The notes below the pieces were generated by a model. It saw only the letters and a program-made list of their open reading frames with translations. It searched no databases and was not told the DNA's origin. Of a stretch of 64,000 nucleotides of DNA, positions 1 to 64,000 are shown in pieces. The DNA lies in NCBI GenBank assembly GCA_000827265.1, contig KN834772.1:423526-487525 (forward strand). The letters are read 5' to 3'. How positions within the stretch are numbered: position 1 is the stretch's first letter; each line of letters starts with the position of its first letter. The DNA is from Collybiopsis luxurians FD-317 M1 (taxonomy: Eukaryota > Basidiomycota > Agaricomycetes > Agaricales > Omphalotaceae). The translations under genes and the position numbers were made by a program.

Positions 1-259
1 AAGTGGGTATTAAAAAGGTATGCAAGCGCGGAAAACAATGCCGACCCCGATTACAACTGAGTAAATGGCTATAAAACTATAGAAGCCTATCGTGCCCTTT
101 GCCTTCCGAATTAATTAATAGCCCGTAGGTCAAATCCCAGAGACCACCTCTCGTTGTCCAAAATTTACCCGGGGTGACAAAACATCGAAGCGTAAGCACA
201 GTTTTGTGCTCTCGGTTTCTCAAAGACGCAACGATCGAAATAGACAGATCCACGTAACA

Positions 260-2701
260 TTACAATTTGCTTCGTACCGCTTCGTGCTTTGCTAGCTCGC
301 GTAGTTCGCGTCGAAGAATCTTCCCGGAAGCACTACACATATGCAAAAAGAAATCAGCAATGGGTCTCTCTCGATCAACTACTGCTCGTCACGAACCTCT
401 TTGGGATGACATCAATGACCACAACACCTGCGAATACATGAGAGTCTGCACGTAAACGTAAACTTGCCAAAAACAAAACACTTGCCTCCTCGAAGATACT
501 TATGCCTAGTCACCTTTGTCTCCATCCATTGCGCAACTGATTTCTCAAAAGCCCTCTTGGATTCCGTAGTGGATACTTGAGTAGGTTGCGAAGGAACGAT
601 GTACGCCCTGAGCAACAAATAGTTGCCAGTCAATATCTCAGCAAACGCTAATCATCGAAATAAAAACACACCGCGGAAGCTCCGTCGCCTCGGCTTCGCT
701 CTCAACGCCGATAACTGCCGCGTCAGCAACTTCAGGGTGCGTGATGAGTACGCCCTCAAGCTCAGCCGGCGGGACTATCCGTCTTCTCTTAGCCGAGATT
801 CGTTTTCGTTTCTCAAGTTCAAGTAGATTACTCGCCTTGGAAACCCTGGAGAAAGAAAGTCAGAACGACGTCTTTTCCTCCTTCAACCTAGCTCAAGATG
901 CGAACCTTGTATTTAATAAGTTCCTTCTTCCTATCAACGATGTAATAGAACCCCTCTTTATCTCTGATGCACATATCGCCCGTTTTGAACCAACGGTCAG
1001 CCGTAAAGGAAGCCTGATTAGCCGCAGGATTGTTCAGGTATCCCTAAAAAGTAGCAAATTAGACCATTGTAGATGTCGTAAATCACCATCGGGCTTTTAC
1101 CTTCATCATAGTTGGCCCTTTCACCCACAACTCTCCCGGCATGCCATCTTCCGCATCGATTATATTGTCACCTGAGTCATCTGCGACCAAACGAGCTTGA
1201 AAGTTGGGAAGGAGTACTCCGACACTGCCCGACTTTGATGCGGAGAGATCCAGAGGGAGCATGTGGGTGGCCGGGGCAGCTTCGGTCATGCCATAACCTG
1301 CAGGCCAGACAGATTTGCACAATGAGCCGAAGTTTCCAAAGGAGGAAACGAAACTGTACCTTCAGTAACATAGAGAACTTGTTCAGGCTTTCTTCTCGCC
1401 CTGAGACGTGTCATGCCCTGAGAGCGTGTATGAATATTAGCTCAAACAGTCAACCTTTTCCAAGATCGTATGCATACCTCTTTGAGAAGCGCTGGAGAAA
1501 CAGGCGCAGCACTACAGAACAGAGCCCTAATTGAGGAAAGGTCATACTTGTCGACCACTGTCGTGATATCGCGATTTTGAATTATAATATTGAAGGCTGG
1601 AGAGAAATCGTACCTGGATGTCGAGCTATAGCCAGCATCACGGGAGGGACAATAGGCACGTATGTGACACGATATTTTTCGACAGAGATACAGAATTCGA
1701 TGGGGTCAAATCGAGGCATCAAGATGGTTGTGGCGCCACAAATGATTGACAGAAAGATACCGGCTACTACACCTAGTAGGAGAACGTCACAGGGGCCCGC
1801 TGGATGTAACCCGAAAGCAGACTTACCGTATATATGGTAGAAAGGAAGGAACATTAGTATTTGTTCTCCAGGGTCGTAGCCGCAAACTTTGGGAATCGCC
1901 TGAGTTGATGTCGTGAGATTCAGGTGTGAGGTCTAGAGGGATTGAGTTATCCAAACTGGTCTATACTGGCGACGCAAAACATACGAACCTCCACTCCCTG
2001 AAGAGATGTCAGCGTCTGGAACAGAATCAAAGCACCAAGACACGTACCTTGGGCAAGCCTGTTGTGCCGGAGCTGTAGCACAACAACGTAGTCTCCTCGC
2101 CTTCAAATTGTTCCTCTTCGTGCAACTCTCCCAAACCCAACAGTTGATCGAACGGAATTCCCCGGGAGCTCTCTGACTTTGCAGGACCTCCAGCCCAGGC
2201 AAAACCGCTGGGTGCCACAATGATACGCTTCTCAGCTTCATCGAGGGTGAAACCAGATTCCTTGAGCACTTCAAGAGCAGTGGTTAAGCCATCCGAAGTC
2301 GAGATTATGATGTTTGCTCCGCTGTTGGTGTATTGATGTCGTAATTCGCGAGCAGTGTACGCGTTATTTGCCAGCGTACACCGAAGACCAGCCGCAATTG
2401 CTCCCAGAAGTAGAACAGGATATGCGAGGGAATTAGGAGAAAAGATCAAGATGGTGTCCCCGCGACGAGCGTTTATTCTCGAATCGTGCCTCAACCCATA
2501 CCCAAACCTGAGTGCCAGAGACCTGAATTGACGGCGAGTCAATGCGGTACCTGTCGCTGCATCTACAAAAACTTTTTCCTGCCCTGGAAAGCCGCCGATT
2601 AAGCCGTCATTGTTCGAATCTACTGAGAGAAGATGGGTGAAAATGGAGCCTGATTTGAGAGGAACAGAGGGATAAGAGGACGCGTAAATTCGAGGACTCA
2701 T
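260..2701 (-). CDS. Peroxisomal 4-coumarate-CoA-ligase-like acyl-CoA ligase (13 exons)
   Basis: This adenylate-forming enzyme activates a carboxylic acid to acyl-AMP and then acyl-CoA; the substrate is unknown. Exons on the minus strand: 2701-2048, 1997-1989, 1932-1827, 1772-1614, 1557-1478, 1417-1360, 1297-1101, 1043-906, 845-836, 774-672, 607-486, 427-397, 332-260. They sum to 1740 nt (579 residues) with consistent phases. Across junctions one reads the ATP-binding motif SSGTTGLPKGVETSH, then GYGMTEAAP, WFKTGD, IVDRKKELIKYKGFQ and the catalytic-lysine motif PKSASGK. The protein ends in SKL, a canonical type 1 peroxisomal signal. Two exons are only 9 and 10 nt. The introns at 775-835 and 428-485 begin with GC (GCGAGT and GCAAGT). 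The start MSPRIYAS aligns with MAPHIYTS of the neighbouring paralog; there is no ATG upstream in frame. The gene looks intact although no long open frame exists. Confidence 0.9.
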
Positions 2702-3008
2702 ATTTGTGAGTAAAGTTGAAGGTGAAGAGGTATAACCTGGGTCCGGATCTGGAGTCACAAACAATGGTTTTACTATGTATGTGGTGGGACCGACCTCTTT
2801 CCGCTGTTTTACACAAAGTTTACATGACTTCCACTGATTCTGTCAATCAGAAATGGAATTCTCGGCAATCGGGCTGGCACTCGGTACACCACGGGCGCCA
2901 CACTCGCAGCCTTTGTGCACGTGAAAAATGAGAAATACAAGTATTGCGAATTAATAAAATACAAGATTAGAACGCCCAACGTAGAGATACTACTATGTGA
3001 ATCTCCAA

Positions 3009-5018
3009 CTATAACTTGGCCCTGGCCTTCTCTGCATCCATATCTTCCGCTGGATCCCTCCCAGCTAGCTCCTTCTTCGCCTGCTCTTTCAGTTCTCTCC
3101 TCAAAATCTTCCCCGACGCACTCTTCGGAATCATCTCCACCACGACCACTCCTCCCCTCAAGAACTTGTGTCTCGCTACCTTTGTCTTCATCCACTCCTG
3201 CACCTTCCTACCCAGCGCCACCGATGCTTCCGGCGATAGGAAGGACTGGTCTGTGGGAACGAGATACGCTCGTGGTAATTCAGTGCCTTCCCTTGCACTG
3301 TCCACACCTATGACAGCGGCGTCTGCGACTTGTGGATGGGTCAGCAAAACGCTCTCGAGCTCCGCAGGCGGTACCTGGAAGCCCTTGTATTTAATAAGCT
3401 CCTTCTTCCGGTCGACGATCCAAAAGAAACCGTCCTTATCAGCAATACCTATATCGCCTGTCTTGAACCATCGAGTTCCGGGAAGAGGTCTCGATGAAGG
3501 AGAAGGAGTGTATGGATAGAATGCGTTCGTGTTTGCTGATGGGTTGTCCAAGTATCCCTGTAATTGGGCAGGTAATCGGATTTGAAAGATGAATACAAAT
3601 TTCGGCAAGCATTGCGTGTAACGTACCTTCATGATGCTCCTTCCTCTGACCCACAGTTCTCCTCGTTCTCCCTCCTTCGCATCTATCAACTCTTCCTCCG
3701 TCTTGGCAGTCCCGTCTTTATCATCCACTACCAACCTCGCCTCCAAATTAGGAAGCAGGAAGCCGATAGAACCGTACTTGCTCTCCTCAGTCATACTGCC
3801 CCATCGAGCACCGGGAAGAAGAGGAAGTAGATGGGTGGTAGGGGATGTCTCGGTTAAACCGTACCCTTGAACAATGTGTAACGGCGGATTATTCGTTGGA
3901 CGTAGCTTTGCTTTCACGGCTTTCACTAGTTCACCTCCGAGAGGCGCCGCTCCAGAGAACATGATCCTTAAACTAGAAGTGTCGTACTGCTCCGAACAAG
4001 GATGTCTCGCGAGTATGACAAGCACCGGCGGTACAATTAGTGAGATGGTAATTTTATACCGTTGCACCGACTGGACGAATTTAACTGGATCGAACTGGGA
4101 CATGATGACACTAGTGACTCCACAAAAGAACGGGAAGAGCATGAGCTTGACGAGTCCATAGATGTGGTAGAGTGGGAGGACGGTGAGCACCCTGTCATCG
4201 GTTGGACTAAGGGGAGGGAAGCCGGCTAGAACCATATCAAGAACGGTGGTCAGATTCTGATGAGTCGTTTCAACTCCTTTTGGTTTCCCAGTGGTCCCGG
4301 AACTGTAGCAGAGGAAAGCAGTCTCTTGTTCCGCATCCTCACCATTGAATTCCTCTTCCCTTTCGAGCTTTCCGAGACCCAAAAGATCTTCGAACCTCGT
4401 CAATCCGGGAGTATGTTTCTTGGAATTCGTCTTCTTCCCGCCAGGAATCCAGTCAAAGTCGTCCGGGAGCAGGATAATTCTTCGTTCGGCTTCCTCCTTT
4501 GACGTGACGCCGACAGCTTTGGAAGTAAGCATTTTCTGGACCGTATTTAGATTAGATCGAGTCGTGCATATCAGATATGCCTGGGAGTTGGTGTATTGAT
4601 GAGCCAATTCATCCGCAGTGTAAGCATTATTGGCGAATGTAACACGCAAGCCGGCTGCTATGCCTGTGAAAGTCCACGAGTCAATTAGATTTTGAAAACG
4701 TACAATTTGTATAGCTAATGAAATTTAAATTGAAAGATACTTACCACCAAAGACGACCACCGGCCAACAGAGGGAGTTGGGGGAAAACATCAAGATGGTA
4801 TCTCCCCTCTTGGCTCGCTCTCTGGTACGGAGACCGTGGCCAAATGACATGGAGAGGTCCCTCACGTGGGCACGCGTTAGTGTTGCACCGGTAGGCGCAT
4901 CGATGAAAGCTGCTTGAGACCAAGGATAGAGAGACGTTCTGGAAAAGAGATGGGTATACACTGAACGATGCACAATGGGATTATCAGGTAGAGGAGATGT
5001 GTAAATGTGCGGGGCCAT
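3009..5018 (-). CDS. Peroxisomal 4-coumarate-CoA-ligase-like acyl-CoA ligase (3 exons)
   Basis: This is the tandem paralog of the ligase at 260-2701, in the same orientation and about 300 bp upstream of it. Exons 5018-4745, 4663-3627 and 3557-3009 give 1860 nt (619 residues). Motifs in order: YSSGTTGKPKGVETTH (AMP binding), VLPLYHIYG, GYGLTETSP, FKTGD, IVDRKKELIKYKGFQV and PKSASGK with the catalytic lysine. The C-terminus is AKL, an accepted PTS1 variant, so it too should act in the peroxisome. It has only two introns (69 and 81 nt), against twelve in its neighbour. The first exon ends at VVFGG and the second resumes IAAGLRVTFANNAYTADEL. Fatty acid, coumarate-like and other aromatic acids are all possible substrates; the sequence does not decide. 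Confidence 0.93.
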
Positions 5019-5748
5019 GTTAGAGGGTGAAGGAGGAAGAACAAAGAGAGGCAAACGTGGTAGCTTTTAAGCTTGAGCGGTAGGGAAACGAAATAGACTT
5101 ACATCCGCCTAATATACCGGAAAGTTACCCACGTCCTGGTTATCAGGATTGAAGATTATTGGAAAACATGACCCCACGGGACTCCATGCGGGGGAAACAA
5201 GACCCGGTATCCGGTGAGGTCCCGGATAGGACAGCGAGGGGTGTCGCGCAGCGGCCTCACTTTCTTCCCCGCTTTCGCTGCATCTTTGAGGAAGAAATTT
5301 GAGTCCCTTTGCCCCCCTACTTACCTGATGCCTATTTGCCAATACAGGTACGAGAGGCCTCTTCGAAACAAGCCCGGTAAATCACCGGTAACTCAGCAAA
5401 TAACAGACCAGTGTGGTTCCCGGAACTAGGAAAATTGTGGCCTGGAGCGCTGGAGCAATGGGCGCGTTTTGAACGCGTCAGTAACATACTATTCAAACAT
5501 CAACAGGCAACCGGCTAAATTGGGCTGGACGAGTACTCATCATGTCACGTGCACTGAGTCAACACCTGAGCCAAACAATCACTGCTTCTTCTTGTACCAC
5601 CATCGCGTTATCTGCCGTTAAGGCTGTTCGACGTCCTAAGTAAAGGTAAGAAATCTCGTTAACTCGTTATTCTGTATCGTGAACTGAAAAATTGTGTACA
5701 GATAAAGGCAGAAAATTCGATTCTCTGTAATATCTCCATCAAAACCTC
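5019..5748. other. Intergenic region between acyl-CoA ligase and RRM gene
   Basis: These bases separate two divergently transcribed genes and should hold both promoters. A single CACGTG E-box lies near 5542. I see no additional coding exon, RNA gene or repeat. Confidence 0.5.
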
Positions 5749-6768
5749 ATGGCCTCTCTTCTCGAACGGATGAACGTCCCAAGTGCCGGAACTGGCCCAG
5801 TCAGGACAGCCAAGTCGGGTCATTCATCCAGGTCCAATACTCCCTATGTTCGTTCCCCAGTGGCTGCAAAAAAATTTTTATTGCTCTATCACTGACAAGA
5901 GTGTAGGCCCGCGCACCAAGAGGCGATGTCGATTCAGCTTGGTCGCACGATCTTTTCGCTCAGCACAACTCTTTGTCTGCCCGAATGAACCTCCCCCCCT
6001 CAAAACCAACACTTTCACCCGCCATAGCCGGTGGCTCAAATGTTGTGGCGAAGAAGGCTTTCCGTGACATTTTGGGCGAACCGAATCCCCGTGGCCAGTT
6101 GTCCATAAAAGGTGCCGGCGCCTCTGCAAACATTGTTGAAGTTTCTGGGCTCGCAGACGGAACGACAGCGGATGATGTTTCAGCAATTTTCAAGAGATGT
6201 GGAGAGATTTCTTCGAGCAAGCTGATCTCGAAACGCAATGAAGAAGTGCGTCGCTCATTCGCTGTATTGCGATGAATATTCAACTCAGATTTCACCTCAA
6301 GGTCTGCATTCGGGTTACCTTCAAAAATGCTTCATCGGCACAAGAAGCAATAAAATCGTTTAACGGTGTCCCAGCTGATGGAAAAACACTGTCCGTGCGG
6401 GCTGTTGGTGCCACAAGTGCCGGTACATCGCTCCTAGGAAGGTTTGGAAAAGACGGGCTGGGACTGGTGAGACAAGAGGGTAGCGTTGACGTTTTGATGG
6501 GCTCAGAGTCAGGCTCGACCTCGTAAGTTCCGAATGCCTGTCCTTTCTTTTACAAAGCACCAATTATCTTCTCAGAAAAATGCGTTCCGATTCGTTGACA
6601 TCGGATCCTCGCGCTAAAGTACTGGTCGCACCGCCCGGCGCTGACCCAAAGGATTATATCCAAGGGCCTGGGAGAGGGAGGGGAGGAGGTCGAGGCCGAG
6701 GCCGAGGTGGAAGACGAGGTGGTGGTGGCGGAAGGGGCAGAGACAGGGACAGAATGGATGTTAGCTGA
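5749..6768 (+). CDS. RRM and RGG-tail RNA-binding protein
   Basis: Exons 5749-5859, 5907-6245, 6302-6522 and 6576-6768 give 864 nt (287 residues). The first intron is only 47 nt. The N-terminus (MASLLERMNVPSAG) leads into a motif-like stretch, RGDVDSAWSHDLF, and NSLSARMNLP. An RNA-recognition-motif fold follows at roughly residues 88-170. ANIVEVSGLADGTTADDV is its first strand and helix. VCIRVTFKNASSAQEAI is its RNP1-side strand and second helix. The C-terminus is a Gly-Arg-rich tail (GRGRGGGRGRGRGGRRGG), typical of proteins that bind RNA and are methylated on arginine. The overall plan resembles fungal Aly/REF-like mRNA adaptors, but assignment to that subfamily is inference. It is nuclear or nucleocytoplasmic by family expectation. 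Confidence 0.88.
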
Positions 6769-7227
6769 AAAATCAAAGGCGCGCTATCAGTTCAGTTTAC
6801 AAACGGTCCTTGAATCCGAGCTATGTTTTCTTGTCTGTGATATCATGATTTCAGTCTCTCCGTCTATTTTCCTTCTTTGTGCGTTATTTTACTCTACGGC
6901 TATCCTGTCAGTTTGTGTTATATCGCTTTTGCCTTTGGTGACCCGACCTACGCAGCCTTCCACTAAACCCACTCCACTCGTTGTGCTACTCTACGCGTAC
7001 CCCTCCAACCAGCTATACTTATTATACACTATCCTGTACTACCTGACTTTTCTCCCGCTCATTAGTGGCAATTGGCGCGTTTTCTTTGATCACTGGAACG
7101 GAATCTCTTTCTAGCCAGAGGTACGCGAGTTTTGTCCTCAAAACCCGATGGCAGTTCATACATCATCATCTTTCATCCGTTCCACCTCCTTTCGATCCTA
7201 TGGGGAACTCCACATTCGTTTTTATTG
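6769..7227. other. 3' region of the RRM gene
   Basis: This is AT- and pyrimidine-rich non-coding sequence after the stop codon. A hydrophobic frame running through it (6707-7114) overlaps the RGG exon out of frame and is not convincing as a gene. Nothing else is visible. Confidence 0.5.
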
Positions 7228-7570
7228 TTGGCAACAACGATCTCTGCTTCTTTGATACCCATTCATCCGCTGCCAGTCGGCGATTGCGATTGCAATTGTG
7301 ATCCCCTCTTTCCGACCGAGTGTGCTTGTCCGCCATTGCTTCGCGGACCGCACTGTGAGCCAATTCTGGATCTGCGTTGTCTATGAAGTGGTTCTATCTG
7401 ATATTGTCAGATCTATGCTCCCGTCTAGTACAACGAACGGCCTCAAACGGTTCAGTAGTGCTCACACCTTGCTTGCAAGGTCTAAGTATTACACCCCATC
7501 TCACTCGCTCAAAATGCACGGATTAGATCGCTCCGAAAGCAGCACCTCAACGCAAATGCGAAGGAAATAA
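7228..7570 (+). repeat. Duplicated upstream segment, copy 1
   Basis: This stretch is clearly similar to 11510-11865. Both contain the landmark sequences CGCTGCCAGTCGGC, GATCCCCTCTTTCCGACC and TACAACGAACGGCCTCAAAC in the same order. Each lies about 700-750 bp upstream of a paralogous gene (8000 and 12280). It shows that the tandem duplication of the gene included its upstream DNA. No coding function is evident. Confidence 0.85.
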
Positions 7571-7917
7571 GTGATATTACTTTATGAATCAGAGGCTTGA
7601 AGTTTATGGACATTACTTGTTCATCCTAACGATGGAGGCGAATTCATCAGCAGCAAGCAAGGTGGAACTTTCATGCACAACCGAGTGCTGTATTTGAACT
7701 TACAGCTTTGACTTCGACCGAGGTTCAGGCAGGCTGCAGCGTGTGGTTAGGTCTTGATTAGGCCTGGTTCTCCGCATTAAGGTTCATATTGTAGGAACTC
7801 TGGTTATTATTATATGTAGTAACCTGCCAAGCTATCTCACGTCACAACTGGTCAATCCCTTACAGTTCATCAAATCGAATCGACAAACGCAGGCGGCTGT
7901 GCTTTACAATTACAAAA

Positions 7918-7926
7918 ATATATAAA
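7918..7926 (+). promoter_or_regulatory. TATA-like box of unknown-family gene copy 1
   Basis: TATATAAAT lies about 75 bp before the ATG at 8000. The same sequence and spacing occur before copy 2 (12198), inside a longer conserved block (AATCTCAGTTGATGAGCATG follows in both). Conservation after duplication fits a core promoter. Confidence 0.5.
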
Positions 7927-7999
7927 TCCCAATCTCAGTTGATGAGCATGCGTGTCTACATACTCACCGCACTTCCCTATTCATACCAGCGGTTGTAAA

Positions 8000-9977
8000 A
8001 TGGATCATCAGCTGGTCTCAGCTTCGACACAATCACTTCAAGAAACGGTGTCATCGGGGGAGTATTCTTCGTCTACTGTTAGTAGGAGCACGTTCAATGG
8101 TCTTGGCTCTCTATCAGGCAGAGCCCTTCTCAATTTTGGGAAGTTAACACTCAGAGGGGTCGAGCAACTCGTCATCTCTCGTCGGCTTGCCACTATTTCC
8201 ACCAATTTCCCTCATCATGATACCGACAACATTGCTGGATTGCATTCCATGTATATAGACCTTTTGGAGCTGTCGAGGTGCGTCGTTTGCTCTTCAAATC
8301 AGATCAAAGACCGCGTTCCATAACCAAACTAACAGGATTCATATGTATCCTAAATCTACACGACTTCGCGCGCTCCAAATATTGATGAGGCAAATTGCTT
8401 CTCGATCTACGGCTTATCTTCTCCAGGCATTGTCGACTTGGCCAGTGGTCGAGACACAGATGTTGCTTTCAGAAATCCTATCCTGGTTCGACCCGATCAG
8501 GTTCTTACCCGTTATTTGTCTGCAGTGATCGGAACCTAAATTTTCAACTCGCCAGAGTCTTTCGTGGCGAAGTAGATGAATTTGAAAACGCAGTTCTTCC
8601 TGCATACCGAGATCACCTCTCAAAATGGGAGGAACACTCGCTCGCTCCAATCATTGACTTTATACGCGATTTTGCTTCTTACGCTGAATTCGGATGGTCG
8701 ACCGTCCTCAACTACGGATGCCTTGACTTGCTTCTACATTTATACGTTGCTGATTTTCAAGAGCCCGTAACCCTGAACTCTGGAACAAGATCCTTCAGGA
8801 AATCAGGTATTACTGCAACTTGTAATTCCTTTTTGATGGATGCTTTAGATGACGAATACGGTCGTGGCTTGATTGAGCTGTATCCCCTCCGCGGTTTATG
8901 GCCTCTATGGCCTATGCTCGCTTTTGGTGATGCTGCTCAGGACCGATGCTTGCAACGTCACGAGATGTGGATGTTGGTTGGTAAAGAGGAGATTCAATGG
9001 CGGATCAGTTCCATATATGATACTCTGGTGTTGGAATGGCCTGTATCTGGTTTCTCGAGCAGAGTCCGGACGACACTTACAGCTGAACCTTTCCTTTCTG
9101 ATCTCATAATAGATCTACTTGAGTTCTCAGGGTAAGGACGTGTTCTGAAACGTGCATTATTTTACTGACGTACTTAGTTCAGATCGCCAGAACTAGATGA
9201 AGAAACTTGTTTCCGAGCATTGAGATCTATGCACAAGCTTTGGTCCCGCCTTGATACCTTTGTTTTTAGGGCAGGACTAAGAGAGTATATTGAAGGAACG
9301 CCCAAGGATCATGCTCGCGAAATTTTTATTCGACTGGTTCACAGACTTATACTTCTTTCGTGCGCTTCCAGGTTTCAGCGCCTTTTTAGAAATTCTGATT
9401 ATATTCCTCTAGGACTCGCGCTCCAGAATCTGATCCATTCTTTGAGCCATGTCATCAGCATTGCCTGAAAGATTCTTGTCCACTCGAGCTAGACGGTGCC
9501 ATACACTTCATTCACCGTTTAGCTGGTGCCTCAGAATCCAACTCACTGCTCCGTCGGTGGCTTATCGACGGGGATATTCTCCGACTGCTGCACACGACCA
9601 CAGCGCGTTTATTCTTATCTGGAGCCCTTGGCTCAGAGGGAACTTCCGACTTTGATCCGGAGGACCCAACCACGCATCTCAATCTTCGTCGTACATCCCA
9701 AGGTCCCCGGTATAGAGTGCTTGTACTTTCGATGGCGTGGGAGTTGCTTCATGAAGACCCCAAGGGTATTGCATCATTGAATACCTTTATTTCGGACCCC
9801 AACGACGAGCTATCGTTGGCTCGAATATTCATCCAGAATTCGAAACCTCTCTGGGAATTCGAGCTTCGTTTTTCTAAGCAGCAGCACGATAATTGGGCAG
9901 ACTTATGGCTAGAACCTTCAGTATCTCGCATGAAAGAACGCGCCCACAGAAATGATGTTTATTCGTGGATAAAGTAG
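8000..9977 (+). CDS. Unrecognised multi-exon family, copy 1 (586 residues)
   Basis: I do not recognise this family. Exons 8000-8277, 8336-8500, 8556-9131, 9183-9359 and 9413-9977 sum to 1761 nt and stay open throughout. The N-terminus carries SLSGRALLNFGKLTLRGVEQ. The middle has the conserved block LRGLWPLWPMLAFG and QWRISSIYDTL. Exon 5 begins ESDPFFEPCHQHCLKDSCP, a compact Cys/His cluster (CHxxCx4C) followed by LELDGAIHFIHRL. The C-terminus ends WADLWLEP...DVYSWIK. The spacing of Cys and His suggests a small metal-binding site, but I cannot match a known zinc finger. There is no signal peptide and no obvious membrane segment. The same five-exon structure occurs at 12280-14220 and on the opposite strand at 55167-57176. 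ATG 8000 is chosen because copy 2 starts at the equivalent codon. Confidence 0.85.
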
Positions 9978-11509
9978 TAGTGATTCAAGGTGTCATATTA
10001 TCCTGTGCTGCAGCACTATCGTTTTCGCTGTTCAAGCATTGTTTTGCTTATTGCGGGCAATCGCGATTGGCTCTTTCAAGTTCAGTTATCTCGAACAAGT
10101 GCGGGCCCGTTAATGTTGATGTCCAATCTAGTCTCTTAATCAGCACCGTCTATGGAGTGTCAATAAAGTGGAAGTTGTACAGCTCCCTTTCACAGAAAAG
10201 TTTCGTTGTTTGGGTTGAGCACTGAACTGTGTAGTGGTCATGTCCGCTACTAGACCATATAGTGCCTGCAGGGGTGCTCACCGAGTTGTTATATTTTAAC
10301 CTTCTGGCTCAATTGGTGGATTTCTCACATAGCCACGTAATGTATGAACCTAATAGGTCTACATATAGCGACTGTACATGACTATACACTAAATTATACG
10401 AGGTTATACACTGGACATACAACCTTTGTACATTGCTCTTAAATCATTGTTGAGGCTGGAAAATTTGGGGTGCATGTATGGTTCTTGATATACCAAGGTT
10501 CGGAAAGTTGAACGTCACTGCGTCGGATTTAATCACAGCGTTACTAACCATCTGGCTGCCATGCCGTACCATTCTCATAACAATGCCATCGAATACTACT
10601 TAGTACATACAGTTATATAGCTCCGGACGTGTCACTCCTGTTCTCAGCGGAATTATACTGGAGATGCACAAAATTGATGCGGAATTCCGTTTCAGCTCCT
10701 TTCATTGTTATTACAGTGCAGTTATTACAGTGAATTGATAGTAATAACGCACGAATTCATTCACAACTTTGAATTTGCCCACCCCCGAGCTTTTAAAATG
10801 ACCCATGCAAGATCAATTTCATTGACGGGCGGTACAGTCATTGACCACTCAATAGGACAGACCGCTAAATGGGATAAATGAAAATTCTGCTGTCCCTTGA
10901 CCACTACTGTGCCTCATGAATTTTTTATGATTAGAACTCTACACTAGGCACGTTCTGAAGCAGGCAGAAACACAGCAATAATGCCAGTTTTTTTTTTCAG
11001 TATATAAAGTCTAAATAGCTTCAAAATTGTCTTTTCATGATCTGGAGACATCTGTGTGCACCAGGGCTTGCAAAACATTGTCACTTTGCTCGAGCATTTC
11101 CGAGTTGACCAGATTAGGCAAGTGCGGGAACGGAAGCGGCAGTGTGTGAACGATCTTAAATGTTTGTCGCATGCTGAAAATGAATATTTTGTTCATGGCA
11201 CTTGTAATGAAAATCAGAAAAATACAAGAAATTCAGCATGGACTAATAATCAACCTAGAATCATGCCTGTCTCAAAATCTCTGAGAGAAATGGACTACAG
11301 AGTGCACAAGGGGCAAATTACCAAGGTCTGTCCCATTGAGTGGTCAATGACTGTACCTGTTTGGGCAGTGTAGCGCTCGACACATATCCCCAAGTATATG
11401 ACCAGTATTTGTATGTAACTGCTTACAGTATTATATTGCTAGTGTTAAATGTCCTCGTGCCTGCCAAGCACGAGGCGCGGTCACTTACTTCAGGTTTTGC
11501 ATGTATGGC
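9978..11509. other. Intergenic region between the two tandem copies
   Basis: This AT-rich stretch contains an inverted-repeat element (10831-11357, listed separately) and no credible exon. The sequence directly after copy 1 does not resemble that after copy 2, so the duplication ends near the stop codon. Confidence 0.5.
10831..11357. mobile_element. MITE-like element with 33-bp terminal inverted repeats
   Basis: Bases 10831-10863 (GGTACAGTCATTGACCACTC...) are repeated in inverse orientation at 11325-11357, with one mismatch in 33. The 527-bp unit has no coding capacity for a transposase, so a non-autonomous DNA transposon is the simplest reading. I do not see a convincing target-site duplication, which keeps the call tentative. 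It sits between the two tandem copies of the unknown family. Confidence 0.6.
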
Positions 11510-11865
11510 TTGGGTGGCTACAACAATCTCTGTGTCTTCTTTGATACCGATTCGTCCGCTGCCAGTCGGCAATTGCGATTGCAATTGAAATTGTGATCCC
11601 CTCTTTCCGACCAAGTGTGCTTGTCCGCCATTACTTCGCGGACCGCACTGTGAGCCAATTCTAGATCTGCGTTGTCTATGGAGTGGTTTTTTTCGAGCTA
11701 TCAGATATTGTCGGATCCATGCTCCCTTCTAGTACAACGAACGGCCTCAAACGGTTCACCGGTGCTCACACCTTGCTTGCAAGGTCTCTAAGTATTCCAC
11801 CCAACCTCTCTCGCTCAAAATGCTTCAAATCGGTCCGAAAGCCGCACTTCAATGCAAATGTAAAG
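11510..11865 (+). repeat. Duplicated upstream segment, copy 2
   Basis: This is the counterpart of 7228-7570, with the same landmarks in the same order and small insertions or deletions. Similarity resumes further downstream (GACTTCGACCGAGGTTCAGG at 7710, GACCTCGACCGAGGTTCAGG at 11991) and runs up to the coding start. The whole promoter region was therefore copied. Confidence 0.85.
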
Positions 11866-12197
11866 GAAATAAGGGATATTACTTTATGAACTTTACTTGT
11901 CCATCCTAACGATGTAGGCGAATTCATCGGCGGCAAGAAAGGTAGAGCTCTCATCCACAACCAAGGGCTGCATTTGAACTTACAGCTTTGACCTCGACCG
12001 AGGTTCAGGCAGGCTGCAGTGTGTGGTTAGGTCTTGGTTAGGTCTGGTTCTCCGCATTAATGGTTCATATTGTTTAGGAACTCTGGTTATTATATGTAGT
12101 AACCTGCCAAGCTGTCTCACGTCACAACTGGTCAATCCCTTACAGTTCATCAGATACAATCGGCAAACACAGGCGGCTGTGTTTTACAATCACAGAA

Positions 12198-12206
12198 ATA
12201 TATAAA
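12198..12206 (+). promoter_or_regulatory. TATA-like box of unknown-family gene copy 2
   Basis: TATATAAAT lies about 75 bp before the ATG at 12280, in the same context as at 7918-7926. Confidence 0.5.
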
Positions 12207-12279
12207 TCCCAATCTCAGTTGATGAGCATGCGTGTCTACATACTCACCGCACTTCCCTATTCATACCAGGGGTTGAAAA

Positions 12280-14220
12280 ATGGATCGTCAGCTGGTCTCA
12301 GTTTCGACACTATCGCTTCAAGAAACGGTGTCATCGGGGGAGTATTCTTCGTCTACTGTTAGTAGGAGCACGTTCAATGGTCTTGGCTCTCTATCAGGCA
12401 GAGCCCTTCTCAATTTTGGGAAGTTAACACTCAAAGGGGTCGAGCAACTCATCATCTCTCGTCGGCTTGCCACTATCTTCCCGAATTTCCCTCATCATGA
12501 GAGTGATCATATTCCTGGATTACATTCCATGTATGCCGACCTATTGGAGCTGTCAAGGTACTGTGTTTACCCCCAGTTCAATAACCATGGTTTATGACCA
12601 TACCAACAGGATCCATATGTATCCTAAACTTATGCGAATTCGCGCCCTGCAGATATTGATGAGACAAATCGCTTGCCGATCAACAACACATTTTCTCAAG
12701 GCTTTGTTGACTTGGCCAGTAGTCGAAACTGAGTTATTGATTTCGGAAATCCTGCCCTGGTTCAATCCAATAAGGTTCTCGATTCTTGCCCACAGGTTGT
12801 TCTTTCTTGAGAAGGAAATCTGATTAATTCAATCACAGACCTTATAGAGCTGAAAATGTTGTTGAAAATCCAATCCTTTCTGCGTATCGAGACCACCTCT
12901 CAAAATGGGAAGATCATTCAGTAACCCCTATCATTGACTTTCTACGAGTCTTTGCCTGTTCCACTGAACAGGGATGGTCGACCATTCTCAACTGTGGCTG
13001 CCTTGACTTACTGCTACAGCTATATGTCTCTGATTTTCAAGATCCTATGACTGCAGACTCAAATTCCAGTACCAAGTCTTTCAGCAAATCTAGTATCTCT
13101 GCTGCTTGTAATTCATTCATCATGGAGGCACTGGGAAATGAACGCAGTCGCAAGGTGATTGAATTGCATCCATTACAGGGTTTGTGGCCTCTATGGCCTA
13201 TGCTTCCCTTCCGAAATATCATTGTCTCTCGGAATCGGTGCTTGCAGCGTCGCGAGATGTGGCTCTCAGTTGAAAAAAAGCATATCCAGTGGCGAATTAG
13301 TTCCGTATATGATATGCTGGTGAATGAACGACCTGCTTTCTTTAGTAGAGTCCGCACAACACTTGCAGCTGAATCCTTTCTTCTGGATTTAATCATAGAT
13401 TTGCTTGAGTTCTCAGGGTAAGGATGTTCTTGAATCTCTGAATTCTTTTCATTAATAAAATAAGTTTTATTCAGATCCTCTGTGTTAGATGATGAAACTT
13501 GTTTCCGAGCTCTGAGATCCATGCACAAGCTATGGTCCCGCATTTATAATGTGGAATTGACATCGGGGATAAGAATGTACATTCAAGAGATGCCTGAAGA
13601 CCACGTTCGAGAAATATTCATCCGGATTGTTTGTAGGCTTACTCTACTGTCGTGTGTCTCAAGTTATAGCACATTTGGCAAAGCCCTGACCACAATATTG
13701 CAGAGTTCGTGCCCAAAAGTCTGAGCCATTTTTTGAGCCATGTCATCGAAATTGCCTTAGAGATGGCTGCCCACTTGAATTAGACGGTGTTATACACTTC
13801 ATTCACTGGCTCACGAGAGCCTCTCAAACTGATGAATTACTCTGTCAGTGGCTCATTGATGGTTATATGCTCCAACTTCTGGACACAATTACTACACATT
13901 TATTTTCTTATGGAGCCCTTAGCTCACAAGAAGCTGTTAATCTGCAGGAAGGCCAGGAACAGCATATGGTTGCTCATCACAGTTCCATATCTCATGGGCC
14001 TCACTATAGAGCCCTTGTACTTTCAATGGCGCAGAAATTGTTTACTAAAAATCCAAAGGATATTGCATCCTTGATCCCCTCCCCCCCTAACCAGTGCTTG
14101 GAATTTGAGGTTGTGGAAGAGCATGATGATCATGACTGGGCAGAAGTGTGGTTAAATTCTTCTGTATTTCACACAAAAGAGCATGACCACAGAAAGGATG
14201 TGTATTCATGGATCATGTAG
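12280..14220 (+). CDS. Unrecognised multi-exon family, copy 2 (571 residues)
   Basis: This is a paralog of the gene at 8000-9977 with identical intron positions and phases. Exons 12280-12557, 12610-12774, 12839-13417, 13475-13651 and 13704-14220 give 1716 nt without a stop. The N-terminus MDRQLVSVSTLSLQETVSSG and the block LQGLWPLWPMLPF are kept. Exon 5 again carries the cluster SEPFFEPCHRNCLRDGCP followed by LELDGVIHFIHWL. The last exon has diverged most: an acidic, His-rich segment replaces part of copy 1, and the end is DVYSWIM. Both reading frame and splice sites are preserved, which argues that the copy is functional. Function unknown. Confidence 0.83.
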
Positions 14221-16588
14221 TAATTTGAAACTCAGTATTGCATCCACAAATAATAGCTCGTCAAGAAAGCCTAGGCCAATTTTAAAGAAATGAGATTCAC
14301 ATCTGGTCCAGGGATCAGTGATCCTTAATCAATACTTTAAGTCCCACAGCCCAGAAAATAAGGTTCCAATGTCTCAGAAACAGGCAACTTGTTAACAGCA
14401 AATTGCAAAAGAAATGAAACTGTAGGTTTTTTTCCCGCAGTTGCTGCATTAGATTTTTTTGCATGATCGAATGGTCTTTCAGGTCTTCTGAAGTCGATGT
14501 TGAAGAAAGAGAAGGTTGATGACCTTGACAAATGCTCCTGTACTTATTTGGGCAGATCCGGTCAAAATTTTTGTAATGAGCTTGTAGGAAAATGGTGATA
14601 GCATCGGCTGATCCAATGACTCTTCTGAACTCAGCTCTTGAAAATTGAAACTATCGAAGATGAGGCTCTACTATATTTTGGGAAATTGCTAAACTGCAGT
14701 GGATATGGAAAGGAAGTTTGCAAAGTGGAGACACTGAAGTTAGGATGAGGGATGACTATCATGGCCTCGTGGATTGAGGATATTGTACTGGATGGTGGTG
14801 TTTAGTAACATCACATAATAACCATGGTACTGACGAAAGTTCAGAAAGACATGAGTAACACCTAGAACTTGTCTCGAACAGGCCAAGAAAGCAGAACTTG
14901 CTATTTTCCCAGACTCTTCAGAATCACCGGGTCGGATTGCAACTCCTGGGCCTCTAAACCAGCTTCGCATTGGCTTTACCTGGATCCACTCTAAAATCCT
15001 GAAACTTGGTTGAACTAAAGTTAGAATATGTTTACAATATATAGAAAAAATGGAGCTCATCCGCTTCATAATGCAAAAGTTTTTCTATACCAACATTTTT
15101 GGAATGCATTATGCATATGATCAAGAGTTGGTGCTATGTTTTTTTGTAGGAAGAAATACCTTGATAGACATATTAATTCAGAGTAGAAGTGAAGACTAAT
15201 TCAAATAAAGAGTGTTTAGTGAACAAAAATATAATATGTGAAATTTAAAGTATAATCCTGGACAATTGCAAGACAATTGGCTATTGAGCCGGTAGGAGTC
15301 AACTGTGAGCCAGCTCCATGCCGCGATGTTCAGCTTGGAGCCGTGGGAAGCTGGCTCACATGCGGACGCCCACTGGCTGACCGGCTCGGCTGTAATAGCT
15401 GGCTTATTTGTGAGCTGCGGCAACACTAGTCATAACACGCTGCAGCCCCGTTTCAAATAGATCTAACTATCATGTATTGTATTTCCCTCATCCGTTTGCC
15501 TCCTTCCTGCTCCCACTACAAGGTCGAACAGAAATTTATCTGTGTTTTCTGCCTTTCTTGAATGACACTCCGATGAGTATTCCAACAGGGTTTACATGTT
15601 TTACTCTGTACTATGGAAGGCAAGTCGTTTATGTAAGGAAAACAGTGCTTGCTTTTGAACACATCTTTTCCAAATCTTTTCTTTTTTTCTCATTTTTTTC
15701 TTCAACATCTAAGTCTCAATGTCCCGTTTGAACAACTTTTGGGTCACATCTTATGTTTGCACACAACTCACCAAGGACTCTAAATTTTATACTCTTCTAT
15801 TCTGGGTTTGTACTCCCATGTGCAAGGTGCAGTGGTGCACTTTCACAAGTCACTTACCTGAATCTAAAGGCCTTCGGGTCTTGAACTGATGGTTGTTAAT
15901 GGTAACTTCAAATTACTTGAAGTGTATGGAGTGTAATTCTAGACCCATTCATTTCTATCATTGGCTTCATCTGGAATTCAAAACCTCTGTGAATCTGAGC
16001 TCCGTTTGCCTAAGTACCAGTGTGATAACTGGGCAGATGTATGGCTAAATCTTTCAGTATTTTGTGCTAAGGTACGCGGCCCCAGAAGTGATGTGTATTT
16101 AGAACTTTTTTCATTTACAATTATTTACCTCGTCTCAGCCTCTATATCTTTATGCAGTTAAAGACATGAGATTCATCATAGGATGCCGGCGCTTTGTAGG
16201 CACAGCTTTGACCTCCAAGTGACCATTCACAAGCATGACTACACTGAATTTCAGTGAATTGGTGCGTTACTCCATGTTTCTAATGAATACATATTACATA
16301 CTGTATACAGGGGCTTTGAAGAAAAATATCACAAGGGTCTATACATCTTAACGGTAGATAGAGCTTAATAAAATGTAGACCCCTATTTATTCAGCGACAG
16401 TGTGAATATCATGCTCCGAGTCGGGCTTCAACAAATAGAAATTAGAATCAGTCAGCAATTTAGAGGCCAAGACTTCAACTTACTGATGTAATATTATTTG
16501 ATCGCGTTATGCCGATTACTCTTGGAGCTGTTGATTTCAATGGCACCAGCTTCACCTAACATAGAAAGGAAAAGTTTGCCTAGTTCAG
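14221..16588. other. Gene-poor region downstream of copy 2
   Basis: Apart from the short relic at 15968-16115, I see AT-rich non-coding sequence with poly-T runs. No intact exon, RNA gene or terminal repeat is apparent. Confidence 0.5.
15968..16115 (+). pseudogene. Relic of the C-terminal exon of the unknown family
   Basis: The translated fragment contains IQNLCESELRLPKYQ, then CDNWADVWLNLSVF and SDVYLELF. It aligns with the end of copy 1 (IQNSKPLWEFELRFSKQQ, HDNWADLWLEPSV, NDVYSWIK). Upstream exons are missing. It is evidence for a fourth copy in this block that has almost disappeared. Confidence 0.8.
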
Positions 16589-18571
16589 CTAGCTACTCAG
16601 ACTCATAACACTTTGAAGCTTTACCGAGTTACCATGCTCCAACGAAGTCCAAGAATCTACTGGATGAATAACATCATCTTGATGCCCACTAGTGCTTGGT
16701 CGGGCCTTTTTTACGACCGAGCTGCTGTTTGCTGCTGCGAAGAAACTGGTTGACTGTGTAGTACCACCCATTGACATTGTCTCAGGACCTGAGCCCAATA
16801 CACTCCTTTCATTCAAAGTCACAAGAACAGCATTGATATAGACTTCGAATGCCAAACTAAGTCAATAATCAGACACAGTAGACACAAGAAAATAATCTAC
16901 CTTTGGGGACAAGCATGCGGACCCCTGTGTATGCCAGACTTGATGAAGTCACATACTATTGATTGATTGTCTCTGTCAATCCTCTACAACTTGATAAACT
17001 GAGAAGTTAGACACACTGATATCAGCACCGCCATTGCGGCCATGCTAATTGCGGCTGGATTAGTACAGGCGAAATATAGTCATTAAGAAAGACATGAAAC
17101 ATGTCCTAACCTTGTTAGCAATCCAGTTGAAACTGTGTAGAGAATGAGAGTATTGATGGCTGATGCAGTTCTGGTAGCATTTGTAAATAGTTGTCAGACT
17201 CTAAAACTGATGGTACTGCAGTTCTAGATTAACCTTTTATAGGCGGCGTGTTTGTGGTACTTCCATAACAGTAGAACGAGGATAGCCGAAATGCCTGTAT
17301 CAGCAACCGCTGACAAAATAACAAATGCATAGGTAATAGCCTGAATGAAACTACTATTGAGGTGTGATGAAACCTGGAACTAAGTCTTCATACTTTGTAT
17401 GCCTCAATACCTGTAGGGGTCAAAGTTGTTCTGTACTAGAGTTGTAGTAGAATTTCATTCCAGGTAAGAATAAAATACATACGCGGCAGTAGGCAGCCCT
17501 GTTTGTAAGGTGAATGACAATCCTTTAGTCATAATACCACTTGGATGTGTTAGTATGTGATCTTACAAATGCTGACAACTTAATCACCAAAGTTTTCAGC
17601 ACAACATATTACACAACAACGAGGCTGAGACTCACCAACAGCTCCGAGGGTGAGGATGCTCTGGAAACCAAGATTGTGTCAGCCCCGTTATGGTTGAGCT
17701 GAAACAGAAACACACCGCTGTTAAAGTTACCAATACATTCTTGCTCACTGCAACCAAGTTGATTAAAACACAAGTTCTCAAATTAATGGGGTTTGAGGTG
17801 ATCTTACGGCTCCAAATCCTGAAACAGTAGAAGCTTTTACCGTACCAATTAAAATATTTAAGTGGTTGAAGTATCCAGAGAGGGAAGTAGAAGATAGAAG
17901 CATACCTACGGACAATCGTCTCGACAACAGCCTGCATAGAGATCAATCATTAGTTCCTGCCTCCAGTTTGAGCAATAAACTTACTTCAATCAGGAAAGAT
18001 ACCTGGTTCAAGTTGGCGGGAGTTTGCAGAACAGGTTTTTGAATCAGGATGAACTACTCACTATAAAAGCCCTACGGTAAAATGTAAAGATCAGTGTCCT
18101 TAGTTACCATATTATGAGTTAGATGGCTTGGCTCACCAGTACACAGAGCCAGAAATTATATCGTCGGGATTTGAAATATCAACGCGATACAAGGAAAGTG
18201 CAGTAAAAGCACTGTCTGTAGTATCAAGAACCCTGCAGGATAGGTATACATGAAAGAATATTATCAAGTGATGGCATGATGGCAAATTACCATAACGCAA
18301 AGACCTGGTTTCACACAGGGCAAGTAAGAGGGGCGGACGAAAATTGTGACCGAGCGGATGAAACGTACCGTAACCTTGAGGAATACAGGGTCTTTACGGG
18401 CCCGTTCAGACCTGAAGTATGATATAGTCTGCAACGAAGTCAGACCATAAAATCTAGAAAAAGGTGTCACTACTAAAAGTACCAATGGCTCGATATTGGA
18501 AAGCCTCACATTGCAGCGAGATACACACTGACAAAGATGCCTAGGGCCGTTGTTTCTGCTACAGATGGCAT
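16589..18571 (-). CDS. DUF6534-type multi-pass membrane protein with many tiny exons
   Basis: The conserved pieces of the basidiomycete DUF6534 family appear in order. They are MPSVAETTALGIFVSVYLAA, FYGLTSLQTISYF, VFALWVLDTTDSAFTALSLY, SFYCFRIWS, AITYAFVILSAVADTGISA, SAINTLILYTVSTGLLT and the C-terminal YINAVLVTLNERS. Exons I could phase: 18571-18510, 18453-18369, 18304-18291 (14 nt), 18232-18137, 18071-18062 (10 nt), 18002-17985 (18 nt), 17931-17906 and 17833-17808 (26 nt each). Several more follow down to the last exon near 16855-16589. Two junctions in the second half (around 17400 and 17060) remain unresolved, so exact length is uncertain. Hydrophobic segments dominate, as expected for about seven helices. 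The cellular role of this family is unknown. Confidence 0.75.
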
Positions 18572-19600
18572 TTTTCTGGAAAAGTGATGGTTCGAAATAG
18601 GAGCAACGGACTCTAGAGCAAAACCTTGTGGGCTACAAAGCTTATATCGCTGGCCGTTGAACAAATTCTTGTATTATATTTTAATGTATCAAACAATACA
18701 CTCACCTGGTTCCCAGTCAAATAGAAAGATATTCTTGATCGTCTGCACGTGCACTGATATTCGTACAAGTATGAGAGCTAAGCATATACATATGAACAAG
18801 TCCGATGAGACTGCGGACAAAAATTTTATCTAATGGAGCATCAAAGAAATTCACTGTAGAGGAGTCAGAGTTCCTATGTGAAATGTTGGCTGATATCCAG
18901 GGAAAGGAAGGAAGAAGTTGATGCCAGGAAGATACCGAAGTCCCCTGTTCGGGTAACTCGAAATGGGATCAGGTCTAGTCTCCAACGAAGCCGCTGATGA
19001 TCACAAGCGATGACGACAACAAGCGATGCGTGCATATGATAATCCAATGTTGATCTGGGTTTACTTACTCCGTCGTATTAATTTGGTATGAATAACAGAT
19101 AGACATATTGATAGATCATAGTTGACGATAGTGCTTTAAATCACCGCTAGAAGCATGACACCCACTGACGATGGACAAAATTCCCCCCTGCGGAATGAAC
19201 AACCGGAAAACAAAAATTCAGTTGAGAGGCGCATATACTCAACATTCAGTCTAATTGAATTATAGCCTATCGGCACCCATGCTGAATTTCTGTTTTTCAG
19301 CGTTCTATTCCGCTGCGTGGAATTATTTCCACTGTTGGAGTGACAGCATGCTATAAACATAGAATAAATCATGTATGTGCCAAATGAGTACTCCGGAATT
19401 CACGGTATTTACCGGACCCTCTACACAAGCACTGATAAATTATCCTCACTTGAAGGAATCAGCACGGTTAGACAAAGAGGCATTATCGCTGTCCTAAATT
19501 ACTACTGAGCCGGTTTCAAGCATACATTGATATATTCGTGTAAAACTGACACTGGCTGGCTAAACTTGTCTATATCATATCAACACTAGAATTTCGGTAG
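18572..19600. other. Intergenic region upstream of DUF6534 gene
   Basis: This region lies between the DUF6534 start and the KAPA synthase stop. I see no exon with family resemblance, no repeat matching elsewhere in the window and no RNA gene. Confidence 0.5.
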
Positions 19601-21042
19601 CTACAAGTTTGCCCTCAGCTGTTGAGAGCCATAATCCCGAGCCCATCTAGCAATCCTTTCAATCAGTTCATCCATCTCTCCCCGTGTGTTTCCTGAATGA
19701 ATAGTAACACGTATTCTATCCTGCCCCTTTGGTACAACAGGGTATGGTATTTCCTGAGCGCTGTAGCCCAACGAACGAAGGTGTTCCGCTAGCAGTCCAG
19801 AAGCAGGCGTGAGGATAGGGAAGATAGGCGAGAAAAGATCAGATGGTATGCCTCTTTGACTTGGCTGCTTAGGAATAGAAACAATTCCTGGTTGCAAGCT
19901 TCGTGTCTTTTCGAAGAATTGAGTGGAAAAGTAACGAATGTTTTCTTGTAGACGCTGAGCTAGCTATGTGCAAAGGACCACATCTTGAGCAAACATGTTC
20001 ATCTACGACACAAATATATACCTCATTCCCTGCCGAACTTGAACGGAACTCGAAAGTTGCATTTAGGGCCATGACTGCAAAATATGGCAGAGAAGTACTG
20101 TATATGAACGGTCGCCCATAGTTGATGAGGTACCGACGAACAGTAGGCGAGGTTAAAATAACAGCTAAAGAAAGCAATTGGATTTAGTGATGTGTAAACG
20201 GCAGGGAGTTTCGAGGCAAATGACATACCACCAGCGCAGGCGCGAGCCTTACCAAACGTATGGATTACTGTCTGGATATGACTTTCGAGACCCAGAAGAG
20301 AGACATATCCTCTTCCTTGGACACCACAAAGACCGCTTGTGTGTGCCTCGTCAACCACGATATGTCTGGATATTTTGGGTATAGTTTTATTCACAATGGT
20401 TACAATATCGGGAAGAGGTGAGAAGTCTCCGTCCATACTATAGAGACTCTCAACCGCAATAAAAACTGTTTGTCTGCCCTCCTGAACTACAGGATGATCT
20501 TGGACCACACGCAGAAGGATCCGCTGCAAGCTGTCGACGGAATTGTGTTCAAAAGGATAGAGTGCGCCGCGAGCCCGAGAACTTGCGATGCCATCCATAA
20601 TAGAGGCATGAACTAGCTCGTCATATACTATCACATCGCCTTGCTGTGGGATAGCTCCGAAAAATGCAGTATTTGCGTCGTACCCAGAGTTGCAGAGAAG
20701 CGCAGCTGGGACATTGAAAAACGACATCATTCGAGATTCAAATTCTACATGAGCAGGTGTGTTTCCGCTCAAGAGACGAGAACCTGAGGATCCCATGACA
20801 AAGGGCTCCTGGGACAAGCGTTCGAGGAATAACTCTCGCAAGCGAGGGTCAGAGGAAAGCCCAAGGTAATCATTAGAGAAGAAGTCGGGCCCCCACATTG
20901 GCTCGAGAGCGCGAAGATCGCGACTCAGGGTCCGCAATCCATTGCGTTCCCTATTGGAAAGTGCGGCCTCAAGTTTGGGCTCAAGTGTAGGTCTAGTCAT
21001 ATTGAACAGTTCGGGAGGCTTGGGAAGGGATATTATAGGCAC
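19601..21042 (-). CDS. bioF: 8-amino-7-oxononanoate (KAPA) synthase, class II PLP enzyme
   Basis: The enzyme condenses pimeloyl-CoA (or an equivalent thioester) with alanine to give KAPA, the first ring-forming step of biotin synthesis. Exons 21042-20229, 20164-20022 and 19963-19601 give 1320 nt (439 residues). Visible features are FFSNDYLGLSSDPRLRE, GSSGSRLLSGNTPAHVEFE, CNSGYDANTAFFGAIPQQGD, VDEAHTSGLCGVQGRG and HTFGKARACAGAVILTSP. The last holds the PLP lysine and is rebuilt across intron 1. The C-terminus ends in ANL, which is not a standard peroxisomal signal, although some fungal BioF proteins are peroxisomal. An alpha-oxoamine synthase for another product cannot be excluded by sequence alone. 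A short-chain dehydrogenase is divergently transcribed 417 bp away. Confidence 0.87.
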
Positions 21043-21459
21043 TATCCTATTTCTTCCTTAATCGTCTATCTATCAAAACAGGAATCCCTACTCCTTCATG
21101 AAACTGGAATCAGCAAATATACTAATAAGCCAAGTTTGTCAAAAAACTCGCAGCATCCCGTTATACAGTGACACCCGCGACAACAATGGACAACAATGAG
21201 CAACTGGAATGATGTCGAGGAAGTGGGGTTGCCGATCACATCACATCTCCATCAACAGACAGATGCTCCATGATACTCCACCGATGGTAGAAGGCTGAGT
21301 ATCAGATAGACAAGATGGGATCAGATTTGAGTTGATTCTAGGATTTCAAATTTAAAAACCCGAAGACGCTTGTTGACCTTGGTAAAGTAACTGGAATACC
21401 GGTTGAATCCGTCCGAAAGAAATATAATAACGGCGTGGTTGAGTTGATATCTCATTACC
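21043..21459. promoter_or_regulatory. Shared divergent promoter region, bioF and SDR
   Basis: These 417 bp separate two head-to-head genes and must contain both promoters. AT-rich stretches lie near 21350. No palindromic operator stands out. Confidence 0.45.
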
Positions 21460-22635
21460 ATGGCCCACAATCTACGTGGTTTTGCTGATGAGGATATTTT
21501 TACAACTCACTACCGCAAAAAGTGCGTTTCGTCATTTCATACTTCTGTCTTATCAGAAGTTCCGGTGTTAATTCCATCTAGTCTATACGACTTCATCAAT
21601 CCGAAGCAGTTCTATGAACCGCAAACATTTCTGGGTAAAGTCGTCTTCATCACTGGAGCATCGAGAGGAATTGGAGCTGAGACAGCATTGCAATATGCTC
21701 GTGCTGGTGCATCAGTGGCTCTAGCCGCTCGACAGCAGACTGCTCTTGATAACGTCAAATCAAGCATATTGCTCGCTGTCCCTAATGCGCATGTCCTAAC
21801 ATACGCCTTGGATGTTACACACGCTCGAGAGGTGGAGAATGCAATTTCTGCTACTGTGGCGGATTTGGGAAGACTCGATATCGTCATTGCCAATGCGGGG
21901 AAAGCGGGAGCTTGGACTGAGCGTGAGTTCGAACCATCTGCCGGAGAACACAAATTGAATTTGTTTTCCAGCTCTACTCAATAAAGATCCGGATGAATGG
22001 TGGTCTGTGGTCGAAGTCAACCTCCGAGGGGTTTTCAATACATTATAGTGAGTTAATGAGACCTCGTTTGGCATCGAGGGCCGTGAACTTGAGGGCTGCA
22101 GTTTTAGTATCCCCCATCTCGTTAAATCGAAAGGTTCAGCTGTGAGCGTTACTTCTAAAGCTGCTCAAATCAGACTACCTTTTGCCAGCGATTACTGTGT
22201 GGCCAAGCATGCTCTAGGAAGATTGGTTGAGCAAATACATCTAGGTATTTCCTGTTACAATCGGGCAACTTTCGGAGTGCGTGCTGACAAGAATTCGCTG
22301 TCTGTTCCAGAGTATCCAGAGATAAAAATCTTCAATTTACATCCTGGATCTCCACCCACCGAAATGGGTCTCGGCACAAACCACCCCATAGCATCGGACC
22401 CTCCTACTGATTCTGTTGAGCTTTCTGCTTCGACGATGCTGTATCTTACCGCCGGTAAAGCAGATTGGCTGGTTGGTCGGTGAGTCCATGACAGTCTTGG
22501 CCTGAGAGTGCCTCTGACGCCTGAAATTTCAGTTACGTTTCTGCAAATTGGGACCTGGAAGAGGTTGAATTGGAATGGAAGGACAAGGTCGTCGATGCGG
22601 ATGCCCTCGTTAGCAAACTGCATATTCCCAAGTAG
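21460..22635 (+). CDS. Short-chain dehydrogenase/reductase (SDR)
   Basis: This is a classical SDR with NAD(P) binding. Exons 21460-21922, 21972-22047, 22102-22244, 22311-22479 and 22533-22635 sum to 954 nt (317 residues). Motifs: TGASRGIG for the nucleotide, IANAG, and the catalytic group with Ser in SVTS and YCVAK. The end is DADALVSKLHIPK. The extreme N-terminus is uncertain. Bases 21522-21560 could be a 39-nt intron (GT...AG, a multiple of three); both versions stay in frame. No membrane or targeting signal is clear. Head-to-head position with bioF is suggestive of joint regulation, but substrate and pathway cannot be inferred from sequence. Confidence 0.85.
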
Positions 22636-23921
22636 TGTTGACGGATATTTCATATTTCATTGTGTCTTCAAGATCGCGAGATCCAAAGTTTAAAGCTGGC
22701 CTTAAGGCTGCGGCAACGTATAGAAGCAGCATTTTACTTTTGCCCACACATTGATTACACGCTGCGGCTGCGCCACACACTATATATAAACCCCTAAGCC
22801 TTGCACTACGCAGGTGTCCCCAAGCTGCGCAGTTGCTGAAGATTCACCGACAGTACCAAAACAGTACGTGTTCTCCTTCGCACCTTGGACGTCACAAATT
22901 AGCTCCTACGCTTTCCGCATCTTGTCAAACCAAGGCCGCTCGCTGCCGAACTCAATCAGAAAATAATACTTATAGAGAAGTTCGGCAAACAGTTCCTGTG
23001 CCGTTCAAGGAAAGAATGCGAATTTGCACAGCACAAATTCTGGCGCACCCCACTCCCAGGATGTCCAGAGTTGAATCTACGAGAGTAATCATTAGCCAGG
23101 AATGACTGAAGAAAAGTTGACAGGTTCTCGAAATGGAAGAGCAGATGCAGCAGATGCCCCTTGAGTAAAGACGACTTCAGTATCAATTCTTCCAGAGAAA
23201 GGCTTCCAATCAAGCCGAGCCGAATACTTTCGGTTACAAGGCCCAACTGCAATTTGGCTGTACAGAAAATCTTGCTCGAGTAGATCCTATCAACTCAACA
23301 CATCGATTAGGCGTCCATGGTTTACAGTTACAGCAAAAAAGCAGAAAGTTCCCCGTTAAACGTGCAGAGCTGTTTGACGGTTTCCTGACCAAGATTGGCA
23401 AGTCTTCCATACTTATGAGTCGGCGGATGAGATTCAGGAGATTCAGGAATTTGATTTTATGTCACTTTTGGTTGGTTCGTGCCGAACGGGAAGCCAACGT
23501 GTTCCTCTAATCGACCAGTCTTCTGCGGCTGCGCCATCTTCATCTTATCTAGAGTTCAGCCCTTTTCGCAGCTAGTCTCGCAATGGGAGAGGGGCGCAAG
23601 AGATCGACTCAATACTTTCTCACGATGCCCTCCTCATGACCATGGGGGAGGATCCACAAACTATAGGAACACGCTGCAACCTCGTTTTGCTGAGCACATC
23701 CTTCTATTCCCATAGATACATTGAAGATGCGCTGCGCAATCTCGGAAATTATCTATCGACTCATCTCAAGATAAACTAGTACATAACAGTCAAAAGAGGG
23801 TTCAAGATTATGGCCTAGAAAAGGGAGAGCTTCTCCGACTGCTCTTCATCACCTCTACACCCGACTCAGCATCGTCGCCTTCTCCATGAAAGTCATAAAT
23901 CCCACCAAAAAACCCAGGAAT
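22636..23921. other. Intergenic region with TATA-like element
   Basis: About 1.3 kb without a convincing gene. A TATATATAAA sequence lies near 22782. A short direct repeat, GAGATTCAG twice, is near 23431. Broken frames between 22830 and 23720 have no recognisable family motif. Confidence 0.4.
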
Positions 23922-25162
23922 ATGTCCGAACATCTTCCGTCTCTCACCGTTAAAGTTCCTTCTCAAACTTCTGCTGGTGCAGCGACAGCCAAGGACGCTC
24001 CTGTAACTGGAACTACGCCTGCGACCTCTCTTCCAACAGCATTATTCAGTGCTAACTCCGCGACATCTACTGCAACTATGGCCACCTCACCATCAACATC
24101 GCCGGCTGAAGACCTACTCAACAAACCGGGCAGTGTCTCCCCCACTACTCAGCAACTCGCTGATCGCATCGGGACAATGCGCCAGCTCGTAAAAGCCTTA
24201 TCTGGGTCATTCGAGGTCCTAGATAAGTCTTTAAAATACGTGGCTGAAGCAGGACCTGCTATCAAGGCGTCGGAACAGGCAAGTTTTCGTATTTGCCTGG
24301 CTCTAACCCACAATTTACTCACGAACTGATCTCTCTTTCAGCTGGAGGACAGTAGGAGTCGGCTGCAAAAGCTGAAAGAGGGGCATGAGGCCGAGCTTGC
24401 CCGTCTCCAAAACGATCTCACATTGCAACTGCAGAGTGCTATCAAAGGATCCTTGCGTGACGAGGCTCTTAAAGTAGTTAAGAAACGGGTACGGGAGGAG
24501 CTTGTCGACTCTGTCAACAAACAGGTAAGCCAGAAATCGTCCTTTCGTCGCATTTCGGAGATCTGATGGTTCTGATACAGCTCCACCTACAACTACCTCC
24601 AGAGTTGCACGCCCAGACGACAGCACATCCTGTCGATATGCTCGAATCTCGCGTGAATGTTCACAATGCGTGAGTCCAATCGAACCGTCGTTAAATCATA
24701 TCGCTGAAAATCCCCTGTAGAGAGGCTCGCGCTCGCAACTCCTCCATTGACGTGGCGTCCGATCCCCTTCACCCGCTATGGCTGTTCGAAGGCAAACCCC
24801 ACAGCCTTTTTCCACCTACAATCCGCGCATGTGCCGATCTATCTGTCAAGAGTATTGACACCCTTTTAGAAAAGTACGAAATCATGCAGCCGGCGGAGAA
24901 ACCTCCTTCGGCAGATGGTTCAAAGAAGCCGAAGGAGGTGACTTTGACTCGAGAAGAAAAAATAAATATCTTTATGGCCTTTATTGGGGTACGTAGTTAT
25001 CTCTGAGTGCAGTTTTTGCAACAAACCGTTGGGTACGAAGGCTGATATTGACCCTCTTTTATATAGGTCTCTCTCCGTGTGATTCCGACTCCGTCGTCCA
25101 TGTCATCTTCCAAAGACGGAAAGAGGTTAGGGTCGACATTGGTCATTAGTAACTATCGTTGA
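23922..25162 (+). CDS. Coiled-coil protein of unknown function (330 residues)
   Basis: Exons 23922-24278, 24342-24524, 24581-24669, 24721-24988 and 25067-25162 give 993 nt. The first 80 residues are Ser/Thr/Ala-rich and low in complexity. Residues about 120-180 form a coiled coil (LEDSRSRLQKLKEGHEAEL, then LQNDLTLQLQSAIKGSLRDE). The C-terminal half has DPLHPLWLFEGKPHSLFPPT and ends STLVISNYR. The intron at 24279-24341 needs a GC donor (CAG then GCAAGT); the nearby GT would bring a stop within a few codons. ATG 23922 (MSEHLPSLTVKVPS) is preferred, although an in-frame ATG exists at 23886. The last exon and its 3' flank are duplicated at 30257. Confidence 0.75.
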
Positions 25163-27723
25163 GGAATGATCATTAAATTCACTAAATCTGGTTGTACTGT
25201 CTCTCTACCTGTCTTGCTCTGTATCTTGATTTTTTGCTTTTGACATTTCATATGTACATTATGTAAAATTAGTTCTATAAATTTGTATTCAGCTGCTCCG
25301 TAGGAGACCTCTTTGTGGCGGTAGTCCTTCATTTGTTCATGTCGCTCATTAGCGGGTAATTTGCATTCCATAATCTGCAGCGTCGCCAAAGAGGATTGTA
25401 GGTTCGCTGGCCAGGGTGCGGAACAAGAAGAAAACCAATGGTGATACGCTACCGAAGATTTCGTTAAAACCATATCACCCTTTCCACCCCCCGACATCTC
25501 AGATACTTCATGTCGACGCTTCCCCTCTCTCCCTCCTCCTCTTCATCTCCTCATCTTGTCATACACGAATCCCGGATGAAACGCAAAACCCAGTTATAGT
25601 TATAGATGGAGAGATAAAAGACAGGTTCGAGGAATTGGCCAAGGAATCCGCGCGTACAGCGCGACTAACGCGATCGGTACGAGGATGGAGTAGTGGACGG
25701 TAAATAGCTATGGAAAGAGGAGACATGCGCGAACTACACAGGACTTGGTTACACCCGTCCCTATGGAATGATCGTCGACAGTTAACGGGGGTAGTGATCC
25801 TCCTGGCCCGAACTCTGCTCATCGGAAGCCCGTGCCTCTCGTAGCCAAGCAATTCCGGGCCTGCGAGCGAGTATAGTGGATCGATATCGACGCCCATGGA
25901 TAGACTGCGTCCCAACTTCCACTGTATCGCTGGTTCAGCAAGATCACTTTTCTGGGAGTTCTGAGATGTTCTGTTTCAAAAAGCAAACACAAAGGCCACG
26001 TAGTCATCTGAGACAGTTGTCAGCCTGTCACAGCCTGTAGACCAGCCATTACAGCGGATAACTCAGATAGATTCTGCGTCGGCGTCGAATGAGAGCGTTT
26101 GGATGCTATATTTGGTTCGACAAAGGGCTTTGTATTGCGATGGAAGACGAGGGACCAGCAGAGGAGATGGATGTTGTGAACGCCGTAGGGGTATAATGGT
26201 TTTACGGTTTTCTGAGAGTAAGATTCGGCGGTAATTCGCTGCGTGGCCCATGTCCGTTCGATATTCGCTCTGCCCAGCCCGTACCACTGCTCTCCCAATC
26301 TGCGACGCATGGTGGACGACCAAGTAATGATTGAGCTGGCTTCCTCATCGTAGTTGGCAATTTGAGCGAGAACTCAATGCACATGAACCTTCCATGACCT
26401 TTCCATCCAGCTGCTTCGACGATGGTTTGATTATTGGTGACTAGGCTCGGGTAGTAGTCGATACGATGACGATACGTTGAAAAGAGGGAGGAAGCTGGTT
26501 CAAGCTGAGTATAGATGAGGATTATTATGAGTTGGGGATACTGTGTAAATCGGATCGCTCGTTCATTAGCTCAAATCAGAAGAAAAAAAGACCAAGATAC
26601 ATACGTTTCGTTTATTTTCGAGAGTATGCGCGGCGGATTCTGAAGCGGTCAAGAGGTTTTCCTCAGACTAGCCGAATTGAGGATCCTTCACTCTATCGTA
26701 GATGTACGTGTCGACGAAGGCCCGTAAAAAGTTCTCGGTACTTGGGGGGCAAGAGATTCTTCACCAAAACCACGACAAGCACGGTTACGTCTCGTGCGCT
26801 CCTTCTCGAAAACCCAGATATTCGATGGAATGCTGGAAAAGAGGTTACTGGCGAAGACATAGGTCATTGAGTTCTACAACTCGTGAAAGAAGTGGTAGGC
26901 CTAACGAATTGCGAGTGACCAGTGTCAATGCCGGAACAACCAAATTAATGAACAGCTCACCTCAGATGGACACCCAAGCGATTTTATTGCAGGAATTTCC
27001 GTAGTGGAGATGAGCTTTAGATTACCACGGAAGGATGTTAAGATCATGCAATACGTAGGAAGAGGATAATGATTCACCTTATTCGTTGCGGCCTTAGAAC
27101 AACTGGAAGAGAGCGAAGATGTACAATTTGTGTTCCAATGCTCTGGGAGTGCCGGAATACGTCTCTGTCACATTTCATCGTCCTTTTGAGCTCTCCATCT
27201 GCTGACAGTGGAGTTACATGATCCGAGTTGTATAGTCTGAAAAGGTTCTCCCTCTGCTAATGCATTGTGTGAGAGAATCACGATAGAAATATAATGGCTA
27301 AACGTACAATTTTTCATCTCGTGAGTTCAAGGTTCCATCCAATTCTGTGCACGAGTAATCCTGAGGTTTACGACTTGATACGTATGTGCGCGTTCAGAAA
27401 GGAACCTTGGTGATGACGGTAAAAACTCAAACGGTAAAAATTCAAAGCAGTGTTGAATCGGCCCGTTCCCGCCTGCGCCAAACTTAAGTCGGCTTGGGCT
27501 CTCCATTGGACGGAACTACAAGTCTGAGGAAAAGTTGCGTGAAGGTGGAGAGATTGGTCTCTCAGATAACAGGGCAATCGCTTTTGTGCATCAGAATCTT
27601 GCATTTAGACTGTACAATAAAGAACGCCATTGTACTGGATCATAATAGATAGAATAGTAAGATATGGGAATTCAGACGCGCAGAGGCTGCAACATGAATC
27701 AGATATGGTCGATGAAGGGCTAC
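25163..27723. other. Long region without a resolvable gene
   Basis: The first 240 bases are 3' flank shared with the duplicate at 30353-30648. Further on, on the minus strand between about 26560 and 26020, there are protein-like stretches (SSLFSTYRHRIDYYPSLV, ITWSSTMRRRLGEQWYGL) in two different frames. They could be exons of an unknown gene or a decayed one. I could not connect them with splice sites, so no model is offered. Confidence 0.3.
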
Positions 27724-28322
27724 TCACTTCTCAAAAGTAATCAGAATATGAGGATTTATTCGAAACCAGCGTGGCTGCTGAGTTCCAAAAACCCCCGGCA
27801 TCTCCTTTTTCAAAAGACGAATAACATCTGCCTCTTCTTCATCCGTCAATTCTTCGTATCGGAATATATAGCTATTATACATCGCCAACACCAAATCATA
27901 ATCCACAGACCTGGCAAATACAACTCGGAGACCATCGTATTCGCACACTTGGCGTAAATGATTCAAGACTGCATCGATGAGAAATGTCCAAATTTAGGCC
28001 CGATTCCGTTGTATATCGGATGGCGGTGGTGGGAGTTGATGGTCTCGGTGGTATTCAAGAACATGTTGAATGTTCAACCCAAAGCCATAAAACAGTTGCG
28101 GTGGTTTCTTGTAGTCGGAGTCAGTACGACGCTTGAGGTCTAGTTGATATTCTATGGGAAGCTGTTTGCCCGAGGGCAATCGTCAGCCATTGCTTTCCAC
28201 TGCAAGAGATATCAAGGCAAAATCAAACGTCAAAGGAAAATTGGAGATACCTCCGGAGGAGCTTGCGAGAAATCAATTGGAGAACATGGTTCGTATATGT
28301 CTACTTCGCTGGTGGCCGTCAT
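27724..28322 (-). pseudogene. Unknown protein gene with an in-frame stop
   Basis: Reading from ATG 28322, MTATSEVDIYEPCSPIDF is followed by an intron with a good branch site (GCTGAC) and acceptor CAAACAG. It resumes LPIEYQLDLKRRTDSDYKK and LFYGFGLNIQHVLEYHRD. A TAA stop then interrupts the frame at about 27993. The same frame continues beyond it with AVLNHLRQVCEYDGLRVV and YRYEELTDEEEA-like sequence to a splice donor near 27724. No intron with proper phase removes the stop. Either the gene is recently inactivated or my model is wrong at this point. No known domain is recognised. Downstream exons may exist. Confidence 0.4.
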
Positions 28323-28374
28323 GATGAAGAACGTTGAAAGACCCGTGGAAAAAAAAGTGGGTGTTTAATTGGAC

Positions 28375-28396
28375 ATCCACGTGATATCCACGTGAT
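28375..28396. promoter_or_regulatory. Perfect 11-bp tandem repeat with two CACGTG E-boxes
   Basis: ATCCACGTGAT is repeated twice with no spacer (28375-28385 and 28386-28396). Each unit centres on the palindrome CACGTG, the classical site of basic helix-loop-helix regulators. It lies in the 122-bp gap between two divergent starts (28322 minus, 28445 plus). The site therefore could serve both promoters. Confidence 0.5.
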
Positions 28397-28444
28397 GGCG
28401 CACAGATCGTTGGCGACAACCTAGGATAACCTCCAACTTGAACT

Positions 28445-29520
28445 ATGGCTGATGATCCTGCGGTAACTCATGTTGCCGCTGCTTACAACATTTCTTATCT
28501 ATGTAGGCTATTACTTATACAAAGGCGGATGCAATGAAGAGGCTCGACAGCGCCCTCAAAATTGCAATGAACGATTATTCGAATGAATACAAACTCTACC
28601 CTCTGCTGAACAGAGTCGTCACCGATATTACTCTATCAACAAATTGCGCCAAACAGGGTCATCCACATGTATTAGAAGTGCACAACCAAGCTTTTTTTGG
28701 TACCAAAAACAACTATAGATTGCCCGATTGCGCGGCTTGCTTCTTTGATGATGATTCGGAAGAGTATTTCCCCGCTTTTTGGTTTGAGGCCAAGTCTTTA
28801 GACTACTTCGAAGACTGGAGAACTACACGGGCAGAGGTTGAGGCTGAGAGTGCATTCCAGAATAGCATTCCACAGGTGCGCAAACAGGTTGACTGGGCAT
28901 TTTGCATGTTTCCTGGGTTAGATGAATGCTGTGTGTTCATATTGGTCGGAATCTATTGGTCTCTTCTCCGTTTTCATAGGTCAACGGAGGATAAGGCACG
29001 CACTCATACAGAAATCTGGCAGCAAAAGCCCCATATCTCTCAGGCAAAGCCATCTACAACACCCCCTCGAAAGCGACAATGAAAAAATTCCACTGAAAAT
29101 GAAATGCAGATTTAACACTCTCCAGATATACTCCATACACCCTCTAAACCGTCATCTGAATCCCTGCCCGCCTTTGCCACCTTCCCTCAAAAGCTTCTTC
29201 CCAAACTCATATATTATAATGAGCCCTCATTATGGGAAAACCAGTAGATCGATACAACCCTGTAATTTTGGATGCTATTCGGCAGGCATTGTCAAAGTGT
29301 GATTGCTCCCTGTATCCACCCTGGTTTTCAGTTCCCGAGAGTTTTGACCCCAAAATGGCTAAAGATCTGGTACGTTGGTGGGATTTTGCCAGTTGAGATA
29401 TTTAAGAACTTTGTTTTGCAGAATGAACGTCTTCGGAAGCTGGAGCAAGGCTATGCAGAGCCTATCCTGCACAAGATCATGATCAGCAGGATAGAGAGAG
29501 GGAAACGAATGGCTTACACC
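28445..29520 (+). pseudogene. Possible PD-(D/E)XK nuclease-like gene, frame broken
   Basis: Exon 1 is 28445-28462 (MADDPA). Exon 2 starts at 28507 (AITYTKADAMKRLDSALK). The segment RLPDCAACFF followed by FWFEAKSLDYF matches the PD...(D/E)xK spacing of restriction-endonuclease-like folds. The hydrophobic VFILVGIYWSLL comes after it. Further down, LLPKLIYYNEPSLWENQ (frame 1) and VDRYNPVILDAIRQALS (frame 3) abut at about 29244 without a usable intron, pointing to a one-base frameshift. A last exon starts at about 29422 after a proper AG and ends ERGKRMAYT. The nuclease assignment rests on two short motifs only and is tentative. Confidence 0.4.
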
Positions 29521-30256
29521 TGAAAACAAGAGCGACTCGGAATATATCCCGAGCCACTTCCAGGGGGTAGATCGAAGTCCATATCCACGGCGTTCGAAAA
29601 CCAAGGGAGGAAGGTGACGAATCCGATCAGAGTAACCTATCGTTAACGAGATGTGGTTGATAACTTGTTCATTGTTGAATACTATTAGGTACTATTCCCC
29701 CTCACAATGTATACCTAGAACTGTACGTCTGTACACGGGAGAGTGGGCCACCACGAGTACAGTATCTTGAGGTTTTTTCTTTCTAATTCATCTGCAACGG
29801 GGGTAAAATGGAGGAGCACCGACGCTGATGGAAGAGTTCATGAGCAGTCTCATAAATACCCAACTGTCTGTACACAGCTCCGTAATGCTGTCCGACAGCA
29901 GAGGGATCAGCTCTTTGATCTTGTGGAAATCGGGTTTGAGGAGAAGGAAATTCTGTCGCGAATCGCAACAATGAAAACGAAACGACGTCAGTCCACAATC
30001 GGACTGGAGTTTTACTGACATCCGGCGGAGTTGTTGAATCCATTGCGGGAAAAATTCAGTACTGTAATTACTATCAGCACCGTACAAAGCGTATTTGTTT
30101 CTGAGCTTCCTGAGGGGTTCATATTAGTGGTAACAATTTCTAGGGATCGATGATGGTTGCAAGTCGCTGCAAGGTGAGGCAGAGTGGGACTGAGGTGGCA
30201 CACCGCACGAGCATGTCAGTTTCACGCGGATGTATGTTGTTAACCCTCTTTTCTAG
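29521..30256. other. Intergenic region with BTB-locus duplicate fragment
   Basis: Bases 30035-30240 resemble parts of 31968-32465. Shared landmarks are GCGGGAAAAATTCAGTACT, CAAAGCGTATT-GTTTCTGAG and CACGCGGATGTATG. They include the tail of a BTB coding exon on the minus strand, so this is a scrap of a BTB gene. Nothing else is visible. Confidence 0.55.
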
Positions 30257-30648
30257 GTTTCACTTCGTGTGATTCCGACTCCGTCATCCATGTCATCTTC
30301 CAAGGATGGAAAGAGGTTAGGGTCGACATTGGTCGTTAGTAACTATCGTTGAAGAATGATCTGTTGTCTCCGAGCCAGACTAAATCTGGTTGTAAATGTT
30401 GTCTCCCTACCTATGTCTTGTTCTGTAGCTTGATTTCTTGCTTGTGACATTTCATATGTACAATATGTAGAATTAGTATTTATCAATTTGTATCTGGCTG
30501 TTCCGTAGGAGACTTGAATATGCTCGAGCCTCATAAAAACCTCTCCATGGTGGTACTTCTTCATTGGTCCATGTCTCTCATTAGCAGGCAAATTGCACTC
30601 AATTTGCACCTAATAATCTGCAACGTTTCCAAAGAGGATTGTAGGTTC
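30257..30648 (+). pseudogene. Duplicate of the last exon and 3' flank of the coiled-coil gene
   Basis: After a preserved TTCTAG acceptor, 30257-30352 encodes VSLRVIPTPSSMSSSKDGKR, LGSTLVVSNYR and a stop. This is nearly identical to the last exon of the gene at 23922-25162. Similarity continues through the 3' flank (25163-25402 with 30353-30648), including AAAGAGGATTGTAGGTTC. The other four exons are absent, so this copy cannot encode the protein by itself. Confidence 0.85.
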
Positions 30649-30767
30649 TATCTCTGGCGTGAGTTTTTGAGCTGATGGTAGGTCACCGCTAGATATTTGA
30701 GATTGTTTCAAGACATTTTTACTATCAATGACGAGAGAAATCATTATTTAGCTCAGAATAGGATGCG

Positions 30768-31735
30768 CTAACTGTCATTAGGAAGGGAAAAGGGCGGAAT
30801 CTTGGCTATTTTACTTAGGACGCTTGCCTTCCAAACACCAATTTCATTAACACAGCACTGAGACCGACTGGGATAAACTCTGTGACCGAAGATTGTGTCA
30901 ATCTTGGGCGACAAGAGGCAGCTTGGAGAATTCATTCCACAAAGCAAGTCTCGAATAGCATCTGACCAGTGATTGCACCTGTGAACGGGGATAAGCCTGG
31001 TGGTGGCTTCATGTAAGGCATCGAGCCAGCGTTCGCGATAAATTGTCTAGCATAAAGATCAAAATCAACACAAATAAATACCGACAGTAAGTTGTCCAGG
31101 GAAAACTGACCCAGAGCATATAAACGGAAGGCGAAAGGATTTCTGCCAAGTCGGACAACGGAGTGTCAAGCAGATACTTGAGCGGTAATTGAACAATCAG
31201 GGATGGATTATCGTGTTTAACGGCAAAAATTAGAATATCTCTAGGATTGGAATTTAAGTGTTTTCTGTTTAAAATGAAGAATGTCGGTCGATTTGATACC
31301 AATTTCAATGTAGATCGAGACTTACCTGAGAGCAAACTGACAACCATACATAGCAGGAAAAATCCTATACTTCTCTGCTGCCTCCGCAACCAGTAAAAGG
31401 GATTTAACATCGAGCTTCTCCAGATTAGGGTAAGGTCGAGGATAGATAAATTGGAACAGAATTTTAAGTGTGGCTGCCGTTTCAGATAACAATACGATTT
31501 CGCCATTGGTAGGCGTTTCAGCAGGAGGAAAAGCTTCGCTATTACACTCCAAATTCTTCTTGTGCAGCCGAAATTTTACATCGTCTGAGGAGCGAATCAC
31601 GATGTCGGAGTCTGATTAGAAAGAATTGCGAGTGGTGAGCGGACGTCGGACTCGAGAGCGATTGTAAAGAAATATAGAAAGCGTACTGGTCTTAGCTCCC
31701 TCAGAGTCTTTCGCTGAACTCATATTGATGTCCAT
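30768..31735 (-). CDS. BTB/POZ-domain protein, copy A (255 residues)
   Basis: Exons 31735-31687, 31611-31326, 31264-31111 and 31046-30768 give 768 nt. The BTB fold runs from about residue 18: SDIVIRSSDDVKFRLHKKNL, the Cys-Ser region before FPPAETPTNGEIVLLSE, LFQFIYPRPYPNLEKLDV and LLVAEAAEKYRIFPAMYGC. A BACK-like helical segment follows (DILIFAVKHDNPSLIVQLP). The C-terminal domain is rich in Cys and Tr/Lys pairs (SQCCVNEIGVWKA). Agaricomycete BTB proteins of this short type are common; many may be adaptors for cullin-3 ligases, but partners are unknown. It is one of three intact copies in the same orientation. Confidence 0.85.
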
Positions 31736-31925
31736 AGCATGCAGAATGAGACAGGATCTCAACTCGGTGAACGCGGAAGTTAAGATTTGAGTGGCCGTTG
31801 AGTGGCACAAGGTGGCACAGGTTCATGTGATTCCACATGGCCAAAAGCTTATAATGCGACACGTATAGTTTCCTGCTAGCTTCCCAGATTTACGGGAATG
31901 CTGCATCCATCGCCGGCACCTCGTT

Positions 31926-32225
31926 TCTACCTAGGTCAAGGAAATAAGGACCTCAGCGCAAACAAGCCATCGCGGGAAAAATTCAGTACTTTCCGCTGCT
32001 TCTGTAATTACTATCAGCCACTTATCTTCTAGCTTTTCCAGATCTTGGATAGATAAACCGGAAAAGAATTTCCATTGTCGCCGCCGGCTCCGATAGAGAT
32101 ACGACTGTGCTGTTAGTGGGTGTGTCTGCAGGTGAAACAGTTTCGCTACTGCATTCCACATTTTTTTCTATAACCAATATCGACATTGTCCGGGGAGCGA
32201 ATAGCGACGTCGACTTCAACTAGTA
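31926..32225 (-). pseudogene. Decayed BTB-domain copy B
   Basis: Two frames together recall the BTB exon: PADTPTNSTVVSLSEPAAT then EILFRFIYPRS, and DLEKLEDKWLIVITEAAEST. Relative to copy A (PAETPTNGEIVLLSETAAT) they are offset by frameshifts, and the tyrosine-proline segment PRPYPNLEKL is partly deleted. The other exons are missing. A smaller scrap of the same kind lies at 30035-30090. Confidence 0.8.
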
Positions 32226-32279
32226 CATCGAAAGAGCTTTTGATTCCTAGGTCAATAAATCTCCAACAGACCGGCGCGG

Positions 32280-32465
32280 CGAGCAAAACAAAAAGACGTA
32301 CAAAGCGTATTCGTTTCTGAGCTTCCTGTGGGATTCATATTAATGGCAACGGTTGTTTATTTCCAGGGACCAATGATGGTTGCAAGTCACTACGAGGTGA
32401 GACAGAGTGGGACTAAGTTAGCACGCCGCACGAGCATGTTAGTTCCACGCGGATGTATGCAGATT
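32280..32465. repeat. Duplicated non-coding block of the BTB locus
   Basis: This block resembles 30075-30240: GATGGTTGCAAGTC, GGCAGAGTGGGACT or GACAGAGTGGGACT, and CACGCGGATGTATG occur in the same order. It follows BTB fragment B just as its twin follows the scrap at 30035. A larger unit containing a damaged BTB gene was therefore copied. Confidence 0.7.
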
Positions 32466-32738
32466 GCTAATGTTCCCCGTCATTGCGCGAGGAGAAACTT
32501 GGGATATGATGCTGACATCTGCTAGATACATGGACCCTTAAGCGGTAACGGGTTGCCTTATTGACATCATGGGCCTAAGTAATGTGGGCATTCAAGGTAG
32601 GAACGACATAGATTCCATCTTTGGCATGAGATTTAGAGCTGATGGTAAATCATCGCTGGATATTCGAGATCGTTTTAAGACGTTTATTTTTTCTACCGAG
32701 CGCAAGAAAAATCATTGTCTAGCTTTGGCTAGGAAGCG

Positions 32739-33724
32739 CTAGCTGGCACTAGGAAGAGAAAAGGATGGAATCGTAGCTATCTTATTTACGATGTTTGCCT
32801 TCCAAACACCAATTTGATCGACACAGCACTGAGACCAACCATTAGAAACAGAATGATTGAAGATTGGGTCAATTTTGGGTGAAAAGAGGCAACCTGGAGA
32901 ACTCAGTTCACAAACGACAACTCGAACAAGATTTGGCCAGCCGCGGTTGCAGTTGTGAACGGGAATCAACCTGAGGGCTTCATTTAAGGCATTGAGCCAG
33001 CGTTCGCGATAAAGACTCTAGGGCGAAAATTAAAGTCAAAACAAATAAATACCGACAGTGAGTTTTACAGGGGAGAAACTGACCCAGTGGATGTAAACGG
33101 AAGGCGAAAGGATGTTTGTAAGGTCGGACAATGGAGTGTCGAGCAGATACGTTCGCGGCAATTGAACGATCAGGGATGGATAATCATGTTTGGCGGCAAA
33201 TATCAGAATATCTCTAGGATTGGAATCTAGGTATTTTCTATATGTAAGAATGAAGAATGTCGGTCGATTTGACACCAATATCAATGTAGATCGAGACTAA
33301 TACCTTAGGGCAAACTGACAGCCATACATGGCGGAAAAGATCCTATACTTCTCTGCCGCCTCCGCGACCAGTAGAAGAGGTTTAACATCGAGCTTCTCCA
33401 AGTCAGGATAAGGTCGAGGATAGATAAATTGAAAAAGCATTTCCAGTGTGGCTGCCGATTCGGATAACGATACGATTTCGCCATTGGTAGGCGTTTCAGC
33501 AGGAGGAAAAGCTTCGCTATGACATTCCAAATTCTTCTTGTGCAGCCGGAATTGGGTATCGTCTGAGGAGCGAATCACGACGTCGGCGTCTGATGCTTGG
33601 ACTAGAAAGAGTTTTGGGTGGTAAGCGGACCGCTTCGGGCTCGAGAGCGATTGGAAAGAGATATACAAAGTGTACTGGTCTGCTCTCTCTCAAAGTCCTT
33701 TGAGGAACCCATTTTGACGTCCAT
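32739..33724 (-). CDS. BTB/POZ-domain protein, copy C (259 residues)
   Basis: Exons 33724-33676, 33601-33304, 33237-33084 and 33017-32739 give 780 nt, with the same structure as copy A. The BTB core reads ASDADVVIRSSDDTQFRLHK, FPPAETPTNGEIVSLSESAA, FQFIYPRPYPDLEKLDV and LLVAEAAEKYRIFSAMYGC. The C-terminal part contains RERWLNALNEALRLIPVHNC and SQCCVDQIGVWKAN. It is the closest relative of copy A in the window. Splice sites and frame are intact. Confidence 0.85.
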
Positions 33725-34331
33725 ACTATGCAGATCGAGATGAAAGTAAAGGGTAAGAATTCGAGTGGCACAGTCTCGCGTGATGCCAGTTCCATGTGGT
33801 CGCGAGCAGGAGTCCGCATTGTCCGCAACGTGTCCAGCTTCTCTACTCTGAACTTTTTTGAAGCTTACCGCCGTCTTGACTCCTGTACTGGCTTTAGCGC
33901 GGTAATCGTACCTGCTGAAGCTCTGGCACCAAATTCGGGCGCGATAAACAAGCTGAACGAAGGTACTTTGACTCGCATGGGCAATAATGAGATTACGCCG
34001 GGATTTTTCGGGGCTTTCATTGTGATACAGGTGCGATTTAAATGCTATCCTCAATCCTTAGATTGAGGTAATCTCCTGAAGATCTCCACTTTGTCGTCTA
34101 TGTCACCGCCACATATTGTACCTTTGCCATTTCCAGAATAGAAAGAGAGGTACTCGACAAGTCGGTTGCGAATCGAGAACGAAGCCTTGCAAGGGAGATG
34201 ATTATCAAGATGTCGACAGAGAATACAGAGAATACTGCTAATAGGCAGAGTCGCAAATAAGTACATTACCGTATTTAAATAGAAACTCAACACCGAGCCA
34301 CTAGAGATTGAACGACGATTCCGGTCCAACC
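33725..34331. other. Intergenic region between BTB copies C and D
   Basis: This contains the likely promoter of copy C and the 3' end of copy D. Overlapping short frames on both strands are not supported by motifs or neighbours. Confidence 0.5.
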
Positions 34332-35339
34332 TTAATTAGCAAGACCCGAGAGTGAAAAAGGCGGAATCTTATTCACATCACTCTTTATACTCTTCTTCCA
34401 CATCTCAACGCATTTCACACAACACTCATTCCACTCCGGAGCCGTAAACTGACCAAAAATCGCGTCGATTTGCGGTTCCAAAAGTCGACTCGGCGAGATC
34501 ATCTGACCGAGAATGGTACGCGTGATGATGATCCAATCTTGCTTCCATGAGCATTGATGGATGGGGACCGTTCGGGTAACATTTTGCAATTCGCTCAGCC
34601 AGCGTTCGCGGTCGAGACTCTGTAGAAACAAAAATCAGGTAAGGTAGATAGGCTTGGGAATGCTGTCTGTCTGACTCTGTCACTTACCCATAGCCTGTAC
34701 ACGTGCGGCGACAAGATATCTGTGAGTTCAGATAATGGGGTATCAATCCGGAATCTTTGCGGAATACGCTCGATAACAGAGTAGTAGTTGTATTTTGCTG
34801 CAAAGGCCAGGACTTCTTTTGGATCGGAATTAGCGTATTTCCTTCACAAAAGCCGAGTATTAAAGCTGCTTAATGTAAACGCAGAGATAGAGAACACACC
34901 GTAGAGCAAATTGACATCCGTATATCGCAGCAAAGACACCATACTTTTCTGCTGCTTCTGCAACTGTTAACAGGGATTTCAAGTCCAAGTAATCCAGTTC
35001 AGGATATCGCTGGGGATACACAAACTGAAAAACCACTTCGAGCGTTGCGGATGATTCGGTCAAGGTAACAACTTCGTTTTCACTGCTGCTGGTAGGAAGG
35101 ATAGAAGTTGGGGGGAATCCATCGGTCGAATACTCTAAATTTCTCTTGTGCAAGTAAAAATTAACATTGTCGGACGAGCGAATCACGACGTCAGCGTCAG
35201 ACGCCTGGACTAGAAAGAGCTGAGTACTTGTATCAAAGTAAAAAGCCTCGAGCTGCAAATGGAAGAACCTACAAAGGCGACTAGCTGTTCCCGGCCCAAA
35301 TGCCATAGAGCTTTTCACACCGACTTCCATTCCAAACAT
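34332..35339 (-). CDS. BTB/POZ-domain protein, copy D (272 residues)
   Basis: Exons 35339-35273, 35209-34900, 34841-34688 and 34619-34332 give 819 nt. The intron phases match copies A and C, but the N-terminus is longer and different (MFGMEVGVKSSMAFGPG). The BTB core is ASDADVVIRSSDNVNFYLHK, ENEVVTLTESSATLEVVFQF, VYPQRYPELDYLDLKSLL and VAEAAEKYGVFAAIYGCQF. The C-terminal block retains RERWLSELQNVTRTVPIHQC and WNECCVKCVEMWKKS. It is more diverged than A and C are from one another and may be the older member. Confidence 0.85.
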
Positions 35340-36013
35340 CCACGAATCTGCAGAACGAAGGGTTTTGTGGAGTTTAGAAGATGAAAGATTTCGTTCTTTT
35401 GACGCAATCAGTTATTATAAGACATCGCAATTCACAGATTTCGTGGCTGCAGAATTGGGAGGACATGGATAAGCCTTCTTCGCCCCACAATGTCCGGCGT
35501 GATATATGGAACGTGAGAGGCATGAGGTTAGTGAATGAGAAGATTTGGCAGAACCGTGAGGCGATATCAATAGACGCTCAAATTAGACACCTTTACGGAC
35601 TGTCTACGGAGAACATAACCACCTCAGCGAAATCAGAAAATGCACTAGGTAAATAAATAGAAAGTAAATAACTATAATATAGCTACATATCCCTATATTT
35701 GAGTCAGAGTGGTCATCGTACACTTATCGTGACAGCGTTCGAACCGAAACCTTATCCCGTCATGATAGTCAGCAGGGCGATGAGAGCCATGTATCCTCGT
35801 CCGCGCCATATCAATGGCATAGTATATGTAGCTTACCCGGCGGCCACTGGCCAGTGGGTAGTAGAAAGGAGGGCAGCTTTCGACCAGCGAAGCTACCAAA
35901 TCCCCACCGCAGCGTTGACCGGCACAGACTACTTGCAATCCAAGATCCTCTTCCTCGACGGGGGCAAAGTTCCAGCTGTAGTTTCGTACACTTTATCATC
36001 ATCATCGCGCTCG
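35340..36013. other. Intergenic region between BTB copy D and GT17 gene
   Basis: A 91-codon open frame from ATG 35381 on the plus strand has no domain, no introns and no relatives here; I do not call it. The rest is the promoter side of copy D and the 3' side of the glycosyltransferase. Confidence 0.45.
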
Positions 36014-37299
36014 TCACCGCTCCAAGTCATCAAATCCACCATCTTTCGAATCCGCTGTTTTCGACTGTGGGCTTTCCCTCATGCATCCGCCAGGAAGAAG
36101 GAAGCGGAATCTGTCTGCGTTTTTAAGGATAAACTGAGGGAGGCCGATGCCGGATGTCATTGGTGCTAAAGACATTTGCGAGAAGAGGTCGGTATACTGC
36201 GGGATGAATATGAGCCAGAGTACAAAAAGCCGAGTTGAAGTAGACGTACACTATAAGCCTCAGGCAGCATTCCAAACAGGTCTTTTCCTCTACATATCGT
36301 CTGCTGTATTCTCTCTGGATCAAGGTATTCCATTCGACCGCCGATACGATCAGAGTGCGAGTAGCCTTTCATCTTTTGAACAAATTCGGACAACTCTCGG
36401 AAGCAGAACGAACAATGCCAGCCAGAGTCGGCCAGGACATCTTCTGAAGACTTGGAATGTCGGTAGTACGAATTCCGATTCCATAGCTGGACAGAAGCCC
36501 GCCATGAATTCAAGCCCAGTAACCATTCAAAGCTATGGAAAAGTCAGCATCGGAACTGGCTGCTAGAGTCAGAAACGAACCTGTACAGATAGTTTCGCAT
36601 TTGAAGATGTATTGATTCGCCGAAATTACAGCCTTTGAGGAGCATCAGAGAGTGTCCGAATGGAATTTCGTCAAGGTCAGCCATGACTACGAGGGTCTGG
36701 GTGTCTGGAGGGAATTCGGTGATATGTGAACCAAGGAAACTGTTCATTGCAACTCGAGTGTCTCGTTCAAAGTCCCATGCTTTGTCTGCATTGTGTTCCG
36801 CAGGACCAGGAATGCTAATCGAACATTAATCACCTGCGTGTGGGAAAAGAAATCAGACCTACAAACGATACGAGATCTTCTTTGCAAACTTGTCGAATCT
36901 GTCCCTATTATTTTTGAAATACGTCTCCTTGGGCAGACCCGTGAAAGTGGCATTGCTCTCGATAATGAAAAAGCGGTCAACGAATGGGTCGAGCTCGTTG
37001 AGCCGGACTTCGAGCAAATCAAGTTCACTGCTCATGAGAATTGCATCAAGCACCTTGACGTTCTTTGGATTCTCCCTCGGTTTCCAATTGTGCAGCTTGC
37101 ACATATTCTCGTCTGCGACCATTCCATCTGCGAAATAATGAGGAATGATGTTCGATGGACCGTCGTCCTTGTCCCAGAGCGGTCTTGTGGCATAGGAAAG
37201 GGTGTTTTTGAGCTGGTATTGATTCTGGGACACGTAGTAGAAGGTGAAGGTGGTAAAAGCGAGAACTGGTAGCAGAATAGCCCTGTACCGTCGAGACAT
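36014..37299 (-). CDS. GT17 family N-acetylglucosaminyltransferase-like protein
   Basis: Glycosyltransferase family 17 includes beta-1,4-mannosyl-glycoprotein N-acetylglucosaminyltransferases (GnT-III type). Exons 37299-36863, 36814-36581, 36532-36250 and 36196-36014 give 1137 nt (378 residues). A single N-terminal hydrophobic segment (AILLPVLAFTTFTFYYV) predicts a type II Golgi membrane protein. Family signatures are ILMSSELDLLEVRLNELD, FVDRFFIIESNATFTGLPK, YRFIPGPAEHNADKAWDFE, the acidic MADLDEIP, GWHCSFCFRELSEFVQKMK, GYSHSDR and LFGMLPEAYS. The end is DGGFDDLER. The exact acceptor sugar cannot be read from sequence. It shares a 225-bp promoter region with the divergent MYND gene. Confidence 0.9.
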
Positions 37300-37524
37300 G
37301 CTGGAAAATAAGAGACAAGGTAGGTTTACGTGTAATGGGAAGAAACTGAAAGCAAAAGTCGAATGCGGATTGGTTGACCGGCTGGCGGTACCAATAGAAA
37401 GGGAAAAGGTGGCTGCGCTGGAAACTACCCGTGGCCCGTGGCGGTCCGCCCCGGCCAGACGAGTACCAATAATAGAAACTGTTTACTTCACTTCTTGATT
37501 CCATTCCATTTTGTGGCGCAAGAG
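37300..37524. promoter_or_regulatory. Shared promoter region, GT17 and MYND genes
   Basis: Only 225 bp separate two divergent ATGs, so the promoters must overlap. The centre (37425-37460) is GC-rich (GGCCCGTGGCGGTCCGCCCC), with no clear TATA box. Confidence 0.45.
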
Positions 37525-39009
37525 ATGGCTGACCGAAAAGTTCAACTTCCTCTCGAATCCTTGGATAAATGTGGTTCTTGCTCAAATGCCTCATCCAATC
37601 TTAAATTGTGCTCCTATTGTGGCCAAGTAAGTCCGTATCTAACGAACTGAACGTCGTTCCGACTGTTTCGAATACAGGCAATATACTGCTCCTCAGAATG
37701 CCAATCTGAAGACTGGCTCAATCACAAGAAACAATGCGGTAATATCATCTTCATGGAATCTTTCTACATATCGTTAATCCCCAGCGCTCAGGCAAAGATA
37801 AAACCGACAGGATTCCATTGGACATTTTTTATCCATTCCTCGTTTTACTTGCTGAGTGTAATCGCTTCTATCCTGCTCCACAGGAGCATCCGGCTGTAAA
37901 ACGTTACATTCTGAACTCTCCCAACCCCAATGCTCACCCCTGCAAATTTCCCGACGGCACCGAAGCCAAACTTGTCGTCCTCGGTTGGTGTTTCAGCCAC
38001 AACGATCTTCTTCAGATTTCACTCACCTTCTCTAGGCGACGAAATCAAACCAGATGAATTGTTGTCGAAGAAATGGTGGCCTGCTGCACAGACCGAAAAG
38101 GTTTGCGCTAAACTCGGACGCCGTTTCTTACGAGAGGGTAATCTGTTCCCCTTGATTACCGCCGTGCTGGTCTCCCTTCTCGGCGAAATGTACACCTCTC
38201 CGTACGATTCCTCTTCCTCGAGCTCCAAATCTCTCCGACGCACCCGACTCAGCTACAAGAGTTCCCCCATTGCAGATTTCGGCATCGCCAGAGGAAGAGC
38301 AAACGTTACCCCTCAGGACAGGTTTGCCTACTGGAACATCGCAACGGACAACTTTTGGATCGGCCAAGATCCAAATGATCATTATTGGATCTATTTCACC
38401 ACCTTGAAAGGCGAAGAACTTATCATCGACTTTGGCATGTTCACGTTCAACATGTGCACTCTGGCGGTCTGCGATCCGTACATTCATCCCCAATCGCGAA
38501 TGCCCCCTATCGCATGGGCACCGACTTATTTCAAGGATCGGCCCATGGCCAAGCATCTTCCTACGTTGCATTTCGAGACCAAACGCGCCTCCGTATTACG
38601 CAATCCAGATCTACATCGTTTCGTCTGCGGACGTGATATAAGTGGAATCGATCCTCAGAACAGCGCTTTTAAGATCCTCTGGAAGTTCATGGAATCCTTC
38701 GTCTCCCGACCGCTAACGCCAACCGAGAGAAACCTTACGGCAAACTGGGTCGCGGTGGACACCACATGGATGAGAAATACCTTGCAAACGCGTCATTGGC
38801 TCAGCTGGCCAAAGGATGGACCGGACATGGTCATTGAGCAGGACCCGGGCGAGTTGGATAATATTCCAGAGGATGAGGCGCCTTGGGATCTGGAGGACCC
38901 GCGGTGGGCAGATATGAAGAAAATCAACCGGAAGTGGAACAAGGGCAAGCTCGATAGAGATGAACTTTCGAGGGCTTGGAAAAAGTGGAAAACGAGAGAG
39001 AGAAAATAA
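37525..39009 (+). CDS. MYND zinc-finger protein (442 residues)
   Basis: Exons 37525-37626, 37678-37738, 37792-37983 and 38036-39009 give 1329 nt. The N-terminal MYND finger is complete: CGSC, CSYCGQ, YCSSECQ, DWLNHKKQC, with C-C-C-C-C-C-H-C spacing, and it spans introns 1 and 2. MYND fingers bind proline-rich peptides. The remaining 370 residues form an uncharacterised region with YKSSPIADFGIARGRANV, GQDPNDHYWIYFTTLKGEE and DFGMFTFNMCTLAVCDP. The C-terminus is acidic and then strongly basic (WNKGKLDRDELSRAWKKW). The third intron is 52 nt (37984-38035), and removing it gives KLVVLGDEIKPDELL. There is no SET domain, so a methyltransferase role is not supported. Confidence 0.88.
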
Positions 39010-39201
39010 GCTAGTTCATTGTGTGGCCGTCTAGGAATCCGATCTTGCTCAGTATGATCTATGTCCTCTTTTACTTGTACAATATTTATCGTACCTGATA
39101 TAATTTCCTTTCACGATTTCGTTGAATGTCAACGCAGTGCATTCCTACGTATATCCCCTCCATGCAGATAAATAAACAGTGTACATACTATTTATTACAA
39201 G

Positions 39202-39844
39202 CTACTGTGCTGGCTCGATTCCAGTTTCGGACGACGGGCGTGGCCTCGCTCCTGCAGGAGGATTTTTGCCTATTCTCGACAATATCGCGGCCAATTGTAA
39301 AGAGAAGATCATCCTACCCTTCCCAGATTTGATAATCGCCTTCCGGTCCCTCAATTTGTCTATGGTGCCCACACACTTTTTCCCATCGCATACCTTCTCT
39401 GCCTCGGGGAACTCTGCAACCAGGTTAAATTTGATCTCCTTGCTAGAGGGCAGGTCGTTCATGTATTTGATCAATACAGACTCGGCGTTCATCGAATTCT
39501 GAGCCATTTCTTTCACAAACTCTTCGATGATCTTTTTATCTTCCTCGGCCTCCTCGGGGGTAGAAGGAGCTTCGGTCTTGCCGCCCACGAAGGTGATAGT
39601 AATGGGGACCTTCTGCATTTTTGCTCGAGCAGTCAAGGGGGCTCCAACGCTCGAGGCGCCGGTAACTGTACTGTTACTGCCCGAGTTGGTCTGGAAATGG
39701 ATGAATTAGAATAGAGGAATTAGTCAGTGCGACGTTGGATATAGCGAGAAAGCCAGTACTAACATTGGATATCGGGACCGCCATCGCGTTAGAGAGTAAA
39801 CCAAGACCGAGGGCGGCGGTGGCAGACAAATTAATAAGACGCAT
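39202..39844 (-). CDS. Small secreted protein, copy 1 (189 residues)
   Basis: Exons 39844-39764 and 39690-39202 give 570 nt. A signal peptide is evident (MRLINLSATAALGLGLLSNA, then MAVPIS). The mature part has TKPITITF-like strand VPITITFVGG, an acidic helix (EEAEEDKKIIEEFVKEMAQ), two cysteines in KVCDGKKCVGTIDKL and a basic stretch GKGRMIFSLQLAAIL. It has no domain I recognise. The intron lies exactly after the signal-peptide exon, as in the paralog at 41191. Its expression and role are unknown; small secreted proteins of this kind are candidate effectors or wall-associated factors. Confidence 0.8.
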
Positions 39845-39973
39845 GGTAGTAGAATATGGGTAGTAAGGTGATAGAGAGAGTAGTGGTAGTAGCTTTTCGA
39901 CTTTGAACCAGCAAAGATGGCACGGAGAGGATACTCGACCTGCAAGTTGGGGAGACGGCTTCTCATAGAGCAC

Positions 39974-39981
39974 CTTTTATA
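39974..39981 (-). promoter_or_regulatory. TATA box of small secreted protein copy 1
   Basis: TATAAAAG on the minus strand lies about 130 bp before the start codon at 39844. The paralog has the same octamer at the same distance (41961-41968). The untranslated leaders also share CAGCAAAGATG-type sequence in plus-strand reading. Such conservation supports function. Confidence 0.65.
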
Positions 39982-40059
39982 GTTCCAAAGAAACCGTTCC
40001 GGTATCGATCATACTGTATACATTCACCGCCTACGTTCGCCTGAACAATTATTCAAAGA

Positions 40060-40262
40060 TAGGATTTGAAATTTACCATGAGCATAGCCGTTTCCGCCAA
40101 CCTTGACCAGCCTTGACCGTGACGCAACGAAATTTTATCCTCCACATTCATTTCGAAGAGCCCATTCTTCGTTCGCTTGAAAAACAAATGTTTTTCAGAG
40201 ATGAGATTTGAAAAAGCATAGCCGTTTCCGCCAACTTGACCATGACGCGACGAAATTTTATC
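40060..40262. repeat. Short imperfect direct repeat upstream of secreted protein 1
   Basis: Two units, about 40060-40140 and 40196-40262, share AGCATAGCCGTTTCCGCCAA and CGAAATTTTATCC. They lie about 220-420 bp upstream of the start at 39844 and may be duplicated promoter elements. Confidence 0.6.
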
Positions 40263-41190
40263 CCTCGACCTTCTTCTTTCGGAATTTGCTTCATTTTATT
40301 TTCCTGAGGACAGATCCCTGGCAAAGCGAAAGGACTCTTGAGAACAGCCGAGGGAAGGTACAGTAACCAAGTACAGAACGACCGGGGCCCGCGACGCATG
40401 CATCGCATCTCGTCCCAAACAAGCACAAGCCACGGATATACAGTAGTAAGGACACTTATCCACGCGGATTCTGTATAAGAAATGGACGTTGAAATGCACC
40501 GCAGATCCTCTATTCGATGACAAGCTTGCAATTCATTGTTTACTTCCCGGGAGATTTGCGATAAATCCAAAATTAGGGCTGGCGAAGAGGAAGGAAGGAC
40601 TAGGAAACAGTTGTAGGTCGAGAACCGTTGATAGATCCAATGCTTGTTTATATTGTCTACGAGAAGGCCAGAGTGTAAAAAGACCGGAGTACAAAGTCAG
40701 AATTCACAAGGATACAGACCGGCGGGACACCGCCTAAACCTATGCACAACCCGGAAGGAAGGAATTTGCGGAGGTGTGTTTGATGCCGCCACCACTTATT
40801 CCGAATTCTGATCACTCGGACCCCGGCGTATCAGTTCTTGGTCCCAAGCCGGTAATAAACCTTACCCTCTTCTTCCTTAGCTTCTTTTTGAGTCTCCGTT
40901 CTTCCAAACATTGGATACTCCGTCTAGGGTCGTGTCTATATCCAACCTGATAATCGTCGAATGACGACGGCTAAGTTTTGCTTAAGTTTCCTCATCCTCG
41001 TTGTCACTCTGGATTATCCGAACCTTTGACGCGCCTCACGAGTAAATGGTGACCATCCTAGATAGCTTATATCTTGTGTTGATCACGATATTTCGTAAAC
41101 AAGAGCACAACGAATGCATGCATTTCTACCACGTATAATCCCGCTCCGCAAGTACATACACGATGCATACATACTACATACTTTTCACGA

Positions 41191-41832
41191 TTAGTGTTGA
41201 GCTGGCTGAATGTCAGTTGTCGATGAGCCAGCCGCCGGACCCGTTGATGGACCCCCTGATGAACCCTGAGGAGGTCTTCTGGTCAAACCTCTCAGGAGCG
41301 CGGCCAACTGCAAGGAAAAGACCATCCTGCCCTTCCCCGATTCCAAAATTGCCATACGCTTTTTCGCTTTGTCTATAGTCCCTCGACATTGGGGGCCTTC
41401 GCAGACCGTCGATGCCGTGGGGACGTCGACATGCATTGTAAATCTGATCGCTTGCCCCGGAGGTATGGAATTCACGTATTTGACAATGAAAGGACCAGGA
41501 TTGAATTTGTGTTCGGCAGCCTCTTTGACGAAGGCTTCGACTAGCGCTTTATCTTCCTCAGAGGCCTCGCCGGGCTTGGCTGGTCCCCCGGTGAAGTCGA
41601 TGGTAATAGGGATGACCCCGCGAGCAGTGAGCGGAGCTCCGGCATTCGAGCTGCCTATGACTGTACTGCTATTGCCCGAGTCAGCCTGTAAAGTAAGAAA
41701 GTGGTGTTCAATAAGGGCGAGATTGAATGTAGTAACAAAGCCAGCACTCACGTTGATAATTGGGACCGCCATCACGGTGGAGAGTAAATTAAGACCAACG
41801 GCGGCAGTTGCAGACAAATTAATGAGACGCAT
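41191..41832 (-). CDS. Small secreted protein, copy 2 (191 residues)
   Basis: This is a paralog of 39202-39844 with the same two-exon structure: 41832-41752 and 41685-41191 give 576 nt. The signal peptide is MRLINLSATAAVGLNLLSTV followed by MAVPII. Conserved features are IPITIDFTGG, EEDKALVEAFVKEAAEHKF, the cysteine motif TVCEGPQCRGTIDKAKKRMA and SGKGRMVFSLQLAALL. The C-terminal tail differs (Gly/Ser/Pro-rich, ending DIQPAQH; copy 1 ends GIEPAQ). Divergence with preserved cysteines, frame and promoter suggests both are expressed proteins. Confidence 0.8.
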   Translation of the reverse strand: MRLINLSATAAVGLNLLSTVMAVPIINVSAGFVTTFNLALIEHHFLTLQADSGNSSTVIGSSNAGAPLTARGVIPITIDFTGGPAKPGEASEEDKALVEAFVKEAAEHKFNPGPFIVKYVNSIPPGQAIRFTMHVDVPTASTVCEGPQCRGTIDKAKKRMAILESGKGRMVFSLQLAALLRGLTRRPPQGSSGGPSTGPAAGSSTTDIQPAQH

Positions 41833-42528
41833 GATGATACGATACGACTAGTAAAGTAGGAGCAGTGAATTTTGGACTTTGAGCCAGCAAAGATGACGCG
41901 AGGAGGGAACTTGACCTGCAAGTTGGGTGGTAGTAACTAACCTTCCGAGTATCCAACCTCCTTTTATACCGCAAGGGGCTCCGAGTTCGTTTGCCGTGCC
42001 TGTATCTACGCGACTAGGTTTGAAATTTTTGAAATTTTATGATCCTACTCCTTGAGCGGGCAGTCGAACTCACAGAGAGAAATCTTGCTTCCTTTCCCTT
42101 TCCTCACATCAAAAGTTCATCGTGTCTAGGTATCAGCTTCGGTCTTGTTCCTTCCAAAGAGCAGAGAAAGAGAACGCAGGTAAGCCCTACTATTGAGGAA
42201 CCACGAGTTGCGGAGCCCGAGCACCGTTTATGCCATAGCCCTGGCAAAACTCAAAATCTCGATACAGGGTTGTGGTTGCAGAGACTTTAGGCTCGAGTCT
42301 ACGGGGCCCCTGCTAATGCTTAGTAGTGCACTGCACCGCAGATAATGAATTACTGAGTGCCAGAGATCGTTGCTCACTTTGAAGCTTCATCAGAACAAGG
42401 AGGTAAATAGACGCCCGACTGCCACGTCTTCACGTGCCAGCGCCAGTCTTCTTGCCTGGTTCCAGGCTCGAACAACGAGCAGTCTAGCTGCTGGCGGCCT
42501 CCTTCTCTTTCTCCTCATTACTTTCATA
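41833..42528. other. Divergent promoter region, secreted protein 2 and ERV2-like gene
   Basis: About 700 bp between head-to-head genes. Upstream of ATG 42529 the frame is open back to 42370 but contains no earlier ATG. Apart from the TATA box of copy 2, nothing specific is visible. Confidence 0.45.
41961..41968 (-). promoter_or_regulatory. TATA box of small secreted protein copy 2
   Basis: TATAAAAG on the minus strand, about 130 bp before the start codon at 41832, with the same placement as in copy 1. Confidence 0.65.
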
Positions 42529-43521
42529 ATGATTTCGAGATTTGCAAAGTCTTTTATAATCCTTGTCATTGCTCTGGTATCTTTGTTTTGCCTCCAATCT
42601 TTATCCCGAACGTCTGACGAGCATAATTATTCCCAGTTTGCCCTTGCAATGTTGGGCTTTTTCCATCCTCCAGCACGATCCTATATGGATCCTTGGACCG
42701 ATCAGATTTTTGGGGATGGATCTTTGGGGTCCGCCGATGACTCTAAGCCCAAGGTTGAGATTCCTCAGACTGCTTTGAATGGTCCCGCACAAGGAGGTGT
42801 AATCATGGAAAAGCTTGGTAATGCAACTGCAAAGTACGCGGCATTCGCTATTCAGACATGTAACTTCTAATTTCTTGTCCTCTAGAGCTGCACTGGGACG
42901 AGCAACCTGGAAACTATTGCAAGTTGTCGTGTTTACCTTTAGGAAACTTTAAATCTGATATTTGCCTCTAATGAAAGACATACCATGACATTGCGTTATC
43001 CAGAAGTACGTCTATCAGTCTTTCTGCGAGCTCCTTCTCTTACGCTGGTCGTGCAGAACCCGACAAATGATGAACGAGAGGCTCTAGACTCGTATTTCCA
43101 CCTATTCTCACGACTGTACCCTTGCGGGGAGTGTGCATCGGAATTTCAAGCCTTGCTGAAAAAGTTTCCGCCTCAGGTGCGTCTCAATGTCTTCGTCAAT
43201 TGCGGTGTTTTGAAAGATTTATCACCGAACCAGACCTCATCACGCCGAGCCGCTTCACTCTGGTATGTCAATTGTTAAATTCGTTGGCCTCTTTCCTGCT
43301 CTCACACGGTACGTAGGTTATGTGCAGTACATAACGAGGTTAACCATCGACTTGGAAAAGAAGAATTCGACTGCGCACACCTGGATGATGAGTATGATTG
43401 TGGATGTGGAGATTCTCCGATTAATGGCCCGAAAACCAGTGATGTTGACCCCATGGATCTCGAGTTCGATCCAAGTAGAGATGAGGTGACGGGTGCAGGC
43501 TTGATTAAGGGAGGGCGTTAG
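42529..43521 (+). CDS. ERV2: ERV2-type FAD-linked sulfhydryl oxidase
   Basis: Erv/ALR oxidases make disulfides using FAD and oxygen; the membrane-anchored ERV2 type works in the endoplasmic reticulum. Exons 42529-42833, 42886-42918, 42978-43005, 43057-43176, 43234-43262 and 43317-43521 sum to 720 nt (239 residues). An N-terminal membrane anchor is visible (FIILVIALVSLFCLQSL). The core reads ALGRATWKLLHTMTLRYPE, LYPCGECASEF with the redox CxxC, AASLWLCAVHNEVNHRLGK and FDCAHLDDEYDCGCGDS with extra cysteines for electron shuttling. Intron 2 (42919-42977) has a GC donor (GCAAGT), required to read KLLHTM. Three exons are 28-33 nt. It may support folding of secreted proteins such as those nearby, by inference only. 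Confidence 0.9.
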
Positions 43522-43815
43522 GGTACACCTGTTGTACTTACTGGTTTCTGCGTGCGATGTGTATATTATATATATCTATTATTTTCTGCTATCGTATGGT
43601 CTTTGACGTGCTACGCCACGCTTTACCCGGACCGTCATCATCAACCTAGGTCGCCATTGATCATGAGGCCGCTAGCTTCCAGGAATATCTTCATCTCTTA
43701 CTGTCACCGGAGTGGACCACGTCGATTCTGGGGAGATAAACGCGTTCTGTTGGCGAACCATCCAATTGTTCCTCTCAGCCGTCCTTTCACTCAATTGTCC
43801 TTTTCGCATCCCAAA

Positions 43816-46063
43816 ATGAACCACGAAATATACAGCAATAAAGGTTAGACCCGGTACCCAAGAAGGTCGGTAAGAGATTGATTTAGCGTCGTCTTTCAGA
43901 CCAAATCAAAGTAATCGAACGCTTCTTCGACCTTCCTCTGGACTACAATAACCCTTCCGGAGAGAAAATTCGCGTTTTTGCGAGAAATCTGATACCGAAG
44001 AATAAGGCCAAGACGGAGAAAGAGGAGAAGGATTTGCCGTATCGTGAGTTATAAGTTTGGCCGTTATTCTTCTTCGAATAGAGATGTCATTCATCCGTAT
44101 CAGTCGTGTATCTTCAAGGTGCGTTCGGTCGGATGTCGCGAACACAAGCTGCAGCGTGATAATATGCACACAATAATATCAGGAGGACCTGGTTTTGAGA
44201 TTGGTCTCATGGGAAGTTCAGGATATGCGGGCGAAGTTTGTTCTGATGCCGGATTAGCATGTCCACTGCTCATCCGTTTCGAATAGATTCATGAACAGGG
44301 CTACCAGGCAAGTCCTTATACTGTCTTTATCTTCTCCACTTCGTCTCAATCTAGGCTGTTGTAGACACTTTGGCTTGACCAGCGCGGAACCGGACTGAGT
44401 ACCCCAATATCTGCAGACACTCTCCCTGCTCGACTTAAATCTGATCGGGATATTGCAAACTATTTGAAGCATTTCAGAGCGGACAGCATCGGTATGTGCT
44501 GTACACTCTTTTTTTCGACGGCAAAATAAGTCCTCACGAACTTTCAAAAATTAGTAAAAGACTGTGAATCAATCCGTCAGATTCTAATAGGCGACAAACC
44601 TAATGAAGAGGACCGGAAATGGACCATCATGGGGCAAAGTTTTGGTGGATTCTGTAGTATAACGTATCTAAGTTTTTATAGCGAAGGCTTAAAGGAGGTA
44701 TTTATCACTGGAGGTTTGGCACCACTGGTGGACAATCCGGATCCGAATTATGAGTTGACTGTTCGTAAGTACGGTTTTTCTGTCGCGCATTCCTCTCGCC
44801 CGGTGACCGAGATCACTTTTTTTTTTGTAGGCCAAGTTGTCAAGCGGAACAAGATCTATTACGCGAAGTATCCTCAAGATGTCCAGCGCGTAAGTTGGGT
44901 TGTTGACATTCCGAGTACGTATATTGGCTTATTATACTTTACTGTCTATTGCCACATAGGTCAGAGATATCGCTGCCTATCTTGAAGCGAACAATGTCGT
45001 TTTACCCAGCGGTGGCCGTTTAAGCGTACGTCGCTTCCAGCAGCTTGGTATAGATTTTGGAATGGCAGGTGAAGATTTATTCAAGTCATTGGCATGAACA
45101 TTTTTGTCTTCGCGCTAATTTTGCGCTTCTTTGCAGGTGGTATTGACCGGGTACACCGTGAATGCATTTTTGCTTCTCTTAGTGAGCTTCTTCGTCGCTT
45201 ATTTTTTCTGCATCAGAAATCGTGCTTCGTGCATCAAATGATTTGGAGCTGTTTGGGAAAATTTCGTACAAAGGACTGCAGAATATCGAGAACGGCCAGT
45301 CGTTCGATGGAAACCCTATATACGCTATCCTACATGAACCCATATATTGTCAAGGGTAAGTGATACTTGTTTACATCGAAGGCGAATACACTCCGAATGA
45401 CCGTCTTTCGACTTGGCCGTGACGCAGCCAAGCACCGCGCTGGTCTGCAGATCGCATTGTGCAAAAGAGTCCTCAATTCTCATGGTCGCATGTCAAGCAA
45501 CTTTCTACTGAAGAGCCGATTTACTTTACGGGGGAAATGGTACGGGAGGAATAGTGATTCCATCTTTTCGCTCTCTCCCACATTCAGGTTGATCATTGTA
45601 TTCACTGGACCCAGATTTTCCCTGAAATGTTCGACGACTATGCCGCCCTCCGTCCTTTGAAAGGCGCAGCGGAGATCCTCGCGCAAGATGACTCGTGGGG
45701 TCCGCTCTACGATTTGAAGCAGTTGGCGATGAATCAGGTCAAAGTTTCTGCTACTACGTGAGTTTTTTTTTTCTCGAGACTACTAGTAGTCCGTTTGTTC
45801 CGATCTGATTTTGTTGGTGCTAGCTATTTCGATGATATGTGAGGAGCTCTGATTGAGCTGAATGTTTCTAGGATAAAGTCAATGTCTGATCCTTGAGAAC
45901 AAATCATAGGTATGTCCCGTTTGAGCAATCTCAAGAGACAGCGGGAAAAATTAAGAATACCGAGCAATACATAACGAATCAGCTGGCCCATAGTGGGATC
46001 AGGGAAGATCCCAAGGACGTGATGAAGCGGCTCTTCCAGCTGTCGAGACGGGAATTCGCTTGA
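43816..46063 (+). CDS. Proline-iminopeptidase-like alpha/beta hydrolase (15 exons)
   Basis: Family S33 enzymes remove N-terminal proline from peptides. Exons: 43816-43843, 43900-44043, 44104-44118, 44183-44235, 44287-44307, 44365-44491, 44555-44764, 44831-44889, 44960-45068, 45137-45157, 45217-45355, 45428-45539, 45615-45757, 45824-45838, 45910-46063. They total 1350 nt (449 residues) with consistent phases. Motifs are LVYLQGGPGFE (oxyanion region), LWLDQRGTGLSTPI, MGQSFGGFC (nucleophile serine in GxSxG), SWGPLYDLKQLAMNQVKV and TYFDDMYVPFEQSQ. Exons 3 and 14 are 15 nt each; exons 5 and 10 are 21 nt. The intron at 44308-44364 needs a GC donor (CAG then GCAAGT), which restores GYQTLWLDQRG. No signal peptide, so probably cytosolic. 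Confidence 0.92.
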
Positions 46064-46650
46064 GGCAGGAAAGAGGGACGGAGGGATATGTGAGTGTCCC
46101 AGTTAGGGTAGGTTAGGAGAGAGAGCGTGAAGAGGAAGGAAAAGGTGAGCATGTGGTCAGTTTGGGCGCTGATAAAGTTTCCCTACCAAAGTAGATCCTC
46201 ATATGTACCATTGCAAGTATATGTATTTATGGGAACGCTTCTATAAATGCTGCATCATTTCAAGCGTCCAACAATCGGGAATGAGTTTTTGTTTTTTTCT
46301 TTCTTTTTTCATCCTTCTGGGCCCAACTAACAAAATGAAAATCTTGGTGTTCTAGTGAAGTAAAAGAGGCTTAGCCAACCAGATTGTATCTCGAATCTGT
46401 GCCAGAAATGAACTCTGCAGAACGATCAGGGCGTGAGAAAACTGGATTTGTGGCTGTGGCTGTGCTTTGGCATCAGAACACAGATTCTGTGAAATTTAGA
46501 AGTTGTTGTTATTGGCCATGCAACTCGTTCACTAGACACTGACTGCTCTTTTGTTTTTCTTTTTTTGACCATCTTTTTCTTCTTTTCTTTCTCGTCGCCC
46601 TGGTCCTTTTGCATTGGTATCTCCATATTTTGCGGTCTCGTGGATAGAAA
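46064..46650. other. 3' region of the peptidase gene
   Basis: AT-rich, T-rich non-coding sequence up to the next start codon. The open frame on the minus strand through it is Lys/Glu-rich low-complexity and not a gene. Confidence 0.5.
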
Positions 46651-47575
46651 TGGACCCTCCAGAGTCACTTGAGCAGGTGTGTGTACCGTGATTTTCTAGT
46701 TCGACAAATGTACTCACCATCCCACTCAGATATTTCTTCGTGTAGAGGAAGAGAGTCAGAAACGAGCTCAAGCTGATGCCCTTGTTGCTGCTGCTTCAGG
46801 CGAACCAACTAAGCCCACGCCGCTCGACGCGCCAACTCTTTCGGTTAAAGCCCAACGCCGTGGAAGTATCTCTATAACTCGTTTTGGCCAGGTTGGTCTC
46901 TCGACTGCCTCTGGTTTCTCTCCTGACGCCAGCTCCCTTAGCTCACGGATGAACTGTCTTCCAAAGAATCCACAGCAACCAGCCCCCCAAATTCCCCTAC
47001 AGCATTCATTACTACATTAGCTGCACAGTCTACGTTTTATCAGTCACAAATTCTGGTTAGTTCTTTCGTAAATATGAAATCTTGGACGTAACCAATTTCT
47101 CTTCATGCAGAGCACCAGTCGCGACTCTTTGGTTTCGCACGCTTCTGACAATGAGGGTCTTCATGCGGAGGAGGATAATCACGTCACTCAGATCCACAGG
47201 ATAGCTGCTCCCCGATCCCTGTCGCGAACGGTTGGATCCTTTCTTCCCCGCCGTCTTTCCCGCGCACGGTCGCGGCCGGTAATCGAGGATGTAGATGGGA
47301 CGATGGTAATTGGAGTCTCTGTACAGGCCGCCACAGCTACAGTGGAAGAATCTTCCGCTCCCGATTCGGAGTCGCCGCTACCGCAAGCTACGGTTACGGC
47401 TGGGAACAATCATTCTCTCACACCCACTCTTAACTCTAAAGCCTCCAAGTCGAGTCTTAGAAGCATATCGTCCAGCAGCAATTGGGTACCCAATAGTAAT
47501 TGGGTGACTAGAGCCAAGGACTTTACAAGGAGGTTACGTCGAAAAAGCGTGCAGCCTCTTACGCAAACCTCTTGA
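46651..47575 (+). CDS. Disordered protein of unknown function (255 residues)
   Basis: Exons 46651-46677, 46730-46891, 46942-47055 and 47111-47575 give 768 nt, all in phase 0. The start MDPPESLEQIFLRVEEESQK forms a short acidic helix. The rest is Ser/Thr/Pro/Ala-rich and probably unstructured, with an Arg-rich patch (SFLPRRLSRARSRP) and a basic C-terminus (DFTRRLRRKSVQPL). No domain is recognised. Confidence rests on frame closure across four exons with good splice sites. Confidence 0.65.
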
Positions 47576-48290
47576 TGCACTCCCTCTGGGTTCTTCAGCC
47601 GCGTGCTTTTTCAAGCTTCTTGTGCCCGTTCTTTGCATTTCTCTTCGCTTTCTGTCTCGTTTTCTTCTCCTTCACTGCCTGCCTGCTTGTTGTCTTTTTT
47701 CAAGCTCTCGTCATCATCCATCTGCACACTTGCTATCCATTCCGCATTTACCGCACTTCACAACCAACACAATACAAAGTACTTTACTACCTTTCCAATT
47801 GGATTGATTAAATTTCGTCTCTATTCGTGATATTAAGCTCCCCCGACCTCGAAAACTGCCGTATCTGGAATGAAGGTGTGTATTGGGATTTCCTCGAGTC
47901 CCTTTGATAAAGGAGTTAGCCGCTTGGGCTGGGCTATTCTTGGCCAGCCGCAGTTCCGACGAAGCTAGGGCATCTAGGGCATCCAATCTTAGCTTACGGC
48001 TAGAATAAGGTAAGATTTCTCGCAGTGTTTCATTAAGGAGTTTTACGTTTCCATTCCCCCTGCAGTACATGAAATTTCTCTTTCCTTTCGGGGAGCGATG
48101 TCTCATCTATTCATCTATAGAAGAAGCCCATCCTGGATTAGCGGATCGGGAAAGTTTCATTTATTGCCCCCTGCCATATAGGCGGTCCAACTTCTCCCTT
48201 CCCCTTTCTTGTTCTTCTCCCTTTTCCGCCTCGCCTTTATTAACTTTAGCTTCGTCGTTTCAGCACACCCAGCAACTTCTTGATTACAAC
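47576..48290. other. Intergenic region
   Basis: Pyrimidine-rich sequence. A hydrophobic frame right after the stop (47572-47811) reflects the CT-rich 3' end and is not called. The promoter of the next gene must lie at its right side. Confidence 0.5.
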
Positions 48291-50309
48291 ATGGCCAACT
48301 CAAATTCTGCAGCCGGTATATATTTGGCCGGTCAATCAGCCTCTGCGACGTTCCTCGAATACACCGCCCGTACGAGCTCTGAAATTTCAGACTCGCTGTT
48401 TCGTTGGGAACCCGAAGTGGACGCCGAGCCACAGTCAGCGAAGGTAAGCCAGCCCTCTGCGGCGCGTTTATGACTGATCCGGTAAAGGTCAACGGTCGGG
48501 ATTTTCCCCGATGGCCGAAGTATTTCCTGTGCGCGCGTGCTAATTTAATTGTTTTGATTTTTTTTGATGGAGCAGATCCTATCCTCTACCACCACCACGA
48601 TGAATTGCTTCGGACGACCTCGACGTCGCGAGTCCTCGCAATCTTCATCTAAGTACGAAGAACGAAGGAGAAGCTTCGATATCCTGTTGTGGAATACCAA
48701 AACTCGGCCTACATCGCCATCTCATGCTTCTCGCCTGGAACACGACATGAAACGTACTCATCAAACGACCTCCTACGCCAACACGTTTGCTGCATATACC
48801 CCTCGACTCTCGTCCTCGGAAGCGGGCCCAAGCTCGTCTCCTCCACGATACCATCCTCGACAGAGTATACCGAGCGACGTTAGTAATCACCCTCGGTCAT
48901 TCCTGTCAGCCCCTGACAACGTTAATGACGTGGAGAATATTCAAGTTGCAGACCAGGCACAACGCTCAGGAGCAAAGCAGAAAAAAGTCGCGTCTGAAAT
49001 CCCCCAGGTGGAGCAAGTGGCGAAGGACACGACACTCAACAAGATCCACGCGATCGATCCCGCGTGTTTCCAGTCCATTGTCCCATTTGATTATTCGTGT
49101 CTGGACGACTTGGACGAGGAGCTCATACTTCGACCCAGAAGTGCTTTCGAGGAGGTGTGTTGGACGACTGCTGTGCACAATGTTCCCAGACGATCATATC
49201 AAGTTGTCAACGCTCGTCCCTCATCTTCCCATTCCTCTCGCGCAGCCACTCCAACAGCCTCTGATCACCATCCAAGGAACAAGGCACCGCGACTGGCTAT
49301 GCGAGAGTCACTTCCCACTCCCCCTCGTTCAAACCGTTCACCGAGTGTCAAAGAGTCACCCATCACGCAAGAGATTCCTCAGGTGGATGTATTTGCTGTC
49401 ACCGATCATGACACTGAATCCGAATCTGGGGCCGAGACGGAGAGGGAGGAGGTCGACCATTGGACAGTTTCATCCACCTCAACCGAGCCAGCTGTATTGA
49501 TGGTAGCGGGCCGGAAAAACCTGACTATCTTGGGAAACCACCGCGTCGTCGGCGCAGATGAGAAAGCGATGAATAGAAAACCCAGTATTGAAGAAGTTTT
49601 TGTTTCTTCGGGGTCATTAGTGAGTCGGCATAACGCGTTTCTTTTTTTCATCTCTTTGCCACTCTTCGTCCCCCGTTTCTTTTTACTTCGTTCTAAAAGC
49701 GCCGACCTTCCATTCCATTCCACGTTTCCACGTTTCCATAGTTCTCCATTCTGACGCTTGTTCTTATCTCCTTCCATCGAACAGTCTTCGGAACACGGGA
49801 AATCGGAAAAGCTGCACTCGGACATTAACCGTCACCACGACGATGACTGCTACCAAGTCGGCCTCGATAAACAGGAGGATTTAGATGCCGACACCGATGC
49901 TGACGGACGATCGTTTATTTCCTTTGATGGAGACGATGAATACGATGACGATGACACGCCTATGCACACACCCCCTCATACCCCACGACATACCCCCCGC
50001 CATCCCCAATCTCTCCCAGCTCTCCGGAGTTATGCTCATCAGCGGACCAACGAATTACAACTATTACTCTCCCCGGCGAGTCTCCAGTACTCAGGTCTTA
50101 CCAATCCCCAACATGAATCCGTTGCTTTTTACCCTATTCCGGCGTCTTCCTTAGCGATATCCAAGTCGAAATCGAAAATGAAGACGGCAAAGTTCGGCCG
50201 AGCGAGCGTGAAGCGGGATGGTCAGCGCTATGTGGAGAATCTGGGGATTAGTGTGGCCAAGTTTTGTCAGGCAGCGTTTCCGATATCGGGACGGGCGGTT
50301 AAGCGGTGA
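48291..50309 (+). CDS. Large disordered protein of unknown function (573 residues)
   Basis: Exons 48291-48443, 48576-49619 and 49785-50309 give 1722 nt, all phase 0. The N-terminus MANSNSAAGIYLAGQSASAT leads into Ser/Pro-rich sequence. Possible conserved islands are FDYSCLDDLDEELILRPRSA and EEVFVSSGSL. There is an acidic run (FDGDDEYDDDDTPMHTPPHT) and a His-Thr-Pro repeat (TPPHTPRHTPRHPQ). A compact C-terminus with charge and aromatic residues (RYVENLGISVAKFCQAAFPI) may be the functional element. No enzyme or DNA-binding motif is recognised. Confidence 0.7.
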
Positions 50310-51711
50310 ACATTGTAAGCCGCTACTTAGGCTTTACTTCGGAAAAAGGAGTGTGGTATGGTGCAACAGAAAAGGATACATGTATAGATTTGGCTTTGGT
50401 TTGTCATTGGCAGGAAAACGGACTAACTCATGTGGGACGCGGGATGGATATACTCATGTCATCTGTAGATTTATCGTGCTTATCTTCGGTGGGTTCGGTG
50501 GGGAACTGGTTGCTTCTCCTTTTCCCCTTCGGAGGGAATTATGTATGCCGGAGTTTTTGGTTTTTAAACGATTATGCTACGTTTGCGTGTACTATTGTAT
50601 GTATGTTTCGTATGTGTATGTATCCCAGGACCGTATGGGCCAGTAATGATAGCGATTTCATGTGCCTTCAAAAGCGTTCATTAATTATCATCGACTCTGG
50701 GTACCTCGGTACTTGAGTCGGACTCGGAGTACAGAAGGCGTGTGGTTGCCTGACGGCAATCTAAGCTTTAATGTGCGCTGAACAGGCGAAGATACGACAT
50801 GACAGAATGTGGTATACATATATATATGTACTACATGCATGTACCTGTCTTATCCCGGTTTAATGTGGCAACTCGAACTCTGATGGTTGTCAGACGGAGG
50901 GGGGTTCATCGGGCTTCATTTGCGAGTCTTGAGGTTGGGAGTTATTAAGCTGTCATAAACGAATCCACATGATACCTGACAGTATCGAGTTCATTAGAAT
51001 CGTAGGAGACCTTGGCGGGCTCCGATATTTTCGTGTTTTCATGGGTACGATGAGTGTACACAGACACGAACGACTTCCTCCTCCGGGACTATGAGACGGA
51101 TCTGAGCTCGGATGACTGTTGTAGCACGAGCATGTGATAACGGCATGGAGAGTTACGAACGCGTAGGCGCCTGTAGGCGCCCAGTTTGAATTGACGCATT
51201 CTTCCTCTCCACACTGGCAGTCACCTTATTTTGTGCAATGTGCCGCTCAGTCTCAGAGCTGAATACGATGTCCCAAGTCCTTATGGCCAGTGGCTAAACA
51301 AGCGAATGAGTTTCGAGTTATCAGCTACTATACAGGGCTCACCATCGGCGAATTTCAATGCTTCGAGCTTCATGAAGATTTTGCTACTCCGTTCAAGCAC
51401 CGTTTCACAATAATCAAGGTCCACAGCTCCATGGTAACACGCAACTTATATACACTATTGTTCACTAGGACGCTTCGAGCGCCTATGTACCTTTCTTGCA
51501 TCGTTCACTATTGTTCGCAGTTTTTGGAAGCTAGAGCAGTGGCCCTTTTTTGTATCACATGCCGCTCATGACCCAATTCAAGGGCGAGATAAAAAAGCTG
51601 CGCCTCTAAACTTTCCAATCGAATACCACTTCAACCAAGATTAACGCCTCCGACACCATACTTTTGAACTTATCCTTTTCCGAGAAATCATCTGCATAAA
51701 CGTCAAAGATT
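50310..51711. other. Intergenic region
   Basis: 1.4 kb of non-coding sequence. A short repeat, TAGGCGCCTGTAGGCGCC, occurs near 51164. Several short frames between 51231 and 51571 have no motif. The promoter of the gene at 51712 should lie near the right end. Confidence 0.45.
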
Positions 51712-52755
51712 ATGAACGTCTTCACATCCAAAGCCAAAGAGTCCAAGAGACGTGTTTCAAAGAAGGGACTGGGACTCGGGATTAATCTGTTTGCTGCTTC
51801 TTTGCATCAAGTGAGCTCTTTTACTATGCTCCTTAGAGTTTCTATGTATTGACAAAGCCCTTCAACCTTCCTTTCTCAGAATTCAACCTCCTCCTCTTCA
51901 TCCACCAAAAACCAATCCACGTTACATCAAGGATCGTCTTCGAGCGCCACCACCAAAGCTGTGAAGACGCGCCCTCGATCGTCTACAACTGCTGATTATA
52001 AAGATAGAACGATCTTGAAAGACAAGTCGACCAACAAGCTTGAAGTCGAAGATGATCTACCGGTGCTCACGGCCCTTCGCACCAAACCGGCATATTATGA
52101 AGACCTCCACACACTTTCCGCCTACGGCGAACTCCCGCTTCCAGTCCATCCTCCTCTTCCTGTCATCGACTCTGAAAATACCAGTTTTGGTACTGCAGCG
52201 ACGAGCCCGACTTCACCTGTAACGCGATTATTTGAAGTTGCGAAACCTCCTGCGGCCGCAAAGAGAAGACGATACACAGTCGCAACATCCAGACCTTCGC
52301 TCAACAAGCACGACAATGAACCTCTGCAAGGGAAAGACGGTAGCGGAGCCATGCCCGGGCTAACCGAGGTGCAGGAGGAAGAGTCAAGCGCCATCGAAAG
52401 TGAACAGGGTCAGAGATCTCCCCTGACCCCAAACTCGCGACCACCGACGAGTCGTGCTTCCTCGGCTCCCTGCGAGTCGATATTCTTACCTCTGGCGACT
52501 GCAGCGTCATCACAGCCTGCAGAAGCTACCTCCCCGGACCCGGAGGCTCCTGGGCTTTCCGACTCTCACGACGAGACGACGCCGGTAGCGCCCCAAACTC
52601 CTTCCAGCCTATCTCCGCGCAGGTTGCAAGTAAATGTCCGTTTCATTAAACAGTATCCATATATGGTCCCCGAGCTTCCCAGCTCGCCTCAAGATGATGA
52701 CTCCAGCAAGGACGGGGTTTTGAGCAGGATGAAGTATCGCCTTGTGAAAAAGTAG
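51712..52755 (+). CDS. Ser/Thr/Pro-rich protein of unknown function (324 residues)
   Basis: Exons 51712-51810 and 51880-52755 give 975 nt. The N-terminus is basic (MNVFTSKAKESKRRVSKKGL) followed by a short hydrophobic GLGINLFAASLHQ. The middle is low in complexity. Islands with more structure are LPVLTALRTKPAYYEDLHTL and the C-terminus VRFIKQYPYMVPELPSSPQD, ending MKYRLVKK. It may be a regulatory or scaffold protein; there is no recognisable domain. Confidence 0.65.
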
Positions 52756-52943
52756 CAAAAGACACCATTCTTTGCTCATGGGATTTCCGATTTGTGTGTA
52801 GCCTACTGTCTCTTTTATTCTTTGGGTTTTGTATACGAAGTTGTTGATTTCGTCTGTCTTGTATTAGCTACTACTAGATGTATTCATAGCTATTATTCTC
52901 TGATATTAAATATTGTACTGTGTACTTTCGAACTATAGTTTCT

Positions 52944-54259
52944 TTACACTCTCTCCTCCATATCCCAGTATGCATTCAGTGCCATCTGACCCCCCAGGTG
53001 TGCATATAGGACATTCGTCGAAGTCTCTCGTCCTTGAGGGAGAATTTCTCCGTTCTTGATCATATCAATCATTCCAGCTAAACTTTTCCCCTCGTATACT
53101 GGGTCGGTAATGAAAGCGTCCATACGCGCGCCGTACCTAGGAACAAAAGTTCAGATGCACGCAGAAAATAGCAATATACAGGTACACTCACTGGATCGCC
53201 TCGACAGTCTTCTTGTCCGGAATCCCATACGTCCCCGCATGATACCTCTCATCCAAAATGACATCTTCCTCTCCAATTCCATCTCCACCTAATCCAATCT
53301 TCTCTGCCGTCACTTTTGCAATTCTCAGCACCTGCGCCCTAGTCTCATCTGGCTTGGCACTAGCGTCGATACCAATGACCTTCCGCTTGGCCAACCTTTC
53401 CTTCTCCTCTGGACTAGCCTCACTATCCGCTGCGACGGTCTTGGCAAGGAATTTGAATCCCGCAATCATCCCAGCGAATGTTGACCCAGTAACAGCACAA
53501 ACTACGACCGTGTCAAAGAAAACACCCATCTCTTTCTCCTGCTTATACACCTCGAACGCCCATCGAGCGAAACCTAACCCTCCGAGAGGGTGATCAGAGG
53601 CTCCAGCGGGGATGTAATATGGTTTTCCGCCCTCCGCTCTGACTTGAGCGGTAAGCGAAGCAGCGGTGGGTTTATGTTCAATGCCAAATGTGGAGGGATC
53701 GAGCTGCGGCGAGGCACCCATCAGTCGGGTAAGTTGAATGTTGCCTACTTTGGAGTAGACGGGAGACTCGTAGTCGACCCAATGTTCTTGGACTAGTTTA
53801 GCCTACATATTCGAGCTTGTAAGTCCCAGTGTGGTTCAAGCACGACGCAACGTACTTTGAGCCCATATTTCGCAGCTACAGCGGCAACCTGCCTCGTATG
53901 GTTACTTTGAACACCGCCGATGCTGACAAGTGTATCGGCCCCCTGTGTCAAAGCTTCTGAAATGAGATATTCAAGCTTCCGCGTCTTGTTGCCTCCGAAC
54001 GCTAATCCGGAATTACAGTCTTCGCGTTTGGCATAGACGTTCACTTTTGATTACATGGTTGAGTACATGCAACGAAGAACTGAATCTTTGGCCGCTGAAG
54101 TGCATGCCTACCTTTGTACCCATCTAACCAGCCCGATAGGTCCTCCGAGATGCGATCCAGCCGATGGATAGGCGAGGGCCCAAAGAGCAAAGATCGGCGA
54201 GGAATCTCAGAGAAGGGAGAAGGGAGATCCACAGGATCGATGGAGCGTGCGGTAGACAT
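52944..54259 (-). CDS. 1-aminocyclopropane-1-carboxylate (ACC) deaminase
   Basis: This PLP enzyme cleaves ACC, the ethylene precursor of plants, to 2-oxobutyrate and ammonia. Exons 54259-54112, 54043-53856, 53802-53192 and 53136-52944 give 1140 nt (379 residues). Key stretches are [20 protein letters not shown] (PLP lysine in GGNK), [58 protein letters not shown] and [19 protein letters not shown]. Length is slightly above the bacterial ~338 because of an N-terminal extension ([16 protein letters not shown]). D-cysteine desulfhydrase is the closest alternative in the same fold. The fungal genes are widely discussed as laterally acquired from bacteria; here the three introns show full adaptation. 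Confidence 0.9.
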
Positions 54260-55166
54260 ACGTAGAGGTTGTAGGAAGGACGTCCGTGTGAGTTCTGTGG
54301 TCGCTGTATAGTATGGAAACTGCGAGATGGTCGCGTGCTCATTCGGAGGATGTTTTAGCCATCGATTTGTCGGAAAGGGAGAATTTTGAGGCGAAGTGCG
54401 AGTGATAAGATAGGTAAGATTGCCATTCTAGAGTCAGCATTGCCATCAAGCAATGTCTACCAGCTCGACCGGTAGATTTTGAGCTTTTGAACTCTCATCG
54501 CGCTCTAAATGATTCACATGACTGTCGTTAAATAAGAAAACCTAAGACGCGTGATGCTTCACCCGGGCTATCGCCGGCCCGATTCTATTTCCAGGCCGGC
54601 CAAAGCTGGAAATATCAGGCGTTCAAATAGTAGTTTGCAATAAAGAACGAAGAACTTTCATGATAGCAACCGATATCAAATCAAAAATGAAACTGAGAAC
54701 TGTTAGATCGAGAGTTATGCTAAAATGACAGAGATTGAGGGTAAGAAGAAATATTCCCCTTCGCATGAAACAAGAAAATCTGTGCGAACTTTAGAGTTTG
54801 AAGCTGTAGAATGCTAACATTCTTCGATTGTTATAATACTTGTTAATTGTTAGGTTTAAGGCCAGCAGGAGACCAGTAGGTTTATGAACATATAATGCTC
54901 AACGTTTGGAGCTACCGCAAGCTCAACCTTCAGGTTCATCAAAGATGTGCATATCTGCTCTCAGTCAAAGACCTTGGTATTGATAATTAAAATCAGGAGT
55001 AATAAGTCGGACAAAGAAAGGAATATGTGTAGAACCGGTGCGAGTGTCGAGAGTAATCTGCTGGTGAAGTTGACTTTATCACTGGTCCCAGAATCAATTG
55101 CCAGGGTTTCAAAACCAATAAAGCTTGCTATCTCGTCTAAAGCTACATCAGACGGTGACAGCGTAG
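54260..55166. other. Intergenic region with DyP relic
   Basis: This contains the promoter of the ACC deaminase gene and, at 54721-54889, the 3' remains of a DyP gene. A sequence AGCTGGAAATATCAGG near 54605 recurs downstream of both DyP genes (59050 and, with one change, 62757), so the DyP 3' flank was copied too. Confidence 0.6.
54721..54889 (-). pseudogene. 3' relic of a third DyP peroxidase gene
   Basis: On the minus strand the old last exon reads FLVSCEGEYFFLPSISVI; intact copies read FVVSRGGEYFFSPSISAI. A piece of the preceding exon is recognisable at 54841-54889. Upstream exons are gone. With the two intact genes this makes at least three DyP copies in tandem, all on the minus strand. 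Confidence 0.8.
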
Positions 55167-57176
55167 TCAACCCACATCGGAGCGTGAACCCATACTCGCT
55201 TGACCTTTATTGTTGATCCACGAATAGACATTAATGTTATGGTCCGACGCCTTGATGCGATATGTGGAAGGATTAAGCCATTCGTCCGCCCAGTTATCGT
55301 GTTGTTGCTTAGGGAAAAGAATCTGTAATTCACAAAGAGAATCCGAATTCTGGACAAGTATTCGACTCCAGGTTAACTCATCGTGCGGATTATGAATAGA
55401 GGACGCGATTCCGTCAGGGCCTTTCCAAAGTAAATCCCACATCATTGACAGTACGAGCATCCGATAATGGGGACCTTGGGATGTGCCACAGAAATTCAAA
55501 TGCGGAAATGAATCTTCAGGATCAACATTAACAACTCCCTCTAAGCTGAGTGCCTCACAAGCCAATAAACGTGTTGTGGTTTTGTCCAGAAGTTGCAGGA
55601 TGTCCCTGGAATCAGTAAGCCGTTGACGGAGTGCTTCATTAGTCTGCGCTGCTCGAGCTAAGCGGTGAATAATGTGTATCACACCATCCAGTTCAAGAGG
55701 GCAGCCCTTTGTATGGCAATTATGATGACATGGCTCAAAGAACGGATCGGATTCTGGGGTGCGATTTCTGGAGGTAAGCTTCTAATTAGAAATGCAAGGT
55801 AGGTGCCAAAATTTTGGTACGTACGAAAGGAGTAAGAGTCTATGAATAAGTTGGATGAAGATCTCTCGAGCATAGTCTTCTGGAGTCTCTTCAATGTACA
55901 TCCGTAGTCTTGAATTGACTTCCACAGTATTGATACGGGACCATAATTTGTGCATGGACCTCAAAGCTCTAAAACATATTTCTTCATCTAAATTGGAGGA
56001 TCTGAAGGGGAGCGTGCCTTAGATATAGTGGCATATATTTCAGAGAACACATTTACCCTGAGAACTCTAACAGATCTATGAAGGGGTCACAAAGAAAAGG
56101 CTCAGTTGTAAGTGTCGTCTGAGCTCTGCCTGAGATGCCATGTAGAGACCATTCCATCACCAGAGCATCATAAATGGAGCTAATTCGCCATTGAATTTGC
56201 TCTTTTCCAACCAACTTCCACATCCCGCGACGCCGTGAGCATCGGTTTTGAGTGTTACTGCCAAATGCAAGCATAGGCCACGGAGGCCACAAACCCCGCA
56301 GTGGATGCAATTCAACCACTCTGTGACCGTAGCCATCGGCTAAGACTTCCATTAAGAATGAATTGCAAGTGGCAGAAATACACGATTTGCTGAAAGATCT
56401 TGTCCTGGAATTCAGGGTCACGGGATCTTGAAAATCAGCGACATATAGATGCAGAAGCAAGTCGAGGCAGCCGCAGTCAAGAATGGTCGACCATCCTTGC
56501 TCAGTAGAAGAGGCAACGGCTCGGAAAAAGTCAATAATAGGTGCTAGTGAATGATCCTCCCAATCCGAGAGGTGATTTCGATATGCAGGGAGAATAGCAT
56601 TTTCATATTCATCTTCTGTGCCTCTGGAGGCTCTAGCAAGTAGAAAAACTCAAGCTCCTATTGTGACAGACAAGTAATAATCAAAGAACCTTATCGGATC
56701 GAACCAAGATAGGACTTCTGAAAGTAACAACTTTGACTCGACCACGGGCCAAAGCGACAAAGCCTGGAGAAGATTTGTCGTTGATCGTCGAGCAATTTGT
56801 CTCATTAAAATTCGGAGGGCGCGAGTTCGTGTGGATTTAGGATACATATTTATCCTACCAATCTAGTTATTGAGTGTGGTCTTTTGATCCAATAGTAAAC
56901 GACGCACCTCGATAGTTCTAAAAGATCAAGATACATGGAATCTAGTCCGACGATGGTATCGGTATCATCATGAGGGAAGTTCGCGGCAATAATGGCAAGC
57001 CGCTGAGAAATGACAAGTTGATCAACGCCTTTGAGTGTCAGCTTCCCTACATTGAGAATGGCCCTGCCTGATAGAGAGCCGAGGCCATCCAATGTGGTGA
57101 CTGTGGAAAAAGAATCTGTCGAAGATACCGTTTCCTGTAGTGAAGGAGTTGAGTCCGAAACCGATAAACGTTGCAT
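55167..57176 (-). CDS. Unrecognised multi-exon family, copy 3 (595 residues)
   Basis: This is a paralog of the genes at 8000 and 12280, on the other strand. Exons 57176-56908, 56854-56690, 56632-56057, 56001-55825 and 55767-55167 give 1788 nt with the same intron positions. Conserved parts are GLGSLSGRAILNVGKLTLKG, LRGLWPPWPMLAFG, QWRISSIYDALVMEW and the cluster SDPFFEPCHHNCHTKGCP. The C-terminus is extended by about 14 residues beyond NVYSWI (ending GSRSDVG) because the stop used by the other copies is lost. ATG 57176 (MQRLSVSDSTPSLQE) aligns with copies 1 and 2. Function unknown; being dispersed 40 kb away, it is older than the tandem pair. Confidence 0.83.
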
Positions 57177-57718
57177 TTTCGGTTGCTGGTCCAATGGCTA
57201 GACACGTGGGTTATGGAAGTTATATACCATTTATTAAAGTCTGAAGTATAGCCTTCCTCCACATGTATTGCTTCTCGTAAACTCAAAAGTGACGGGTATC
57301 TAAGAGTGGAGTATCAAAGTATCGAAGGCGTCGGAATGATACAGTAGAGTAATTAAGCTGAGCTAATTTAGAACCATGCTTTCAAATCCGCCATTGTCAT
57401 CATCAATGCCTTGGGCTTTCCTTGCATCCGTCAGTCTTCTACAAAGAGCTCAAATGCCTTTGGAACGATATTAGCGTCCCAAGGGGTTTCTGCTTTGAAC
57501 TAGTAACTAGATACACTTTATTTTAGATTTTCAGATTTTGGCCGGGTTAGTGAGATCTACGGACTGCTTCCGTTGGTAAGTATTGGAGAAATTGGAATCC
57601 ACTCACGGTGAATTTTGTCATTACTGGTGGCAGTTATCGAGCCGTCTGTCATAGTCATCAGCTAAATGGCCATAGACTCCGATAGAGAGAGGAACTAGTA
57701 AGCAGTGGCAGCCTGATA

Positions 57719-57785
57719 CTGAAAGCACCGGTTCTGACTTGCTGCATTGCATGGCATCATTATGACTCCACGGTTCTGCTGCGCA
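57719..57785. repeat. Short dispersed repeat R1, copy a
   Basis: CTGAAAGCACCGGTTCTGAC and following bases recur imperfectly at 58361-58430 and 62345-62406 (TTTGAAAGCACYGGTA...). All three copies share a second block with GTTCTGCTGC or GCTCTGCCATGC. They may be remnants of a small mobile element or of an old 3' flank. Confidence 0.55.
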
Positions 57786-58360
57786 AACAAAAAGTTCAGG
57801 CAGATGAGGATGGAACTTGCCTTGCATACTCATTGACCATAGCATGCGGGGTATAAATATACTGCAACCTTTATATGCTCAGAGCGTGACATTTCAACTT
57901 GCAGCGACTCTACCTACCGGCCTCCGGCGCCTTTGTTAGTACTACGAAGAGCAGACTTGACACGTAAGTGGGCCAGCAGCAGCATAAACTCGGCATTTCA
58001 TTTTATTCATTGCACTCGTATTATTTATTGAGCTCCGTAATAGGCCATGGACTTAGTCTTAGTCTTAAGGGCAGTTTTAGTGTTTTTGATGAGCTGGCCT
58101 CCATTAGCCACTGCCAAGATCTGCGGGAATATAGTGACTTGCCAAAGCCAGGTGCAGTACACTGTCGATCTTGACCTCACATTTATGTTTTTGCTTCAGA
58201 TCAAACATTCTCTGATTTTGGATGTTTGGCTGAGTCCTTTGAACAACCCTTTGATGGCTCATGAGTTGCTTTGCATGTAGGATTTCGGAAATAATACATT
58301 GCGACTGTCACCAGTGAAATAGCTTAGCCATCACAGTGCTTACCAGTCAGGCAGGAGCGG

Positions 58361-58430
58361 TTTGAAAGCACCGGTATTGACCTGCGCAGTGTGGTTCTTG
58401 GTTCATGGCTCTGCCATGCAAGTAAAAGTG
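58361..58430. repeat. Short dispersed repeat R1, copy b
   Basis: Matches R1 copy a over TTTGAAAGCACCGGTATTGA and beyond. Confidence 0.55.
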
Positions 58431-58483
58431 AAAAGCTCAGACAGGTGAGGATAGAGGAAAGGAGGAAGAAAGAACACAATATT

Positions 58484-58606
58484 GTAAGCAGGCTATAGTG
58501 ACTGACTCTAGCCATTACCAAAGGGACATGTCTGTTCAAGTTACTTGAACAGGCACCATTCACAATATGAGCACATCACCTTTGCTTGTGGTAAGCCCAG
58601 GCTTAC
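58484..58606. repeat. Direct repeat R2, copy a
   Basis: This closely matches 58893-58986. Shared blocks are CTATAGTGACTGACTCTAGC, CACAATATGAGCACATCAC and TTTGCTTGTGGTAAG. Copy a carries an extra 26-bp insertion with the palindrome TTCAAGTTACTTGAA. Both copies start and end with inverted GTAAGC/GCTTAC, suggesting a small structured element. Confidence 0.75.
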
Positions 58607-58892
58607 ACTCTTCCCCTCTCTGAAACACTGTCACCCACTCAAGGCTAGGCACAACCCCTAGCAATCAGGTTTGGTATAGATGACATCAGAGATAGGAGGA
58701 GCCCCATGTGTTCCTGAAAGGCATTACCTGTAGAATGATACAAAACAATAGTCCGCAAGATTTCTTCAACATTACCCTCTCAAAGTGGTACATCTGCCTC
58801 TGGGCAGCTTTCATGCTTCCCAACTATGGGTCAGAGGTCAGGGGTCAGCCATAGTCAGGAGATGGACTCCCACCCTGACTTGAACTGACAAT

Positions 58893-58986
58893 GTAAGCAG
58901 ACTATAGTGACTGACTCTAGCTGTTACAAAAGGCACCAGTCACAATATGAGCACATCACTTTTGCTTGTGGTAAGCTCAGGCTTAC
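58893..58986. repeat. Direct repeat R2, copy b
   Basis: Second copy of R2, lacking the palindrome insertion, in the same orientation 0.4 kb away. Confidence 0.75.
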
Positions 58987-59142
58987 AAATATGAAACTGC
59001 CTGAGGCCTTGTAGCCTGATTTAATAAGCATATTACCACAACAGTCAAAGCTGGAAATATCAGGCATACAACAACCTTGACCGTTGTAATTAATCATATA
59101 ATTGTTATCGAATCAGTACAAATTAATTTCAACTCAGATCTA

Positions 59143-61334
59143 TTAGACCGAAAGTGTATTCTGAATTGCAGAGATTGAGGGTGAAAAGAAATATTCCCCT
59201 CCGCGTGAAACAACAAAATCTGAACAGCTATATGAGCTAAAATCTGTAGATTATTTATTTGAGATCGCTAACCTTCATTGAATGTAATATTTCTTGTTTG
59301 ATTCTTGGGATCAAGCCCAGAAGCAAACCGTTCGCCATCTAGTGCAACTCCAATAATTGGGTCTTCGCCCTATATTTTACGACATCAAGGACATGCAATC
59401 ATACGTGGAGAACATAAACTTACAACACTGTTGTATTTGCAACGAATTGTTGGTTGGATGCATCAGAAAGGAGAAAAGCTATATATGCAAAATTGTCATG
59501 CACTTACTTGCCTGTGTTTTAGTAAAATCAATCAATTGGAGGTAACTATACGCAGAGCAAAATACAAGTACTCACTTGTATGGAAGCTGAAGGAAGTAAA
59601 ATTTAGCAAGCACATCGACAATACACTGTGCTCCTAGATTATACAATGCCACTCACTTCTTGTTGTTTGCCCAAACCTGCTGAAGGAATGCAAATCCTTG
59701 CCCAATGTTTGATTGATATGAAACTGCAATCGCTCGGTTATTACTATATGCAACATTTGATCGATCAGCCTATCCTCTTACCAAAAGCTAGACCTCGCTC
59801 GAGGCTAGGATCAGTGCTGGAGGAATTGGAAGCATTTTCGGCGTCAGTAACTAAACACGTTGTGTCATCTCTCTGAGCATCAACGTATCCTAATGGAAGA
59901 TATTAGATACCTTCAGGTCCATAAGGTATCCCCGCACGAATGATATGTTGATTGAACGGATTCGCGATGTCTGCACGAGGATTTGTCTTGCGAATGTGTG
60001 CGGAGAAGGGGCAGTAGGACTGGTTTGTTTTAAAGTCGAAGTTGGGATCATCAGGATGCGTAAAGTTGAAATCGTTGTTCCGGTTATGATCCACTGCGAG
60101 GACAGGATCGTCCTTAAGAGGTGTGAGGTCAATAGGAGCACCCTGTAAAAAGTTTGATCAGCGATATTTATATACATATATTGAACGACATTGGTGCTTC
60201 GTGGCACTTACACTTTTCCACCGTCCCACCATGCGAGCACCGAGAAGCTCGGCATTCTCACTCGCATTGAGACCGGGTTCAGAAAGAGCATTGTCAACTA
60301 AGAACTTGTTAAACTCTGGGACGCGTTGCTGAAGTTGACGGAAGGCAAGGAATGAGCCATCTTTGGCCCAATCTGGACGTGTTCCTGTATCTCCCGATTC
60401 GCCAAGAAGGATGATACCAGGATCTACGGTCGCCTGACCTGGGACGGCCACAGCGAAACCACTGACAGCGGGGTTGCTTACTCCATCCAAGAAACCAAAA
60501 TCTACAGAGGATAGACTTTAGTTTGATTTCGAAGGAAAGAGAAAAGACCACTTACGCTCATGTCCCTGTTCATTTCCAGGCCTGGCGTGACCCTGGATCC
60601 TATAGACTTCAGAGATGGAACCCTTTGAAATTTTCTGAATCCGCGATAGTGTGGCTTTCACTTTGTCTATGGTGTCCGACGCCACCAAAAAGACGCCATG
60701 AATGTGGTGACCAGCGAAAGCGGGCTCCCAATAGCTCGTTTGATCTCCGAGAGTTGCAGTAACATTGTACATTTGTCCATTCTTGAAATTTGTATCATTC
60801 AGGTCGTCGCGGATTCCTAGCACATTCAAACCTCTTTGAGAAAAGGCAATGTTGACAGCGGTGGCAGGCGGATGGGTAGCATTTGGAAGGATTTGAGTGG
60901 TTCGGGTAATCAGAGGAAGGATGTCTGAGCCAAGCCGAGACTTGAATGCCGTAGGGTTATCGATGCTGAAGAAGAAGAATAGTTCTTTCTTCTTCCTCAT
61001 ACCAATTCTTTGAATTTAAGTCAATAAAATGTAAGCAAAAGAATCAAAAAAAAGACGTACAGAATGTCGCCCTGGATGTTGCTAAGATTGAGCCCGACAA
61101 CAGCAGACTGAAAAGCTGCTTGCTGTGCGGAAGGCAGAGGCGGAAAACCAGGGGGATCTAACGAAGCATGCACGGTAAGAGCAGAGTACAGATTGAGCAG
61201 CTCATCATGACCTTACCGATAAGAATAGAAGGGTTACTTGCTCGCGGTCTCAAGGCAGAAGGTTCCAGGTTTGGAAAGGCGGACACTGCCTGGCACGTCA
61301 AGGCAGCAAGCAGAGGGGTAAGTGCGAGTTTCAT
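59143..61334 (-). CDS. Secreted dye-decolorizing peroxidase (DyP) 1, with 11-4-4 nt exon series
   Basis: DyP enzymes are heme peroxidases that oxidise dyes and lignin-like aromatics. Exons: 61334-61217, 61157-61061, 61007-60556, 60501-60212, 60142-59911, 59850-59782, 59723-59657, 59586-59576, 59511-59508, 59427-59424, 59369-59273, 59219-59143. They total 1518 nt (505 residues). A signal peptide is present (MKLALTPLLAALTCQAVSA). Family signatures are VGLNLSNIQGDIL, HFGFLDGVSNPA (GxxDG with the catalytic Asp), the heme-side HIRKTNPRAD, FVSYQSNIGQGFAFLQQ, GEDPIIG and the end FVVSRGGEYFFSPSIS. Exons 8, 9 and 10 measure 11, 4 and 4 nt. Together they encode FHTSNV and bridge NNKN to GEDPIIG without a frameshift. 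The same three tiny exons occur in DyP 2, which supports the model. Confidence 0.92.
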
Positions 61335-62877
61335 TTCTTGCAGAAAACCACGTTGGAGTTAGAGAGTGGAATGCAGATTTTGGTGGGTTCATTGTCAGCT
61401 TTTATATCTTGCAAAGTTACAAGCCACGTCCTTGTTCTCCGGTAAAGGAGGAAAGCTCTTGTAGATTCATTGAATCCTTTGCTGAAACAGCTTTTTCCAA
61501 TACTTGGCATAGTACTATGCCATTAATTCTAGTCCGTACTAAGACGAAACAAGGAAAACATATTTTAAAATATCCGCATAAGGGCCACGACTTTTTTAAC
61601 TGGTGCATTTTCGCGAATTCCTAGGCAGTCTGCAAAGAGAAACTCGATACCAGATCTTCAGACGAAGTCATGTTAAGCTTTAGAGGATAATTCAAAGTAT
61701 GGAATAGTACTACCGACATAGCGGAACGGAGGTTCCCATTATATGAGATCTCTTTTTGTACGGATAAGCCTGGGTGAAGACCGGTATGTGTTAGCGCACA
61801 CTCGCAGAGCGCGCGTTGCTAGATTATCGGAACATAATGAGAAGTACCCTGAAGTGGCGTCCTCGATGTCGAAGGGTATAGCAATATTGGAGCTTTCTTT
61901 ACACTTACTTGGTTGGTCCAGGCAATCGGGGAGGAAAACAATTCAAAACCATGCACAGGATTATAAAACCGCCTCGTACCCAGCGATTGCCGCGACTCCA
62001 CTTATTAGTTATCGGTGTCTTGGACTTCCATAGTCTTCGCTGGTCGCATTTTTGAGGAGCCTAAGGAGATAAAAGTGTCTCGGTATACATGAATAAGTGT
62101 ACATAGATTGAACTTGAATACTTTCTGCTTTAAACTAGCGATTCAGTATAGATCCGTCTCAGTACTCATCATCGACTTTAGCGCTTACTTGGCAGGCGAA
62201 GCGGATCAGGACTATTTAATGCTCAATCTCTAGTCTGCTCTTTATGATTCACGAACCGCTTTATATCGAGTCTGGTGGGATATTGAATTCGGTGGCAGGA
62301 TTTTGGTCATCGCCGGTCGACCATAAGAAGGGTAGATAGAGGCAGTTTGAAAGCACTGGTACCGATTTGCACGGCATGATAATAAGTTCCTAGTTCTGCT
62401 GCATGAATAAGTACTGTAGATGCTCAGCACTCAGCGGAAGTGAGGGAGGATCACAATTTGAATCAAACTACTATCCTCGGATGTCGGCCCGTTGTCTATG
62501 ATTAGGTAGACGGTTTTAGACCTTGAACTTATCCGATCATCAAGGGTGGACAAAATGTTACTCGGGATGGATGAGGATGGCCCAAGAAAGAACGTTGAGG
62601 GATGTTGTAGAACAATTTGAGAACACTTGTTTGCTCAGCGGTTCCAAAAAGGGAAGTACATTTGACGTGGGAGCGTCCAGTCTAGACGTCATTTTCGGCG
62701 TGGCTTCTAACGGCGTGACGTCAAGTCTAGGTTTAATATATTCCCAGGACGGTCAAAGCTAGAAATATCAGGTGTTCAGATACAGAACAAAAACCCGGTG
62801 CAATTAATTATATAATTATCATCGGATCAGTACGAAGTAATTTCAGCGAATAAATCAGAACATTCAATTCGGATCTA
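61335..62877. other. Intergenic region between DyP genes
   Basis: This holds the promoter side of DyP 1 and the 3' flank of DyP 2, with an R1 repeat at 62345. Short frames in both strands have no motif. Confidence 0.5.
62345..62406. repeat. Short dispersed repeat R1, copy c
   Basis: Third copy of R1 (GTTTGAAAGCACTGGTACCG...), 4-5 kb from the other two. Confidence 0.5.
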
Positions 62878-64000
62878 TTAGACTGAAAGTGTATTCTGAA
62901 TGGCAGAGATTGAGGGTGAAAAGAAATATTCCCCTCCGCGTGAAACGACAAAATCTGGACAGCTATGAGCTTAAATCTGTATGTATTTGAGAGTGCTAAC
63001 CTTCATTGATTGTAATAGTTCTCGTTTGATTGTTGGGGTCAAGGCCAGCAGGAGACCTAGGTCCATCATTTGGTGCAACTCCGATAATCGGGTCTTCGCC
63101 CTATATTTTCCGACATCAAGGACATGCAATTATACGTAGAGAATGTAAACTTACAACACTGTTGTAATTTGCAATGAATTGTTGATTGGGTGCATCAGAA
63201 AGGAGAACTTGTGTATGTAAAGTTATTTTACACTTACCCGCCTGTGTTTTAGATAAATCAATCAGTTGGAAGCAACAGTACGTGGAGCATAAGGCAGCTA
63301 CTCACTTATGTGGAAGCTGAAGAAAAAAAATATAGCCAGCTCATCGACAATACACCTTGCTAGATGATGCAATGCTACTCACCTGTTGTTGTTTGCCCAA
63401 GAGTGCTGAAGGAATGCAAAGCCTTGCTCAATGTTCGATTGATATGCAACTACAACCACTCGGTTATTACTTTACGCAAGATTCAATTAATCAGTATATC
63501 CTCTTACCAAAAGCTAGACCTCGCTCAAGACTAGGATCAGTGCTAGAGGAATTGGAAGCATTTTCGGCATCAGTAACTAAACAAGTGTGTCATCTATCGA
63601 CATATCCTAATGAAAGAATATTAAATACCTTCAGGTCCATAAGGAATTCCACCACGAATAATGTGTTGCTTGAATGAGGTCGCTATGTCTGCACGTGGGT
63701 TGGTCTTCCGGATGTGTGCGGAGAAGGGACAGTAGGACTGGTTTGTTTTAAAGTCAAAGTTGGGATCATCAGGATGCGTAAAGTTGAAAACGTTGTTCCG
63801 GTTATGATCCGCTCCTAGGACAGGATCATCCTTGAGAGGTGTGAGGTCAATTGGAGCACCCTGTAATAAGGCAGTTAATAAAAGAATATTAGGTGACATA
63901 GGCATTGCGTGGTATTTACACTTTTCCAACGTCCCATCATTCGAGCACCGAGGAGCTGGGCATTCTCACTGGCACTGAGACCGGGTTCAGAAAGAGCATT
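62878..64000 (-). CDS. Secreted dye-decolorizing peroxidase (DyP) 2, 5' part outside the window
   Basis: This is the tandem paralog of DyP 1, cut by the right edge. Visible exons: beyond 64000-63920, 63860-63629, 63576-63508, 63449-63383, 63316-63306 (11 nt), 63241-63238 (4 nt), 63158-63155 (4 nt), 63100-63001 and 62954-62878. Exon lengths equal those of DyP 1 except one exon that is 3 nt longer. It reads SENAQLLGARMMGRWKSGAP, LKDDPVLGADHNRNN, HIRKTNPRAD, YQSNIEQGFAFLQHSWAN, FHISGVGEDPIIGVAPN and ends FVVSRGGEYFFSPSISAI. The frame is intact in all visible parts. Signal peptide and the GxxDG motif lie outside. Confidence 0.9.

What the first reader, a model, noticed from the sequence alone, without database searches (positions are those of the whole stretch)
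59143..64000. Three consecutive microexons (11, 4 and 4 nt) conserved in both tandem DyP genes
In DyP 1 (59586-59576, 59511-59508, 59427-59424) and DyP 2 (63316-63306, 63241-63238, 63158-63155), three exons of 11, 4 and 4 nt follow each other. Each is flanked by standard GT donors and AG acceptors. Only with all three do the phases close (1518 nt in DyP 1) and the conserved GEDPIIG segment join. They encode FHTSNV in DyP 1 and FHISGV in DyP 2. The sequence of the exons differs between copies while length and splice sites are kept, which indicates selection. A run of two adjacent 4-nt exons is extreme for any eukaryote and is invisible to standard gene finders.
Basis: partly seen in the sequence, partly recalled or inferred. 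Interest (0 to 1): 0.9.

Follow-up and report, generated by a model that had tools for sequence, protein, structure and literature searches.

The report
Back-to-back four-base exons in mushroom peroxidases
In a mushroom, genes for a dye-decolorizing peroxidase appear to be assembled from three extremely short coding pieces in a row (11, 4 and 4 bases), an arrangement kept in seven gene copies and misread in most of the public gene models seen.

Summary
At the stated coordinates both DyP genes have exons of 11, 4 and 4 nt between GT and AG sites. Public proteins name the organism Collybiopsis luxurians FD-317 M1. All seven close DyP paralogs in its genome show exactly 11/4/4, while intron lengths agree in only 11 of 84 comparisons. 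A strict pattern of two adjacent 4-nt exons occurs five times in 64.3 Mb, all five in these genes; its reversed control occurs once. The six encoded residues give the loop length of 64 of 117 public DyPs. Six foreign proteins with that loop length recover 11/4/4 in 7 of 7 genes at two of three intron penalties; two with longer loops mostly do not. Five of six listed public models differ here. No transcript was available. A new variant of a known kind: ultra-short coding microexons.

The parts
59143..61334 (-). DyP1 coding region, 12 exons, 505 aa dye-decolorizing peroxidase
   Evidence: model, all GT-AG; public protein P0001, Pfam PF20628/PF21105; solved DyP relatives
59657..59723 (-). DyP1 exon 7 (67 nt) ending WANNK-AA; holds the Trp that aligns with the catalytic surface Trp-377 of Auricularia DyP
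   Evidence: alignment, index; Trp-377 role from PMC4619462 passages
59576..59586 (-). DyP1 exon 8, 11-nt microexon CTTCCATACAA
59508..59511 (-). DyP1 exon 9, 4-nt microexon GCAA
59424..59427 (-). DyP1 exon 10, 4-nt microexon TGTT
59273..59369 (-). DyP1 exon 11, begins GEDPIIG
59587..59656 (-). DyP1 intron 7, 70 nt, GTGAGT...CAG
59512..59575 (-). DyP1 intron 8, 64 nt, GTGAGT...CAG
59428..59507 (-). DyP1 intron 9, 80 nt, GTAAGT...CAG
59370..59423 (-). DyP1 intron 10, 54 nt, GTAAGT...TAG
62878..64000 (-). DyP2 coding region, 3' part (gene continues beyond the window on C24; public protein P0002)
   Evidence: 5' part read in L001
63383..63449 (-). DyP2 exon 7 (67 nt) ending WANNN-AG
63306..63316 (-). 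DyP2 exon 8, 11-nt microexon CTTCCACATAA
63238..63241 (-). DyP2 exon 9, 4-nt microexon GCGG
63155..63158 (-). DyP2 exon 10, 4-nt microexon TGTT
63001..63100 (-). DyP2 exon 11 (100 nt), begins GEDPIIG
62878..62954 (-). DyP2 exon 12 (77 nt with stop)

Best explanation
The stretch is a run of three constitutive coding microexons (11, 4 and 4 nt) in the close DyP paralogs of Collybiopsis luxurians. Four short introns (51-81 nt) lie within 19 coding bases. The spliceosome most likely recognises each short intron as a unit (intron definition) through near-perfect U1-type donors (GTRAGT) and a YAG acceptor. Since an acceptor and the next donor lie only 4 nt apart, factors could hardly sit on both at once, so the introns are probably removed one after another and each microexon is first joined to a neighbour. 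Full inclusion gives six residues (FHTSNV, FHISGV, FHTSGV, FVHSGV, FHFSGI) of the loop that follows the helix carrying the Trp equivalent to the catalytic surface Trp-377. Shown: the arrangement, its invariance in seven paralogs, the frame, the family-typical peptide, the strong donors. Inferred: actual splicing, order of intron removal, constitutive inclusion. In the protein tree the DyP1/2 lineage parts from the C16/C71 lineage before C. luxurians and C. confluens part, so the arrangement is probably at least that old and inherited by all copies.
For: Exact 11/4/4 in 7 of 7 close paralogs, and the only strict pattern shared by all, so microexon length is equal in 63 of 63 comparisons, against 11 of 84 for introns; 0 of 14,000 shuffles; pattern of two 4-nt exons with GTRAGT donors found five times genome-wide, all five in these genes, control one; 64 of 117 public DyPs have exactly this loop length, and C16c's FVHSGV is identical to that of 10 of them, all named Mycena; loop position 5 is G or N in 55 of those 64 and in 7 of 7 paralogs read as 11/4/4; the Phe from the 11-nt exon sits in a column conserved in at least 90% of 45 rows; GTRAGT donors at 25 of 28 cluster introns against 14 of 50 other introns of the same genes, Fisher p 2.4e-7; six foreign proteins recover 11/4/4 in 42 of 42 alignments at intron penalty 18 and 42 of 42 at 26; tree, fork support 94/94 and 99/96.
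Against: No RNA read was available. At the highest intron penalty (34) the same six foreign proteins give 11/4/4 in 29 of 42 alignments, and two proteins with longer loops (P0012, P0031) give it in only 6, 2 and 0 of 14 at the three penalties. A first alignment with cruder splice-site costs chose 15+4 for DyP2 and C16c and 11+8 for C71, 11/4/4 for the other four. Microexon letters are no better conserved (64% mean) than introns (70-75% of ungapped columns; 55-59% overall). 21 of 28 cluster acceptors score below the mean of the other introns. Public model P0003 reads FHTSSV, not FHTSGV.
Confidence: 0.93

Rival explanations
1. A 15-nt exon plus the last 4-nt exon. Exon 8 uses the GT that sits 4 nt inside its donor, and the middle 4-nt block is skipped, again giving 19 nt in frame.
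For: Frame and length fit in the seven genes (peptides); the crude spliced alignment chose 15+4 for DyP2 and C16c, and the high-penalty run chose it in 8 of 42 alignments with the six foreign proteins.
Against: It needs a donor scoring 0.5-4.1 bits where the cluster's donors score 4.6-9.7; it puts Cys at loop position 4 in 5 of 7 genes while 0 of 64 homologs have Cys there; it leaves the YAG-4nt-GTR(A/T)GT block in the middle, present in 7 of 7, without a use. A GT at +4 follows from the GTRAGT consensus itself.
Confidence: 0.04
2. Only one 4-nt exon is included (the 11-nt and the other 4-nt block are skipped), giving a protein five residues shorter.
For: Keeps frame in 7 of 7 genes if introns up to 400 nt are allowed.
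Against: Removes a Phe whose column is at least 90% conserved in 45 rows; none of 117 measured public proteins has a loop five residues shorter than the model (shortest 8 against 10); needs introns of about 140-230 nt (from the positions), where the other 50 introns are 46-102 nt.
Confidence: 0.02
3. The stretch contains longer exons that retain part of an intron, as several public gene models propose.
For: P0001, P0002, P0006, P0008 and P0010 read differently here; for C16d the pattern (11, 38), and for C71 (4, 39) and (11, 29, 39), are open in frame under strict sites.
Against: The five public readings differ from one another; no such pattern is shared by even two paralogs under strict sites; 64 of 117 homologs have exactly the short loop, although 20 of 117 have 17 or more residues there, some of them doubtless real longer loops.
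Confidence: 0.01

Closest known systems
Conserved plant microexons (1-15 nt), e.g. 1-nt exons of APC11 and VPS55, adjacent 5-nt and 12-nt exons in rice (PMC8831610; passages seen)
   Same: Ultra-short coding exons conserved across homologs, missed by annotation; GTRAGT donors noted for the VPS55 1-nt exon
   Different: Plant; the adjacent pair in the passages seen is 5 and 12 nt; here three in a row, two of them 4 nt, in fungal peroxidase genes, without RNA evidence
One-nucleotide exon of Fusarium CYP621A (PMC12940212; parts 1 and 2 of 3 of the text seen)
   Same: Fungal, ultra-short, found by phase mismatch and homolog length, wrong in nearly all public models
   Different: Single exon, ascomycete P450, confirmed there by SRA reads; here a run of three
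Microexons of Phanerochaete chrysosporium P450 genes (PMC1184071; passages seen)
   Same: White-rot basidiomycete, oxidative enzyme family, small introns; shortest exon 6 bp
   Different: Encode 2-10 residues; the passages seen describe no run of back-to-back 4-nt exons
Short exons in fungal class II peroxidase genes (PMC6937255; passages seen)
   Same: Intron-rich fungal peroxidase genes with very short exons, e.g. [quoted passage not shown]
   Different: Another peroxidase superfamily; a terminal exon, not an internal run
RPS24 of human, microexons of 3, 18 and 22 bp in a row (PMC11162997; passages seen)
   Same: Consecutive microexons between two constitutive exons
   Different: Alternatively spliced among tissues; larger on the whole; animal
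Xlr2 20-nt microexon of Trichoderma (PMC11121469; passages seen)
   Same: Filamentous fungus, microexon missed by the JGI model
   Different: Regulated by glucose; one exon of 20 nt

Membership tests
Constitutive coding microexon (ultra-short, 15 nt or less) | Internal exon of 15 nt or less between canonical splice sites | tested here: met
   28 of 28 cluster introns GT-AG in seven genes, donors GTRAGT 25, GTATGT 2, GTGAGC 1
Constitutive coding microexon (ultra-short, 15 nt or less) | Needed for the reading frame and for a conserved stretch of protein | tested here: met
   with the limit that a single 4-nt exon alone also keeps frame
Constitutive coding microexon (ultra-short, 15 nt or less) | Conserved in homologous genes | tested here: met
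   7 of 7 close paralogs in the same genome; the more distant paralogs read (C95, C4, C19) lack it; orthologs in other species not readable as DNA here
Constitutive coding microexon (ultra-short, 15 nt or less) | Included in the mature transcript, in all conditions | not testable with these tools
   no RNA reads of this fungus at hand
Fungal dye-decolorizing peroxidase (DyP) | Sequence relation to solved fungal DyPs and Pfam DyP domains | tested here: met
   20 distinct PDB sequences, best 4w7j E 1.3e-141; PF20628 and PF21105 precomputed for P0001 and P0002
Fungal dye-decolorizing peroxidase (DyP) | GXXDG motif and surface Trp equivalent to Trp-377 | tested here: met
   GFLDG in the translation; Trp aligned and indexed (375 in chain 4uzi, which starts two residues later than 4au9); the motif is named in the abstract start of PMC8230527 in the listing
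Recursive splice site (zero-length exon) | Acceptor directly followed by the next donor | tested here: not met
   acceptor-to-donor distances inside the cluster are 11, 4 and 4 nt in 7 of 7 genes. The scan lists a zero-length candidate at the end of exon 7 in DyP2 and C16c only, because that exon itself ends in CAG or TAG
Stwintron (intron nested in a splice site of another) | An internal intron interrupts a splice site of an outer one | not tested
   nested readings were not enumerated

The most novel reading that the evidence does not exclude
The run works as an all-or-nothing splicing gate. Since 11, 4 and 4 are each not multiples of three, five of the eight inclusion combinations shift the frame and two more lose a conserved Phe, so active enzyme arises only when four closely packed introns are removed in a permitted order; the fungus could control the output of the whole close DyP family through splicing efficiency at this one site.
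Probability: 0.08. Interest if true: 0.85.

Novelty: new variant of a known kind. Interest (0 to 1): 0.62.

Why it matters
Two adjacent 4-nt exons leave little room for splicing factors to bind both flanks at once, so seven natural genes with divergent introns form a ready test set for how a fungal spliceosome orders and recognises introns around almost vanishing exons. It also means that public sequences of this peroxidase family are probably wrong next to the catalytic tryptophan in five of the six C. luxurians models listed, and perhaps in close relatives. No title, abstract start or passage that I saw in nine searches of the open library reports adjacent 4-nt exons or microexons in DyP genes; that library lacks most subscription journals, and most listed papers were not opened.

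Tried and rejected
Chance: rejected by shuffles, paralogs and the genome-wide pattern. The claim that exon letters show selection: not supported, since microexons are no more alike than introns; fixed length is the better argument. The 15+4 reading, the single 4-nt reading and the retained-intron readings: see rivals. Reading P0003 (FHTSSV) as another canonical splice path: the two contiguous 8-nt candidates in C16b have neither an AG before nor a GT after them at once, and no two-piece path with GT or GC donors and AG acceptors yields SSV. Shifting the same junction by two bases (CG joined to AGCGTT, a non-canonical intron) would yield it; that is my inference, the public exon coordinates were not seen. 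Structure prediction of P0003 and P0001: ten-residue blocks in the loop have mean pLDDT 57-62, so the models do not separate right from wrong readings; I used only the position of the Trp at the end of a helix (424-432 in P0003), and ran no fold search. The Pfam PF04261 search of the genome found nothing, probably because that model covers another DyP type; it says nothing against the genes. Two papers opened for microexons or exon sizes held nothing of use (PMC3990503, PMC3129051). A pattern made from the C16b microexons found only C16b itself.

Not done: a search for other double microexons with weaker donors or other lengths, a test of selection by codon models, and any RNA evidence. Weak points of my controls: the 50 other introns come from alignment models, of which one C16a intron (GTTTCT, 102 nt) and one extra C16d intron (GTTCTT) are doubtful; without these two the donor contrast is 25 of 28 against 14 of 48, p 2.8e-7. 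In one search the figure 63 of 63 is printed as a constant; it rests on the equal lengths.
Full report
What was claimed. Two tandem DyP genes on the minus strand at the right end of the window were said to contain three consecutive exons of 11, 4 and 4 nt.

What is there. The six blocks lie exactly at the stated coordinates, each between CAG and GTGAGT or GTAAGT. I rebuilt DyP1 as 12 exons from 61334 to 59143, 1518 nt, 505 residues, all GT-AG, and the 3' part of DyP2 as exons 6-12, 63576 to 62878, in one open frame. The protein is a fungal dye-decolorizing peroxidase: 20 distinct solved sequences match, the best with E 1.3e-141. The window is C24:423526-487525 of a held genome of 64.3 Mb in 200 contigs. 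Public proteins on a contig of the same length as C24 name the organism Collybiopsis luxurians FD-317 M1. The public models of the two genes are P0001 (GYMLUDRAFT_166740) and P0002 (GYMLUDRAFT_261090).

Paralogs decide the matter. A protein search of the same genome gave 50 matching stretches. Besides DyP1 and DyP2 there are five close copies (C16 at about 708, 768, 773 and 777 kb; C71 at 274 kb) and more distant ones on C19, C95, C4 and C91; I fetched eleven regions. In the five close copies the stretch between WANN (WANS in C16c) and GQDPIIG contains exons of exactly 11, 4 and 4 nt. Enumerating stop-free in-frame paths with GTRNG donors, YAG acceptors and introns of 40-130 nt gives one path in five genes, two in C16d and three in C71, and 11/4/4 is the only pattern common to all seven. 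With looser rules more paths appear: a single 4-nt exon keeps frame in 7 of 7 genes, and with weak donors a 15+4 pattern does too. Microexon lengths are the same in all seven, while intron lengths agree in 11 of 84 pairwise comparisons. The letters of the microexons are not better conserved than the introns: 64% mean identity against 70-75% of ungapped intron columns, or 55-59% overall. So the evidence for constraint is the fixed length, frame and splice sites, not the letters.

Controls. In 2,000 dinucleotide shuffles of each of the seven stretches, exactly 11/4/4 appeared in 0 of 14,000, three inner exons of 15 nt or less in 4, and inner exons summing to 19 nt in 27. A genome-wide pattern of two adjacent 4-nt exons with GTRAGT donors gave five hits on both strands of 64.3 Mb, and all five are these genes; the reversed control pattern gave one. 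The other two paralogs escape that pattern because their middle donor is GTATGT.

Protein evidence. Of 120 listed public homologs (2,520 found), 117 had both motifs, three did not (P0033, P0088, P0091), and 64 of the 117 have exactly the ten residues between WANN and DPIIG that the 11/4/4 model gives. Most of the rest are longer, commonly 13 or 14 residues. The six residues of C16c, FVHSGV, are identical to those of ten public proteins, all named Mycena; the hexapeptides of the other six genes have no exact match among these. Position 4 of the loop is never Cys in the 64, and position 5 is G or N in 55. Read as 11/4/4, the seven genes have S at position 4 and G or N at position 5, whereas the 15+4 rival gives Cys in 5 of 7. 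The Phe from the 11-nt exon lies in a column conserved in at least 90% of 45 aligned rows.

Spliced alignment with foreign proteins. I trained donor and acceptor matrices on 50 other introns of the seven genes and aligned eight foreign proteins to the seven loci. The six with a ten-residue loop returned 11/4/4 in 42 of 42, 42 of 42 and 29 of 42 alignments at penalties 18, 26 and 34. The two with longer loops (P0012, P0031) returned it in 6, 2 and 0 of 14. An earlier cruder run with DyP1 as query chose 11/4/4 in four genes, 15+4 in DyP2 and C16c, and 11+8 in C71. The cluster's donors are unusually strong: GTRAGT in 25 of 28 against 14 of 50 other introns, Fisher p 2.4e-7. Its acceptors are not: 21 of 28 score below the mean of the other introns. 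Strong donors are also described for a plant 1-nt exon (PMC8831610 passages).

Public models. Where the DNA reading has ten residues between WANN and DPIIG, P0001 has thirteen, including EYLYFALRI, P0002 has 25, P0008 26 and P0010 20, and P0006 also reads differently. P0003 has ten, with FHTSSV, one letter different from the DNA reading FHTSGV. P0003, P0006 and P0008 were tied to C16b, C71 and C16c by tblastn; P0010 was tied to C16d only because its peptide equals the alternative path. C16a had no model that I could assign among the listed proteins. Public models of Collybiopsis confluens (P0011, P0014, P0015) are also long here.

History. In a protein tree of 30 rows, DyP1 and DyP2 pair together, and the other five paralogs group with the C. 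confluens copies (99/96) inside a fork of eleven rows (94/94) next to Lentinula. The tree used the alignment models, three of which read the microexon stretch otherwise. The arrangement therefore probably predates the split of the two Collybiopsis species. Of the distant paralogs read, those on C95 (two) and C4 have a single intron at the GQD or GKD site, about one base from the last intron of the cluster, and those on C19 show none there; the C91 copy was not examined. A likely course is one old intron followed by gain of three more within the loop; this is inference. That this species holds DyPs of several clades is also stated in PMC9064869 (passage).

Mechanism. Introns of 51-81 nt with strong donors suit recognition across the intron. 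With 4 nt between an acceptor and the next donor, simultaneous binding is hard to picture, so sequential removal is likely (inference from general knowledge of splicing). Arithmetic on 11, 4 and 4 shows that three of eight inclusion sets keep frame: all three, or either 4-nt exon alone.

Role of the peptide. The Trp of WANN aligns with Auricularia DyP residue 375 of chain 4uzi, which starts two residues later than 4au9, that is Trp-377, named as catalytic in PMC4619462 (passages). The microexons thus encode the loop right after it. Predicted structures put the Trp at the end of a helix but give the loop low confidence.

Novelty. Ultra-short exons are known: 1 nt in plants and Fusarium, 6 bp in Phanerochaete P450 genes, 6 nt in class II peroxidase genes, adjacent 5 and 12 nt in rice, 3, 18 and 22 bp in human RPS24. 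A run containing two adjacent 4-nt exons, fixed in a seven-gene fungal family, was not seen in the searches listed under Why it matters. I rate it a new variant of a known kind.

Noticed in passing
L001 (C24:482000-491999), minus strand, 5' part of DyP2: Public model P0002 of DyP2 also lacks the start of exon 3; the DNA holds an open stretch reading TGMRKMKELFFFFSV that joins to exon 2 by a GTAGGT donor and an AAG acceptor, so this gene is probably misannotated in two places.
   Followed up: partly
window 61008-61060 (DyP1 intron 2) and the same intron in six paralogs: Intron 2 ends in AAG instead of YAG in 7 of 7 paralogs.
   Followed up: no
L040, L041, L042 (C95, C4) and L038, L039 (C19): Distant DyP paralogs have one intron (C95, C4) or none (C19) where the close paralogs have four introns and three microexons.
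   Followed up: partly
public proteins P0011, P0014, P0015 (Collybiopsis confluens), P0005, P0013 (Lentinula), P0044, P0052, P0083 (Moniliophthora roreri), P0070, P0109 (Paramarasmius): Long, mostly unlike stretches at the same loop may hide unrecognised microexons in these species too; P0014 ends its stretch with NSV, as P0002 does where it reads through CAACAG|TGTT.
   Followed up: no
public protein P0016 (contig of 1866 bases): A 501-residue DyP relative on a contig barely longer than its reading frame, so perhaps transcript-derived, also has a six-residue loop, FLHETT.
   Followed up: no
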